A DNA stretch of 47,595 nt from NCBI GenBank assembly GCA_001798595.1, contig MGSS01000032.1, positions 1 to 47,595 on the forward strand. Direction: 5' to 3'. The position numbers and the translations under genes were made by a program. This document shows positions 1-47,595 of this stretch, one piece after another. A model generated the notes under the pieces. That model made no database searches. It saw nothing but the letters and a program-made list of their open reading frames with translations, and was not told where the DNA came from. How positions within the stretch are numbered: the stretch's first letter is position 1; each line of letters starts with the position of its first letter. Origin of the DNA: Deltaproteobacteria bacterium RIFCSPLOWO2_12_FULL_60_19 (lineage in GTDB: Bacteria > Desulfobacterota > Binatia > UBA9968).

Positions 1-61
1 TGACGGTAAGCACAGGCTACGTTACATACCACAACGCGGCGGGTCGGAAAAGCAATAACTT

Positions 62-1003
62 CTAAGATTCGTGACTCTCCAAAAATTTCTCCGCCTCGAT
101 GGCGGCCATGCAGCCGGTGCCGGCGGCGGTGACGGCCTGGCGGTAAACGCGATCCTGGACGTCGCCGGCGGCGAACACTCCGGGAATATTCGTCGAAGTG
201 CCGTTTTTCGTGCGGATGTAGCCCTGCTCATCAAGATCGAGCTGCCCGACGAAAGGTTTGGTGTTGGGCTCGTGGCCGATGGCCATGAAGACGCCGTCGC
301 ATTTAAAATCGCTCACTTTGCCGTTTTTCAAATTCCTGAGCTTCACGCCCGTGACGCCGCCGGCCTTGGGATCGCCGCCGATCTCCTCGATCACGCTGTC
401 CCAGACAAAAGAAATTTTCGGATGTTTCTCGGCGCGATCCTGCATGATTTTGGAAGCGCGCAGCTTGTCCCGGCGGTGGATCACGGTGACCTTGCTGGCA
501 AACTTCGTGAGAAAAAGCGATTCCTCCATGGCCGTGTCCCCTCCGCCAACAACCACAACTTCTTTGTCCTTGAAGAAGAATCCATCGCACGTAGCACAGG
601 CCGAGACCCCATAGCCCATGAGCTTTTTCTCCGACTCCAGGCCCAGGAGCTTCGCCGACGCGCCCGTGGCGATGATGAGCGCGTCGCAGGTATATGTCTC
701 TTTACCCGCCTGAACCCGAAACGGCCGCTGCTTGAGCTCCACGGCGGTCACGTCCCCGTACACGATTTTGGTGCCGAAGCGCTCGGCTTGCTTCCTGAAC
801 TCTTCCATGAGTTCCGGCCCCATGATTCCCTTGGGAAATCCGGGATAGTTCTCTACGTCGGTCGTGATCGTCAGCTGCCCGCCCGGCTGAGAGCCTTCGA
901 TCACCAGCGGCTCCAGATTCGCCCGCGCCGCATAGATCGCCGCCGTGAGGCCGGCGGCGCCCGACCCTAGAATAATTACGCGATAATGACTTTTTTTCTC
1001 CAT
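62..1003 (-). CDS. trxB: Thioredoxin-disulfide reductase
   Basis: FAD/NADPH-dependent flavoprotein of 313 residues, the usual TrxB length, that reduces thioredoxin in the cytoplasm. Visible motifs in order are the N-terminal FAD-binding [16 protein letters not shown] (residues 13-28), the redox pair CATC (Cys136 and Cys139), the NADPH-binding GGGDTAMEE and the C-terminal FAD motif FAAGDVQD. The open frame extends about 110 codons upstream, but the flavoprotein homology begins at [10 protein letters not shown], so the start is placed at 1003; the upstream part is antisense to moaC. It diverges from moaC across a 57-bp gap that must hold both promoters. No strong ribosome binding site is visible. 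A ferredoxin- or other flavin-linked reductase of the same fold is possible, but the active-site spacing fits TrxB. Confidence 0.95.
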
Positions 1004-1060
1004 GTTTTTTATGTAGCATAAACCCTTCTCGGACGAAACAATCGACGGACGGAGAAAATT

Positions 1061-1540
1061 ATGGCTAAACTCTCGCACCTCGATTCGGACGGAAATGCCC
1101 GGATGGTGGATGTAACCGAAAAGGGCATAACCGAGCGGATCGCTTCGGCGCGCGGCACGATTTTCATGCAGGCCGAAACTCTCGCCCTTATCATGGAGAA
1201 AAAAGTCGAGAAGGGCGATGCCTTTTCGGTCGCGCGCGTAGCCGGCATTATGGCCGCAAAAAAAACCTCCGAGCTGATTCCCATGTGCCATCCGCTCGCG
1301 ATCACCGCCGTGGAGATATCGCTCAACCCGCAGCACAAACCCGCCCGCGTCGAGATCGAGGCGATTGTCAGGGTTACGGGAAAAACGGGCGTGGAGATGG
1401 AGGCGATGACGGCGGTCGCCGTCGCCGGTCTTACGATCTACGACATGTGCAAAGCGGTGGACCGCGGGATGACGCTCGGCGAGATCCGCCTGCTCAAAAA
1501 GAGCGGCGGCAAAAGCGGCACGTTTATTCGAAAAGAATGA
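1061..1540 (+). CDS. moaC: Cyclic pyranopterin monophosphate synthase MoaC
   Basis: A complete MoaC of 159 residues, the second enzyme of molybdenum cofactor synthesis, which converts the MoaA product (3',8-cyclo-GTP) to cyclic pyranopterin monophosphate. Diagnostic stretches are [12 protein letters not shown] near residue 70 and [20 protein letters not shown] near residue 115, which hold the active-site Lys, His, Glu and Asp residues. The start ATG follows GGAGAAAATT, a clear ribosome binding site. No other molybdenum cofactor gene lies in the window, so the pathway must be scattered. The short gap to trxB suggests divergent transcription rather than shared function. Confidence 0.96.
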
Positions 1541-1640
1541 TTCTAGATTTTGGATTTCCTCCAGAGGCGGATCCGCCGAAGTTTTGTGGCGGAGCCGATT
1601 TCCGATTAATCCAAAATCGAAAATCTAAAATCCAAGTTTC
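1541..1640. repeat. AT-rich inverted-repeat intergenic segment
   Basis: The gap between moaC and the next gene holds AGATTTTGGATTT (1545-1557), a perfect GGCGGATCCGCC palindrome (1566-1577), then AATCCAAAATC (1608-1618) and further AAAATCTAAAATCC. The outer parts can fold into a long imperfect hairpin. The wording resembles the segment near 18.25-18.40 kb, so it is probably a dispersed non-coding repeat; a role as a weak terminator for moaC is possible. Confidence 0.6.
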
Positions 1641-1667
1641 TAAGCTGCACAACCTTACCCCCGCCTC

Positions 1668-2843
1668 ATGCCCAGCATATTTCTCAAAAAGGGAAGAGAA
1701 GGTCCAATCCAGAGGGGCCATCCGTGGATCTTCTCCGGCGCTATTGAACGAACCGACGGCGATGCAGCCGGCGGTGCCGTAGCCGACGTTCTCGACAGCC
1801 GCGGGAACTGGCTTGCGCGCGGTCTTTATAACCCAAAATCGCAGATCCGCGTGCGCGTTCTCACCTGGGAGAAAGAGACGATCGATTCGACTTTCTTTGC
1901 GCGTCGCTTCTCCCAGGCTGCCGCGCTCAGGGCTGGCCTGCTCCCCTCTTCCACCGACAGTTATCGTCTGGTCAACGGCGAAGGCGACTTTCTCCCCGGC
2001 CTGGCGATCGACCGCTACGGCGACTTTTTAGTCTGCCAGTTCTTCACCGCCGGCATCGACGGGCTTAAGAGCGCGGTGGTGGACGCCCTCTCCGCGTTAT
2101 TCAAGCCGAAGGGCATCTATGAACGGAGCGAGGGCGGCGTGAGGGAGGAGGAAGAGCTGCCGCCTTCCGTGGGAGTTCTCGCGGGAGAGGAGCCGCCCGA
2201 GTTGGTCGAGATCACAGAAAACCGGATCAAGTTCCTGGTCGATGTGCGGGCCGGGCAGAAGACCGGCTTCTTTTTAGACCAGAGAGACAATCGCGCGCTG
2301 CTCGCATCGCTCGCGCGGGAGATGAGAGTGCTCAACTGCTTCGGCTATACCGGCGCCTTTGCGGCCTACGCCCTAAAAGGCGGAGCGCGGCAAGTCGTCT
2401 CGCTCGAGTCCTCAAGATCGGCGCTGGATTTGGCGAAGCAGGCTTTCGATCTCAACGGATTTTCCGCGGCTTCGTATGAGTTGATCCGCACCGATGTATT
2501 TTCATACCTCAAGAAATCCACGGAGGAATTCGACGTGGTCGTGCTCGACCCTCCCTCCCTGGCCCACAGGCGCAGCAATGTCGAGGCGGCTGCGGGCAGC
2601 TATAAGTTTCTCAATCTCCACGCGCTCAGGCTGCTTCAGCCCGGAGGACTGCTTTTTACCTTCAGCTGCTCGCAACATCTCTCGTCCGATCTCTTCCAGA
2701 AGATTGTCTTCGGCGCCGCCGTGGATTCAGGCCGCAAGGTCCAACTGCTCAAAAGGGTCGGCCACCCGCCCGACCATCCCGTAAGCCTCCATCACCCCGA
2801 AGGCGAGTATCTCAAGGGGCTGCTCTTAAAAGTGCTGGAATAA
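1668..2843 (+). CDS. rlmI: Class I SAM-dependent rRNA (cytosine-C5)-methyltransferase, RlmI family
   Basis: A 391-residue protein with the RlmI/YccW layout (COG1092): an N-terminal PUA-like RNA-binding domain (FLKKGREGPIQRGHPWIFSG, residues 5-24), a linking domain, and a C-terminal Rossmann methyltransferase. The SAM-binding region reads VLNCFGYTGAFAAYALKGGA and the catalytic loop VVLDPPSLAHRR. RlmI methylates a 23S rRNA cytosine in E. coli; whether this copy hits the same base cannot be read from sequence. The ATG at 1668 follows CCGCCTC, so the ribosome binding site is weak. A poorly conserved acidic insert (GGVREEEELPPSVG) separates the two halves. radC follows after 30 bp. Confidence 0.85.
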   Translation: MPSIFLKKGREGPIQRGHPWIFSGAIERTDGDAAGGAVADVLDSRGNWLARGLYNPKSQIRVRVLTWEKETIDSTFFARRFSQAAALRAGLLPSSTDSYRLVNGEGDFLPGLAIDRYGDFLVCQFFTAGIDGLKSAVVDALSALFKPKGIYERSEGGVREEEELPPSVGVLAGEEPPELVEITENRIKFLVDVRAGQKTGFFLDQRDNRALLASLAREMRVLNCFGYTGAFAAYALKGGARQVVSLESSRSALDLAKQAFDLNGFSAASYELIRTDVFSYLKKSTEEFDVVVLDPPSLAHRRSNVEAAAGSYKFLNLHALRLLQPGGLLFTFSCSQHLSSDLFQKIVFGAAVDSGRKVQLLKRVGHPPDHPVSLHHPEGEYLKGLLLKVLE

Positions 2844-2873
2844 ATAGGTGAATCGTGATAAGCACAATTAACC

Positions 2874-3566
2874 GTGCTCGCCAGATACCCGATCAAGGCT
2901 TGGCCCGAAGAGGACCGGCCCAGAGAAAAGCTTTTCGCCCGCGGCGCCGAGGCGCTGAGCGAAGCTGAGCTGTTGGCCCTTCTCCTACGCACGGGCAACG
3001 CCAGCACCGGCGAGAGCGCCGTCGATCACGCCCGCCTGCTGTTAAATCATTTTCAAAGCCTCAAAGGAATCGACGACGCTTCCATCCCTGAGTTGAGCGC
3101 GATTAAGGGCATCGGTCCGGCCAAGTCAGCCGGACTGAAAGCCTGCATGGAAATCGCGCGACGGCTAAGACAGAAGAAGTGGGAGGTGGGCGACGCCCTT
3201 CGTTCTTCGGAGGACGTGTTTCGCCACTTCGGCGAGCGTCTCGTGAAGGAAAAACGGGAGATTTTCTACGTCGTCCTGCTCAACAACAAAAACCGCAAGA
3301 TCCGCGAGGTAAAAATCTCCGAAGGCTCGCTGACGGCGTCGCTGGTTCATCCACGGGAAGTTTATAATCCGGTGATCCGCGAATCGGCCGCCGCCGTGAT
3401 CTTCGTCCACAACCATCCAAGCGGCGATCCCACGCCCAGCCCGGAAGATCTGGAGATCACGCGCCGGCTAAAAGAGGTCGGCGAAGTGATGGGCATCCGG
3501 GTGCTCGACCACGTCGTCGTCGGCCACGACCGCTATTTCAGCTTCAGCGATAGAGGGGTGCTATAG
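2874..3566 (+). CDS. radC: RadC family JAB-domain protein
   Basis: A full-length RadC of 230 residues. An N-terminal helix-hairpin-helix region (LSAIKGIGPAKSAGLKACME) precedes a JAB/MPN metalloprotease-like domain with HNHPSGDPTPSPED, the zinc-ligand signature. The start is GTG at 2874, chosen because MLARYPIKAWPEEDRPREKL aligns with RadC N-termini (family Y-x-I-K-x-W-P/L-x-D-R-P-R-E-K/R-L); no good ribosome binding site is visible. RadC was once linked to DNA repair, but its biochemical activity is unsettled. It ends 6 bp before the convergently transcribed MFS gene. Confidence 0.95.
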   Translation: MLARYPIKAWPEEDRPREKLFARGAEALSEAELLALLLRTGNASTGESAVDHARLLLNHFQSLKGIDDASIPELSAIKGIGPAKSAGLKACMEIARRLRQKKWEVGDALRSSEDVFRHFGERLVKEKREIFYVVLLNNKNRKIREVKISEGSLTASLVHPREVYNPVIRESAAAVIFVHNHPSGDPTPSPEDLEITRRLKEVGEVMGIRVLDHVVVGHDRYFSFSDRGVL

Positions 3567-3572
3567 AGGGGT

Positions 3573-4763
3573 TTAAGCCGCTCTTTTCCTCAGCATGATC
3601 AGCGGAACAATAGCCGCCAAGAACGGGAATATCCCGATAAAACTTACGCTTATCGGCAGTCCGTAGGCGTCGGCGACTAGCCCGGCGAGCAGCGGGGCGA
3701 TGAAGGACAGCCCCATGTTGCCGCTGTAGAGAAAGCCGACCAGCGTGCCCGCCAGCTCCGGCGGCGCGACTTCCATCGCGGCGGCGAAGATGATGGGCCT
3801 CAGCGCCCAGAGCATCACGCCGATGAGGCCGCAGCCGATCCCCAGCGGCATCCCCGGCGAAAGATAGGGAAGCGCCACAATCGTAAGCGCCGCCAGGGTG
3901 GACCCGGCGACTATTAACGGTATGCGGCCGACCCGATCCGACATCCATCCGGAAAAAGTCGGAGCGATACCCGCGAACAGAAACAGCGTTGAGACATAGA
4001 AACCCATCGTGCCGACGGAAAGCTTTAAATGCAGCGTCAGATACAACGGCAAAAAAACCGTGAGGGCGCTTTGCCCCAGCGCCCTAAAGACAGAGACGAA
4101 AAACATCCCTAAAACAGCTCGGTTCTTAACGAGATCCTGCCACAGCAGGCGCTTGAGCGGCTCTTTGCGCTTTGGTGCGTCATTGGCCTCCGGACAGAAA
4201 AGCGCGTAGACCAGACCCACAACTAAGCCGGGGATCGCCCAGATCTGCAACGTGGTCCGCCAGTCGGTATAGGTAAGCAACAACCCGATGGTGAGCGGCG
4301 CAATGACCTCTCCCAGGCTTGCCGCGCTGTCGTGGATACCCAAAGCGAAAGCGCGCCGCTCACGATAAGCGGAAGATAAAATCGCAATGGATTGGGGATG
4401 GAAGCCGCCGGCGCCGATCCCGCCGATCGCCATGAAGACGAGCAGCGGCCAGTAGCTCGGCGCAAAGCTCATCAGCAGGCTTGCAGACCCGATCAAAATC
4501 AAACAGAGGCCCAGAAACAGGCTCCTCCTTTTGGTCATGTCCGCCAGGAAACCGGAAGGGAGGTTGGAGAACCCCGACACGAGAGAGCGCAGCGAAACCA
4601 ACGATCCGGCCTGCGCCATGCTGAAGCCCATCGACGCGGCGATGACGGGGAGAACGACCGTGACGACTCCCAGATAAAGATGCTCGGTTGTGTGCGCCAC
4701 GGCCGTCGTGACGAGCCGGTTCCATGAAGTCACCGGCATTGCTAAAGTTTGAGTTTGTTCCAT
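3573..4763 (-). CDS. MFS transporter, Fsr-like
   Basis: A twelve-helix major facilitator of 396 residues. The N-terminal half contains HTTEHLYLGVVTVVLPVIAA and the A-like loop GFLADMTKRRSLFLG; the second half has a matching GWMSDRVGRIPLIVAGS loop. The start HTTEH...LPVIAASMGFSMAQ resembles fosmidomycin-resistance (Fsr)-type exporters, so drug or metabolite efflux is a reasonable guess, but the substrate cannot be assigned. An upstream TTG at 4811 would extend the frame by 16 residues; ATG at 4763 is preferred because membrane homology starts soon after it. It is transcribed in the same direction as the HAD-fold gene upstream, 68 bp away. Confidence 0.88.
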   Translation of the reverse strand: MEQTQTLAMPVTSWNRLVTTAVAHTTEHLYLGVVTVVLPVIAASMGFSMAQAGSLVSLRSLVSGFSNLPSGFLADMTKRRSLFLGLCLILIGSASLLMSFAPSYWPLLVFMAIGGIGAGGFHPQSIAILSSAYRERRAFALGIHDSAASLGEVIAPLTIGLLLTYTDWRTTLQIWAIPGLVVGLVYALFCPEANDAPKRKEPLKRLLWQDLVKNRAVLGMFFVSVFRALGQSALTVFLPLYLTLHLKLSVGTMGFYVSTLFLFAGIAPTFSGWMSDRVGRIPLIVAGSTLAALTIVALPYLSPGMPLGIGCGLIGVMLWALRPIIFAAAMEVAPPELAGTLVGFLYSGNMGLSFIAPLLAGLVADAYGLPISVSFIGIFPFLAAIVPLIMLRKRAA

Positions 4764-4831
4764 AGTTCCCCGGAGAGTAGCGGCAAGACGCGCGAGGTTG
4801 CAAACTTTCAAGAGATGCGGGCGAACGAATT

Positions 4832-5596
4832 TCAGGCCGCGGACGCGGGAAGCCAGTCATGCTCCTTGAGTCCGGGCATCAACTCATGCAGGCCGTGGAT
4901 CAGCATCTTAGGCCCGGCTGCGAGCAGAGTCTCCTCGTCGTTGTATGAGTGCTCGGTAGCCAAGGCGACGGTGAAGACTTCGAGAAGCCTCGGTCCGAGC
5001 ACGAGCCGCTCCAGATTGTTGCCCGCCTTGATGTAGGACGCCGTGCCGGAGAGGAGTACGATCCGGAGGTGTTTATCGTTTCGCCGGCGGAAGATATGAT
5101 AAAATCCTTGCTCTTTGCGAAAATAGGTTTCTTCCCTGTCGATGATGTCGTCAAAGTATTTTCCCAGGCCGCGCTCTTCCATCGCCTGGTGCTTGAAGCG
5201 CCGTCCGCCGGTCGTGATGAGAATATTCGTCAGCCCGGCGGCGCGGACGGCGCGAAGGGACTCTTCAGCGCCGGGGATCAACTCGGGCTCAGTCGTATCG
5301 TAGCCGTGCTTGTGCGCAATCCTCATCGCATGCTCCCGGATCTCTTGTCGCCTGGCCTCGTTGAAGATGACGGCGGGTTCTCGGCGGTAAGCCGCCTCGA
5401 AGACCAGCGGAATCAAGAAAAGATCGAAAGGCCCGTCGGCGACCCTGCGCAGATTCTCGAAGGAGAGAGGCTTCTTTTTATAGTGCGGCAGTATCTCGTT
5501 GGCAATCACATGGACGCGGTGGATGTCGGTCTCCACGGTATCCGACATCGTCCGTAACAGAACCGTCGTGGTTGACACTGTGGAACTCATCGCCAT
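4832..5596 (-). CDS. HAD-superfamily-like protein with degenerate catalytic motifs
   Basis: A 254-residue protein starting at ATG 5596, directly after AAAGGAGGTCTTT, a near-perfect ribosome binding site; longer upstream frames are rejected for that reason. Order of elements: a helical cap (HRVHVIANEILPHYKKKPLS), a motif II-like stretch ILITTGGRRFKHQAMEERGL, then YFDDIIDREE and VLLSGTASYIKAGNNL, which sit where HAD phosphatases carry motifs III and IV. The usual DxDGT nucleophile motif reads TMSDTV and the motif IV aspartates read LSGT, so classical aspartyl-phosphate chemistry is unlikely. It could be a binding protein or a repurposed enzyme. Function unknown. Confidence 0.7.
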   Translation of the reverse strand: MAMSSTVSTTTVLLRTMSDTVETDIHRVHVIANEILPHYKKKPLSFENLRRVADGPFDLFLIPLVFEAAYRREPAVIFNEARRQEIREHAMRIAHKHGYDTTEPELIPGAEESLRAVRAAGLTNILITTGGRRFKHQAMEERGLGKYFDDIIDREETYFRKEQGFYHIFRRRNDKHLRIVLLSGTASYIKAGNNLERLVLGPRLLEVFTVALATEHSYNDEETLLAAGPKMLIHGLHELMPGLKEHDWLPASAA

Positions 5597-5689
5597 AAAG
5601 ACCTCCTTTCCCGTCGTCTCCCGTTCCAAGTGAAATACTATTGCAAGCGGCGCGCCTCGGCAAGAGGGCAAAGCTTAGTCTGATTTTTA

Positions 5690-5718
5690 TTGACAGCCCC
5701 GACCTCCCTTGGTAGCGT
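5690..5718 (+). promoter_or_regulatory. Sigma-70-type promoter for the histidine kinase
   Basis: A perfect TTGACA (5690-5695) is followed 17 nt later by TAGCGT (5713-5718), a 3/6 match to TATAAT. It lies 50 bp before the favoured kinase start. Its position argues against the longer TTG-initiated reading frame, whose start codon would overlap the -35 box. Confidence 0.6.
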
Positions 5719-5767
5719 GCCTCTAAACCCAGGTAAAAACCGCGTTACGACGAGAAGGAGCGTGTCT

Positions 5768-7489
5768 GTGTCCCGTAGCGACAAAGAAGGGCGAACCTTT
5801 CTCCTGCTCCGTTACATCCTGATTATTGCCGCCGCCTATCTTTTTCTCTTTGAAGGAAAGACCTCGACCCCCGATCTCCTTATCGTTTTGATCGCCGGGG
5901 CACTATTGTCCAATGTTTTGCTCGCTCATCTCCCGGACCCACTCCTCCTACGACCGCTTACTCTAGGCTGTATCGTCTGTGCCGATATCGCGTGGATCGC
6001 CACGGGGCTGTGGCACAAAGGCAGCTTGGGAACCGACATGTTTTTCCTCTACTTTCTTGTCCTATTCCTCGCGGCAGTGGGGCAGAACCTTGTTCTCATA
6101 GTCAGCATGAGCGTGGTCTTAAGCGGGGTGGACTTGATTCTTTTTGTTATCCCCGCCGGGCAAGCTCAATCGATCTGGACCTCTCATTCCTTGATCCGCA
6201 TTCCCTTCATGTTCATTGTGGCTCTGTTTTACGGCTATCTGGCCGAGCAGGCAAAAAAGGAAAGGAGTACCGCGGAAAAGCGGATCCATGCCCTGCACGA
6301 GATTGACGTCGCCATCACTTCCACATTGGACCTTCACGCCGTGTTGGGCCTGCTCCTTGAAAAGATCGACTTGTTTCTCCCGTACGCCGCCGCCACGGTG
6401 CAGCTGTTCGATAAGAAAACAGGAGAACTGAAGCCGATCGCATCTCGCAAAGTTAACGAGGAGGAGTGGAAAGAAGCGCAGTGGCGCGCCGGGCGGGGCC
6501 TGGCGAATACGGTTTTTGAGACAAAAGTGCCCGTGATGGTTCGGAATCTTCAGACCGATTCGCGGATCCAAAACCAGGATTTCTTCCGCAACCAAGGACT
6601 GCTTTCGTCTCTGGAAGCTCCCCTGATTGTCAAAGACGAGATCCTGGGGGTGCTTTCATTCTTCACCCACGACGAGCACGACTTCGAGGCCGAGGAGGTG
6701 GAGTTTGTCAATACGCTCGCGGGCCAAGCGGCGATAGCCATCAACAATTCCCAGCTCTACGAAGGGATGAAACAACTGGCGGACGAGTTGGCGGTATCGA
6801 ACAGGGTCAAGGACGAATTTCTACACGTCATGACGCACGAACTTAGAACGCCGCTGAGTCTCGTCACGGGCTACGTCGAGATGGTTAGACATGGGATGCT
6901 CGGAGAACTTAACGCAGAGCAGGAGAAAGCCCTGGAAAAGGGGCTGAAAGGCTCCAACGATTTGTTAGGCATGATCAACGCGATCCTGGATGCGACCAAG
7001 CTTGAGGCCGGAGCAATTAAAGTAGAGAGACATAGGGTACATCTGGACAATTTTCTCAACGATCTCAGGCTAAGCTGCCAGGTCCCTCTGGCTAGGGAGC
7101 TTACTCTCAAATGGGACTACGATTCCGACCTTCCGGTGGTGACCACCGACGGAGATAAGCTAAAAAAGATCCTGGAGAATCTCATCAGCAATGCGATCAA
7201 GTTTACCAAAACGGGAGAGGTGACGATCTCGGCGCGCAACCTCCTCCAGTCAAAAAGAGTAGAGTTCAGAGTAACGGACACCGGGATCGGTATTCCAAAG
7301 GAATCTTTGGACGTTATGTTTGAAAAATTTCGTCAGGTGGACGGCTCGGACACCAGGCACCACGGCGGCGTCGGAGTCGGACTTTTCATCGTCAAAAAGT
7401 TCACGGAATTGCTGGGAGGCGAGGTCGAGGTAGAAAGCACCCCGGGCAAAGGCTCAACTTTTACGGTCACCCTGCCTTACAACAATTAG
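5768..7489 (+). CDS. Membrane-bound GAF-domain sensor histidine kinase (orphan)
   Basis: A 573-residue hybrid of about six N-terminal membrane helices (residues 15-165), a GAF domain (roughly 185-335: ITSTLDLHAVLGLLLEKIDL to LAGQAAIAINNSQLY), a HisKA domain with phospho-acceptor His357 in HELRTP, and a HATPase domain with N box LENLISNAIKFT, G1 box DTGIGIP and G2 box GVGVGLFIVKKF. GTG 5768 is chosen because AAGGAG lies 7 nt upstream; GTG at 5762 and TTG at 5690 are poorer. No response regulator lies nearby, so its partner is elsewhere. The GAF domain would sense a small molecule or redox state, but no haem or cofactor ligand is obvious. Confidence 0.92.
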   Translation: MSRSDKEGRTFLLLRYILIIAAAYLFLFEGKTSTPDLLIVLIAGALLSNVLLAHLPDPLLLRPLTLGCIVCADIAWIATGLWHKGSLGTDMFFLYFLVLFLAAVGQNLVLIVSMSVVLSGVDLILFVIPAGQAQSIWTSHSLIRIPFMFIVALFYGYLAEQAKKERSTAEKRIHALHEIDVAITSTLDLHAVLGLLLEKIDLFLPYAAATVQLFDKKTGELKPIASRKVNEEEWKEAQWRAGRGLANTVFETKVPVMVRNLQTDSRIQNQDFFRNQGLLSSLEAPLIVKDEILGVLSFFTHDEHDFEAEEVEFVNTLAGQAAIAINNSQLYEGMKQLADELAVSNRVKDEFLHVMTHELRTPLSLVTGYVEMVRHGMLGELNAEQEKALEKGLKGSNDLLGMINAILDATKLEAGAIKVERHRVHLDNFLNDLRLSCQVPLARELTLKWDYDSDLPVVTTDGDKLKKILENLISNAIKFTKTGEVTISARNLLQSKRVEFRVTDTGIGIPKESLDVMFEKFRQVDGSDTRHHGGVGVGLFIVKKFTELLGGEVEVESTPGKGSTFTVTLPYNN

Positions 7490-7515
7490 AACCGACCCGG
7501 CATCGCGCTCATCGG

Positions 7516-8331
7516 TCACGGGTGGGGCTGGATCTTGAGCAGCCGCTTGATGTTGCCGGACATGATTAATCGCAGATCCTCGATCTTGAGCTTCAGGTGG
7601 CGCTGCGCGTGCTTGACGATCTTCTCGATCTCCCACTCCATCGGATTGAAGGGATGATCCGAGCCGTACATCACCCGGTCCGGCCCGGCCCATACAATCG
7701 ACTCGCAGAAAAACGGCAGCCAGCCAACGCCCGAGCTGTCCATGTGAACGTTGTCGTACTTTTTCGCGATCTCGACCACCTGCCTCACACCTTCCACCAA
7801 CCCCGAATGGCCCATGATGATCGGCAGCTTGCGGAAGTCTCTGGCTATTTCGCCGATCCTGGCCGGGCTCGCGTTCTCGCCGAGGCCGCAATGAAAGAGA
7901 ACGGTCAGGCCGTGGTGCTGAGCGGCCTCCATCAGCGGATAGACTTTCTCCTTGTCGTTGGCGGGGCAATTTTCGATCAGCGGATGAATCTTGATTCCCT
8001 TGAGCCCGAGCTTGACCCCTTCTTCCAATACCTTGAGCGTATCCTGGGCTCCGTTGCCGGGACTAAGCCTCATGAAGCCGTGAATCCGGCCCGAATGTTT
8101 CTTCATCGCGTCGGCGATGTACTGGTTGGTCTCCCGGTAATCCGACGGCTCGCCGATCCCGATGGCGAAAGTAACGACTCCGTCCACGCCGGCGCCGTCC
8201 ATCGAACTCAGCATGTCCTCCGCCATGAACTTCATGATCGGCGGAATCTGGTGGATGGCGAGTTTTTTTCTCGCTCCCATGTGCGAGTGCGCGTCGATGA
8301 CTTCGATCTTTTCTCCTTCGACAGTGATCAT
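7516..8331 (-). CDS. Amidohydrolase-2 family metal-dependent hydrolase
   Basis: A 271-residue TIM-barrel hydrolase of the ACMSD-like amidohydrolase-2 family. Metal-binding signatures are DAHSHMG at the N-terminus, GIKIHPL in the middle, the strand-end histidines in LFHCG and IMGHSG, and the late Asp in YGSDHPFN. ATG 8331 follows GAGGAGGAG. These enzymes cleave C-C (decarboxylation) or C-N bonds; the substrate cannot be assigned. It is one of three related enzymes in the window (also 28.7 and 46.4 kb), which share only the fold. It converges with the kinase and diverges from the ornithine-cyclodeaminase homologue 138 bp away. Confidence 0.87.
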   Translation of the reverse strand: MITVEGEKIEVIDAHSHMGARKKLAIHQIPPIMKFMAEDMLSSMDGAGVDGVVTFAIGIGEPSDYRETNQYIADAMKKHSGRIHGFMRLSPGNGAQDTLKVLEEGVKLGLKGIKIHPLIENCPANDKEKVYPLMEAAQHHGLTVLFHCGLGENASPARIGEIARDFRKLPIIMGHSGLVEGVRQVVEIAKKYDNVHMDSSGVGWLPFFCESIVWAGPDRVMYGSDHPFNPMEWEIEKIVKHAQRHLKLKIEDLRLIMSGNIKRLLKIQPHP

Positions 8332-8469
8332 TTCTCCTCCTCAAGGATTTTTTTAACCGTATCTAATGAAAGATTTCCCGTCAACCCAATTGTAGCCTTT
8401 CACTCCGGTTGGACATTTTTCCTTTGTTCGGATAACCAGATAGGCGAGACGGCCCGACACGGAGGTTTC

Positions 8470-9531
8470 ATGACGCTGATTCTGAACAACGACGAAATCC
8501 AAAAGGCGCTGGACGTTGAGACCTGTCTTACATCAATGGAAGAGGCTTACCGCGAGTTGGCGACGAGCCAGGCGGTGAACCGGCCGACAAGCCACTCTTA
8601 CCTTCCCCACTCTCTCCCGCAGGCCACCTACAGCTTCAAGTCCGTCGACGGGGGCGTGAAAAAATTCGGCGTGCTCGCGCTCCGCATTACATCCGACATC
8701 GTGCAGGAAAAGAACGTCAACAACTCCGTCCGCTCGGAAAAACTTCCCCTTGCCGGCAAGGGTCAATACCTTGGTCTCGTCCAGCTCTTCAGCATCGAGA
8801 CGGGAGAGCTGCTCGCGATCATGCCCGACGGCTTGATCCAGCAGACCCGCGTGGCAGTCACCAGCGCCCTCGGAGTGAAGGCGCTCGCTTGCAAAAATTC
8901 AGAAGTCCTCGCCTTGATCGGCTCCGGCGGCCAGGCCCGCGCCCACTTCCGCTTTCTCACCGCCGTGCGGCCTATTAAGCGGGTCAAGATTTTTAGCCCG
9001 AATCCAGACCATCGGAAGGCATTTGCCGCGGAGATGGAAAGAGCAACCGAAATCCCAACTGAAGCCGTCGCCAGCGCGGAAGAAGCTGTGAGGAACTGCG
9101 ACATTGTTTGCAGTGCCACCAACTCATCGCGGCCCGTGATCAAGGCCGATTGGCTGCAGCCTGGGATGCACTACAATTCGATCCGGGAGTTCGAGATGGA
9201 CGAAGTGGCGCTCGACAAGGCCGATGTGGTCGCCATCCACACCCGCTTCGGTGGCATCCAGCACTTTCAGCCGCCCGGGTTGGACAAGGACTTACCCGGA
9301 GTGCGCCGCGAGAAGCCGAGGGATTGGAGCCGTTACCCTGAGATTCAGGATCTCCTCGTCGGCAAAGCCCCTGGCCGCACGAGCGACCAGCAAATTACCT
9401 GCTTTCTCAACAACGTCGGCACCGGCATCCAGTTCGCCACCATGGGCTACTGCGCCTACCGCGCCGCCAAAGAAAAGGGTCTCGGCAAGGAAATCCCGAC
9501 CGACTGGTTTCTGCAGGATATCAAGCCCTAA
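8470..9531 (+). CDS. Ornithine cyclodeaminase / mu-crystallin family protein
   Basis: A 353-residue NAD(P)-binding protein. ATG 8470 follows GGAGGTTTC; a much longer in-frame extension upstream is antisense to the amidohydrolase and is rejected. Family features are the Rossmann motif LIGSGGQARAHF, ATNSSRPVIKADWLQPGMH, and the C-terminal helix-rich QFATMGYCAYRAAKEKGLG. Members include ornithine cyclodeaminases, ketimine reductases and alanine/opine dehydrogenases, and sequence alone does not distinguish these. The family's usual conserved Asp near the end of the Rossmann domain appears as VVAIHTRFGG rather than VVxDxxxQA, so activity as a true cyclodeaminase is doubtful. Confidence 0.83.
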   Translation: MTLILNNDEIQKALDVETCLTSMEEAYRELATSQAVNRPTSHSYLPHSLPQATYSFKSVDGGVKKFGVLALRITSDIVQEKNVNNSVRSEKLPLAGKGQYLGLVQLFSIETGELLAIMPDGLIQQTRVAVTSALGVKALACKNSEVLALIGSGGQARAHFRFLTAVRPIKRVKIFSPNPDHRKAFAAEMERATEIPTEAVASAEEAVRNCDIVCSATNSSRPVIKADWLQPGMHYNSIREFEMDEVALDKADVVAIHTRFGGIQHFQPPGLDKDLPGVRREKPRDWSRYPEIQDLLVGKAPGRTSDQQITCFLNNVGTGIQFATMGYCAYRAAKEKGLGKEIPTDWFLQDIKP

Positions 9532-9553
9532 AGTCGAAGCGCTTTACGCACGA

Positions 9554-9571
9554 GCAGACAAGTGAGTCTGC
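9554..9571. terminator. Short hairpin between convergent genes
   Basis: GCAGAC (9554-9559) and GTCTGC (9566-9571) form a 6-bp stem with a 6-nt loop in the 52-bp gap between two convergent genes. The following CCCCTGTTT is only weakly T-rich, so terminator activity is uncertain; it may instead be a fragment of a common intergenic repeat. Confidence 0.35.
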
Positions 9572-9583
9572 CCCTGTTTAGCC

Positions 9584-10167
9584 TCACTTTCCCAACATCT
9601 TCTTCAGCTTCTCGATCACCTCCGGAGGCTGGCTCATCGCGTCTTTTACGATCTCTTCCAGCTCTTCGCCGGTCGTCGGGCCCAACTCGAAGTTTCTCTT
9701 CTTGATCTCCTCCAGGAACCCTGGATCTTTCATCGTCCTGGCGAACGCCTCACGGAGAATCTTCACCCGATCCGGCGGAACGCCCGGAGGGGCCATCATC
9801 GGACGGCCGAGCGCACCACCCGCGAGAATAACCGCCGCAAGCCGCCGGCCGGTCTCCGGCGTTTTGTACCGATCCATCAGCTCGTAGATCGTCGGCACGT
9901 TGGCCAGGCGCGGATCGCGGGCGCGCCCGGTTTGAATGAGATTACGGATAAAACCTTTTTTCCTCCAGCCGCCGTAAGGCTCGCGGGAAAAAAACGCCTC
10001 AATCGTGAAAGAACGGCATTGCACCTCTCCCCGCTCGATCGCCAGGTCGATCTCCGGCCCGCCCGGGTAACCCTGGACGGTCTGAATCTTCAGCGGCGGA
10101 AAGACCTCCTCCTCCAAGCCAGAGCAAGAAATAGCGAGACAGCGTGCCGGTCTCTTCGCCTTTTCAT
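9584..10167 (-). pseudogene. Broken TctC/Bug-family periplasmic binding protein gene
   Basis: An intact family member has about 320-340 residues. Here a correct beginning (ATG 10167 after AAAGGAGGTTCGT) reads MKRRRDRHAVSLFLALAW, a signal-peptide start, then hits TGA after 25 codons. The rest is in another frame: a GTG-initiated frame from 10189 encodes the C-terminal half (TVQGYPGGPEIDLAIERGEV, GRPMMAPPGVPPDRVKILRE, PGFLEEIKKRNFELGPTTGE). The simplest account is a deletion of about 130-150 internal codons that also changed frame. It lies 14 bp downstream of the aldo/keto reductase and was probably in its operon. TctC/Bug proteins bind carboxylates outside the cell; this copy should be non-functional. 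Confidence 0.8.
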
Positions 10168-10181
10168 ACGAACCTCCTTTT

Positions 10182-11186
10182 TTAAGCACTCAGCCTGCCA
10201 AAATCGCTTTCCCAAATCTTTTTCAAACGTGCCATCGCCTCGTCGGACAATCCACCGGCGCCGGAGCAGGCGACGGCTTCGTCGATGTGAAACACGTTGG
10301 AAAAGCCGACGAGGACGGTTGAGACTTCTCGCTTCATCAGAGCGAAGCGGATCGCCGCTGCGGTAAGACTCTTGATATTGCCGCCGATGAGGAACTTGAC
10401 CTTTTCGGCGCGTTGCAAATCGAGCGCGTAGTCGGAGCCCGGCGAGAGCGGCTCCGGGCTGCTGCCCCCTCCCGCGTCGGGGGTCGAAGTGAGCGCGCCG
10501 GCGGCAAGGACGCGGATCACGGCGATGCCCATCCCCTTCTCCGCCGCGCGATCTATCAACCGCCCGTAATCCAGCGCGCTGAAGCCTTGCGGCACAGCCT
10601 CGCCCGCGCTTGGATTGAGAAGATTGTAGTACGCCTGGAACGAATGGAACTCGCCGCTGTCGATCAGTTCGTGCAGCGCTCGCGGATCGCCGAGGCCGCT
10701 GAAGCCGAAATATCCGACCTTGCCTTTTTCCCTCATCTCTTTGAAGCCGTCCAGAACGCCGCCTTGCCGCAGCACGTCTTTCGGTGTCACGCTGAATCGC
10801 TTCCCCGGACTCCTTTCAACCGTCACCCGATTGTGCAACTGGATCAGATCGACGGATTTTCGTTGCAGCCGTCGAAGGGCCGCCTCGACCGCTCGAACCG
10901 TTGTGGCTTTGAGATCGGACGCCGCTTCAGGCTCAAGCCGAATCTTCGTCGACACGACAGGAGACGCCCCGATCTCGCTTAATATCCTTCCCAGATTTTC
11001 TTCCGATTTCCCCAGGCCGTAGGCGAACGCCGTGTCGAAATAATTGATGCCGAGATCGAGCGCGTGTTGCACCGCTCTCAACTGGTCCTCGTAGGTCGCC
11101 CGCACCATCAACACGGCGTTGTTGCCGCAGCCGAAGCCGATCTCGGAAATTTTCAATCCGGTTCTTCCCAACGTCCGATACCGCAT
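10182..11186 (-). CDS. Aldo/keto reductase
   Basis: A 334-residue NADPH-dependent oxidoreductase of the AKR superfamily. ATG 11186 is preceded by AGGAGG with 6-nt spacing. The catalytic tetrad is visible: Asp and Tyr in FDTAFAYG, Lys in VVSTKIRL and His in LIQLHNR. The start MRYRTLGRTGLKISEIGFG is typical of the branch related to L-galactose dehydrogenases and general stress protein 69-like reductases. The C-terminal cofactor helix region reads EVSTVLVGFSNVFHIDEAV. Substrate unknown. The broken solute-binding gene follows in the same direction. Confidence 0.9.
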   Translation of the reverse strand: MRYRTLGRTGLKISEIGFGCGNNAVLMVRATYEDQLRAVQHALDLGINYFDTAFAYGLGKSEENLGRILSEIGASPVVSTKIRLEPEAASDLKATTVRAVEAALRRLQRKSVDLIQLHNRVTVERSPGKRFSVTPKDVLRQGGVLDGFKEMREKGKVGYFGFSGLGDPRALHELIDSGEFHSFQAYYNLLNPSAGEAVPQGFSALDYGRLIDRAAEKGMGIAVIRVLAAGALTSTPDAGGGSSPEPLSPGSDYALDLQRAEKVKFLIGGNIKSLTAAAIRFALMKREVSTVLVGFSNVFHIDEAVACSGAGGLSDEAMARLKKIWESDFGRLSA

Positions 11187-11266
11187 GCGCAACCTCCTCT
11201 CGACCCTTTAGGAACAAGCGCTGAACAGAGTCGCGAAAAACTGTTCTTTCAGGGAGCGATGAGGTC

Positions 11267-11427
11267 GAGCGCAACTACCACCACCGCCCGCCTGGGGGTC
11301 TCTCGAAGGGCCGATATATCCTCGCTTCGCTCGGAATCTCAAATTGAATCTGGAATCTGAGATTTGAAATCTGAAATCCCGAAGGGCGTGCGTCGGCCCG
11401 GAGAGAGATTCCCTGGCGGGCTGACGG
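11267..11427 (+). repeat. Dispersed structured repeat, copy A (short form)
   Basis: First of four copies of an intergenic element (others at 26931, 36903 and 44738). It begins GAGCGCAAC, continues CGCCTGGGGGTCTCTC...GGGCCGATATATCC, and ends TCGGCCCGGAGAGAG...GGCGGGCTGACGG. The two ends are inverted complements and can form a stem of about 25 bp. This copy lacks about 14 nt of the AT-rich centre that the other three have, which removes one arm of the inner hairpin. No ORF lies inside. It occupies the gap between the divergent aldo/keto reductase and aminotransferase genes, upstream of the ZTP promoter. Confidence 0.85.
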
Positions 11428-11479
11428 TAGATGCGCCTTTTTCAACGGTCCTGGGGGATGTTCGCACAGTAGAAAACAG

Positions 11480-11508
11480 TTGACAAACGAATTCTTCTAA
11501 GATACGAA
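11480..11508 (+). promoter_or_regulatory. Promoter of the ZTP-controlled serine/purA operon
   Basis: TTGACA (11480-11485), a 17-nt spacer and TACGAA (11503-11508). The predicted transcription start near 11514 lies just before the first paired strand of the riboswitch, as expected for a leader RNA. Confidence 0.55.
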
Positions 11509-11518
11509 AAAGACCATC

Positions 11519-11594
11519 GGTTTGCGCGACTGGCGTTTACGTGGAATTGACCACGAGGAAGTGCAAAACCTTAAGACGGCCGAACGCCTGGGTC
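11519..11594 (+). promoter_or_regulatory. ZTP (pfl) riboswitch aptamer
   Basis: The leader matches the ZTP aptamer in sequence and fold. P1 pairs GGTTTGCGC (11519-11527) with GTGCAAAACC (11561-11570). The conserved GACTGGCG (11528-11535) follows. P2 is CGTGG/CCACG (11540-11544 and 11551-11555) around AATTGA, then AGGAAG. P3 pairs GGCC (11579-11582) with GGTC (11591-11594) around the loop GAACGCCTG, whose CGCC pairs with GGCG (11532-11535) as the pseudoknot. ZTP/ZMP accumulates when 10-formyl-tetrahydrofolate is short, and these switches normally turn on one-carbon and purine genes. Downstream genes make serine (the one-carbon donor) and AMP, a fitting regulon. Confidence 0.92.
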
Positions 11595-11623
11595 TCTTAG
11601 TTCTAAGAGCTCAGGCTTTTTTT
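11586..11623 (+). terminator. Intrinsic terminator forming the ZTP riboswitch expression platform
   Basis: GCCTGGGTCTCTTA (11586-11599), loop GTTC and TAAGAGCTCAGGC (11604-11616) form a stem with one bulge, followed by seven T (11617-11623). The 5' arm reuses the CGCCTGGG segment of the aptamer's P3 loop and pseudoknot. Ligand-bound aptamer and terminator are therefore mutually exclusive, which predicts that ZTP turns the operon on. Confidence 0.92.
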
Positions 11624-11656
11624 ATTTCCGCCGGATGACGCCAGGTAAGGTGCAAA

Positions 11657-12802
11657 ATGATTAAACAATACTTGCTCTCTCCCGGTCCCACGCCCATCCC
11701 CAACGAAGTGCAATTGGCGATGGCGGCGACCATGATCCACCACCGCACACCCGAGTTCGCCAAGGTCTTTGCCGAAGTCCGAGAGGGACTGAAGGAGTTG
11801 TTCGGCGCGAAAAACGACGACGTCCTGATCCTGGCCTCTTCCGGCACCGGCGCGATGGAGGCGACGGTTTCGAACCTCTTCTCCCCCGGCGACAAAGTTT
11901 TAGTCGTAAACGGCGGAAAGTTCGGCGAGCGGTGGCTCGAGATCAGCAAGGCCTTCGGCCTGACTCCCATAGAACTCAAAGTCGAGTGGGGCAAGGCGGT
12001 CAAGGTGGAAGACGTCGAGCGCAGCTTGAAGTCCCATCCCGACATCCAGGCAGTCTTGATCCAGGCGAGCGAGACTTCGACCACGGTCTGGCATCCGGTG
12101 CGCGAGCTCGCGCGGCTGACGCAGAACGGCCCGCTGCTGATCGTCGACGGCGTCACCGCCGTGGGCGTGGCGCGCGTGCCGCTGGGGGAGTGGGGCATCG
12201 ACGCGCTCGTGACCGGATCGCAAAAGGCGCTGATGCTGCCGCCGGGCCTTGGATTCGTCTCCTTCGGCGAGCGCGCCTGGGCCAGGGTCGAGAAGGCAAA
12301 GCTCCCGCGCTTCTATTTCGATTTAAGGCTCGAACGCAAAAGCCAGCAGAAAGGCTCGGGCGCGTTCACGCCGGCGGTCTCGCTGATCTTCGGTCTGCGC
12401 GCGGCGCTCCGGCTGATGCGGCAAGAGGGTCTCGATCGGGTTTATGCCCGCCACGAGCGCATGGCGCGCGCCACGCGCGCCGCGGCGACGGCGATGGGGC
12501 TTAAGCTGCTCGCGCCGGAAAGCCCGAGCCCGGCGGCCACCGGCGTCTACATGCCCGAGGGAGTGAACGCCGACAAGTTGTTGGATTTTCTCCGCGAGAA
12601 GATGCAGATCACGCTGGCCGAGGGGCAAGATCGGCTGAAGGGTAAGGCCATCCGCATCGCCCACGTGGGCTACATGGGCGCGTTCGACGTGCTGGTCGCG
12701 ATCGGCGCGCTGGAGATGGCGCTTAAGAAATTCGGCGCGCCGGTAAAGTTCGGGCAGGGAGTGGCGGCCGCGCAGGAAGTGTTGATGGAAGCGCTGGAAT
12801 AA
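11657..12802 (+). CDS. Class V PLP-dependent aminotransferase, probable phosphohydroxypyruvate/serine-pathway enzyme
   Basis: A 381-residue fold-type I aminotransferase of the alanine-glyoxylate/serine-pyruvate group. It starts LLSPGPTPIPNEVQLAM, carries SSGTGAMEA for PLP phosphate binding, the PLP-ring Asp in LLIVDGVTAVG, and the Schiff-base Lys190 in GSQKALMLPPGLGF. Members of this group act as serine-glyoxylate, alanine-glyoxylate or, in lineages lacking classical SerC, phosphoserine aminotransferases. Because serA begins only 2 nt downstream under the same ZTP riboswitch, I infer that it converts 3-phosphohydroxypyruvate to phosphoserine. The ribosome binding site (AAGGTG) is moderate. 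Confidence 0.88.
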   Translation: MIKQYLLSPGPTPIPNEVQLAMAATMIHHRTPEFAKVFAEVREGLKELFGAKNDDVLILASSGTGAMEATVSNLFSPGDKVLVVNGGKFGERWLEISKAFGLTPIELKVEWGKAVKVEDVERSLKSHPDIQAVLIQASETSTTVWHPVRELARLTQNGPLLIVDGVTAVGVARVPLGEWGIDALVTGSQKALMLPPGLGFVSFGERAWARVEKAKLPRFYFDLRLERKSQQKGSGAFTPAVSLIFGLRAALRLMRQEGLDRVYARHERMARATRAAATAMGLKLLAPESPSPAATGVYMPEGVNADKLLDFLREKMQITLAEGQDRLKGKAIRIAHVGYMGAFDVLVAIGALEMALKKFGAPVKFGQGVAAAQEVLMEALE

Positions 12803-12804
12803 AA

Positions 12805-14397
12805 ATGGACACGACCAAAATATTAGTCACCGATCCCCTCGCCCCCCAGGGCATGGAGGTGTTCGCGCGCGCGCCGGGATTCAAGGTGGACGAAAAGATC
12901 GGCCTCAAGGCGCCGGAGATCAAGAAAATCATTGGCGACTACCACGGCTGGGTGCTGCGCAGCGGCAGCAAGGTGACGGCGGACATTCTCGAAAACGCCG
13001 GGAACTTGAAGGTCATCGGCCGCGCCGGTATCGGCGTGGAGAATATCGACGTCGAGGCCGCGAGCAAGAGAGGCATCGTCGTGATGAACACGCCCGGCGG
13101 CAACAACGTCACGACCGCCGAGCACACGATCTCGCTCATGCTCTCGCTCGCCCGCCACATCCCGCAGGCGGTCGCCTCGCTCAAGTCCGGAAAGTGGGAG
13201 CGGCAGAAGTTCGTCGGAATAGAAGTCTGCAACAAAACCCTGGGCATCATCGGCTTAGGCAACGTCGGCCGGATCGTCGCCGAGAGGGCGTTGGGCTTCA
13301 GGATGAAAGTGCTCGCCTTCGACCCGTTCGTCCAGCCCGAGAGCGCGGCGCGCATGGGAGTCGAGATGGCGAGCCTGGACGAGATCTACGCCCGCTCCGA
13401 CTTCATCACCGTTCACGTGCCGCTCACCAACGAGACCCGCGGCCTGATCGGCCGGGAGACCTTCGCCAGGATGAAAAAAGGGGTGCGTATCGTCAACTGC
13501 GCGCGCGGCGGCATCGTGGACGAGAACGATCTGGCCGAAGCGATTCGCCAGGGCCAAGTGGCCGGGGCTGCGCTGGACGTCTATGTGGACGAGCCGCCGC
13601 CGCCCGACCATCCGCTGGTCCGCATGGAGCAGGTCGTCACCACACCCCACCTGGGCGCTTCGACGGACGAGGCTCAGCTCAACGTCGCCATCGCCGTCGC
13701 CGAGCAGATGGTCGATTTTCTCGTGCGCGGCGTGATCCGCTACGCCGTCAACGTTCCGTCGGTCAGCCCGGAGCTGCTGAGCGCGCTCCGGCCGTATCTC
13801 ACGCTGGGCGAGAAACTCGGCAGCCTGCAAGTCCAGATGCTGGCCAGACTGCCGCAGGAAGTCCATATCGAATACGCCGGCGAAGTCACGCAGTACGACG
13901 TCGCCCCGCTGACGCTCGCCGTGCTCAAGGGCATTCTCACGCCGATGATGGAGTCGAGCGTCAACTACGTCAACGCGCCGCTGGTGGCGCGCGAGCGCGG
14001 CATCAAAGTGATCGAGTCGAAAAGCAGCCGCGCCAGCGACTTCGCCAGCTCGATCAACCTCAAGGTGAAGACAAAAGACCGGGACCTCGAGGTCGAAGGC
14101 GCGATCTTCGGCAGCAAACATCCCCGGATCGTCAAGATCAACGGCTTTTATCTCGAGGCCGTGCCCGAAGGCTACATCCTGATCCTGCACAACCGCGACG
14201 TTCCCGGCGTCGTCGGCGCCGTCGGCACGCTGCTGGGCCAGAAAGGGATCAACATCGCCGGGATGGAGCTGGGCCGGGAGAAGGTCGGCGGCATGGCGAT
14301 CTCCTGCATCCACGTGGACGACGCCATACCGAAAGAGACTCTTGAGGCGCTGCGCGGCCTGCCTGCCATCGTCACTGCGGAATTGGTGAAACTCTAG
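12805..14397 (+). CDS. serA: D-3-phosphoglycerate dehydrogenase
   Basis: A 530-residue long-form SerA that commits glycolytic 3-phosphoglycerate to serine synthesis using NAD. Order: substrate domain, Rossmann core with GLGNVGRIVAERALGF, catalytic Arg234 (NCARGGIVDEND), Glu263 (VYVDEPPPPDHP) and His282 (TTPHLGASTDEA), then an allosteric substrate-binding (ASB) domain (about 320-450) and an ACT domain (about 457-530, ILILHNRDVPGVVGAVGTLL), which usually binds serine for feedback inhibition. It starts 2 nt after the aminotransferase stop, so the pair is translationally coupled. Serine then feeds glycine and one-carbon units to purine synthesis, matching the ZTP control upstream. Confidence 0.97.
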   Translation: MDTTKILVTDPLAPQGMEVFARAPGFKVDEKIGLKAPEIKKIIGDYHGWVLRSGSKVTADILENAGNLKVIGRAGIGVENIDVEAASKRGIVVMNTPGGNNVTTAEHTISLMLSLARHIPQAVASLKSGKWERQKFVGIEVCNKTLGIIGLGNVGRIVAERALGFRMKVLAFDPFVQPESAARMGVEMASLDEIYARSDFITVHVPLTNETRGLIGRETFARMKKGVRIVNCARGGIVDENDLAEAIRQGQVAGAALDVYVDEPPPPDHPLVRMEQVVTTPHLGASTDEAQLNVAIAVAEQMVDFLVRGVIRYAVNVPSVSPELLSALRPYLTLGEKLGSLQVQMLARLPQEVHIEYAGEVTQYDVAPLTLAVLKGILTPMMESSVNYVNAPLVARERGIKVIESKSSRASDFASSINLKVKTKDRDLEVEGAIFGSKHPRIVKINGFYLEAVPEGYILILHNRDVPGVVGAVGTLLGQKGINIAGMELGREKVGGMAISCIHVDDAIPKETLEALRGLPAIVTAELVKL

Positions 14398-14406
14398 GAT
14401 AACAAA

Positions 14407-15800
<1,394 letters not shown>

Positions 15801-15808
15801 GTGAGGTG

Positions 15809-15872
15809 TAGGGGCGACCGGCCCCGAAAAGGCCCGTGGCCCTCGGGGCTTTACGGGCCGGTCGCCCCTACT
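15809..15872. terminator. Long perfect hairpin after purA
   Basis: GTAGGGGCGACCGGCCC (15809-15825) and its exact reverse complement (15856-15872) form a 17-bp GC-rich stem around a 30-nt loop that itself contains GGCCC/GGGGC pairs. It lies between convergent purA and the solute-binding gene. It lacks a T-run, so it may be a dispersed hairpin repeat that acts as a bidirectional transcription barrier. Confidence 0.6.
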
Positions 15873-15884
15873 GGCGCCTGTTGC

Positions 15885-16907
15885 CTATCTCAATTTAAAA
15901 ATTTCCAGATATAGCTTCACCGTCTCGTCGAAGTTCTTATAATCTTCCGGGCTTTCGATCACCCGCTTGAAGCCTCTGAACAGCCGGGGCGGATCGGGCT
16001 CTACGTCTTTGCGCACGGGAATCCGCTGGAACCCTCTTAACATCTCCGCCCCTTCTTTGGAGAGAATGAAATCCAGGAACAGCCTGGCGGCGTTGGGATG
16101 GGGCGCCTTGGCTGCAAGCATGGCCGGGTTCACCTGGACCACGGCCGGTTCGAGCGGAACCCAATCGATCGGCGCTTTCCTTTGGGTCATTCGCTCGATC
16201 GTCTGGTTGTAGGCCAAAATCAACGGATACTCGCCGGCCACTGCGAGCTGGACCCGCTCCGTGTTGCCCCGCTTCGGAACCGCATCCTGGGCTGCCAGCC
16301 GCTTGAAATAGGCGACTGCCTTCTCCTTGCCCCATATGCCGATGAGTCCCTGAAGCATGCCGTAAGCCTCGGTATCGACGGAAATCTGCCGGTTTTTCCA
16401 CTTGGGGTCGAGCAGAGCTTCGTAAGTTTTCGGCACGTCGTCCTTCTTGACGAGCTTGGTGTTGTAACCGAGCACATACGCATTGACATAGTAGGCCGTC
16501 CAATACCCTTCCTTGTCCACCAGATCGCTGTCGATCATCTTGGTTTCGGGCGAGAGGTAAGACGCGAGAAGCTTCCGCTCGATGAGTGGCAGCACCATCT
16601 CCCCTCTCCCCACGACCACGTCCCACGCATGACGCCCGCCACGGGCCTCGGTGAGGATCTTATTAAGGAGGGGTCCGCCGCCGGTGCGGAACAGCTCCGG
16701 CTTGACAAATGGGTATTTTTGCTGGAATCGGTCGACGACTTGCTTGCTCTGGTCGAGCGTCATCGTGGTGTACCAGATCAGCTCCCCTTCCTTCTTCGCG
16801 CCTTCGATCAGCTTTGGATCGGGGTTGGCTTGGGCCCAGGCAGTGACAGCAGTTAAACAGCATATCGCGACCGCACAAAACCCGAGCACGCGTGTAAGAG
16901 GTCTCAT
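15885..16907 (-). CDS. Extracellular solute-binding protein, ferric-iron ABC type
   Basis: A 340-residue secreted protein with a Sec signal peptide (MRPLTRVLGFCAVAICC..., likely cut after AWA near residue 25) and a family-1 solute-binding fold: GELIWYTTMTLDQSKQVVDR, AWDVVVGRGEM, YWTAYYVNAYVLGYNTKLVK, and SKEGAEMLRGFQRIPVR near the end. This layout is that of FbpA/AfuA-like iron and related binding proteins. ATG 16907 follows GGGAGG. No permease or ATPase adjoins it, so the ligand is unassigned; orphan binding proteins of this type are often expanded in such genomes. The 236 bp upstream contain no gene. Confidence 0.87.
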   Translation of the reverse strand: MRPLTRVLGFCAVAICCLTAVTAWAQANPDPKLIEGAKKEGELIWYTTMTLDQSKQVVDRFQQKYPFVKPELFRTGGGPLLNKILTEARGGRHAWDVVVGRGEMVLPLIERKLLASYLSPETKMIDSDLVDKEGYWTAYYVNAYVLGYNTKLVKKDDVPKTYEALLDPKWKNRQISVDTEAYGMLQGLIGIWGKEKAVAYFKRLAAQDAVPKRGNTERVQLAVAGEYPLILAYNQTIERMTQRKAPIDWVPLEPAVVQVNPAMLAAKAPHPNAARLFLDFILSKEGAEMLRGFQRIPVRKDVEPDPPRLFRGFKRVIESPEDYKNFDETVKLYLEIFKLR

Positions 16908-17143
16908 TTTGCTTGCCTCCCTTTGTATCTATTAGACGGCGGAACGATCTTATTGTACAGATTTTTCTTTTTTAGTCCACACCCCGAGGCCGGGGGCGGC
17001 GTCCGGGGTAAGATGTTAGAGCGGCCGGAAGTCGAAGTCAACCGGCACATCGACCGATTGCGGATCGTTTTTTATCCGCCTCGTCCTTGATTGCCCGCCG
17101 GGCGCCAACTATCATGTCGGCTGGGAAAGGAGGCCTAACGGAT

Positions 17144-17443
17144 ATGGAAGCGACAAGCGAAAAACTGGTTTCGGATCTCAAGGTCCTTATCGGCGACGCC
17201 GAGGAACTCCTCAAGGCGACGGCCAACCAGGCCGGGGAAAAGGTTGCCACGGTGCGCCAGCGCATCGAGCAGAGCCTGCACGAGGGGAAACGGTCGCTGG
17301 CGGAGGCCGAAGATATTTTGGTCGATAAGAGCAAAGAGGCGGCCACGGCGGCGGATGCCTACGTGCGGGAAAATCCCTGGAACGCGGTGGGCATCGCGGC
17401 GGGGGTCGGCCTGGTGCTTGGGCTGCTCATCCGGCGCAGTTGA
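17144..17443 (+). CDS. YqjD/ElaB (DUF883) family membrane-anchored protein
   Basis: A 99-residue protein matching the YqjD/ElaB plan: a long amphipathic N-terminal helix rich in Lys, Glu and Ala, the signature YVRENPWNAVGIAAGVGL and one C-terminal membrane helix ending LLIRRS. ATG 17144 is preferred because it follows AAAGGAGG by 10 nt and gives the usual family length; an upstream ATG at 17114 lacks a ribosome binding site. E. coli homologues are inner-membrane anchored and bind ribosomes in stationary phase; that role here is by analogy. It is the first gene of a three-gene unit. Confidence 0.87.
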   Translation: MEATSEKLVSDLKVLIGDAEELLKATANQAGEKVATVRQRIEQSLHEGKRSLAEAEDILVDKSKEAATAADAYVRENPWNAVGIAAGVGLVLGLLIRRS

Positions 17444-17454
17444 GTCTTCATAGG

Positions 17455-17868
17455 ATGGGCGCGGAAACGGACCGGGCCGGCGCAACCCGGCAGGGAGGCC
17501 TTTTCGACTCGCTCCGGGCGGTCATAGCGTCCTTCGTCGGCCTCTTGCAAACCCGACTCGATCTCGCCTCTACCGAGATCGAAGAGGAACGGGAGCGGCT
17601 CAAGGGGTTGATTCTGCTCGCGGCGATCTCGCTTTTTTGCGTGAGCCTCGCGGCGATTCTCCTGACGGCTTTGGTCGTGACCTTATTTTGGGAGACGCAC
17701 CGGTTCTATGTGTTGGGCGGGTTGGCGCTCTTCTACCTGGCAGCGGGGGCGATCGCGGCGCTGATTCTGCGCAAGAAAATCGCCGGTCGGCCGAGATTGT
17801 TTTCCGCCACTTTTGCCGAACTGGCCAAAGACCGCGAACGTTTGGAGTCTGAAATCCGTGAACGCTAA
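17455..17868 (+). CDS. YqjE / phage holin family (DUF1469) membrane protein
   Basis: A 137-residue protein with two long hydrophobic segments (ILLAAISLFCVSLAAILLTA and VLGGLALFYLAAGAIAALIL) between charged helices (TEIEEERERLKG at one end, ELAKDRERLESEIRER at the other). This is the YqjE layout. ATG 17455 lies 11 nt after the yqjD-like stop; a TTG start at 17440 is possible but lacks support. The holin label is historical; no lysis function is implied. The function is probably tied to its YqjD-like neighbour. Confidence 0.83.
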   Translation: MGAETDRAGATRQGGLFDSLRAVIASFVGLLQTRLDLASTEIEEERERLKGLILLAAISLFCVSLAAILLTALVVTLFWETHRFYVLGGLALFYLAAGAIAALILRKKIAGRPRLFSATFAELAKDRERLESEIRER

Positions 17869-18154
17869 ACTAGCCGGGCTGGCGCGCCGCCGTGAAAGGC
17901 TGATCGCTCAATCGGCCCGGCAAAGAGAAGAGCTGGGCCTGGCTTATCGCCGGCTGCTCGACTCCTTCGGATGGATCAACTTGGCCGTGGGCGCCATTGA
18001 AACCGTAAAAGCTCATCCGGCGGCGGTTACGGGCTTGACCGCTCTTCTGGTCGGCACGGGCTGGACGCGGTTTCAGCGGCTGGAAAAGTGGCTCTGGTTG
18101 AGCTGGACGGTTCTCACGCGGGTTCAGGCCTGGCGCTCGAGGCGGCGCGCTTAG
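17858..18154 (+). CDS. YqjK-like small protein
   Basis: A 98-residue protein starting at GTG 17858, overlapping the yqjE-like gene by 11 nt and preceded by GGAG 11 nt upstream. It is highly basic at the start (LAGLARRRERLIAQSARQRE) and has one moderately hydrophobic stretch (HPAAVTGLTALLVGTG) after FGWINLAVGAIETVKAHP, the YqjK arrangement. Its identity rests more on gene order (D-E-K) than on strong motifs. A longer frame from 17813 is inside yqjE and is rejected. Confidence 0.72.
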   Translation: MNAKLAGLARRRERLIAQSARQREELGLAYRRLLDSFGWINLAVGAIETVKAHPAAVTGLTALLVGTGWTRFQRLEKWLWLSWTVLTRVQAWRSRRRA

Positions 18155-18210
18155 ATTCTTACCTTTCAGATGTTCAATAGAACCGCTTCAACAAAATTTA
18201 TCGCACTATG

Positions 18211-18400
18211 CCTGTCCTGAGTAAAGTCGAAGGGACGCCAGGGAATCAAAATCCGAAATCCGAATATCGAAATCCGAAACAAACCCGAAGACTTAAAACC
18301 CCATTACGAAATCCGAAGCGGGTTTGTTTGGAAGTTTCCAATTTTTGATCATTTGACATTGTTTCGAATTTCGGATTTCGAGAGTCGAATTGTGTCTGCG
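18211..18400. repeat. Composite intergenic repeat region (18155-18501 gap)
   Basis: The 347-bp gap between the yqjK-like gene and ggt contains no gene. It holds CCTGTCCTGAGTAAAGTCGA (18211-18230; cf. 41363-41386), then repeated AAATCCGAAATCCGAATATC-type words (18249-18280) with a facing ATTTCGGATTTCG near 18368-18380, so the segment can fold into a long AT-rich hairpin. CGTTCTTTGCGTCTTTGCGCG follows. Unit spacing is irregular and there are no unique spacers, so this is not a CRISPR array. It may terminate transcription of both convergent units. Confidence 0.7.
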
Positions 18401-18501
18401 TTTAAACTTGGCGTTCTTTGCGTCTTTGCGCGAGACACAGCATTGACGAGCACTTCGTGATCCGCGAAATTTCAAATATCTTTGGCTAGTTTCTTAGATC
18501 G

Positions 18502-20181
18502 TCATTTCCGCTCGGCCAGCGCCGGCTCTTCTTGCCGTGGATCCGCCGCGCCGACGACCTTGGACTTCTGCACCGAAACCGCCTCCACCAGTCCCAACGA
18601 ATTCCTCTCCTTTACCTTGTGCCCCAATCTTTCCAGCGACTTCTTGCTGTTCTCCGAGATCTTGCCCTCGACGACAAGCTCATCCGGCATCCATTGATGA
18701 TGGATGCGCGGCGACTCCACCGCCTGCTTGATCGGCATGCGAAAATCGAGAACGTTGAGAATAGTCTGGAGCATGGCGCTGATGATTCGCGGCCCGCCCG
18801 ACGCGCCGACCACCAGCGCCGCTTGATCCCCTTCCAATATAACGGTCGGGGCCATGCTGCTGAGCGGTCGTTTTCGCGGCTGGAGCGAATTGGCCTCGCC
18901 CCCGACGAGACCGAAGGTGTTGGGCGTTCCCGGATGGATGGCGAAATCGTCCATTTCATTGTTGAAGACGATACCCGCCTCCGGCACGAAAACTTTGGAG
19001 CCGAACTGGGTGTTGATCGTCAAGCTGCACGCCACCGCGTTGCCGAAGCGATCCACGACGCTGAAGTGCGTCGTGCCGCCCTTTTCCGGCGGGGAAGCGC
19101 CGGAGCCGTAATGCTTCGGCGGGTAGGTCTTGGTGGAGGAGATGCGGCCGCGGATCGATGCGGCGTAGTCTTTCGAGATCAGCTTGTCCACGGGGACCTG
19201 CGCGAAGTCGGGATCGCCCAGATGCTGCGCGCGGTCGGCGAAGGCGTGCTTCATCGCCTCCGCCACCAGGTGAAGATAGGTAGGCGAGTCGTGGGCGATG
19301 AGGCCCAGATGGTGCCCCTCCAACGTGTTGAGCATCTGGAGCAGCGCGACGCCGCCCGAGCTCGGCGGCGGCATGGTAATCACCGTCCACTTGCGATAGC
19401 GCCCGACGATCGGCTCGCGCCAGACCGGCTTGTAGCCCTTGAGATCTTCGAGCGCCAAGACGCCGCCCTCTTTTTTGATCCGCTCCGCGATCGCCTGCCC
19501 GATCCAGCCCTGATAGAAAACCTCCGGCCCTTGCTCCGCAATCGCCTTGAGCGCCGCGCTGAGCTCGCGCTGGCGCAGCATCTCCTTCTCCGAAGGAATC
19601 TCGTTCTTTACCAGCATGACGCGCGCAAAGTCGGCCGACTTGCGAATGTTGCCGAGTTGCCGCTCGAGCGCGTAGCGCAGCCGGGGTTGGATGGCGAAAC
19701 CGTCGGTGGCATAGCGGATCGCCGGCGCCATGACCGCCGGCAGAGGCATCGTGCCGAAACGCTTCAGCGCCTCGGCCAGCCCCGCCACTTCGCCGGGCAC
19801 GGCGACCGCCAGCGGGCCGGTGAGGCTCAAGCTCGCCACGGGCTTACCGCCTTTCATGTATTGCTCCCGCTTGGAGGCGGCCGGCGCGGTCTCGCGGAAA
19901 TCCAGGGCGTGCGCCTTCTTCTCCTTGGCCTGATAGATCACCATGAAGCCGCCCCCGCCGAGACCGGAAGCGGACGGGTCGACCACGCCCAGTGCGAACG
20001 CCGTCGCCACCGCCGCGTCGAGCGCGGTGCCGCCGGCGTTGAGAATCTCCATTCCGGCCTGGGTCGCAAGCGGGTTGTCCGAGACGACCGTCCCGGTCGA
20101 TTGGGCGACGGCATTTCCGGAGATGAAGAGAAAAACGGCTAGAGAAAAAAACCAGCCGCGGGCTGTGAGTCGGATGCGCAT
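18502..20181 (-). CDS. ggt: Gamma-glutamyltranspeptidase precursor
   Basis: A 559-residue secreted Ntn-hydrolase. A signal peptide (WFFSLAVFLFISGNAVAQ, cut near residue 27) precedes the large chain, with GGTALDAAVATAFALGVVDP and SGLGGGGFMVIY. The autocleavage and nucleophile residue is Thr370 in EKGGTTHFSVVD. Downstream are FNNEMDDF, KRPLSSMAPT and GASGGPRIISAMLQT, all canonical. It cleaves glutathione and other gamma-glutamyl compounds in the periplasm after self-processing to two chains. The ATG lacks a clear ribosome binding site. It stands alone, diverging from addB. Confidence 0.96.
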   Translation of the reverse strand: MRIRLTARGWFFSLAVFLFISGNAVAQSTGTVVSDNPLATQAGMEILNAGGTALDAAVATAFALGVVDPSASGLGGGGFMVIYQAKEKKAHALDFRETAPAASKREQYMKGGKPVASLSLTGPLAVAVPGEVAGLAEALKRFGTMPLPAVMAPAIRYATDGFAIQPRLRYALERQLGNIRKSADFARVMLVKNEIPSEKEMLRQRELSAALKAIAEQGPEVFYQGWIGQAIAERIKKEGGVLALEDLKGYKPVWREPIVGRYRKWTVITMPPPSSGGVALLQMLNTLEGHHLGLIAHDSPTYLHLVAEAMKHAFADRAQHLGDPDFAQVPVDKLISKDYAASIRGRISSTKTYPPKHYGSGASPPEKGGTTHFSVVDRFGNAVACSLTINTQFGSKVFVPEAGIVFNNEMDDFAIHPGTPNTFGLVGGEANSLQPRKRPLSSMAPTVILEGDQAALVVGASGGPRIISAMLQTILNVLDFRMPIKQAVESPRIHHQWMPDELVVEGKISENSKKSLERLGHKVKERNSLGLVEAVSVQKSKVVGAADPRQEEPALAERK

Positions 20182-20288
20182 AGCGGAGAAAAAATACCTG
20201 CTACTCTTTAGACCCTTGAGCGCCGAAATGCAAATTAAAATCTTTCACCGCTACCAGCGTTGTGTTAATCTCCCTCTCCGGACTTCCC

Positions 20289-23200
20289 ATGCAGATCATT
20301 CTCGGCCCCTTCCATCCTCACCTCGAGGACGCCTTGGTGGAGGAGATCTCCGGCCGCAAAGAAAAGCTGCCGCTCTCTCCGCTCTTGATCCTGGTCCCCT
20401 CCGACTCTCTAAGACGGCGGCTCAAGGTCCTGCTTGCCCAGGAGCGCGGCCTTGATCTATTGAACCTGCACATTCTCACCTTCTATCAATTCTCCCATCG
20501 CCTCCTGGAAGAACGGGACGGAGCGCGGGTTCTCTCTCTGCAAGACGACTCCGTGCTCGAGGAGATTCTGCGCCAGATCATCCGGATGAGACTGCCGGGC
20601 GCCGAGCCGTTTGCCGGCCTGGAAGAGAAAGCCGGAGGCTCAGCCGCCCTATGGCAAACCCTGAGGGACTTAAAGGACGGCTTAGTCAGCCCAACCGTGG
20701 CGCTCGAGGCCGTGAAAGGCGATCTCTTCGAGGAAGCGACGGAAAGAGTCGAGCGGCTGCTTACTCTCTTCGGGACTTTTCTCTCGTGCTGCGAGCAGTG
20801 GGGTTTGCGCGACTATGCCGATCTCGATCTCCTGGCCGCCGGGCAGGTCGTCTCGTCGGCGTACCTCCGGCAGTTCGACGCCGTTTACTACTACGGTTTT
20901 TACGATCTGACACAGGTGCAGCTCGACCTGTTTCAGACGGTGGCGCGCCAATATCCGGTCACGCTTTTCTTTCCGATCGTCCACCAGCGCCCCGCGCACC
21001 CGGCCTGGACTTTCGCCGACCGATTCTATGAACGATATCTCCACGGCCTCGCGACCGCTCAGGCGGAGCCGCGCAATCTGGCCGCAGGCGCGAGCAGCGC
21101 GCCGTCTTCGCCGCACGCGTCTCTCCTGCCGCTGTTCCGCGACGACGGCGATGCGTCCGGCATGGCGAAGATCGATCGTCCGCCCGTCAGGATTTTCAGC
21201 TGCTTCAGCGGGCGCGATGAGATCGACACCGCGGCCAAGGAGATTCTCCGGCTTGTCTCCGAGGAAAAATTCTCCTTCGACGAGATCGGCGTGGTGGGCC
21301 GGACTCTCGAACCCTATCTTGCGTCGATCAAGGATATTTTTTTCCGCCACGCCATTCCGTTCACCGGCTCCGCCGAGGAGCCGCTCGCGCAGCATCCGCT
21401 GACCAAGAGCGCGCTCCTGCTCGCCAACCTGCCGCTTCGCGGCTACCTTCGCTCCCAAGTCGTCGATCTGTTCGATTCGCCCTTTTTCAACAGCCACGCT
21501 TCAGGGCGCGCGGATGCGGCGCACCGCCCCGACCTCTGGGACCTGCTCACCCGCCGGTTGGGGATCGCCAAGGGAATCGAGGAATGGCGCCGTTTGGAAA
21601 AGCATCTCGAAAAAGATGTGGCGCTGCCGGAGGAGGACGAAAATGAAGGGAAGCCGAAGGCGGCCGCCATACCGGCGGAGCAGGCCCGGATTCTCTGGCG
21701 TCTCTTCACCCATCTCCATCGCGATCTGGAACAGTTGCCTAAGGAGGCGACCTGGAGTTTCTACGTCGAGAAGTGGCAGGCCCTGCAACACAAGTGGCTC
21801 GCGAACGACAACCGGGATAAGACTCAGAAGCCGGTCGCGGACAAGATCGAAGAGGTTCTTCGCCGCCTCTCCGTCCTGGACGCCGTCGGCGAAAGAGCTT
21901 CGCTCAGCCATTTTCTTCAGACCTACCAGCACTGGCTGGAGCGCGCCTCGGTCCCGCGCGCGCGGAAAAACAGCCACGGAGTGGCGGTGCTGGACGCAAT
22001 GGCGGCCAGGGGAATTTCGTTCCGCGCGCTGTTTATCGTCGGCCTCAACGAAGGTCTCTTTCCCCGGACGATCCGCGAGGACGCTTTTCTGAGAGACCGC
22101 GACCGACAGTTGCTGGAGACGGCGCTGGGATACAAAGTGGCGACCAAGCTCGGCGGCTTCGACGAGGAGCGGCTGCTCTTCACCCTGCTCGTCGGCGCGG
22201 CCGAGGAGCGGCTCACCTGTCTCCATCAACGAAACGATGAGCGCGGGAAACCCATGGCGCCTTCCTGGTATCTCGAAGAGCTGAGCCGGGCGCTGGGCCG
22301 GGAGCGGGTAGAAAAAATCACGCTGCCCCGCGGGACGGCGGAGAAGCGGGCCTTCGCGCCGTTCGACCGCGATGCGTTGCTCCCGCCGCAGGAGCTGGCG
22401 ATCCGCCTGATTCTCTCCGCGAAAGATCCGGCGCCGCTGATCGATCGCTGTTTGCCGTCGCCCGCGCTCTACGAACGCGGGAGCAAAGTGATCGAGCAGT
22501 TGGAAACGACCACCGACCGCCTGACCGGACACGACGGCATCGTGGGTCCGATTCCCTATTATTGGCAGCGTATCGCCAAAGACGGCCTTTCTCCGACCTC
22601 GTTGGAAGCCTACGCTCGCTGCCCCTTTCAATATTTCGCCCGCACTGTGCTCGGCCTGGAGCGGCTCGAACGGCCGGAAGAAGTTTCGGGTCCCGGCGCC
22701 GCCGACCTGGGACAGATCGTTCATGCGATCCTGAAATCATTTTACCAGGAATTGATCGAGCACGGTTTTTTCCTCTCGAAGGAGCCATCGCTAGACACGA
22801 GGCCGATCCTCCAAGCCGTGACGCAAAGGGCGTTTCTCGACTTCGAGCGCGACAACCCGGTCGGCTATCCGCTCGCCTGGGAGATCCTCCGCGAAGAGGT
22901 CGCGACGCTCCTCGAAGAGGCGGTGGCGGAAGATCTCAAAGAGCTTCGTGAGTCCGGATATCGGCCTTATGCTCTGGAGCAGGACGCAACGGTCCGGCTG
23001 CCCAAGGATTGGCCCGGCCCGCTGAATGAACTCTCGATCCACGGGCGGATGGACCGCATCGACTTCCAGCCGGAGGAGAAGCGCTATCGCGTCATCGACT
23101 ACAAGCTTAAGTCGGGCAGAACTCAACGGGCGGAGGATGGCGATCTGCTCCGTGCGGCGGTGCGCGGCCAGCGGCTCCAGCCCCCCTTCTATCTGCTCCT

Positions 23201-23537
23201 GGGAAAAAAGAGCGTCGCGCGCGGGGCCTCGATCGACGCCGACGCCGCCTTCTATTTTCTCGCGCCGCAATGGCCCGGCGGCCCGCTCGTGGTCGAGCCT
23301 TTTCCCGCCGATGCCTGGGAGGGCGCCTCCGGCGGCTCGCTCAAAGAGACCGTCGCCGCGCTCGCCGCCGCGATCCGCCAGGGGCTGTTCTTCGTGCAGC
23401 CGGCCGACTACTGCCGCTACTGCGAGGCGTCGGAGGCCTGCCGCAAAAACCACCGCCCGACCATGTGGCGAGTCGAGCGGGATTCGAGGAGCCGGGCGCA
23501 TCTCGACCTGCGCAAGAAAAAGGCCGAGCCAAAATGA
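20289..23537 (+). CDS. addB: AddB-like subunit of the AddAB helicase-nuclease
   Basis: A 1082-residue partner of AddA. The N-terminal half is an inactive helicase-like fold (LLILVPSDSLRRRLKVLLAQ; no Walker A). The C-terminal nuclease shows GRMDRIDFQPEEKRYRVIDY followed by KLK, the PD-(D/E)XK core. Four cysteines match the AddB iron-sulfur cluster: Cys778 (YARCPFQYFA), then Cys1042, Cys1045 and Cys1051 (YCRYCEASEAC). AddAB resects double-strand breaks and loads RecA until a Chi-like site. ATG 20289 is favoured over an in-frame GTG at 20262; neither has a strong ribosome binding site. The stop overlaps the addA start (ATGA). Confidence 0.9.
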   Translation: MQIILGPFHPHLEDALVEEISGRKEKLPLSPLLILVPSDSLRRRLKVLLAQERGLDLLNLHILTFYQFSHRLLEERDGARVLSLQDDSVLEEILRQIIRMRLPGAEPFAGLEEKAGGSAALWQTLRDLKDGLVSPTVALEAVKGDLFEEATERVERLLTLFGTFLSCCEQWGLRDYADLDLLAAGQVVSSAYLRQFDAVYYYGFYDLTQVQLDLFQTVARQYPVTLFFPIVHQRPAHPAWTFADRFYERYLHGLATAQAEPRNLAAGASSAPSSPHASLLPLFRDDGDASGMAKIDRPPVRIFSCFSGRDEIDTAAKEILRLVSEEKFSFDEIGVVGRTLEPYLASIKDIFFRHAIPFTGSAEEPLAQHPLTKSALLLANLPLRGYLRSQVVDLFDSPFFNSHASGRADAAHRPDLWDLLTRRLGIAKGIEEWRRLEKHLEKDVALPEEDENEGKPKAAAIPAEQARILWRLFTHLHRDLEQLPKEATWSFYVEKWQALQHKWLANDNRDKTQKPVADKIEEVLRRLSVLDAVGERASLSHFLQTYQHWLERASVPRARKNSHGVAVLDAMAARGISFRALFIVGLNEGLFPRTIREDAFLRDRDRQLLETALGYKVATKLGGFDEERLLFTLLVGAAEERLTCLHQRNDERGKPMAPSWYLEELSRALGRERVEKITLPRGTAEKRAFAPFDRDALLPPQELAIRLILSAKDPAPLIDRCLPSPALYERGSKVIEQLETTTDRLTGHDGIVGPIPYYWQRIAKDGLSPTSLEAYARCPFQYFARTVLGLERLERPEEVSGPGAADLGQIVHAILKSFYQELIEHGFFLSKEPSLDTRPILQAVTQRAFLDFERDNPVGYPLAWEILREEVATLLEEAVAEDLKELRESGYRPYALEQDATVRLPKDWPGPLNELSIHGRMDRIDFQPEEKRYRVIDYKLKSGRTQRAEDGDLLRAAVRGQRLQPPFYLLLGKKSVARGASIDADAAFYFLAPQWPGGPLVVEPFPADAWEGASGGSLKETVAALAAAIRQGLFFVQPADYCRYCEASEACRKNHRPTMWRVERDSRSRAHLDLRKKKAEPK

Positions 23538-26500
23538 GCGACATGTCTCCAACCGCGCAGTTGCCCGACGGCGCCGACCGCGAGCGCGCCGCAACCACGT
23601 TCGATCGCAACGTGGTCGTTACCGCCGGCGCGGGCACGGGAAAGACCCGGCTGCTGGTGGACCGGCTCGTGCATCTTTTGATGCGCGATACGGATTTGAA
23701 GTTGACGCAGATCGTCGCTCTCACCTTCACCAACAAGGCCGCCAATGAAATCAAGCTGAGGCTGCGCGAGCGCCTCGAAGGCTACCTGGCCGCGCGCTTG
23801 GAAGACGAGCCGCTCGATTCCAGGGACAAGGAGATCCGGAGCGAGATTCGCTCGCTCATGGCCCGCTATCGCTTATCTAAGGAGCGGCTCGACCGGCGCG
23901 CCCTGGAGGCGCTGCGCCAGATCGAGCGGAGCGAGATCGGGACGATTCACGGCTTCGCCGCGACTCTGCTCCGGCTCTATCCGATAGAGGCGGGCGTCGA
24001 TCCGCTATTTATCGAAGACGACGGCGCGCGCTTCGAGCGGCTCTTTAACGAGCTGTGGGGGCTTTGGCTGGATCAGGAGCTCTCTTACCAAGGCACACGG
24101 CAGGAAGAGTGGCGAAAGGCGCTGCGGAAGATCGGCCTGGCAGAGATTAAGGCGCTGGCCGCTTCGCTCTGCTCCGAGACCGTCGATCTCGAGCGGCTGA
24201 GCGTCCTCGCGCGGGAGACAGATACTCCGCCGCGGATTCTTGACTGGCTCAAGTCGCTGGAAAAGCGGGCGTCAAGTCTCCTCGAGCGCCACCCGGAAAA
24301 CAGGAGCAACGAAAAGTTTGTCCGCGCTGCGCGCGGGATCGTGCAAGAGTTTCTCAGCGGCAGCGGCCAGCTCCGGGCCGCGCGGGAATCCCTCGCGGGA
24401 AACATCAATAGAAATCTCAAGGGCTGGGCTGAAGCGGATGTCGAGGAGGCACGGGAGATGTTGCGCGTGGCGCGGGCGCTCTGCCAGGTGGATGAGTCGC
24501 TAAGCCGCGGCCTTTGCGGTCTGCTGATACCGTTCGCCGAGAGTTTTCGCGAGGCCTTTGCGCGCGAAGGACTGGTCTCTTTCGACGGCCTGCTCGCGCG
24601 CGCGCGTAGTCTCGTGCGCGACCATCCGGCGGTGCGCGAGGAGCTGAAGCGGCGCTTCACGGCGATTCTGATCGACGAATTCCAGGACACCGATCCGATG
24701 CAGTACGAGATCCTCGTCTATCTCGCCGAAGAGATCGGCCGGCAGGCGAAAGATTGGAGAGAGGTGAAGCTCGTTCCGGGGAAGATCTTCGTCGTGGGAG
24801 ACCCGAAGCAATCCATCTATGCGTTTCGCCGCGCCGACATCGAGGCCTACCTCGAAGTGGTGGAGAAAATCATCAAGGCCCAAAACGGCATCGAATGCCG
24901 TCTGATCGCCAACTTCCGCAGCCACGCGGGGATCCTCGACGTGGTCAACGGCGTTTTCGGCCGGCTGATCGAAGCGCGCGCGGGCTTGCAACCGCCCTAT
25001 GTCGCGATCGAACCCGCGCCGGCGAACGGCGCTGAGCAGAGCCTGCCGTTCCGCCAAGTGACGCTCTGCAAAATTCAGGGCGACGATGAGAAGCTCAGCG
25101 CCGAATCGGCGCGGCGGCTCGAAGCCGAAAATCTCGCCCGCTGGCTCGACGAAGAGGTGCTGGGCAAAGCGGAGATCGTCGATGCGGCAGAGAAAAAGGC
25201 GACGGCGCAGCCGAAGGACGTAGCGATACTCCTGCGCCGGCTGACCGACGTGCACCACTATCTGGAGCCGCTCCGCAGGCGGGGGCTCAGCTACGTGGTG
25301 GAGGGCGAAAGACACTTCTACGCGGTGCAAGAGGTGATCGACGCCGTCAATCTGCTGCGGGCGGTGGAGAACCCTCACGACAAGCTCGCCCTGCTAGGCG
25401 TGCTGCGCTCGCCGCTGGGCGGGCTCGCCGACGCAGAGATCTACGAGCTCGGCCGGCGGCTGCTGCTCGACTACCGCATCGAGAGCTTTCCCAAAGAAAC
25501 CGAAAAACAATTTTTCTCGACGGCCAAAGAGCTTTACGCGCTGCTCCGCAAATTGCGCAACGAGACGCGGGCCCTGCCGGTGGCGGAGGCGATCGCTTGC
25601 ATCTTCGACGGCGCGCCGATCCGTCTGCTGGCGGCCGCTTCGTTTCACGGAGAGCAGGCGGTCGCCAACCTGGAAAAGCTCCGCCACCAGGCCGAGCTTA
25701 TGGGGAGAGAGGGACTCAGCACCTTCAAAGAGGTCATCGCCGGATTGGAAGCGCGAGTGCTCGAAATCAAAGAGGAGGCGGAGAGCGCTCTGGCGGAAGA
25801 AAATATCGACGCCATCCGGATTCTCAGCATTCATAAATCCAAGGGGCTTGAGTTCCCCATCGTCGTTTTGGCGGGCTGCCACGCAGCCCCCAATCACGGC
25901 GGCGAGAGAGAGCCCGAAGCGCTGCACGATTGGTCGACGAATCTGGCGGGCTTGCGCGCGGGCTCTTTTCGGAGCCTCGCTGGACTCTACATCGCCGAAA
26001 AGGCGCGCCTGCGCGAAGCCGAAGAGCAAAAGCGCGTGCTCTATGTCGCCATGACCCGGGCGCGCGAGCATCTGAGAATCTCCTGCGCCCCAACCGAGAA
26101 AAAATCCCCGGGCAGCTATCTCTCGATGCTGGAAGAGACTCTCGGCGAGGAGATCGCCGGCGCCCAAGCGTCGCGCGCCATCCGCGCCGGCGGCGGAACG
26201 ATCGAGCTCCAAGCGATCCGGGAAACTCTCAGCCCTCCCGGAAGAGCGCGCCCGGCGGCGAAGGAAGAAGCCGCGCCGTTCGACTGGAATTCCTACGCCG
26301 CGCTGTGGCGGCGCCGAAGCGAAAAATGCGCAGCGGCGGCAGACAAGCCGCGCTTTCTCAGCCCGACGCTGCTCAAGCGGCGCGAGGCGGAGCTGGCCGA
26401 GAGCCTCGGCGGAGCGGAAGGCGTCGGAGCGCCCTCGGAGCTGCCGCTCTTGATCGGAGAACTGGCCCATCGCTTCCTGGAGACCTGGAATTTCGACCAC

Positions 26501-26926
26501 GACCCGGCGGAGTTTCGCGCGCAGCTTGAGCCGTTCTTTTTGGACCGATGGGTCGAGCCTGCCCAGGAGCCGAACCGGGACAAGCTCAGACGCGAGCTTG
26601 AAGAGATCTTCGACGCATTCTTTTCTTCCGAAGCCTATCGGGAGCTCAGTTCCTCCAACATCCTCGGCCGCGAAGTCCCGTTGTTGATTCCCTGGAACGG
26701 ACAGATCATGGAGGGAGTGATCGACCTGCTCTATGAAAAAGAGGGGCAACTCTTTCTTGCCGATTACAAGAGCGACCGCGTGCGGCAGGCGGAGATCGCC
26801 GCGATCGCGGCGCGTTACCATCATCAGGTGGAAATCTATTCCGAAGCCGTGCGGCGAGCATTGAAACGGGAGCCCGCCGGCTTCAAGCTGATCTTTTTGC
26901 GCCTCGGCCAGGCGGTATCGGTGTAG
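23534..26926 (+). CDS. addA: AddA helicase-nuclease subunit
   Basis: A 1130-residue UvrD-like superfamily 1 helicase fused to a RecB-type nuclease. Walker A is AGAGTGKT (31-38); TFTNKAANEI, DEFQDTDPMQYE (Walker B), GDPKQSIYAFRRADI, SIHKSKGLEFPIVVLAG and YVAMTRAREHL cover the remaining helicase motifs in order. The C-terminus carries EGVIDLLYEKEGQLFLADYK followed by SD, the nuclease centre. The ATG at 23534 overlaps the addB stop, so the pair is translationally coupled. A longer upstream frame lies inside addB and is rejected. AddA normally supplies the motor activity of the complex. Confidence 0.95.
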   Translation: MSDMSPTAQLPDGADRERAATTFDRNVVVTAGAGTGKTRLLVDRLVHLLMRDTDLKLTQIVALTFTNKAANEIKLRLRERLEGYLAARLEDEPLDSRDKEIRSEIRSLMARYRLSKERLDRRALEALRQIERSEIGTIHGFAATLLRLYPIEAGVDPLFIEDDGARFERLFNELWGLWLDQELSYQGTRQEEWRKALRKIGLAEIKALAASLCSETVDLERLSVLARETDTPPRILDWLKSLEKRASSLLERHPENRSNEKFVRAARGIVQEFLSGSGQLRAARESLAGNINRNLKGWAEADVEEAREMLRVARALCQVDESLSRGLCGLLIPFAESFREAFAREGLVSFDGLLARARSLVRDHPAVREELKRRFTAILIDEFQDTDPMQYEILVYLAEEIGRQAKDWREVKLVPGKIFVVGDPKQSIYAFRRADIEAYLEVVEKIIKAQNGIECRLIANFRSHAGILDVVNGVFGRLIEARAGLQPPYVAIEPAPANGAEQSLPFRQVTLCKIQGDDEKLSAESARRLEAENLARWLDEEVLGKAEIVDAAEKKATAQPKDVAILLRRLTDVHHYLEPLRRRGLSYVVEGERHFYAVQEVIDAVNLLRAVENPHDKLALLGVLRSPLGGLADAEIYELGRRLLLDYRIESFPKETEKQFFSTAKELYALLRKLRNETRALPVAEAIACIFDGAPIRLLAAASFHGEQAVANLEKLRHQAELMGREGLSTFKEVIAGLEARVLEIKEEAESALAEENIDAIRILSIHKSKGLEFPIVVLAGCHAAPNHGGEREPEALHDWSTNLAGLRAGSFRSLAGLYIAEKARLREAEEQKRVLYVAMTRAREHLRISCAPTEKKSPGSYLSMLEETLGEEIAGAQASRAIRAGGGTIELQAIRETLSPPGRARPAAKEEAAPFDWNSYAALWRRRSEKCAAAADKPRFLSPTLLKRREAELAESLGGAEGVGAPSELPLLIGELAHRFLETWNFDHDPAEFRAQLEPFFLDRWVEPAQEPNRDKLRRELEEIFDAFFSSEAYRELSSSNILGREVPLLIPWNGQIMEGVIDLLYEKEGQLFLADYKSDRVRQAEIAAIAARYHHQVEIYSEAVRRALKREPAGFKLIFLRLGQAVSV

Positions 26927-26930
26927 CCGG

Positions 26931-27106
26931 CCGTCAGCCCGCCTGGGAATCTCTCTCCGGGCCGACGCATGCCCTTCGGGATTTCAGATTTCAAATCTCA
27001 GATTCCAGATTCAATTTGAGATCTGAGATTTGAGATTCCGAGCGAAGCGAGGATATATCGGCCCTCCGAGAGACCCCCAGGCGGGCGGTAGTGATGGTTG
27101 CGCTCG
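26931..27106 (-). repeat. Dispersed structured repeat, copy B (inverted)
   Basis: A full 176-bp copy in reverse orientation, between addA and the convergently oriented DHA2 transporter. Reading the minus strand it begins GAGCGCAACC at 27106 and ends GGCGGGCTGACGG at 26931. The long outer stem and the inner CAAATCTCAGAT/ATCTGAGATTTG hairpin are both present. It fills nearly all of the 215-bp gap. Confidence 0.88.
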
Positions 27107-27141
27107 GGCTTGTTGCTCTTGCTAAATAAAAAGGGATCTCT

Positions 27142-28617
27142 TCAACTTCTTCCTTGCGCGCCCCGCACGCCGGCGGCCATCGCGCCGAGAAAGCAGAGGA
27201 TTGCGGCTGTCAGGCATGTGGTTCGGTAACCCTGCATGAAAGCGGACAGCAAGGGCGCGTTGCTCGCCGAGAGAGCCGCGCTCCTGAGGTTGTCGAGCGA
27301 GGTCTGCCCCGTGACTGCAACCAGCCGGGAACTGACAATCGCGCTCGCCGTGGCCACGCCGATCGAAAGCCCCAGGCTGCGGACGATGGAAAGAAAAGAG
27401 GAGCCGACTCCCAGCCGCTCGCGCGGGATGGAGCTCATGAGCGAGTTGTTGTTCGGCGTCTGAAAAAGCCCGAGGCCGACGCCGAGCAGGCTCAACCCTA
27501 ACACGATGTCGGCCTTAGAGGCGCCGAGCTGAAGCGCTCTAAGCGTCAAGAATGAAATCCCCATGAGCGCCAGCCCGGCGCATGAGAGAAGCCTTGCGCC
27601 GATCCGGTCCGAGAGCCAGCCGGTAAACGGCGAGAGGACGCCGAGGCCGACCGACGCGGTGGCCATCAGCAGGCCGGCGCGGAGCGTATCGAGACCCAGG
27701 GCGAGCTGGAGAAAAAAGGGCATCAGCAGCTGGTTCATGCTGACGGTCACGAAGCTCGCAAGGCGCGCGACGTTGCCGGCGGCGAACAGGCGAATGCGAA
27801 AGAGTCCCAGGGCGAGCAGCGGATGCGGCGTGCGCTTCTCCCACCACAGGAAGAACGCGAGCGATAGCGCTGCCGCGACAAGCTCGGAGCGAACGATGGG
27901 TGTGTGCCACAAACCCTTCTGCCCGGCGGTGAGCGCGAGCAACAGCGCCGTAAGACTCAGCGCAAACGTCGCCGTGCCGAGAAAATCGAACGGCGGCTGC
28001 TTCTCCTTTTCGCGCGCCCCGCACGCCTTCTCGTCGAGCAGGATAAAACGCGTTCCGAGGAGTCCGACGATGCCGAGACCAAAGCTCACGTAGAACACCG
28101 ATCGCCACCCCAGCGTGTAGGTGATAAGCCCGCCCAACGCCGGTCCGATGACGAATCCGAGGGCCGAGATCATCCCGCCGGAAATGCCCATCGCCCGGCC
28201 GCGCTCGGCGGGGGAAAAGAGCGCGGTGACGAGCGCGAAAGTATTCGCCATCATGAAGGCGCTGCCGGCCGCCTGCAGACCGCGGAAGAAAATCACCTGG
28301 CCGATGCTCTGAGAAAAGGCGGCCATCAGCGAGGTCAGCGTGTAGATGACAAAACCGACGCCGAGCGTCCGCTTGCGCCCGAAGAGATCCGAAAGCCGCC
28401 CGCAGGGAAGATAGAGCGATCCGGTGACCAGAGCGTAGATGAACGGCAGCCAGCCGCCCATGGCGAGGTCGGTTTTGAACTCCGCGACGATGACCGGCAG
28501 GCTGATGGCGAGCAGCCCCGCGTCGGTCGTCACCATGAAGGTGGCGAGCGCGGCGACGGACAGCGCCCACCAGCGGTGGTTGGCGCCGAAAATCGTTCGG
28601 TGAATCCACTCCTTCAT
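27142..28617 (-). CDS. MFS transporter, DHA2 (14-helix) family
   Basis: A 491-residue drug:proton antiporter-like protein with about 14 membrane helices. Typical pieces are the first-helix region TTDAGLLAISLPVIVAEF, the A-motif loop GRLSDLFGRKRTLGVGFVIY, and motif C-like GMISALGFVIGPALGGLITY. A second-half loop reads GWLSDRIGARLLSCAGLALM. The family exports drugs, dyes or metabolites; the substrate is not evident. The ATG at 28617 has no visible ribosome binding site, so the start is less certain. No regulator of TetR or MarR type adjoins it. It points towards addA across repeat copy B. Confidence 0.9.
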   Translation of the reverse strand: MKEWIHRTIFGANHRWWALSVAALATFMVTTDAGLLAISLPVIVAEFKTDLAMGGWLPFIYALVTGSLYLPCGRLSDLFGRKRTLGVGFVIYTLTSLMAAFSQSIGQVIFFRGLQAAGSAFMMANTFALVTALFSPAERGRAMGISGGMISALGFVIGPALGGLITYTLGWRSVFYVSFGLGIVGLLGTRFILLDEKACGAREKEKQPPFDFLGTATFALSLTALLLALTAGQKGLWHTPIVRSELVAAALSLAFFLWWEKRTPHPLLALGLFRIRLFAAGNVARLASFVTVSMNQLLMPFFLQLALGLDTLRAGLLMATASVGLGVLSPFTGWLSDRIGARLLSCAGLALMGISFLTLRALQLGASKADIVLGLSLLGVGLGLFQTPNNNSLMSSIPRERLGVGSSFLSIVRSLGLSIGVATASAIVSSRLVAVTGQTSLDNLRSAALSASNAPLLSAFMQGYRTTCLTAAILCFLGAMAAGVRGAQGRS

Positions 28618-28728
28618 TGATCAAGCAACGTGACACGCAGAAGTTGGGGATGCGACGCAGCTAGCGAGGGACAACCCGCCCGCAAGCGCGGCGGATCGCC
28701 GCCCGAATCTCCGGCGGAGGAAGGCCGG

Positions 28729-29811
28729 CTACAGCCTGAAGAATTTTCTCGCGTTTCCGCCCAGGACCGCCTCTTTCTCGGATTGCGAGATGTCGGAGCG
28801 GGCCAGGGTTTCGTCGATCATCTGTTTTGCGGCGACAAGATCGACTTCGTGGGGATAGTCGGAGGCGTACGCGAAGGCCTCGAGACCGAGCTTCTTCGCG
28901 ACGTAAGAGAGTATTTCTTCGTTACCCTCGCAACCGATCAGCACCTGGCCGCTCGACAGATAGTCCCGCAAGGAGCGCCGCTTTTCGGCCGGCGTCGTGT
29001 AGACGCTCTCATCCCGGTCCATGCGATCCTGGAGCAACACCACCCAGGCGCAGCCTCCCTCGAAAAAGCCGACGCGCAGGTCGCGATAGCGGTCGAAAAC
29101 GCCGTGATAGATGAGCGAGACCATCTCGAGCGCGAGCGGCACCGGATGGCGCAATGTGCGCGCCGCCCACGGGTCGGTGAACGTGTCCGCCCCGAGGCCG
29201 AGGCTTGAGCCGCCGTGGATGCCGAGCGTGCAGCCGAGATTCGCCGCCTCTTCGTAAACCGGCCGGTAATATTCATGGCCGAGGTGGAGCGGCAGGCCGC
29301 GCGACGGCAGCATCGCGCCGGGCAGGCCGAGTTCGAGCACTAAACGGCGCAGCTCGCCGACCGCCGCCTTGACATCCTGCATCGCGATCAAGCCCATCGG
29401 ATGGAGGCGCCTATCCACCCGGCGATAGCGGTCGGCGACATAATCGTTGAAGGCGCGGCAGACCAGCGCCGCATAATCGGCCTGTTGAACGAAGCCGATG
29501 GAGAGTCCCTCCGAGGGAAATAGCACCGTTTCCTCGAAAGCGGCCTTATCGAGAAACGCCGCCCAATCCTCCGCCGAGCCCATCCGGTGATCGCTCGCGT
29601 TGACGCGCTCGCGGGTGGGCGGCCTGATCTCGCCCGTCTCGGTCAGATTGCGCGGGTAGTGGATTGCGTCGAGCCCGGCGAAAACTCCCTGGCGGTTTCG
29701 CGACGGCCGAAGCGCCACGTCCCGGATACTCGGGTCCATATAACCGGCCATCTCCGGAATCGACTCGATGATATGCCCGTCGCAATCGAAAACTTTTACT
29801 CGATTCGCCAT
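28729..29811 (-). CDS. Amidohydrolase-2 family hydrolase (ACMSD-like)
   Basis: A 360-residue TIM-barrel metal-dependent hydrolase. ATG 29811 follows GGAGG with 7-nt spacing; a longer frame into the ABC gene is rejected. It begins VKVFDCDGHIIE, a variant of the family DxHxH motif in which the second metal His is replaced (D-G-H-I-I-E). Later strands show LGIHGGSS, FFEGGCAWV and YASDYPHEVD, matching the larger 2-amino-3-carboxymuconate-semialdehyde-decarboxylase-like branch. Such enzymes usually decarboxylate ring acids or ring-cleavage products. The substrate is unknown. A lone ABC ATPase lies 52 bp upstream in the same direction. Confidence 0.87.
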   Translation of the reverse strand: MANRVKVFDCDGHIIESIPEMAGYMDPSIRDVALRPSRNRQGVFAGLDAIHYPRNLTETGEIRPPTRERVNASDHRMGSAEDWAAFLDKAAFEETVLFPSEGLSIGFVQQADYAALVCRAFNDYVADRYRRVDRRLHPMGLIAMQDVKAAVGELRRLVLELGLPGAMLPSRGLPLHLGHEYYRPVYEEAANLGCTLGIHGGSSLGLGADTFTDPWAARTLRHPVPLALEMVSLIYHGVFDRYRDLRVGFFEGGCAWVVLLQDRMDRDESVYTTPAEKRRSLRDYLSSGQVLIGCEGNEEILSYVAKKLGLEAFAYASDYPHEVDLVAAKQMIDETLARSDISQSEKEAVLGGNARKFFRL

Positions 29812-29863
29812 TCTAAAACCTCCAACCGTATAGGTAGTCCAGATGCGCCGGACGGTCAAGGGC

Positions 29864-30676
29864 TCACGCAACGACCGGCCAATGGCGGCCATTTTTGCTG
29901 ACGATACTGAGCGGCACGCCGTAGAGTTTTTCGAAAACGCGCGGCTTGAGCATCGCGCTCGTCGCGCCCGACGCGAGCACCTTACCCTGTTTGAGCACGA
30001 GGGTCTTCTTGAACATCGGGAGAATCTCCTCGACGTGGTGGGTGACGTAGATCAGCGCCGGAACTTTCTTCCGCCGGCCCAATTGCCGCAGGCTCGCAAG
30101 AAAATTTTCTCTCGCCCCCGGATCCATCCCCGCGCACGGCTCGTCCAGCAAAATCAGATACGGCTCGGTCATGCGCGCCCGCGCGATCAAAACTCTCTGC
30201 TGCTCGCCTTGAGAGAGCGTGCCGAACTCCCGCCGGATCAGGCGCGAGCAGCCCATCTGCGCGAGATATTTTCTCGCCAGCGCGTAGTCTCTCTTCGCCG
30301 GCGATTCCCAAAGCCCGATCTGCGCGAACTTTCCTGAGACGACGGTTCTCAAGGCCGTTTCGCGCGGCGGAATCTGCGACGCCAGCGTGGATGTCACCCA
30401 GCCGATGCTCTTTCTCAGCTCGGGCAGATTGATCAAAGCCTCTCCCCTCCGATACACCGCGCCCCCGCTGTTCGGCCAGAGATATCCGCAAGCGATTTTA
30501 AGGAGCGTCGTTTTTCCCGCGCCGTTCGGCCCCAGGATCGCCCAGTGCTCGCCCTCCCGCACTGTCCAGCTGACCGAGTCGAGGATCTGTTTCCCGTCGA
30601 GGGAATAGGAGACGCGGCGCAACTCCAGCGCCGGAATGTTTTTCGAGCGTGGCCCGATTTTGACTTGACTGCTCAT
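29864..30676 (-). CDS. ABC transporter ATP-binding protein (stand-alone)
   Basis: A 270-residue ABC ATPase with Walker A GPNGAGKTTLL, signature LSQGEQQRVLIARA, Walker B LILLDEPCAG and switch His in YVTHHVEE. The composition around EGEHWAILGPNGAGKTTLLK and the lack of a permease gene resemble the YlmA/ModF-type single-gene ATPases. The start is set at ATG 30676; TTG 30691 would add five residues. It diverges from the DUF411 gene with 77 bp between them. The transport partner, if any, lies elsewhere. Confidence 0.88.
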   Translation of the reverse strand: MSSQVKIGPRSKNIPALELRRVSYSLDGKQILDSVSWTVREGEHWAILGPNGAGKTTLLKIACGYLWPNSGGAVYRRGEALINLPELRKSIGWVTSTLASQIPPRETALRTVVSGKFAQIGLWESPAKRDYALARKYLAQMGCSRLIRREFGTLSQGEQQRVLIARARMTEPYLILLDEPCAGMDPGARENFLASLRQLGRRKKVPALIYVTHHVEEILPMFKKTLVLKQGKVLASGATSAMLKPRVFEKLYGVPLSIVSKNGRHWPVVA

Positions 30677-30753
30677 TGTTAAGAGCAGCAATTTAGCCTA
30701 ATATTTTAGAAACAGGAAGCGAGAGAGTGGATTTTCTCCCCCTGGAGGGCGAT

Positions 30754-31221
30754 ATGCGAAACAAACGGTGCTGCAACCTGCCGACACTGGTTGTCACAGT
30801 CCTGTTGCTCATGGTTCCATCGGCGCGCTACATCGAAGCAGCCTCGGCGGGTCCTACCGTCACGGTCTATCAAAGCCCCACCTGAGGCTGCTGCTCCGGG
30901 TGGGTGGGTCACCTGCGCGCGAATGGCTTCAACGTAAAATCGAACGGTGTGTCGGACGTTGAGCTGCTCAAGATCAAAACCAAGTACGGAGTCCCGGAGT
31001 CTCTGCAAGCGTGCCATACGGCGATTGTCGAAAACTATGTTATCGAAGGTCATGTCCCCGCCGATCTCATCCTCCGCCTGCTGAAAGAAAAGCCCGCCGT
31101 CGTCGGCATCGGCGTCCCCGGCATGCCGAGCGGCTCTCCGGGAATGACCGGCCCGCCCGAACCCTACAGCGTCTACACCTTCGACCGCGCCGGCAAGACG
31201 AAAGTGTACGCCACGCGGTAA
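30754..31221 (+). CDS. DUF411 metal/redox protein with in-frame UGA (candidate selenoprotein)
   Basis: Read through one UGA, this is a complete 155-residue exported DUF411 protein. ATG 30754 follows GGAGG. Residues 1-30 form a signal peptide (TLVVTVLLLMVPSA). The mature part starts VTVYQSPT, then TGA (codon 44, 30883-30885), then GCCSGWVGHLRANGF, where the family has SPTCGCC. The rest is intact: GVPESLQACHTAIV, YVIEGHVPAD and GIGVPGMPSGSPGM are DUF411 hallmarks, and no other stop occurs before TAA. A hairpin follows the UGA at a bSECIS-like distance. The likely reading is selenocysteine replacing the first Cys of the Cys-Gly-Cys-Cys site. A nonsense mutation (one base from TGC) or a sequencing error remains possible. 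DUF411 proteins are often linked to copper or mercury handling. Confidence 0.75.
30897..30919 (+). promoter_or_regulatory. bSECIS-like hairpin downstream of UGA
   Basis: Starting 11 nt after the UGA, GTGGGTG (30900-30906) pairs with CACCTGC (30910-30916) around a GGT loop (30907-30909), giving 7 bp including two G-U pairs. After one mismatch, two more G-C pairs (30897-30898 with 30918-30919) extend it. The loop begins 21 nt after UGA and starts with GG, features expected of a bacterial SECIS recognised by SelB. It was folded by eye, with no energy calculation. Confidence 0.55.
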
Positions 31222-31392
31222 CGGAAAACTAGATCCTCACCGACGATGACGGCCAAGCCGGCACGTCGAGCGAGATCGAAGCGCTGCGAATTGAAAAACG
31301 AAAGGTGAGCTAAAATAAGAGGTTATCGATAAGATTCTCTATGATAACCCGAAGACGCTGTATAACCTTTAGATGCTGAGGAAGGAGCGCCT

Positions 31393-32037
31393 ATGTTGCA
31401 GCTGTCAGGAAAACAGATACCGAACACTCTGGCGGAAATTCTCGATCCAGGCCGGACTGCCCTGCTTCTCTGGGACATGGAATATGCCATCGCGCCGAAC
31501 GCCTTCAACTATAAGGACATAGCCGCGAACTTGAAAGTGTTGGCGGGCGCCGCGCGCCAGGCGGGGGTGCAGGTATTTTATTCCGTACAGACGCCCTTTG
31601 ACCTTGCAAAAGAAGAGGCCGGAGTGTGGGTGCGGATCAGGATGAAACGAGCGAACGTCACCGATCCCGCTCAACTGCTGAAAGAGAAAGACGATCCGCA
31701 CGGCCGGGAAATCGTCGATGAGCTGAAACCCGAGCCGGCTGACATCGTTTTTCAGAAGCGGCGTCCGGACGCCTTCATTGGAACGGATTTCGATTTGATG
31801 CTCCGGAGCAGAGGGATCGGAACCATCGTCATCGGCGGCGTCGCCACCGAAGGCGGCGTCGAAGGGACTGCTCGAACAGGACGCAATCTCGGCTACGACA
31901 TGGTCATCCTAAAAGACGGCGTCGGCTCCCGGAACCGTGAGCTGCACGACATGGCGCTTAAATTAATGGAACGGACGCAATTCGATGTAACGACGGCGGA
32001 GGAAGTGGCGACAGTATGGCGGGGAAGGAAAAAATAA
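31393..32037 (+). CDS. Isochorismatase-fold hydrolase with Gly at the nucleophile position
   Basis: A 214-residue isochorismatase-like protein. AAGGAG precedes ATG 31393. The conserved Asp28 (LLLWDME) and Lys122 (FQKRRPDAFIGTDFD) are present, but the motif that carries the catalytic Cys in nicotinamidases and N-carbamoylsarcosine amidases reads GVATEGGVEGTARTGRNLGY, with Gly155 at the Cys position. True isochorismatases such as PhzD also lack this Cys and use acid-base chemistry, so this may be a vinyl-ether hydrolase or another non-thiol enzyme rather than a dead protein. It follows the DUF411 gene by 171 bp in the same direction. Confidence 0.86.
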   Translation: MLQLSGKQIPNTLAEILDPGRTALLLWDMEYAIAPNAFNYKDIAANLKVLAGAARQAGVQVFYSVQTPFDLAKEEAGVWVRIRMKRANVTDPAQLLKEKDDPHGREIVDELKPEPADIVFQKRRPDAFIGTDFDLMLRSRGIGTIVIGGVATEGGVEGTARTGRNLGYDMVILKDGVGSRNRELHDMALKLMERTQFDVTTAEEVATVWRGRKK

Positions 32038-32076
32038 GTAGTTAGATCCTGAGACCTTACCTCTTACTATCACCCT

Positions 32077-32349
32077 TCACTTGGTTATGCATCGGCCCAG
32101 GTTGAACCGCTGGGCAGCGTCGGCATTACCCCGCAGCGCCATGGTTAGACGGTTTTGCTCACGCGTAGCAATGCACTCATCCTGCGTGTTGAACTCCCCA
32201 ACAAGTATCCACTCGCTGAGTGGCTTCTCCGTGTCGAAAATCTTTCCGGTTCCCCATGTCGGATCGTAAGACGACGGAGGGATGAGCAGAAGCCACGTAA
32301 AGAGCAGGCCGCTCAAACTGTGGTTCACGTACGGGCGGTACGAGATCAT
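32077..32349 (-). CDS. Small membrane-anchored hypothetical protein
   Basis: A 90-residue protein with one hydrophobic N-terminal segment (LSGLLFTWLLLIPPSS, residues 12-27), then a soluble tail with DTEKPLSEWILVGEF and DECIATREQNRL, and a final Cys (GRCITK). GGAGTG lies 6 nt before ATG 32349. The two tail cysteines could form a disulfide outside the membrane. The pattern of a hydrophobic start, PLSxW, then FxTxxEC with a basic helix fits small exported proteins seen in several soil lineages, but I cannot name a family. It is transcribed towards the isochorismatase gene. Confidence 0.6.
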   Translation of the reverse strand: MISYRPYVNHSLSGLLFTWLLLIPPSSYDPTWGTGKIFDTEKPLSEWILVGEFNTQDECIATREQNRLTMALRGNADAAQRFNLGRCITK

Positions 32350-32454
32350 GTCTGCACTCCTACAGTAGCCTGTTGTCTACCTCGCCACCTGCGTCCGGAG
32401 TTGAAGACGATAACCTTCGGAGTCGGAGAAAGTGATTAAACGAATGGGCCGATT

Positions 32455-32772
32455 TCAACGGCTGGCTCGTTGTGTTTCCGGATGAGGCGACGTCCAATTT
32501 TTCGCTAGACCCTTAAGCGCCTCGCCGGACTCAGGCCAGTCGTGCAGGATCGCCGGATCGAAGTCTGCGCCGTTAGGCCAAACCAGAGTGTGGACTTCGG
32601 GATCGATACGGACCTGGTCGAAGAGGGAGGCATCCTGTAACGGGCCGTACAACTCCCCCGCCAGCACCGTGCGAAAGTCGATCACTTGAACAGTATCGTC
32701 GTCGAAGCGGACTCGCAGCGTGAATGGAGCCACTTTCTCGAAGGAGACGACGCGGCAAATCTTATGCGACAT
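32455..32772 (-). CDS. DUF2442 protein
   Basis: A 105-residue DUF2442 domain protein: FEKVAPFTLRVRFDDDTVQV, IDFRTVLAGELYGPLQD, then DPEVHTLVWPNGADFDPAIL, all diagnostic. DUF2442 proteins are almost always found beside DUF4160 proteins, as here (11 bp upstream), and the pairing suggests a toxin-antitoxin-like or regulatory unit. The C-terminal 20 residues are not conserved in the family as I know it. The start ATG has no good ribosome binding site, consistent with coupling to the DUF4160 gene. Confidence 0.87.
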   Translation of the reverse strand: MSHKICRVVSFEKVAPFTLRVRFDDDTVQVIDFRTVLAGELYGPLQDASLFDQVRIDPEVHTLVWPNGADFDPAILHDWPESGEALKGLAKNWTSPHPETQRASR

Positions 32773-32783
32773 AGAAGGAACTC

Positions 32784-33053
32784 TTACTTTAACGGCTCAA
32801 TCTTACCCGCTGGACGCCCTCGCTGCAACACCTGCCAGTTCCGCAACAGATCCTCTCGGTGAAGCTCCGCCCACGCGAGAACAAGGCGTTCCTGTCGCAC
32901 TGGAAGCGACCCGGCCAACCGTTCAATCGGTTCGATGCCGTAGATTCCGACGTGCTCCTGGTAGTAGGCATGAAAGTGAGGCGTGTGATGCGCTCCTCCG
33001 GCCTCAACATACATACGAATGACGATGCCGAAGAATCTAGATACCTCAGGCAT
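32784..33053 (-). CDS. DUF4160 protein
   Basis: An 89-residue DUF4160 protein: MPEVSRFFGIVIRMYVEAG, the His-rich HHTPHFHAYYQEH, and WAELHREDLLRNWQVLQRG near the end. The conserved histidines and the following Tyr are typical. It is the first gene of the DUF4160-DUF2442 pair. AGGA lies just upstream of ATG 33053. The cellular role is unproven; a small toxin-antitoxin-like module is the usual inference from gene pairing. Confidence 0.87.
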   Translation of the reverse strand: MPEVSRFFGIVIRMYVEAGGAHHTPHFHAYYQEHVGIYGIEPIERLAGSLPVRQERLVLAWAELHREDLLRNWQVLQRGRPAGKIEPLK

Positions 33054-33129
33054 TTCCTAAATCTCGTTGGTTGACGCTATTGCTCACTGAACTGGAGGCA
33101 AATCTTGGAATCTTCCAGCCTAACTGATC

Positions 33130-33501
33130 TCACTCCTCCCCAGGCGTCAGGAGCTGCAGGCGGTGGCCGTCGGGGTCAGAGAAGTAGATGCAGCGCGGAT
33201 CGCCTCGGCGGCCGTTGACTTCGATGCCCTGCTCTTCCAGCACCGCCTTCACTTTCTCATACTCGCCCGACTTGAGACGCAGCGCCATGTGGTTCATCTC
33301 GCTGCCGCCGTGAATCTCATCGCCGTCGTCGGCTTCGAACAGCGCGACTCCCTGATCGCCGCACTTGAGAAAGAGCTGCCACGATCTTTCGTGCTCGACG
33401 CTCATCCCCAAAAAGTCCACGTAGAATTTTTTCGAGCGCGCGAGATCCTTGACGTGGAGAACCACGTGATCGATGCCGGTCACTTTAAGAGGCGTTTTCA
33501 T
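33130..33501 (-). CDS. VOC (glyoxalase/dioxygenase) family protein
   Basis: A 123-residue vicinal-oxygen-chelate protein with two beta-alpha-beta-beta-beta modules: VTGIDHVVLHVKDLARSKKF at the start, MNHMALRLKSGEYEK in the middle and CIYFSDPDGHRLQLLTPGEE at the end. Metal ligands are plausible at His12, His in MNHMAL and Glu in FEADDG. ATG 33501 follows AAAGGAG at good spacing; the longer frame (33525) is rejected. Members include glyoxalase I, extradiol dioxygenases and fosfomycin resistance proteins, and the substrate cannot be told from sequence. Confidence 0.87.
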   Translation of the reverse strand: MKTPLKVTGIDHVVLHVKDLARSKKFYVDFLGMSVEHERSWQLFLKCGDQGVALFEADDGDEIHGGSEMNHMALRLKSGEYEKVKAVLEEQGIEVNGRRGDPRCIYFSDPDGHRLQLLTPGEE

Positions 33502-33609
33502 GACTGACTCCTTTCGCCCAACCATTGATTTCCGGCTCTATTCTATTTCAACCGGGGGCCGCGCGCAAAGAGCCATCAAGCAGTTGTCCTAAAGGCGGCG
33601 ACTTGTGCT

Positions 33610-34671
33610 ATGAAGACTGCAATGAAGAATTTCACCGTTGGCCTGGCTGCGCTCGTGTGGATGGCTCTCGGTATAACATCTCTCCTCGCGGCGGAAGCGC
33701 TCGAGGCGCCGGCGGCGGCGGCGCTTAAAGCCTGCCTCGGCAAGCCCGGCAGCGATCAATGTCTGGACGGACTCTATCGCGAAGCCTTGGAAAAACAATC
33801 GCCCGCGCAACTGCTTCAGTCGCTCCAGAAATATCAGGACACCGATCCTGGGCTGCGCCTCTCCTGCCACCCCGTCGTCCACTCCTTGGGAAGAGAAATC
33901 TTCCGCGTGAAAGGCAACATTCACGACTCGTTCTCGGCGTGCGACCAGACCTGCCACTCGGGTTGCTACCACGGCGCGGTGGAGCGGTTTTTGCGCGGCG
34001 ACGGCCCGCAGGACGGAAGAGCGAGACATGTGAGCCAGGATGAGTTGACGCGCAAAGCTTCGGCGGCGTGCCACCCCAAAACCCCGAGGCGCATCTATTT
34101 TCAATGCCTGCACGGCCTGGGCCACGCGCTCATGTACTTCACCGAGAATCAGCTAGACAAATCTTTGCAGGCCTGCGACACGCTGCCGGACGACTGGAGC
34201 CGCAGCTCCTGCTACGGCGGCGTTTTCATGGAAAACGTCTTTTCCACCGCGCCGGAGAAACGAGACGTGAGCGCGTCCGATTACCACTACCCGTGCAGCC
34301 GCGTGGATGCCAAATACCGCGGCGAGTGCTATCTGATGCAGACCTGGCGCATGGAGGAGATGGGGCTTGGCACGGAGCAGCTGTTCGACGAGTGCTCCAG
34401 GGCGGGCGCTTTTGCAACGCAGTGCGCGCAGTCGATCGGCCGAGATCTGTCGAACATGGCGCGCGGCGACAATAGCCGCGCGGTCGCCGAAAAGTGCGGG
34501 CAGGCGCAGGGCGAAGCCCGGCACGCCTGCATTCGCGGCGTGGTCTATGCGCTAATCGACAACACCTGGGACGGCAAGTACGCCCTCCCCTTCTGTGCGG
34601 CGCTGAGCGGAGAAGACATGCGTTATTGCGAACAGGCAAGCGCGGAGTATCTGAAGACGTTCGTTGATTAA
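33610..34671 (+). CDS. Secreted protein with eight Cys-pair repeats (unknown function)
   Basis: A 353-residue exported protein (signal peptide about 1-28, cut near LLAAEA). I do not recognise a family. It contains 18 cysteines, and most fall in a repeated unit of Cys, 7-11 residues, Cys, two residues, often Gly, then a short helix: 42/51, (111)/119, 154/166, 189/201, 229/240, 262/272, 296/307 and 329/340, spaced about 33-45 residues apart. Extra Cys-His motifs are CHPVVHSLG (86) and CDQTCHSGCYHG (111-122), and LHGLGHALM follows Cys166. This looks like a disulfide-stapled helical solenoid, or a metal-binding protein. No CxxCH haem motif is present. ATG 33610 is preferred over 33622 for length only. 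Confidence 0.75.
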   Translation: MKTAMKNFTVGLAALVWMALGITSLLAAEALEAPAAAALKACLGKPGSDQCLDGLYREALEKQSPAQLLQSLQKYQDTDPGLRLSCHPVVHSLGREIFRVKGNIHDSFSACDQTCHSGCYHGAVERFLRGDGPQDGRARHVSQDELTRKASAACHPKTPRRIYFQCLHGLGHALMYFTENQLDKSLQACDTLPDDWSRSSCYGGVFMENVFSTAPEKRDVSASDYHYPCSRVDAKYRGECYLMQTWRMEEMGLGTEQLFDECSRAGAFATQCAQSIGRDLSNMARGDNSRAVAEKCGQAQGEARHACIRGVVYALIDNTWDGKYALPFCAALSGEDMRYCEQASAEYLKTFVD

Positions 34672-34686
34672 CAGGCTACGAGCTTT

Positions 34687-34775
34687 CGTGCTTCGACGGG
34701 CTCAGCACGAACGGAAAAACTCAATCATTTGCAGGTCCCTCCGTTCGCCCTGAGCCCGTCGAAGGGCGAACGGAG
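34687..34775. repeat. Inverted TTCGACGGGCTCAG-type repeat
   Basis: CTTCGACGGGCTCAGCACG (34691-34709) and CCCTGAGCCCGTCGAAGGG (34748-34766) are opposed copies of the same unit, with flanking CCGTTCG/CGAACGG arms. They sit between convergent genes and can fold into a long hairpin. The word TTCGAC...CTCAG also occurs at 18211 and 41363. It probably acts as a terminator-like structure. Confidence 0.75.
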
Positions 34776-34803
34776 AGTTTTTCAGCGGCGTAAGGGATGA
34801 CCT

Positions 34804-35574
34804 TCAGTCGGCAACCTCGCCATATCGTTGATCGAGCGCCCGTAATTTTTCTTCACTCAGCGGAAAGCCGAACTGTTCGTTGCGCATGCGGAGACGCTGC
34901 GCGGAGACCTCCCGGATCACCTCCGCCGCCCGTTCATAATCCTTGCGGCTTCGCACCAGACCCACAAGCCCGCGCGCGCCGACGCTCTTGTGCTCCACCT
35001 CGTCGGAGTGAATCTCCCTGAAAGCGGCGGCGATCTTTCGCTCGATTCGTCCCTTCGTAAGACGATTGCAGACCTCGTAGAGCGCCCCGCCGCCTCCTTC
35101 GGTCAGCGTGATCGCGGCGCGCTCGAGCGCCTCGTCTTTGCGGCGGATCTCTTTTCCGTTTAAATTCTCGGAGCCGTGCAACAGCCCGGCATAGGTCCGG
35201 GAGTAGCGCGCCCTGACTTTGGCGAGCTTTCGGTCCTCCGGCAGCCAGGGAAGCAACTTCGGCGTCAGCCGCTTGCCGGCGATCTCTTCGAGCAGGTCGA
35301 CGATGAGCCTCATGTGCTTTGTCTCCTCCTCGAGCTTCTCAGTCAGCCCTTCGTACTCATGGCGGTTTATCGCTCTGTCCAGCTCTCCGTGAAGGTTCGT
35401 CAACAACTGGAGCAGAGGCCGGATCGCGGAATACTCTTTAAATGCCTGAGCCTCAAGCCAGCGGATGTGGCTCTTCTTGTCCCGCGGCTTGCGGAAGTAA
35501 GCCTTCACCACCTCCACTTCCGCGCGGCGGTAATTTTCGGCGAGTTGCAGCAGCGAGCGAACGTAAGTGTTCAT
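34804..35574 (-). CDS. Ferritin-like diiron-fold protein (unknown function)
   Basis: A 256-residue, almost all-helical protein. Two E-x-x-H motifs, Glu84-His87 (EEETKHMRL) and Glu192-His195 (SDEVEHKS), lie on separate helices about 108 residues apart, with Glu159 and Glu167 between (TLTEGGGGALYE). That is the ligand plan of ferritin-like diiron proteins. Length and absence of a signal peptide suggest a cytoplasmic oxidoreductase or iron-handling protein. It starts 5 nt after the 3-hydroxyanthranilate dioxygenase stop, so the two form an operon, and a role in aromatic oxidation or in supplying iron to the dioxygenase is possible. The ATG lacks a ribosome binding site, consistent with translational coupling. 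Confidence 0.72.
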   Translation of the reverse strand: MNTYVRSLLQLAENYRRAEVEVVKAYFRKPRDKKSHIRWLEAQAFKEYSAIRPLLQLLTNLHGELDRAINRHEYEGLTEKLEEETKHMRLIVDLLEEIAGKRLTPKLLPWLPEDRKLAKVRARYSRTYAGLLHGSENLNGKEIRRKDEALERAAITLTEGGGGALYEVCNRLTKGRIERKIAAAFREIHSDEVEHKSVGARGLVGLVRSRKDYERAAEVIREVSAQRLRMRNEQFGFPLSEEKLRALDQRYGEVAD

Positions 35575-35579
35575 GGGAT

Positions 35580-36095
35580 TCAAACCGGAGGGCAGGCAAC
35601 GACCGTACCGCACTTCTTGCAGGTGCGCAGGGATTCATCCCCGTAGAAGCGCTCGTGAACTTTGGACACAGGGTCCAGGCTGTAATCCCCGACGTAGGCC
35701 GCCACGTCGTAAACTTTCTCGCCGCAGGTTTCGCAAAACCAGAGAAAGCGGTCTTCCTCGCCGGGGCGACGCTTGCGCTCGAAGACGACGAACCAGGCAT
35801 CCTCCGTCACTCGCGGCGAGTGGGGCACGCCGCCCGGACAGAGGAGCGCCTGGCCGGGCTGGATCAGCGCGATTTTTTCCTCGCCTTCCGGGGTCTTGTA
35901 ATGCAGGCGCTGCTCGCCGGCGAGCTGGAGCGTGACTTCGTCGCTCGGGTCGATGTGAAAATCGCGTCGCATCTTGCGCCCGCGGCTCAGGAACGCGATC
36001 GACTCCGAGTCCTGCCACAGGATCGAACGCCCCTTGCCCGCGCTCCGAACGTTTTCGATAGCGCCGTTGAGATCGACGGCAATTAAGTCTTTCAC
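35580..36095 (-). CDS. nbaC: 3-Hydroxyanthranilate 3,4-dioxygenase
   Basis: A 171-residue cupin that opens the ring of 3-hydroxyanthranilate to 2-amino-3-carboxymuconate semialdehyde. Iron ligands His47, Glu53 (FHIDPSDE) and His92 (GGVPHSP) match bacterial enzymes exactly in spacing. The C-terminal rubredoxin-like site has Cys121, Cys124 (CETCG) and Cys159, Cys162 (CKKCG). GTG 36095 follows GGAGGG, which supports the start. No kynureninase or ACMSD gene is adjacent, but three ACMSD-like amidohydrolases occur elsewhere in the window. The pathway is tryptophan or nitrobenzoate degradation, or quinolinate synthesis. A ferritin-like gene follows. Confidence 0.93.
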   Translation of the reverse strand: MKDLIAVDLNGAIENVRSAGKGRSILWQDSESIAFLSRGRKMRRDFHIDPSDEVTLQLAGEQRLHYKTPEGEEKIALIQPGQALLCPGGVPHSPRVTEDAWFVVFERKRRPGEEDRFLWFCETCGEKVYDVAAYVGDYSLDPVSKVHERFYGDESLRTCKKCGTVVACPPV

Positions 36096-36129
36096 GGCGT
36101 TCCCTCCATTACGGAAATGGCGGCGGAAT

Positions 36130-36885
36130 CTACCGCGCAGCGAGCCGGAGCGACGGTCGGCCGATGTGGATGTGGGCGCCGGTGGAAACCCCTCTCGCCC
36201 TCTCGCGGAAGGCCACGAACGGTATGCCGGCCTTGCGCAGGTAGTCGATCAGCGCCCGCCCCTCCGAGCTGTCGGGGTGGAGCGCCACATCCATCGCGTT
36301 GCTGTGATCGAACTTCATTTGGCTGTGAAGGGCCGTCTGGCCACGCGCGCTCACCGGCAGGAGCCGGCCGAAGCGCTGGGCAAAAAAGGTCTCGATCTTT
36401 CCTGCGTCCGCCAGCGACCAGACACCGCCGTAGTAGAGGATCAGCTCGCTCTCTTCCCGATACGCGCCGGTCGCGAGCGCCGCGAGCCCTCCAAGCTGCG
36501 CCCGGGCGTTCACCTCCGCCAGCGCCATGTTGGTTTGCGCGAGCTGCCGCCGCGTCTCTTCGACCGCGGCCTCGGCGGCGGCGAGCGCGCGTTCGCTCTC
36601 CTCAAACTCCAGCCGGGAGACATAGCCCTTCGCGCGGAGCGGCGCGCGCAACTCCACCTGACGCGCCGCCCGCTCCACCTCCTGCTGGTTTATTGCCAGC
36701 AGCCGCCCCAGACTCTCCTTGATCTCCTCCACCGTCCGCGCCACTTCCGAGTTGAGCTGCAACAGCCGCTCTTCAGTCGCGGAGCGCGGCGGCGAGGGTC
36801 TGCCCTGCTCCTGGCCGCTCGCGGGAGCAGCAAGAGCGCCGGCCAGAGCCAACGCAAGCAAAATGGATCGGCGACCGAGCTTCAT
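36130..36885 (-). CDS. Exported coiled-coil protein with M15-like peptidase domain
   Basis: A 251-residue protein with a signal peptide (RRSILLALALAGALAAPASG), a coiled-coil region (LLQLNSEVARTVEEIKESLG through EETRRQLAQTNMALAEVNAR, residues about 42-125) and a C-terminal zinc-peptidase fold: KFDHSNAMDVALHPDSSEG and GAHIHIG match the HxxxxxxDV and HxH ligands of D-Ala-D-Ala (M15/VanY-like) peptidases. It may trim peptidoglycan at the cell envelope; the coiled coil could position it. ATG 36885 is chosen because the longer frame upstream is repeat copy C. A weak upstream site makes the exact start uncertain. Confidence 0.78.
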   Translation of the reverse strand: MKLGRRSILLALALAGALAAPASGQEQGRPSPPRSATEERLLQLNSEVARTVEEIKESLGRLLAINQQEVERAARQVELRAPLRAKGYVSRLEFEESERALAAAEAAVEETRRQLAQTNMALAEVNARAQLGGLAALATGAYREESELILYYGGVWSLADAGKIETFFAQRFGRLLPVSARGQTALHSQMKFDHSNAMDVALHPDSSEGRALIDYLRKAGIPFVAFRERARGVSTGAHIHIGRPSLRLAAR

Positions 36886-36902
36886 GTCGGAGCGGCGCGA
36901 TT

Positions 36903-37078
36903 GAGCGCAACGACTGTAACGGCCCGTCTGGGGGTCTCTTGAAGGGCCGATATATCCTCGCTTCGCTCGGAATCTCAAATCTCAGATCTCAAATTGAATC
37001 TGGAATCTGAGATTTGAAATCTGAAATCCCGAAGGGCATGCGTCGGCCCGGAGAGAGATCTCCAGACGGGCTGACGAC
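36903..37078 (+). repeat. Dispersed structured repeat, copy C
   Basis: A full 176-bp copy between the divergent peptidase and helicase genes (267-bp gap). It starts GAGCGCAACGAC and ends ACGGGCTGACG. The outer stem and inner CAAATCTCAGAT/ATCTGAGATTTG hairpin are intact. It ends 75 bp before the helicase start, so it lies in the promoter region. Confidence 0.88.
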
Positions 37079-37152
37079 GGCCTCCAAAATACCTTGCGAC
37101 CTTTCGCAAAAGTTAGTACCTTGTTTTTACCCCTGTTCATGGAGCAAGCCAC

Positions 37153-39156
37153 TTGGCTCAAAAATATATCCTAAAACGCAGCGACCTGCCAACCCGCTCC
37201 GATTCGCGAATCGACTACCGCAAAGAGCTCAATCCGGCCCAGCACGAGGCCGTCACCGCCGTCGACGGCCCCCTGCTGGTCATCGCCGGCGCCGGAACCG
37301 GCAAAACCCGCACTCTCGTCTACCGCGTCGCCCATCTGGTCGACATCGGCATCGATCCGCGGTCGATCCTGCTGCTCACTTTCACGCGACGCGCCTCGGA
37401 GGAGATGCTCCGGCGCGCGAGCCTGTTGATCGACAGCCGTTGCGCCCAGGTCTCCGGCGGAACGTTTCATTCCTTTGCGAATACCGTGTTGCGCCACTTC
37501 GGCCCGAAAATCGGCCTGTCCCCTTCCTTTTCGATTATGGACCGCCCCGACAGCGAGGACGTGATCCAACTCCTGCGCGCCGAGCTCGGCCTCAATGCCA
37601 AAGAACGGCGTTTCCCGCGCAAGCATACCGTGGGCGAAATTTTCAGCCTGGCGCTCAACAAGCAATGGACCATCCCCGAGCTCGTCGAGCGCGATTATCC
37701 TTATCTCTACGATTCGCTCGAAGACCTGCTCCGGCTCTTCGAGCGCTACGAGACCTACAAGAGCCAGCGCATCCTGCTCGACTACGACGACCTGTTAATC
37801 AAGCTCAAGACGCTGCTGGCGGATCACGAAGAGGCGCGGCGGCGGCTGTCGGACACCTATCGCTACATCATGGTGGACGAATATCAGGACACCAACCGTC
37901 TCCAGTCGGAGATCGTCCGCCTGCTCGCGGCGACCCACGACAACGTCATGGTCGTAGGCGACGACGCCCAGAGCATCTACTCGTTTCGCGGCGCGAATTT
38001 CCGCAACATCATGGACTTTCCCAAGGACTTTCCCGGCGCGCGGCTGATCTCCCTCGAAGAAAACTATCGGAGCACCCAGCCCATTTTGAATCTTACGAAT
38101 GAAATCATCGCCCGCGCCAGAGAGCGATACGAAAAGCGGCTCTTTACGGCCAAGCAGGAGGGCGATACGCCGGTGGTGGCCCAGGCCGACAGCGAGCAGA
38201 TGCAGTCGCGCTTCGTCTGCCAGAAAATTTTGGAGTTGCGCGAAGAAGGTGTCCCGCTGTGGGACATCGCGGTGCTGTTCCGCTCGAGCTTTCACTCCTT
38301 CGATCTCGAGATCGAGCTGGCGCGCCACAACATCCCGTTCATCAAGCGCGGCGGCTTTCAGTTCATGGAGACCGCCCACGTCAAGGACCTGCTCGCCCAT
38401 CTGAGAGTGCTCTCCAATCCGCAGGACGCCGTCGCCTGGAACCGCGCGCTGCAATTGCTCGAAGGCGTAGGCTCGCAGCAGAGCCAGAAGATCATCCGCT
38501 GGCTCGCCGACGGCTCGCACCCGATCGAGCGATTGCGCTCGTTCAGCGCCAAGGGTAAAGTCGCCCACGGCTTGAAAACGCTCGCGCAGGTGCTCGCGGC
38601 CTGCTCCGACGGACAGACGCCCGCCGAGCAGAGCCAATATCTCATGCAGTATTACCAGCCGATCTTGAAGCGCAAATACGCCGATGACTACCCCAAGCGG
38701 CTGAGAGATCTGGAGCATTTTCAGGGCATGACCGAGCGCTACCGGAGCCTGGAGCGGCTGCTGAGCGACATGGCGCTGGAGCCGCCGAACGACAGCGTGG
38801 ACGGCGCGCTCGCGGTCGATCCCGACGAAGGGCCGCTCGTCCTCTCGACGATCCATTCGGCCAAAGGGCTGGAGTGGCACTCGGTGTTCATCATCTGGGC
38901 GCTCGAAGGAAGATTTCCTTCCTATTACAACATGAACAGCGACGAGGAGCTGGAGGAGGAGCGGAGGCTGCTCTACGTCGCGGCGACGCGCGCCAAGGAA
39001 AATCTCTTTATCGCCTATCCGACCAGAGTTTTCGATCAGGGGCTGCATGCGGTCCTGTCGCGCCCGTCGCAGTTTATCGAGGGGATTCCCGAAGATCTGC
39101 TCGAGCCGGTGACGGTGGTGGACGAAGAGTCTATAGACCGGGGCTGGGAGAGGTAA
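37153..39156 (+). CDS. UvrD/Rep-family ATP-dependent DNA helicase
   Basis: A 667-residue superfamily 1A helicase. Motifs: Q-motif LNPAQHEAVTAVDG, Walker A GAGTGKTRTL, TFTRRASEEML (Ia), VDEYQDTNRLQSE (II), GDDAQSIYSFRGANF (III), ENYRSTQPI (IV), STIHSAKGLEWHSVFII (V) and YVAATRAKENLF (VI). It is a little shorter than UvrD or PcrA and lacks their C-terminal RNA polymerase-binding extension, so it is a Rep/UvrD relative of unspecified role. The start is TTG 37153 with GGAG 8 nt upstream, since MAQKYILKRS has no nearby ATG. The stop overlaps the ribosome binding site of the next gene. Confidence 0.9.
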   Translation: MAQKYILKRSDLPTRSDSRIDYRKELNPAQHEAVTAVDGPLLVIAGAGTGKTRTLVYRVAHLVDIGIDPRSILLLTFTRRASEEMLRRASLLIDSRCAQVSGGTFHSFANTVLRHFGPKIGLSPSFSIMDRPDSEDVIQLLRAELGLNAKERRFPRKHTVGEIFSLALNKQWTIPELVERDYPYLYDSLEDLLRLFERYETYKSQRILLDYDDLLIKLKTLLADHEEARRRLSDTYRYIMVDEYQDTNRLQSEIVRLLAATHDNVMVVGDDAQSIYSFRGANFRNIMDFPKDFPGARLISLEENYRSTQPILNLTNEIIARARERYEKRLFTAKQEGDTPVVAQADSEQMQSRFVCQKILELREEGVPLWDIAVLFRSSFHSFDLEIELARHNIPFIKRGGFQFMETAHVKDLLAHLRVLSNPQDAVAWNRALQLLEGVGSQQSQKIIRWLADGSHPIERLRSFSAKGKVAHGLKTLAQVLAACSDGQTPAEQSQYLMQYYQPILKRKYADDYPKRLRDLEHFQGMTERYRSLERLLSDMALEPPNDSVDGALAVDPDEGPLVLSTIHSAKGLEWHSVFIIWALEGRFPSYYNMNSDEELEEERRLLYVAATRAKENLFIAYPTRVFDQGLHAVLSRPSQFIEGIPEDLLEPVTVVDEESIDRGWER

Positions 39157-39158
39157 TC

Positions 39159-40691
39159 ATGATTCGTCTTTTGCTCGATATCATCGTCTTTATCAGCGGC
39201 GCGGTGTTGATGGCGCTGGAGATCGTCGGGAGCCGCGTGCTCGCGCCCCACTTCGGCAACTCGATCTTCGTCTGGGGAAGCCTTATTTCCGTCGTTCTGG
39301 CGGCGCTGAGCGCCGGCTATTACTGGGGCGGGCGGCTGGCGGACCGCAATCCCTCGTTCGCCCGCTTCCTGCTTCTCCTGCTGATTCCGGGCGTCATGAT
39401 CTCGGTCCTCCCCTGGCTCTACCCGTCGGTCAATCTCCGGATCGCGACCGCCGACTTCGGCGTCCGGCTGAATCCGCTGATCGCGAGCACGATCTATTTT
39501 CTCATCCCAGGAATCTTTTTGGGCATGGTCTCACCCTACGCGATCCGTCTCGCCGCCACCACGCTCTCGACGGTCGGGAGCACGGCCGGCACGCTCTACG
39601 CCCTCTCCACCTGCGGCAGCATTTTCGGCACGCTGTTCACCGCCTTCTACCTGATCCCGGCGCTGGGGGTCAGCAACATCATCCACGCGCTCGGACTCAC
39701 GCTGATTCTGCTCGCGCTCGGCATGTGGCCGCTCACGCGCCTCGCGCTGAAACGGGCCGAGCGGCGCGCGCCCGCGGCGGCCAAGGCCGCCGTTGCCCTG
39801 GCGCTGACCGCGATCTTCCTCGCTCCCGCCAGCTCCGTCCAGGCGCGGGTCAAGACGCTTTACGAGAAGGATTCCTTTTACCATCGCATCCGCGTCGAGG
39901 AGGACGACGAAGCCCGCTACATGTATTTCGACCATACGCTCCAAAGCGCGATGACGCTCAAAGACCCCACCGGGCTTAGGCTGATTTATTCACGCTACGC
40001 CTCGCTGGGGCTGGCGTTCCGGCCGGACGCCGGGAAAGCGTTGATTATCGGCCTGGGTGGCGGCTCGATTCCCAAAAAATATCAGAAGGAATTTCCTTCG
40101 CTTGAGATCGACGTGGCCGAGATCGATCCCGCGGTCGTCGAAGTCGCGAAGAAATATTTTGCGCTACAGGAAGGAAAAAACCTGCGCATCCATGCCCAGG
40201 ACGGACGGCAGTTTTTGGCCCGCACCAACCAGCGCTACGATTTGATCCTGGGGGACGCCTACTTTCGCGACAGCATCCCGTTCCACTTGACGACGCGGGA
40301 GTTCTTTCAGATTGCCGATCAGAAGCTCACCGCCAACGGCGTGGTGGCGATCAATATCATCGGCGCGGTCACCGGCCATAGCGGCAGAATCACCCGCTCC
40401 GTGGTGAAGACCCTGCGCGGCATTTTCCCGCAGGTTTATATCTTCGCCGCGCGGCGGGCCGACAACGTGAGCCTCGACACGATTCAGAACGTGATCGTCG
40501 TCGCCACCAAAGAAGCCCAGCGGTTGAACATCCGCGAGATCACCAAACGGGCGACGGCGCTCGGCCGCGACCTCTTTCCCAATCCCCTGACCGACATTGC
40601 GGTCTCCTTCTTCGACGCCAAACTCACCGACCAGGACGTGCCGGTGTTAACCGACGACTATGCGCCGACGGACAATCTGCTTAATCCTTAG
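39159..40691 (+). CDS. Membrane-fused spermidine-synthase-like protein
   Basis: A 510-residue protein with about eight hydrophobic helices (residues 5-235) followed by a SpeE-like methyltransferase-fold domain: IIGLGGGSIPKKY (nucleotide-binding loop), VAEIDPAVVEVAKKYF, YDLILGDAYFRDSIP (catalytic Asp region) and the terminal LTDDYAPTDNLLNP. Fused MFS/spermidine-synthase proteins are widespread and mostly uncharacterised. Its start overlaps the helicase operon end (GGGAGAGGT as ribosome binding site), and a metzincin lipoprotein gene overlaps its 3' end by 32 nt. The true substrate (polyamine or other amine) is not shown by the sequence. Confidence 0.88.
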   Translation: MIRLLLDIIVFISGAVLMALEIVGSRVLAPHFGNSIFVWGSLISVVLAALSAGYYWGGRLADRNPSFARFLLLLLIPGVMISVLPWLYPSVNLRIATADFGVRLNPLIASTIYFLIPGIFLGMVSPYAIRLAATTLSTVGSTAGTLYALSTCGSIFGTLFTAFYLIPALGVSNIIHALGLTLILLALGMWPLTRLALKRAERRAPAAAKAAVALALTAIFLAPASSVQARVKTLYEKDSFYHRIRVEEDDEARYMYFDHTLQSAMTLKDPTGLRLIYSRYASLGLAFRPDAGKALIIGLGGGSIPKKYQKEFPSLEIDVAEIDPAVVEVAKKYFALQEGKNLRIHAQDGRQFLARTNQRYDLILGDAYFRDSIPFHLTTREFFQIADQKLTANGVVAINIIGAVTGHSGRITRSVVKTLRGIFPQVYIFAARRADNVSLDTIQNVIVVATKEAQRLNIREITKRATALGRDLFPNPLTDIAVSFFDAKLTDQDVPVLTDDYAPTDNLLNP

Positions 40692-41301
40692 CCTCCCCTG
40701 GCTCTCCGCCTGCGCGCTGATGGCGCCGGCTGAGCCGGACAGGATTGTCCGCGTAAGGGTCGTGGCGGACCAGAAACTGCGCGCCAACGACCCCCAATGG
40801 AGCGAGACGGCCGTGGCGCTGTTGCGCGGCGCGTCGGAGTTCTACTCACGCGAATTCGGCGTCCGCTTTGTCGCCCAAAAGATCGAACCGTGGTCGCACA
40901 AGGAAGAGTCTCCCGCGGCCGTCGACCTGCTCGCCCGGCTCAGAAAAGATTTTGCGTCCAAAGATCAGCCCGACGGCTACGACCTCATCGTCGCCTTCAC
41001 CGGCGAGCCGCTGAGCTCGTACTCCGGGGGAAAAGGCATGGCGATTCTTGGAGACTGCGGCCGCGGGCTGGGGAATTATCTGGTGAGCCGCGTTACGGCC
41101 CCCTATCGCTACAGCGGCGCCAACGCCGCGCCGCCGCTGGATGTGATCGTGCTGGTCCATGAGCTCGGCCACATCTTCGGCGCCGAGCACGTCAGCGACC
41201 CGAGGTCCATCATGAACGACAACTTCGACTATCGGGAAGATTTCGACATGAAGAGCCGGGCCATCGTCCTGAAAAACCGGCTCTGCCCCTTCCGGAAATA
41301 G
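40660..41301 (+). CDS. Metzincin-type zinc metalloprotease lipoprotein
   Basis: A 213-residue exported protein with lipobox LSAC (Cys18), giving an outer- or inner-membrane lipoprotein. The zinc-binding motif HELGHIFGAEH (His167, Glu168, His171, His177) is a full HExxHxxGxxH, and SIMNDNF, 17 residues on, is the Met-turn of metzincins. It resembles M12-like secreted proteases, but the family is not certain. The start overlaps the previous gene by 32 nt, which suggests coupling. Its role in the operon is unknown. Confidence 0.83.
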   Translation: MRRRTICLILSLPWLSACALMAPAEPDRIVRVRVVADQKLRANDPQWSETAVALLRGASEFYSREFGVRFVAQKIEPWSHKEESPAAVDLLARLRKDFASKDQPDGYDLIVAFTGEPLSSYSGGKGMAILGDCGRGLGNYLVSRVTAPYRYSGANAAPPLDVIVLVHELGHIFGAEHVSDPRSIMNDNFDYREDFDMKSRAIVLKNRLCPFRK

Positions 41302-41310
41302 GCAACAGGC

Positions 41311-42153
41311 ATGAGGCAGCAGGCAACAGAAAAAGATCCTCTCTCACGCCTCACGCCGGAAGCCTGTCCTGAGCAAAGTCGAAGGGCCTCACCCCTTACG
41401 TTAGAGAACCTCCGCATCGTCCTCGTCGAGCCTAGAGGCTCGGGCAACATCGGCTCGATCGCCCGGGCGATGAAGAATATGGGACTCGGCGATCTCGCCA
41501 TCGTCGGGAGCGGCAGGACCGAGAGTTTCTGGGCCAGGGCGATGGCTTCTCACGCGAAAGACGTGCTGAAACAGGCGCGGCGATTCGCCACGTTGCGCGA
41601 GGCGGTGGCCGATTGCGGCCTGGTCGTCGGAACGACCTGCCGCGGCGGCCTCTACCGCCGCCACAGCCGCACGCCGAGGGAGACCGCGCCCGAAATCGTC
41701 GCCGCGATGCAAGCCGGAAAATGCGCCCTGGTCTTCGGGCCGGAGGATCACGGCCTCAGCAACCGCGATCTTAAATACTGCCAGACGTTGATTACGATCC
41801 CGTCCGGCTCGGCTTATCCGTCGCTCAACGTCGCCCAAGCCGTCATGATCTGCGTGTACGAAATCTTTATTGCCAGGCTGGGGCAAGCTCCCCAAAAAAT
41901 CACCCGCGCGCCCGCCGAAGACGTGGAGCGGCTGTTCGACCGTATGAGGCGCACGCTGTTGAAGATCGGCTTTCTCGACTCGCAAAATCCCGAGCACATC
42001 CTCTTCGCCCTCCGCCGCGTCCTCGGCCGCGCCGGCCTGGAGGAAGCCGACGTGCGCATCCTGACCGGCCTCTTCCGCCAGATCGAATGGTACGTCGCCG
42101 AGGGCTGGAAAACGGTGGAGGAAAAAGAGCGGAAGGGATTGAAGATCAGATAA
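41311..42153 (+). CDS. TrmJ-like SPOUT RNA methyltransferase
   Basis: A 280-residue alpha/beta-knot methyltransferase of the TrmJ/LasT family (tRNA Cm32/Um32-type): LRIVLVEPRGSGNIGSIARA, LVVGTTCRGG, VFGPEDHGLSNRDLKY and IPSGSAYPSLNVAQAVMIC are the SAM-knot motifs in order. A C-terminal helical extension follows. The first 30 residues (MRQQATEKDPLSRLTPEACP...) precede the family homology, contain the TGTCCTGAG repeat and have no ribosome binding site. No other start is available before motif 1, so the protein probably acquired a repeat-derived N-terminus or starts at a non-standard codon near 41401. Confidence 0.85.
   Translation: MRQQATEKDPLSRLTPEACPEQSRRASPLTLENLRIVLVEPRGSGNIGSIARAMKNMGLGDLAIVGSGRTESFWARAMASHAKDVLKQARRFATLREAVADCGLVVGTTCRGGLYRRHSRTPRETAPEIVAAMQAGKCALVFGPEDHGLSNRDLKYCQTLITIPSGSAYPSLNVAQAVMICVYEIFIARLGQAPQKITRAPAEDVERLFDRMRRTLLKIGFLDSQNPEHILFALRRVLGRAGLEEADVRILTGLFRQIEWYVAEGWKTVEEKERKGLKIR
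41363..41386. repeat. CTGTCCTGAG...GTCGAAGGG dispersed repeat inside trmJ
   Basis: CCTGTCCTGAGCAAAGTCGA (41363-41382) plus AGGG matches 18211-18234 almost exactly. It lies within the first 26 codons of the trmJ-like gene. The adjacent GGCAACAGGCATGAGGCAGC wording (41302-41321) is also low-complexity intergenic sequence. Confidence 0.8.
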
Positions 42154-42164
42154 GGGATTCTTCG

Positions 42165-42199
42165 TATTACGCAAGTTGCGTTACGCAATTTGCGTAATA
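42165..42199. repeat. 35-bp near-palindrome
   Basis: TATTACGCAAGTTGCG (42165-42180) faces TTACGCAATTTGCGTAATA (42181-42199). It reads almost identically on both strands, built from four TTGCGTAA-like half sites. It begins 12 bp after the trmJ-like stop. It could be a regulator-binding site or a terminator-like cruciform; no T-run follows. Confidence 0.65.
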
Positions 42200-42259
42200 C
42201 CACGGCCTACTCGGTCAGTAAAGCCTATCCCCACTGGGGGTCGCGCGAGAAGGCGCCTC

Positions 42260-42640
42260 TCAGTTTTCTGCAAAGAGGAAACCGACGTGCGCATCTTGAC
42301 CGGTCTCTTCCGCCAGATCGACTGGTACGCGGCCGAAGGCTGGAAAGCGGATAGCGTCAAACACCACCTTAAACTGGGCATCGTACTTGTTCTCCAGCGC
42401 CTCAAGTTTGCGAGCCAGTTGCGCGTTGGAGGCAAGTAATTTGCGCAAGCGAACAAAGGTCCGCATGATCTCGACGTTGACTTGAATGGCGCGCCGGCTG
42501 TGTAGAACCCCGGACAGCATCGCGACTCCCTGCTCAGTAAAAGCGTACGGAAAATAACGCCGGCCGCCCCATCTTGAGGTGCCAAATTGGCACCTCAAGT
42601 TTCCAAACTCATCCTCGGTAACGAAGCATATGAGCCTTTT
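42260..42640 (-). pseudogene. Remnant of an ORF6N-domain DNA-binding protein
   Basis: Reading the minus strand, [35 protein letters not shown] and [20 protein letters not shown] are the C-terminal half of the ORF6N domain, found in phage anti-repressor-like and related bacterial proteins. A TGA at 42641-42643 cuts the N-terminal half. After FDAIR the frame runs into antisense of a copied trmJ tail ([14 protein letters not shown]...). Both ends are therefore lost. It was probably acquired horizontally and is now decaying. This is the main content of the 588-bp gap between trmJ and accB. Confidence 0.78.
42277..42350. repeat. Partial duplicate of the trmJ 3' region
   Basis: These 74 nt match 42042-42115 inside the trmJ-like gene with 8 mismatches (about 89% identity, counted by eye). 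In the plus frame the copy would read [20 protein letters not shown] against [20 protein letters not shown]. Most differences are at codon third positions, suggesting that it diverged from a second trmJ-like gene rather than from a recent local copy. It is now embedded in the ORF6N remnant. Confidence 0.82.
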
Positions 42641-42658
42641 TCAACGGCCAGTCCTTTC

Positions 42659-42685
42659 TTGACCTGCCGGAGCGCATCCTATAAG
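42659..42685 (+). promoter_or_regulatory. Possible accBC promoter
   Basis: TTGACC (42659-42664) and TATAAG (42680-42685) are 5/6 matches to the -35 and -10 consensus, with a short 15-nt spacer. It lies 57 bp before accB. Confidence 0.4.
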
Positions 42686-42741
42686 TAAACGGCGTGGAAC
42701 TCCGCCGAGGCCATTAGTTTAGAAAAATACCGGGAGACATC

Positions 42742-43263
42742 ATGGAACTGACGCAAGAGGAAGTGCTCCAGATATTGCAGCTGATCGAGAAATCCGATTT
42801 CGACTTCATGCAGCTCCAGGTCGGGGAGCTGAAGCTCACCGTGAGCAAGGGCAATTACGTGCCGGGCGTTGCCGCGGCCCCTGCGGTCGCGAGCGATCCT
42901 CAGCCGGTTGCGAAGCCCGTGACTGAGCTCAAAACGGCGAAGCCAAAAGCGGAGCCGGCTGCGGCAAAACCGAAACAACCTGCCACAGCCGACGGGGTGG
43001 TTATCGTCGCGCCGATGGTGGGGACCTTCTACACCACGCCGGAGCCGGGCGCGCCGCCGTTCGTCGACTTGGGCGCGAAGGTGGACGAAGAGACGACCGT
43101 CGGCTTGATCGAAGTGATGAAGGTGTTCAACGCCGTACAGTCCCGCGCGCGCGGCGTTATCGCCGAAGTCTGTGTCCAGAACGGCCAGTTCGTCGAGTAC
43201 GGTCAGACGCTCTTTATCGTCAGGCCGGATGGCGGCTCCGCCGCTAAGAGATCCTCTCAATGA
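42742..43263 (+). CDS. accB: Biotin carboxyl carrier protein of acetyl-CoA carboxylase
   Basis: A 173-residue AccB: an N-terminal helix region (LTQEEVLQILQLIEKSDFDF), an Ala/Pro/Lys-rich linker (about 55-88) and a C-terminal biotinyl domain with the biotin Lys127 in IEVMKVFN and the PMVGTFYTTPEPGAPPFV thumb. GGGAGA precedes the ATG. The stop overlaps the accC start (ATGA). It would carry the carboxyl group for fatty-acid synthesis, and might also serve the carboxyltransferase encoded further downstream. Confidence 0.96.
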   Translation: MELTQEEVLQILQLIEKSDFDFMQLQVGELKLTVSKGNYVPGVAAAPAVASDPQPVAKPVTELKTAKPKAEPAAAKPKQPATADGVVIVAPMVGTFYTTPEPGAPPFVDLGAKVDEETTVGLIEVMKVFNAVQSRARGVIAEVCVQNGQFVEYGQTLFIVRPDGGSAAKRSSQ

Positions 43264-44645
43264 GCATCTATCGCGTGTTCGTGGCCAATCGCGGAGAAAT
43301 CGCGCTCCGCGTTATCCGGGCCTGCCGCGCTCTCGGCATCGAGACGGTGGCGGCGGTTTCCGCAGCGGACCGTGACAGTCTGGTCGCGCGCGCGGCCGAC
43401 CGCTCGATCTGCGTGGGCCCGCCACGATCTACGGACAGTTACCTTAAGATAGAAGCCATCATCTCGGCCGCGTTGGGGACGGTATGTGACGCGCTCCATC
43501 CCGGCTACGGCTTTCTCGCCGAGCGGCCGGAGCTGGCCGAAGCCTGCGAGAAAAACGGCATCAAGTTCATCGGACCGGATGCCGAGAGCATCCGCCGCAT
43601 GGGCAACAAGATTTGGGCGCGAACCCTTGCGAAAGAGTTCGGAATTCCCGTTGTCTCCGGCTCGGAAAAAGTTCGCAACTTCAGAGAGGCTACGGCGGAA
43701 GCCGGAAAGATCGGCTTTCCCGTGTTGATCAAAGCCGCGGCGGGCGGCGGCGGCCGCGGGATGAAGATCGTCGCGAGCGCCGGCCAACTGCAAGGGGCGT
43801 TCGAGATGGCCTCCGCCGAGGCGCGCGCGGCGTTCGGCGATCCGACGCTCTACCTCGAGCGCTACATCGCCAACGCGCGACATATCGAGGTGCAGATTCT
43901 GGGCGACCGGCACGGCAACGTGATCCACGTCGGCGAGCGCGATTGCTCGCTGCAGCGCCGCCATCAGAAAGTGATCGAAGAGGCGCCGGCGGCCGCGCTT
44001 CCGCTCAAGCTGAGAGAAGAGATTCAGAACGCCGCGGTGACGATCGCGAAAAAGATCGGCTATGAGAACGCCGGGACGATCGAGTTTATTCTCGACCAGG
44101 ACGCGGAGCGCTTTTATTTTCTCGAAATGAACACGCGCATCCAGGTCGAGCATCCCGTCACGGAGGCGATCTCGGGGATGGATCTCGTCCAGGAGCAGCT
44201 CCGCATCGCCGGCGGCGAGCCGCTCAGCCGCTCGCAGTCCGAGGTGAAGCTCAGCGGCCACGCCATCGAGTGCCGCATCACGGCGGAGTCGGCGGCCCAC
44301 GGCTTTAGGCCCTGCCCGGGACTCATCACCGATTGGCAGCCGCCCGATGGCGCGGGCATTCGCGTGGATACTCACTGCTACGCGGGCTATCGCGTGCCGC
44401 CTTTCTACGATTCGCTCTTAGCGAAACTGATCGTGCGCGGGGAAAATCGCATCGAGGCCGTGGGGAAAATGCAGGACGCGTTGGAGGAATTCGTTGTCTC
44501 CGGCATCGAGACGACGATTCCCTTTCTGCGCTTCATCGCCCAGCGGCTGGAATACGTCAAAGGCGAGGTGAACACGCGCTGGCTGGAGTCGGTGCTTGCC
44601 GCGTCATCGTTTCAGCCGGCTGCGGCCGAATCAGCCGCGATATAG
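43260..44645 (+). CDS. accC: Biotin carboxylase
   Basis: A 461-residue ATP-grasp biotin carboxylase that carboxylates biotin on AccB. Signatures: ANRGEIALRVIRACRALGIE at the start, CDALHPGYGFLAE, the glycine-rich loop AAAGGGGRGMKIV, RDCSLQRRHQKVIEEAPA and FLEMNTRIQVEHPVTE, with catalytic Glu, Asn and Arg residues intact. It is translationally coupled to accB. AccA and AccD are not in the window. Repeat copy D fills most of the 304 bp that follow; I see no terminator T-run there. Confidence 0.97.
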   Translation: MSIYRVFVANRGEIALRVIRACRALGIETVAAVSAADRDSLVARAADRSICVGPPRSTDSYLKIEAIISAALGTVCDALHPGYGFLAERPELAEACEKNGIKFIGPDAESIRRMGNKIWARTLAKEFGIPVVSGSEKVRNFREATAEAGKIGFPVLIKAAAGGGGRGMKIVASAGQLQGAFEMASAEARAAFGDPTLYLERYIANARHIEVQILGDRHGNVIHVGERDCSLQRRHQKVIEEAPAAALPLKLREEIQNAAVTIAKKIGYENAGTIEFILDQDAERFYFLEMNTRIQVEHPVTEAISGMDLVQEQLRIAGGEPLSRSQSEVKLSGHAIECRITAESAAHGFRPCPGLITDWQPPDGAGIRVDTHCYAGYRVPPFYDSLLAKLIVRGENRIEAVGKMQDALEEFVVSGIETTIPFLRFIAQRLEYVKGEVNTRWLESVLAASSFQPAAAESAAI

Positions 44646-44737
44646 TTGGTGAAAGCCGCCACCCGCTCTCCGAGCCCGCGCAAGCGGTATCGGATGCGCG
44701 GGCTCTTCGACCGGGCGGCGGCTTTCATTGCGAGGCC

Positions 44738-44913
44738 GAGCACAACCATCAGCACCGCTCGCCTGGGGGGTCTCTCGGAGGGCCGATATATCCTCGCTTC
44801 GCTCGGAATCTCAAATCTCAGATCTCAAATTGAATCTGGAATCTGAGATTTGAAATCTGAAATCCCGAAGGGCATGCGTCGGCCCGGAGAGAGATTTCCA
44901 GGCGAGCTGACGG
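44738..44913 (+). repeat. Dispersed structured repeat, copy D
   Basis: A full 176-bp copy starting GAGCACAACCATCAGCACC and ending GGCGAGCTGACGG. The outer arms (about 44760-44786 and 44879-44906) pair over about 25 bp, and the inner CAAATCTCAGAT/ATCTGAGATTTG stem is intact. It lies between accC and the carboxyltransferase gene, 36 bp before that gene's start, so it could affect readthrough between them. The rest of the 44646-44949 gap has nothing else recognisable. Confidence 0.88.
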
Positions 44914-44949
44914 CATATGGGCGTTTTCAGCAGCCTTAGGAGAAAAAAG

Positions 44950-46413
44950 ATGGAAGAGATTCATTTCGTAGACACCACGATCCGCGACGGCCACCAGAGT
45001 CTTTGGGCTGAGAATATGACCACCGGCATGATGCTGCCCGCGGCCAAGCGGTTGGACGACGCGGGATTTGAAGCGATCGAGCTGATCTCCAGCTCGCACA
45101 TGAAAAAGTGCGTGAAGGAGCTTAAAGAAGATCCCTGGGACCGCATCCGGCTGATTGCAAAACGCATCACCAAGACCCCGCTCCGGTTGATCGCCGGCCG
45201 GGTCAACACTTTCGAGATCACGCCCGAGTCCATTTACCGGCTCTTCATCGAGAGGATGGCGGCGAACGGCATGCGCCAGGCGCGGATTTCCTGCGAGTGG
45301 AACAGCATCTCCGGCTGGCAGCGCAAGGTGCAGGCGGCTCGAGACTACGGGCTTGACCCGATCCTGAACCTCATCTATTCCGTCTCGCCCAAGCACACCG
45401 ACGAATACTACGCGCAGAAGACGCGCGAAGCGGCGGCCTTCAAGCCCTATCGCCTCTGCCTCAAAGACCCGGGGGGCCTGCTCACGCCGGAGCGCACGCG
45501 CGCCCTCGTGCCGCTGATCTTCAAGCACGGCAACGGCATACCGGTCGAGCTGCACACCCATTGCACGACGGGCCTGGGCGGTCTCTGCGCCCTGGAGGCG
45601 ATCAAGCTCGGCGTCAAGTCGATCAACACCGCGATCCCGCCGCTGGCCAACGCGTCGTCGAATCCGTCGATTTTCAATGTCGCGCAAAACGCCCGCGCGC
45701 TCGGCTACGCGACCGCGATCGACGAGGATGTGCTGAAACCGGTGGAAGAGCATTTTACGATTGTGGCGAAGCGTGAGGGCTTCCGCATCGGCGCGCCGGT
45801 CGAATACGACTACGCGCAGTATCTCCACCAGGTGCCCGGCGGGATGGTGTCGAATCTCCGCCACCAGTTGAAGCGCGTGGGAAAAGAGAACCACATCGAA
45901 GACGCGCTGGAAGAGGCCGCGCGCGTCCGCGAGGAGTTCGGCTATCCGATCATGGTGACTCCCCTCTCCCAGTTCGTCGGCAGCCAGGCGGCGATCAACG
46001 TGATCGTTGGCGAGCGTTATAAAGAAGTCACCGATCAGGTTATTCAGTACGCGCTCGGGCTTTGGGGCGAGGAAGGCGCTACAACGATGGACCCGAACGT
46101 GAAGGAGAAGATTTTGAGTCGCCCGCGCGCCAAGGAATTGGCCAAGTGGGTGCCGCCGGAGCCATCGCTGCATGAAGTCCGCCAAAAGATCGGCGGCCCC
46201 GGAGTCTCAGACGAGGAGCTGCTGCTCCGCTGGCTGTTGCATCAGACGGAAATCGACGCGATGCGCGCCGCCGGCCCGGTGAAGGAATATGTTACCGTGG
46301 CGCATCCTTTGTTGACGCTGCTCGAAGAGCTGACCCGGCGGACCGAATGCAACCGGATTCACATAGAGAAACCGGGAATGTCTTTGACACTGGAGAGAAA
46401 AGGGAGGGACTAG
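44950..46413 (+). CDS. Stand-alone carboxyltransferase (PycB/oxaloacetate decarboxylase alpha-like)
   Basis: A 487-residue HMGL-like TIM-barrel carboxyltransferase without a fused biotinyl domain. Core features: TTIRDGHQSLWAENMTTGMM (substrate/metal region), LCLKDPGGLLTP with Lys172 at the carbamylation position, metal ligands His202 and His204 in ELHTHCTTG, then SNPSIFN and a C-terminal PycA/PycB-type helical domain (LRHQLKRVGKENHIEDALEE). ATG 44950 after TAGGAGA is chosen; an ATG at 44917 (33 nt further upstream) lacks support. Being downstream of accB-accC, it could complete a three-part 2-oxo-acid carboxylase. The substrate is unresolved, and the SSSHMKKCVKELKEDPWDRI segment differs from pyruvate carboxylases I know. 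Confidence 0.85.
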   Translation: MEEIHFVDTTIRDGHQSLWAENMTTGMMLPAAKRLDDAGFEAIELISSSHMKKCVKELKEDPWDRIRLIAKRITKTPLRLIAGRVNTFEITPESIYRLFIERMAANGMRQARISCEWNSISGWQRKVQAARDYGLDPILNLIYSVSPKHTDEYYAQKTREAAAFKPYRLCLKDPGGLLTPERTRALVPLIFKHGNGIPVELHTHCTTGLGGLCALEAIKLGVKSINTAIPPLANASSNPSIFNVAQNARALGYATAIDEDVLKPVEEHFTIVAKREGFRIGAPVEYDYAQYLHQVPGGMVSNLRHQLKRVGKENHIEDALEEAARVREEFGYPIMVTPLSQFVGSQAAINVIVGERYKEVTDQVIQYALGLWGEEGATTMDPNVKEKILSRPRAKELAKWVPPEPSLHEVRQKIGGPGVSDEELLLRWLLHQTEIDAMRAAGPVKEYVTVAHPLLTLLEELTRRTECNRIHIEKPGMSLTLERKGRD

Positions 46414-46415
46414 TT

Positions 46416-47270
46416 ATGGAAGTCACCGCAATCGACGTGCACGTTCACCTCTGCGACGAGACGACGCTGAAAGCCAAAGGACCGCGCACCCAGCAGATGG
46501 CGCGCTATTTCGGCCGGGAGCGCAAGCCCGTTTCTATGGACGAGATGGCCGAGCAGTACCGCCAGCGCAAGATGATGGCGGTCATCATGAACACGAGGGA
46601 CGAGACCGTGACCGGCCTGCCGCCCGTGCCCAACGATCACGTGGCGGAATATGTGCGCAAATATCCCGACCTGTTTCTGGCCTTCGGCGCGATCGATCCC
46701 TGGACCGGAAAGCTCGCGCTGCAGGAGATCAAGCGCTGCAAGGAAGAGCTGGGGCTCACCGGCATCGGCGAGCTGAACCCCGCGCGGCAACATTTTTTTC
46801 CGAACGACATCCGCTTCTACCCCCTGTGGGAAGAATGCCGGCGTCTCGGCATGCCGATCCTGTTTCACGGCGGCATGGCCGCCGCCGGGGCCGGCACCCC
46901 GGGCGGCATGGGCACCAAGCTCAAATACAGCCAGCCGATCTATCTCGACGACGTGGCGGCCGATTTTCCCGAGTTGAAAATCATCTCCGCCCACCCCACC
47001 TGGCCCTGGACCGCGGAGAGCCTGGCGATCTGCCGCCACAAGAGCAACTACTTCATCGACCTCTCCGGCTGGGCGCCGAAATATTTTCCGAGCGAGCTGG
47101 TGCATAACGTGAACACGCTCCTCCAAGACAAGGTGATGTTCGGCTCGGACTGGCCGGCGATCGGCGTCGAGCGCTGGCTGGAGGAGTTTCAGCAGATCAA
47201 CATCAAGCCGGAAGTCAGGCAGAAGATCATGCTCGACAACGCCAAGAAGTTCTTCGGGTTAGCCGTCTAG
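46416..47270 (+). CDS. Amidohydrolase-2 family hydrolase, third copy
   Basis: A 284-residue TIM-barrel hydrolase: AIDVHVHLCD (DxHxH), GIGELNPARQHFFPND, PILFHGG, IISAHPTWPW and FGSDWPAIGVERWLEE give the metal ligands and late Asp of the ACMSD-like group. It starts 2 nt after the carboxyltransferase stop, with GGGAGGG overlapping that stop, so the genes are coupled. The pairing suggests that a carboxylated or decarboxylated ring-derived acid is the shared intermediate; this is inference. Confidence 0.88.
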   Translation: MEVTAIDVHVHLCDETTLKAKGPRTQQMARYFGRERKPVSMDEMAEQYRQRKMMAVIMNTRDETVTGLPPVPNDHVAEYVRKYPDLFLAFGAIDPWTGKLALQEIKRCKEELGLTGIGELNPARQHFFPNDIRFYPLWEECRRLGMPILFHGGMAAAGAGTPGGMGTKLKYSQPIYLDDVAADFPELKIISAHPTWPWTAESLAICRHKSNYFIDLSGWAPKYFPSELVHNVNTLLQDKVMFGSDWPAIGVERWLEEFQQINIKPEVRQKIMLDNAKKFFGLAV

Positions 47271-47282
47271 AGGAGGCCGAAC

Positions 47283-47595
47283 GTGAACGTCAACGACTTA
47301 AATTTAAAAAAAACCGGCATTTTGTTCTTCGACATTCTGAACGGCTATTATCACGACGCCGAGCCGGCGAAAAAGGCGCGGATGAAGCCGTGGATCGACA
47401 ACGCCGTGCGCTTGATGAAGGCGGGCCGCGTGGTCGGTATCCCGATATTCTTCGGCAAGGGCAACCACCGGGCCGACGGCGCCTCGTCGGCCACGATAAT
47501 CACCGACACCGACATGAGCTTGAAACCGTGGCCCAACGGCGAGGTGAAAAGATTCAGCCCGCACATCGTCGGCGGGACGAAGAATTCCGACGTGA
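47283..47595 (+). CDS. Isochorismatase-fold hydrolase (3' truncated by window end)
   Basis: The first 104 residues of an isochorismatase-like protein: GTG 47283 after AGAGGAGG, then KKTGILFFDILNGYYHDAEP with the conserved Asp in FFD, and RVVGIPIFFGKGNHRADG. It is cut at the window edge before the catalytic Lys and Cys positions, so it is not possible to say whether the Cys is present. It starts 10 nt after the amidohydrolase stop and belongs to the same operon. Compare the full-length homologue at 31393. Confidence 0.85.
   Translation, partial: MNVNDLNLKKTGILFFDILNGYYHDAEPAKKARMKPWIDNAVRLMKAGRVVGIPIFFGKGNHRADGASSATIITDTDMSLKPWPNGEVKRFSPHIVGGTKNSDV

Follow-up and report, generated by a model that had tools for sequence, protein, structure and literature searches.

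A UGA-containing DUF411 gene that probably encodes a selenocysteine variant of CopG, a periplasmic copper protein

The DUF411 gene at positions 30754-31221 of the forward strand of the window, by which we mean the whole analyzed stretch of 47,595 nt, carries a single in-frame UGA and is best explained overall as encoding a selenocysteine (Sec) version of CopG, a periplasmic copper protein. We hold this reading with strong confidence, with the qualification that Sec insertion, export and copper binding are inferred. Decoding of the UGA as Sec is close to certain in our judgment, which is a purely computational one with no protein or selenium data behind it; a copper role of the protein is likely, in the absence of copper data. 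The features that could be established computationally are the conserved UGA, the Sec machinery of the genome, constraint on a hairpin, continued selection on the protein, and the fold. An earlier note on this DNA had proposed a Sec-containing DUF411 protein, and all the checks it had suggested favored that reading, which is supported by the machinery, the recurrent UGA, the conserved hairpin and selection past the UGA, Sec insertion itself being inferred. DUF411 (PF04214, COG3019) is the CopG copper family, an identity that goes beyond what the note had seen and points to a likely function.

Reading frame and site residues

The frame extends from the ATG at 30754 to the TAA at 31219-31221 and specifies 155 residues with Sec at position 44, its sole internal in-frame stop being the TGA at 30883-30885 (codon 44), downstream of which 111 codons follow. 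A Shine-Dalgarno-like GGAGG (30744-30748) lies 5 nt upstream of the ATG, and residues 1-31 (30754-30846) form a predicted N-terminal export signal region with a hydrophobic helix at residues 10-19. The ribosome binding site and 111 stop-free codons described in the earlier note were found, as was a hydrophobic helix where the note had placed a signal peptide, with export remaining an inference. The gene assignment rests on the frame, on recurrence in homologues and on the match of the window protein to PF04214/DUF411 (8e-25; 86.8 bits at a cut-off of 27 bits), which is shared by all 13 aligned members from the family of the source bacterium, an uncultured one; no NCBIfam model covers the window's DUF411 protein. 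Since the putative Sec codon aligns to the first Cys of the CGCC motif in the solved homologue PDB 6WIS, the frame, the PF04214 match and this alignment together confirm that the one UGA occupies the first-Cys site of DUF411. The two other cysteines of the (U/C)xCC motif, Cys46 and Cys47 (30889-30894), are invariant in the alignments, as are the conserved Cys87-His88-Thr89 motif (31012-31020) and the Met pair of the CopG family, Met124 to Met131 (GMPxGSPGM, 31123-31146), whose role as two Met ligands is taken from PMC7558416 and PMC8456105. Hence all site residues of CopG are invariant except the first Cys, in whose place Sec would stand within an otherwise complete CxCC and Met pair arrangement.

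CopG fold and the copper link

The literature describes CopG as a thioredoxin-like protein of the periplasm in which CxCC and two Met residues hold a tetranuclear copper cluster, and suggests that it functions as a copper oxidoreductase (PMC7558416, PMC8456105). In Pseudomonas aeruginosa, the DUF411 protein PA4714 is upregulated 16-fold under copper stress (PMC6444534). The structure model of the window protein (pLDDT 85.5) is best matched by P. aeruginosa CopG (6WJE/6WIS; Z 21.4, rmsd 1.4, 121 residues) and shows the thioredoxin-like fold of that protein, the next matches being glutaredoxin-like proteins at Z 7. With P. aeruginosa CopG the window protein has 40% identity and shares family, fold, the (U/C)xCC motif, the CHT motif, the Met pair and predicted export; the two differ in that CopG starts its CxCC with Cys and is often encoded within copper clusters, whereas the window gene has Sec and stands alone. 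CutG of Rhodobacter capsulatus belongs to the same DUF411 family and is, with CopG, among the closest known systems. The Cys-form DUF411 proteins of Gemmatimonadota and other phyla are the closest protein relatives and share the rest of the site, but carry TGC/TGT at the Sec position, lack a conserved hairpin and never have Gly or Val at position Sec+8.

It is possible, if rather unlikely, that Sec is inserted but the protein serves as a periplasmic oxidoreductase of the thiol/selenol type with proteins or small molecules as substrates, and has no copper function at all. A thioredoxin/glutaredoxin-like fold is indeed the next best structural match, and copper genes are not adjacent; against this, the 40% identity and the Z of 21 to a copper-binding CopG extend across the whole mature domain, and the CxCC positions, the CHT motif and the Met pair have all been kept. 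We recognized no copper gene adjoining Sec-CopG in the window or in relatives, in which neighbors were read by eye rather than by family search. Linkage to copper-resistance genes, which is frequent in the CopG family without being a defining property, is not met here: the window neighbors encode MFS, amidohydrolase, ABC transporter and isochorismatase proteins, and the settings vary in relatives. At seven loci (L019, L021, L024, L026, L027, L028 and L032) the gene adjoins one for a substrate-binding-protein-like product (VRMVFVSLAWNSEIPFR...), unlike in the window. Elsewhere in the window, a ZMP/ZTP riboswitch (RF01750, 56.7 bits) is located at 11516-11600 on the forward strand, just upstream of an ORF at 11657.

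Selenocysteine machinery

The source genome (4.19 Mb, 97% complete) encodes the full SelA/SelB/SelD plus tRNA-Sec set expected of a bacterium with selenoproteins. The genes selA, selB and selD, all scoring above curated cut-offs, adjoin on one contig (C142), and a tRNA-Sec with anticodon TCA (76.6 bits) is found on another (C153), so that the search for selA, selB, selC and selD suggested in the earlier note met with success. The SelD gene (L001:3443-4564), beside selA and selB, itself has a UGA in the motif AAGUAAK, which we take to be the usual Sec site of SelD, and a formate-dehydrogenase-alpha-like gene (L235; G000:C89:1697-3211) contains an in-frame UGA followed by a His codon; with a UGA in each of these two genes, the Sec system has clients other than CopG. 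Beyond the source genome, selB was found in 11 of 13 other UGA-form genomes of the source family and in 12 of 13 UGA-form Gemmatimonadota genomes. In the latter group its presence does not separate the two forms, as 35 of 43 genomes with the Cys form have it too. No selB match was obtained in the UGA-form genomes G005 and G862 (completeness of the latter not given), and no tRNA-Sec was seen in G005, whose assembly of 790 contigs is likely incomplete; genome G021 was without a selB match but with a tRNA-Sec.

A hairpin downstream of the UGA

Bacterial SECIS elements were taken to be hairpins just past the UGA with a G among the first two loop bases and the loop 16-37 nt away. A predicted hairpin of this kind spans 30900-30916, with a stem formed by 30900-30906 and 30910-30916 and the loop GGU at 30907-30909, 21 nt past the UGA, as the earlier note had described it. 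With the U of UGA numbered 1, the stem is made up of bases 18-24 and 28-34, which enclose a three-base loop (25-27). Folding the single sequence, as the note had advised, yielded the hairpin at the distance given there, yet its energy was ordinary in comparison to shuffled sequences (z -0.87; 39 of 200 shuffles equally good). Synonymous-codon shuffles likewise gave ordinary fold energies and did not set the UGA genes apart, because the peptide W-V-x-H-L already encodes much of the stem; such shuffles being uninformative, a base-level comparison with the Cys genes was needed. The predicted hairpin is thus convincing only in comparison across genes, not from any single sequence.

This comparison indicated conservation at the RNA level in the UGA genes and not in the Cys genes. 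The hairpin is kept in 26 of 27 UGA genes, with a different hairpin in the 27th, and is mostly absent from the Cys genes. A standard pair 18-34 is present in 26/27 UGA genes versus about a quarter of the Cys genes, base 34 is C in all 27 versus 39 of 81, and Leu at 31-33 is encoded by CTG or CTA in all 27 versus 20 of the 37 Cys genes with Leu at this position, a preference expected if the third base of the codon must pair with U19. At the loop, the residue at Sec+8 (Gly52 in the window, codon 30907-30909) is Gly or Val in 26 of the 27 UGA genes and in none of the 81 Cys genes. With synonymous sites almost saturated, inheritance alone can hardly account for those of the contrasts that are synonymous. 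Overall, stem pairs were formed in 94.7% of cells, as compared with 29.6-54.5% for slid partners, and the SECIS rules were fulfilled at -5 kcal/mol or below by all 27 UGA genes versus 29 of the 81 Cys genes (difference in energies, P 8e-10); the P and Fisher values assume independent sequences and are hence too small for related genes. In locus L192, G24-C28 is replaced by A-U at the expense of a His-to-Tyr exchange, and only one double-sided compensatory change occurs in the standard register of the stem. The sole UGA gene that breaks pair 18-34 (L026) forms an alternative stem of six pairs, whose GGU loop lies within the permitted distance.

Suppression of the UGA by read-through or a near-cognate tRNA, inserting Cys or Trp, perhaps as a regulated switch and with the hairpin acting as a stimulator without Sec, has little to commend it. 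It is true that the inserted residue cannot be named from sequence, and that the UGA merely stands where relatives have Cys. However, SelABCD is present together with other recognizable Sec clients, the position, loop G and distance of the hairpin fit the bacterial SECIS rules, and exchange of a thiolate Cys for Sec follows the usual pattern.

Recurrence of the UGA and selection past it

A search of 193 relatives identified a homologue in 16 genomes. Within the source family (25 genomes), 14 of 14 homologues, that of the source genome included, have exactly one in-frame stop, a TGA at the position of codon 44, while the two remoter homologues in the same class have Cys there; the situation that would have refuted the earlier note, namely TGC or TGT in all close relatives, does not apply. 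Outside the source family, DUF411 is hardly present in the source phylum (1 of 395 sampled genomes, which is the source genome itself). Of 395 Gemmatimonadota genomes, sampled by way of the genome with locus L034, 312 contain a DUF411 gene, and the matches listed include at least 13 genes with one TGA, in every case at the codon equivalent to UGA44. UGA conservation, which the note had wished to see, is thus documented in relatives and in a second phylum, with at least 27 UGA-form genes in these two bacterial groups. At this site, the 81 Cys homologues compared, which represent several phyla, read TGC in 53 cases and TGT in 28. With an in-frame UGA, conserved flanks on both sides and Cys homologues at the site, the gene has the hallmarks of a selenoprotein gene, and chance is ruled out because the TGA recurs at one codon in 27 homologues. 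The phylum of G530, a Rhodospirillaceae MAG with locus L037, was sampled with 398 genomes, whose best 36 matches included no UGA form, and none of 106 matches in a pattern scan of viral-contig DNA encoded DUF411; one contig pattern scan required Cys codons at the site and accordingly returned Cys forms. In the tree the UGA forms cluster, with too few columns to decide between one and several origins; a single origin of the UGA genes may be considered. The UGA-CopG gene of locus L032 (genome G021) has a frame shift in its latter half, owing to an assembly error or to decay.

The protein encoded beyond the UGA is under selection. Pairwise comparison of the source-family UGA genes gave pS 0.71, i.e. 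synonymous sites near saturation, and pN 0.23. Median dN/dS in these genes is 0.62 in the signal region, where selection is relaxed, and drops to 0.29 over the ten codons preceding the UGA and to 0.15 past it; the low values indicate that the downstream part is a protein under selection, and likewise the short mature part upstream. Synonymous diversity close to the UGA differed little overall from that in the remaining gene.

That UGA is a sense codon, for example for Trp or Cys, throughout the lineage can virtually be discounted: the frame is open when UGA is read through, but TGA terminates 5 of 23 chosen long ORFs of the window as well as several UGA-CopG genes, the residues replaced are Cys throughout, the genome has a tRNA-Sec with anticodon TCA, and no genome-wide read-through of UGA was seen among the compared genes. 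A pseudogene or sequencing error, in which a single TGC-to-TGA change truncates an ordinary DUF411 gene, involves only one base and could not have been excluded from a lone genome, but this competing explanation of the earlier note is refuted by recurrence: 27 genomes from at least two phyla share this TGA codon, with selection past it, 81 relatives have TGC or TGT, and RNA features differ between the UGA and Cys gene sets.

Relation to known selenoproteins and proposed mechanism

A catalogue from 2026 comprises 119 prokaryotic selenoprotein families, among which DUF411, PF04214 and COG3019 are all absent (PMC13188914). The open-access literature yielded nothing on DUF411 as a selenoprotein and nothing joining CopG, selenocysteine and copper resistance, within the limits of that literature, where absence is not proof; the statement of the earlier note that it knew of no Sec-containing DUF411 protein holds for both the catalogue and the open-access literature searched. 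Sec replaces Cys at a predicted metal site in several catalogued families, namely the SO_0444 family Cu/Zn efflux transporter (UxC), CopZ-like 2Fe-2S proteins, the P-type ATPase (UxxC) and MbdU; judged by domain identifiers, none of them is DUF411/CopG. The thioredoxin-like selenoprotein Sec.2 (PF13192) shares a UxC motif and a thioredoxin-like character, and the TlpA/DUF1573 selenoproteins of the UGC type share the UGC motif, but these are other families without a CxCC copper site in the catalogue.

We envisage that SelB and tRNA-Sec would read UGA44 as Sec, directed by the SECIS hairpin inside the coding sequence, and that the product would be exported and adopt its predicted thioredoxin-like fold. 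Sec44-Gly-Cys46-Cys47 and the conserved Met residues would then be presented at a site equivalent to that of the copper cluster in P. aeruginosa CopG, where Sec44 would most likely ligate copper and/or act as the redox-active residue in a Cu-thiol(ate) oxidoreductase handling periplasmic Cu(I)/Cu(II). The role of selenium is inferred, as is, by analogy with CopG, the putative function of Sec44 as a ligand of a tetranuclear copper cluster. Going further, one may picture a multinuclear copper cluster bridged by the Sec selenolate in at least two phyla, along with a residue beneath the SECIS loop that is forced to one unused by the compared Cys forms, a proposal which in our estimate could equally prove right or wrong. 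To our knowledge, no biological Cu-Se site of this type, a copper cluster with a bridging Sec selenolate, has been described.

With its fold known and a Cys relative characterized biochemically, this additional selenoprotein family makes the effect of exchanging S for Se on the copper cluster directly testable. Standard annotation is prone to call UGA-CopG genes truncated or to miss them. In paired Sec and Cys genes, an RNA signal apparently imposes an amino acid change on the protein that contains it. The Gemmatimonadota genome G554 carries both a UGA and a Cys copy of CopG (L182 and L193), a naturally occurring pair that lends itself to comparison of the two.
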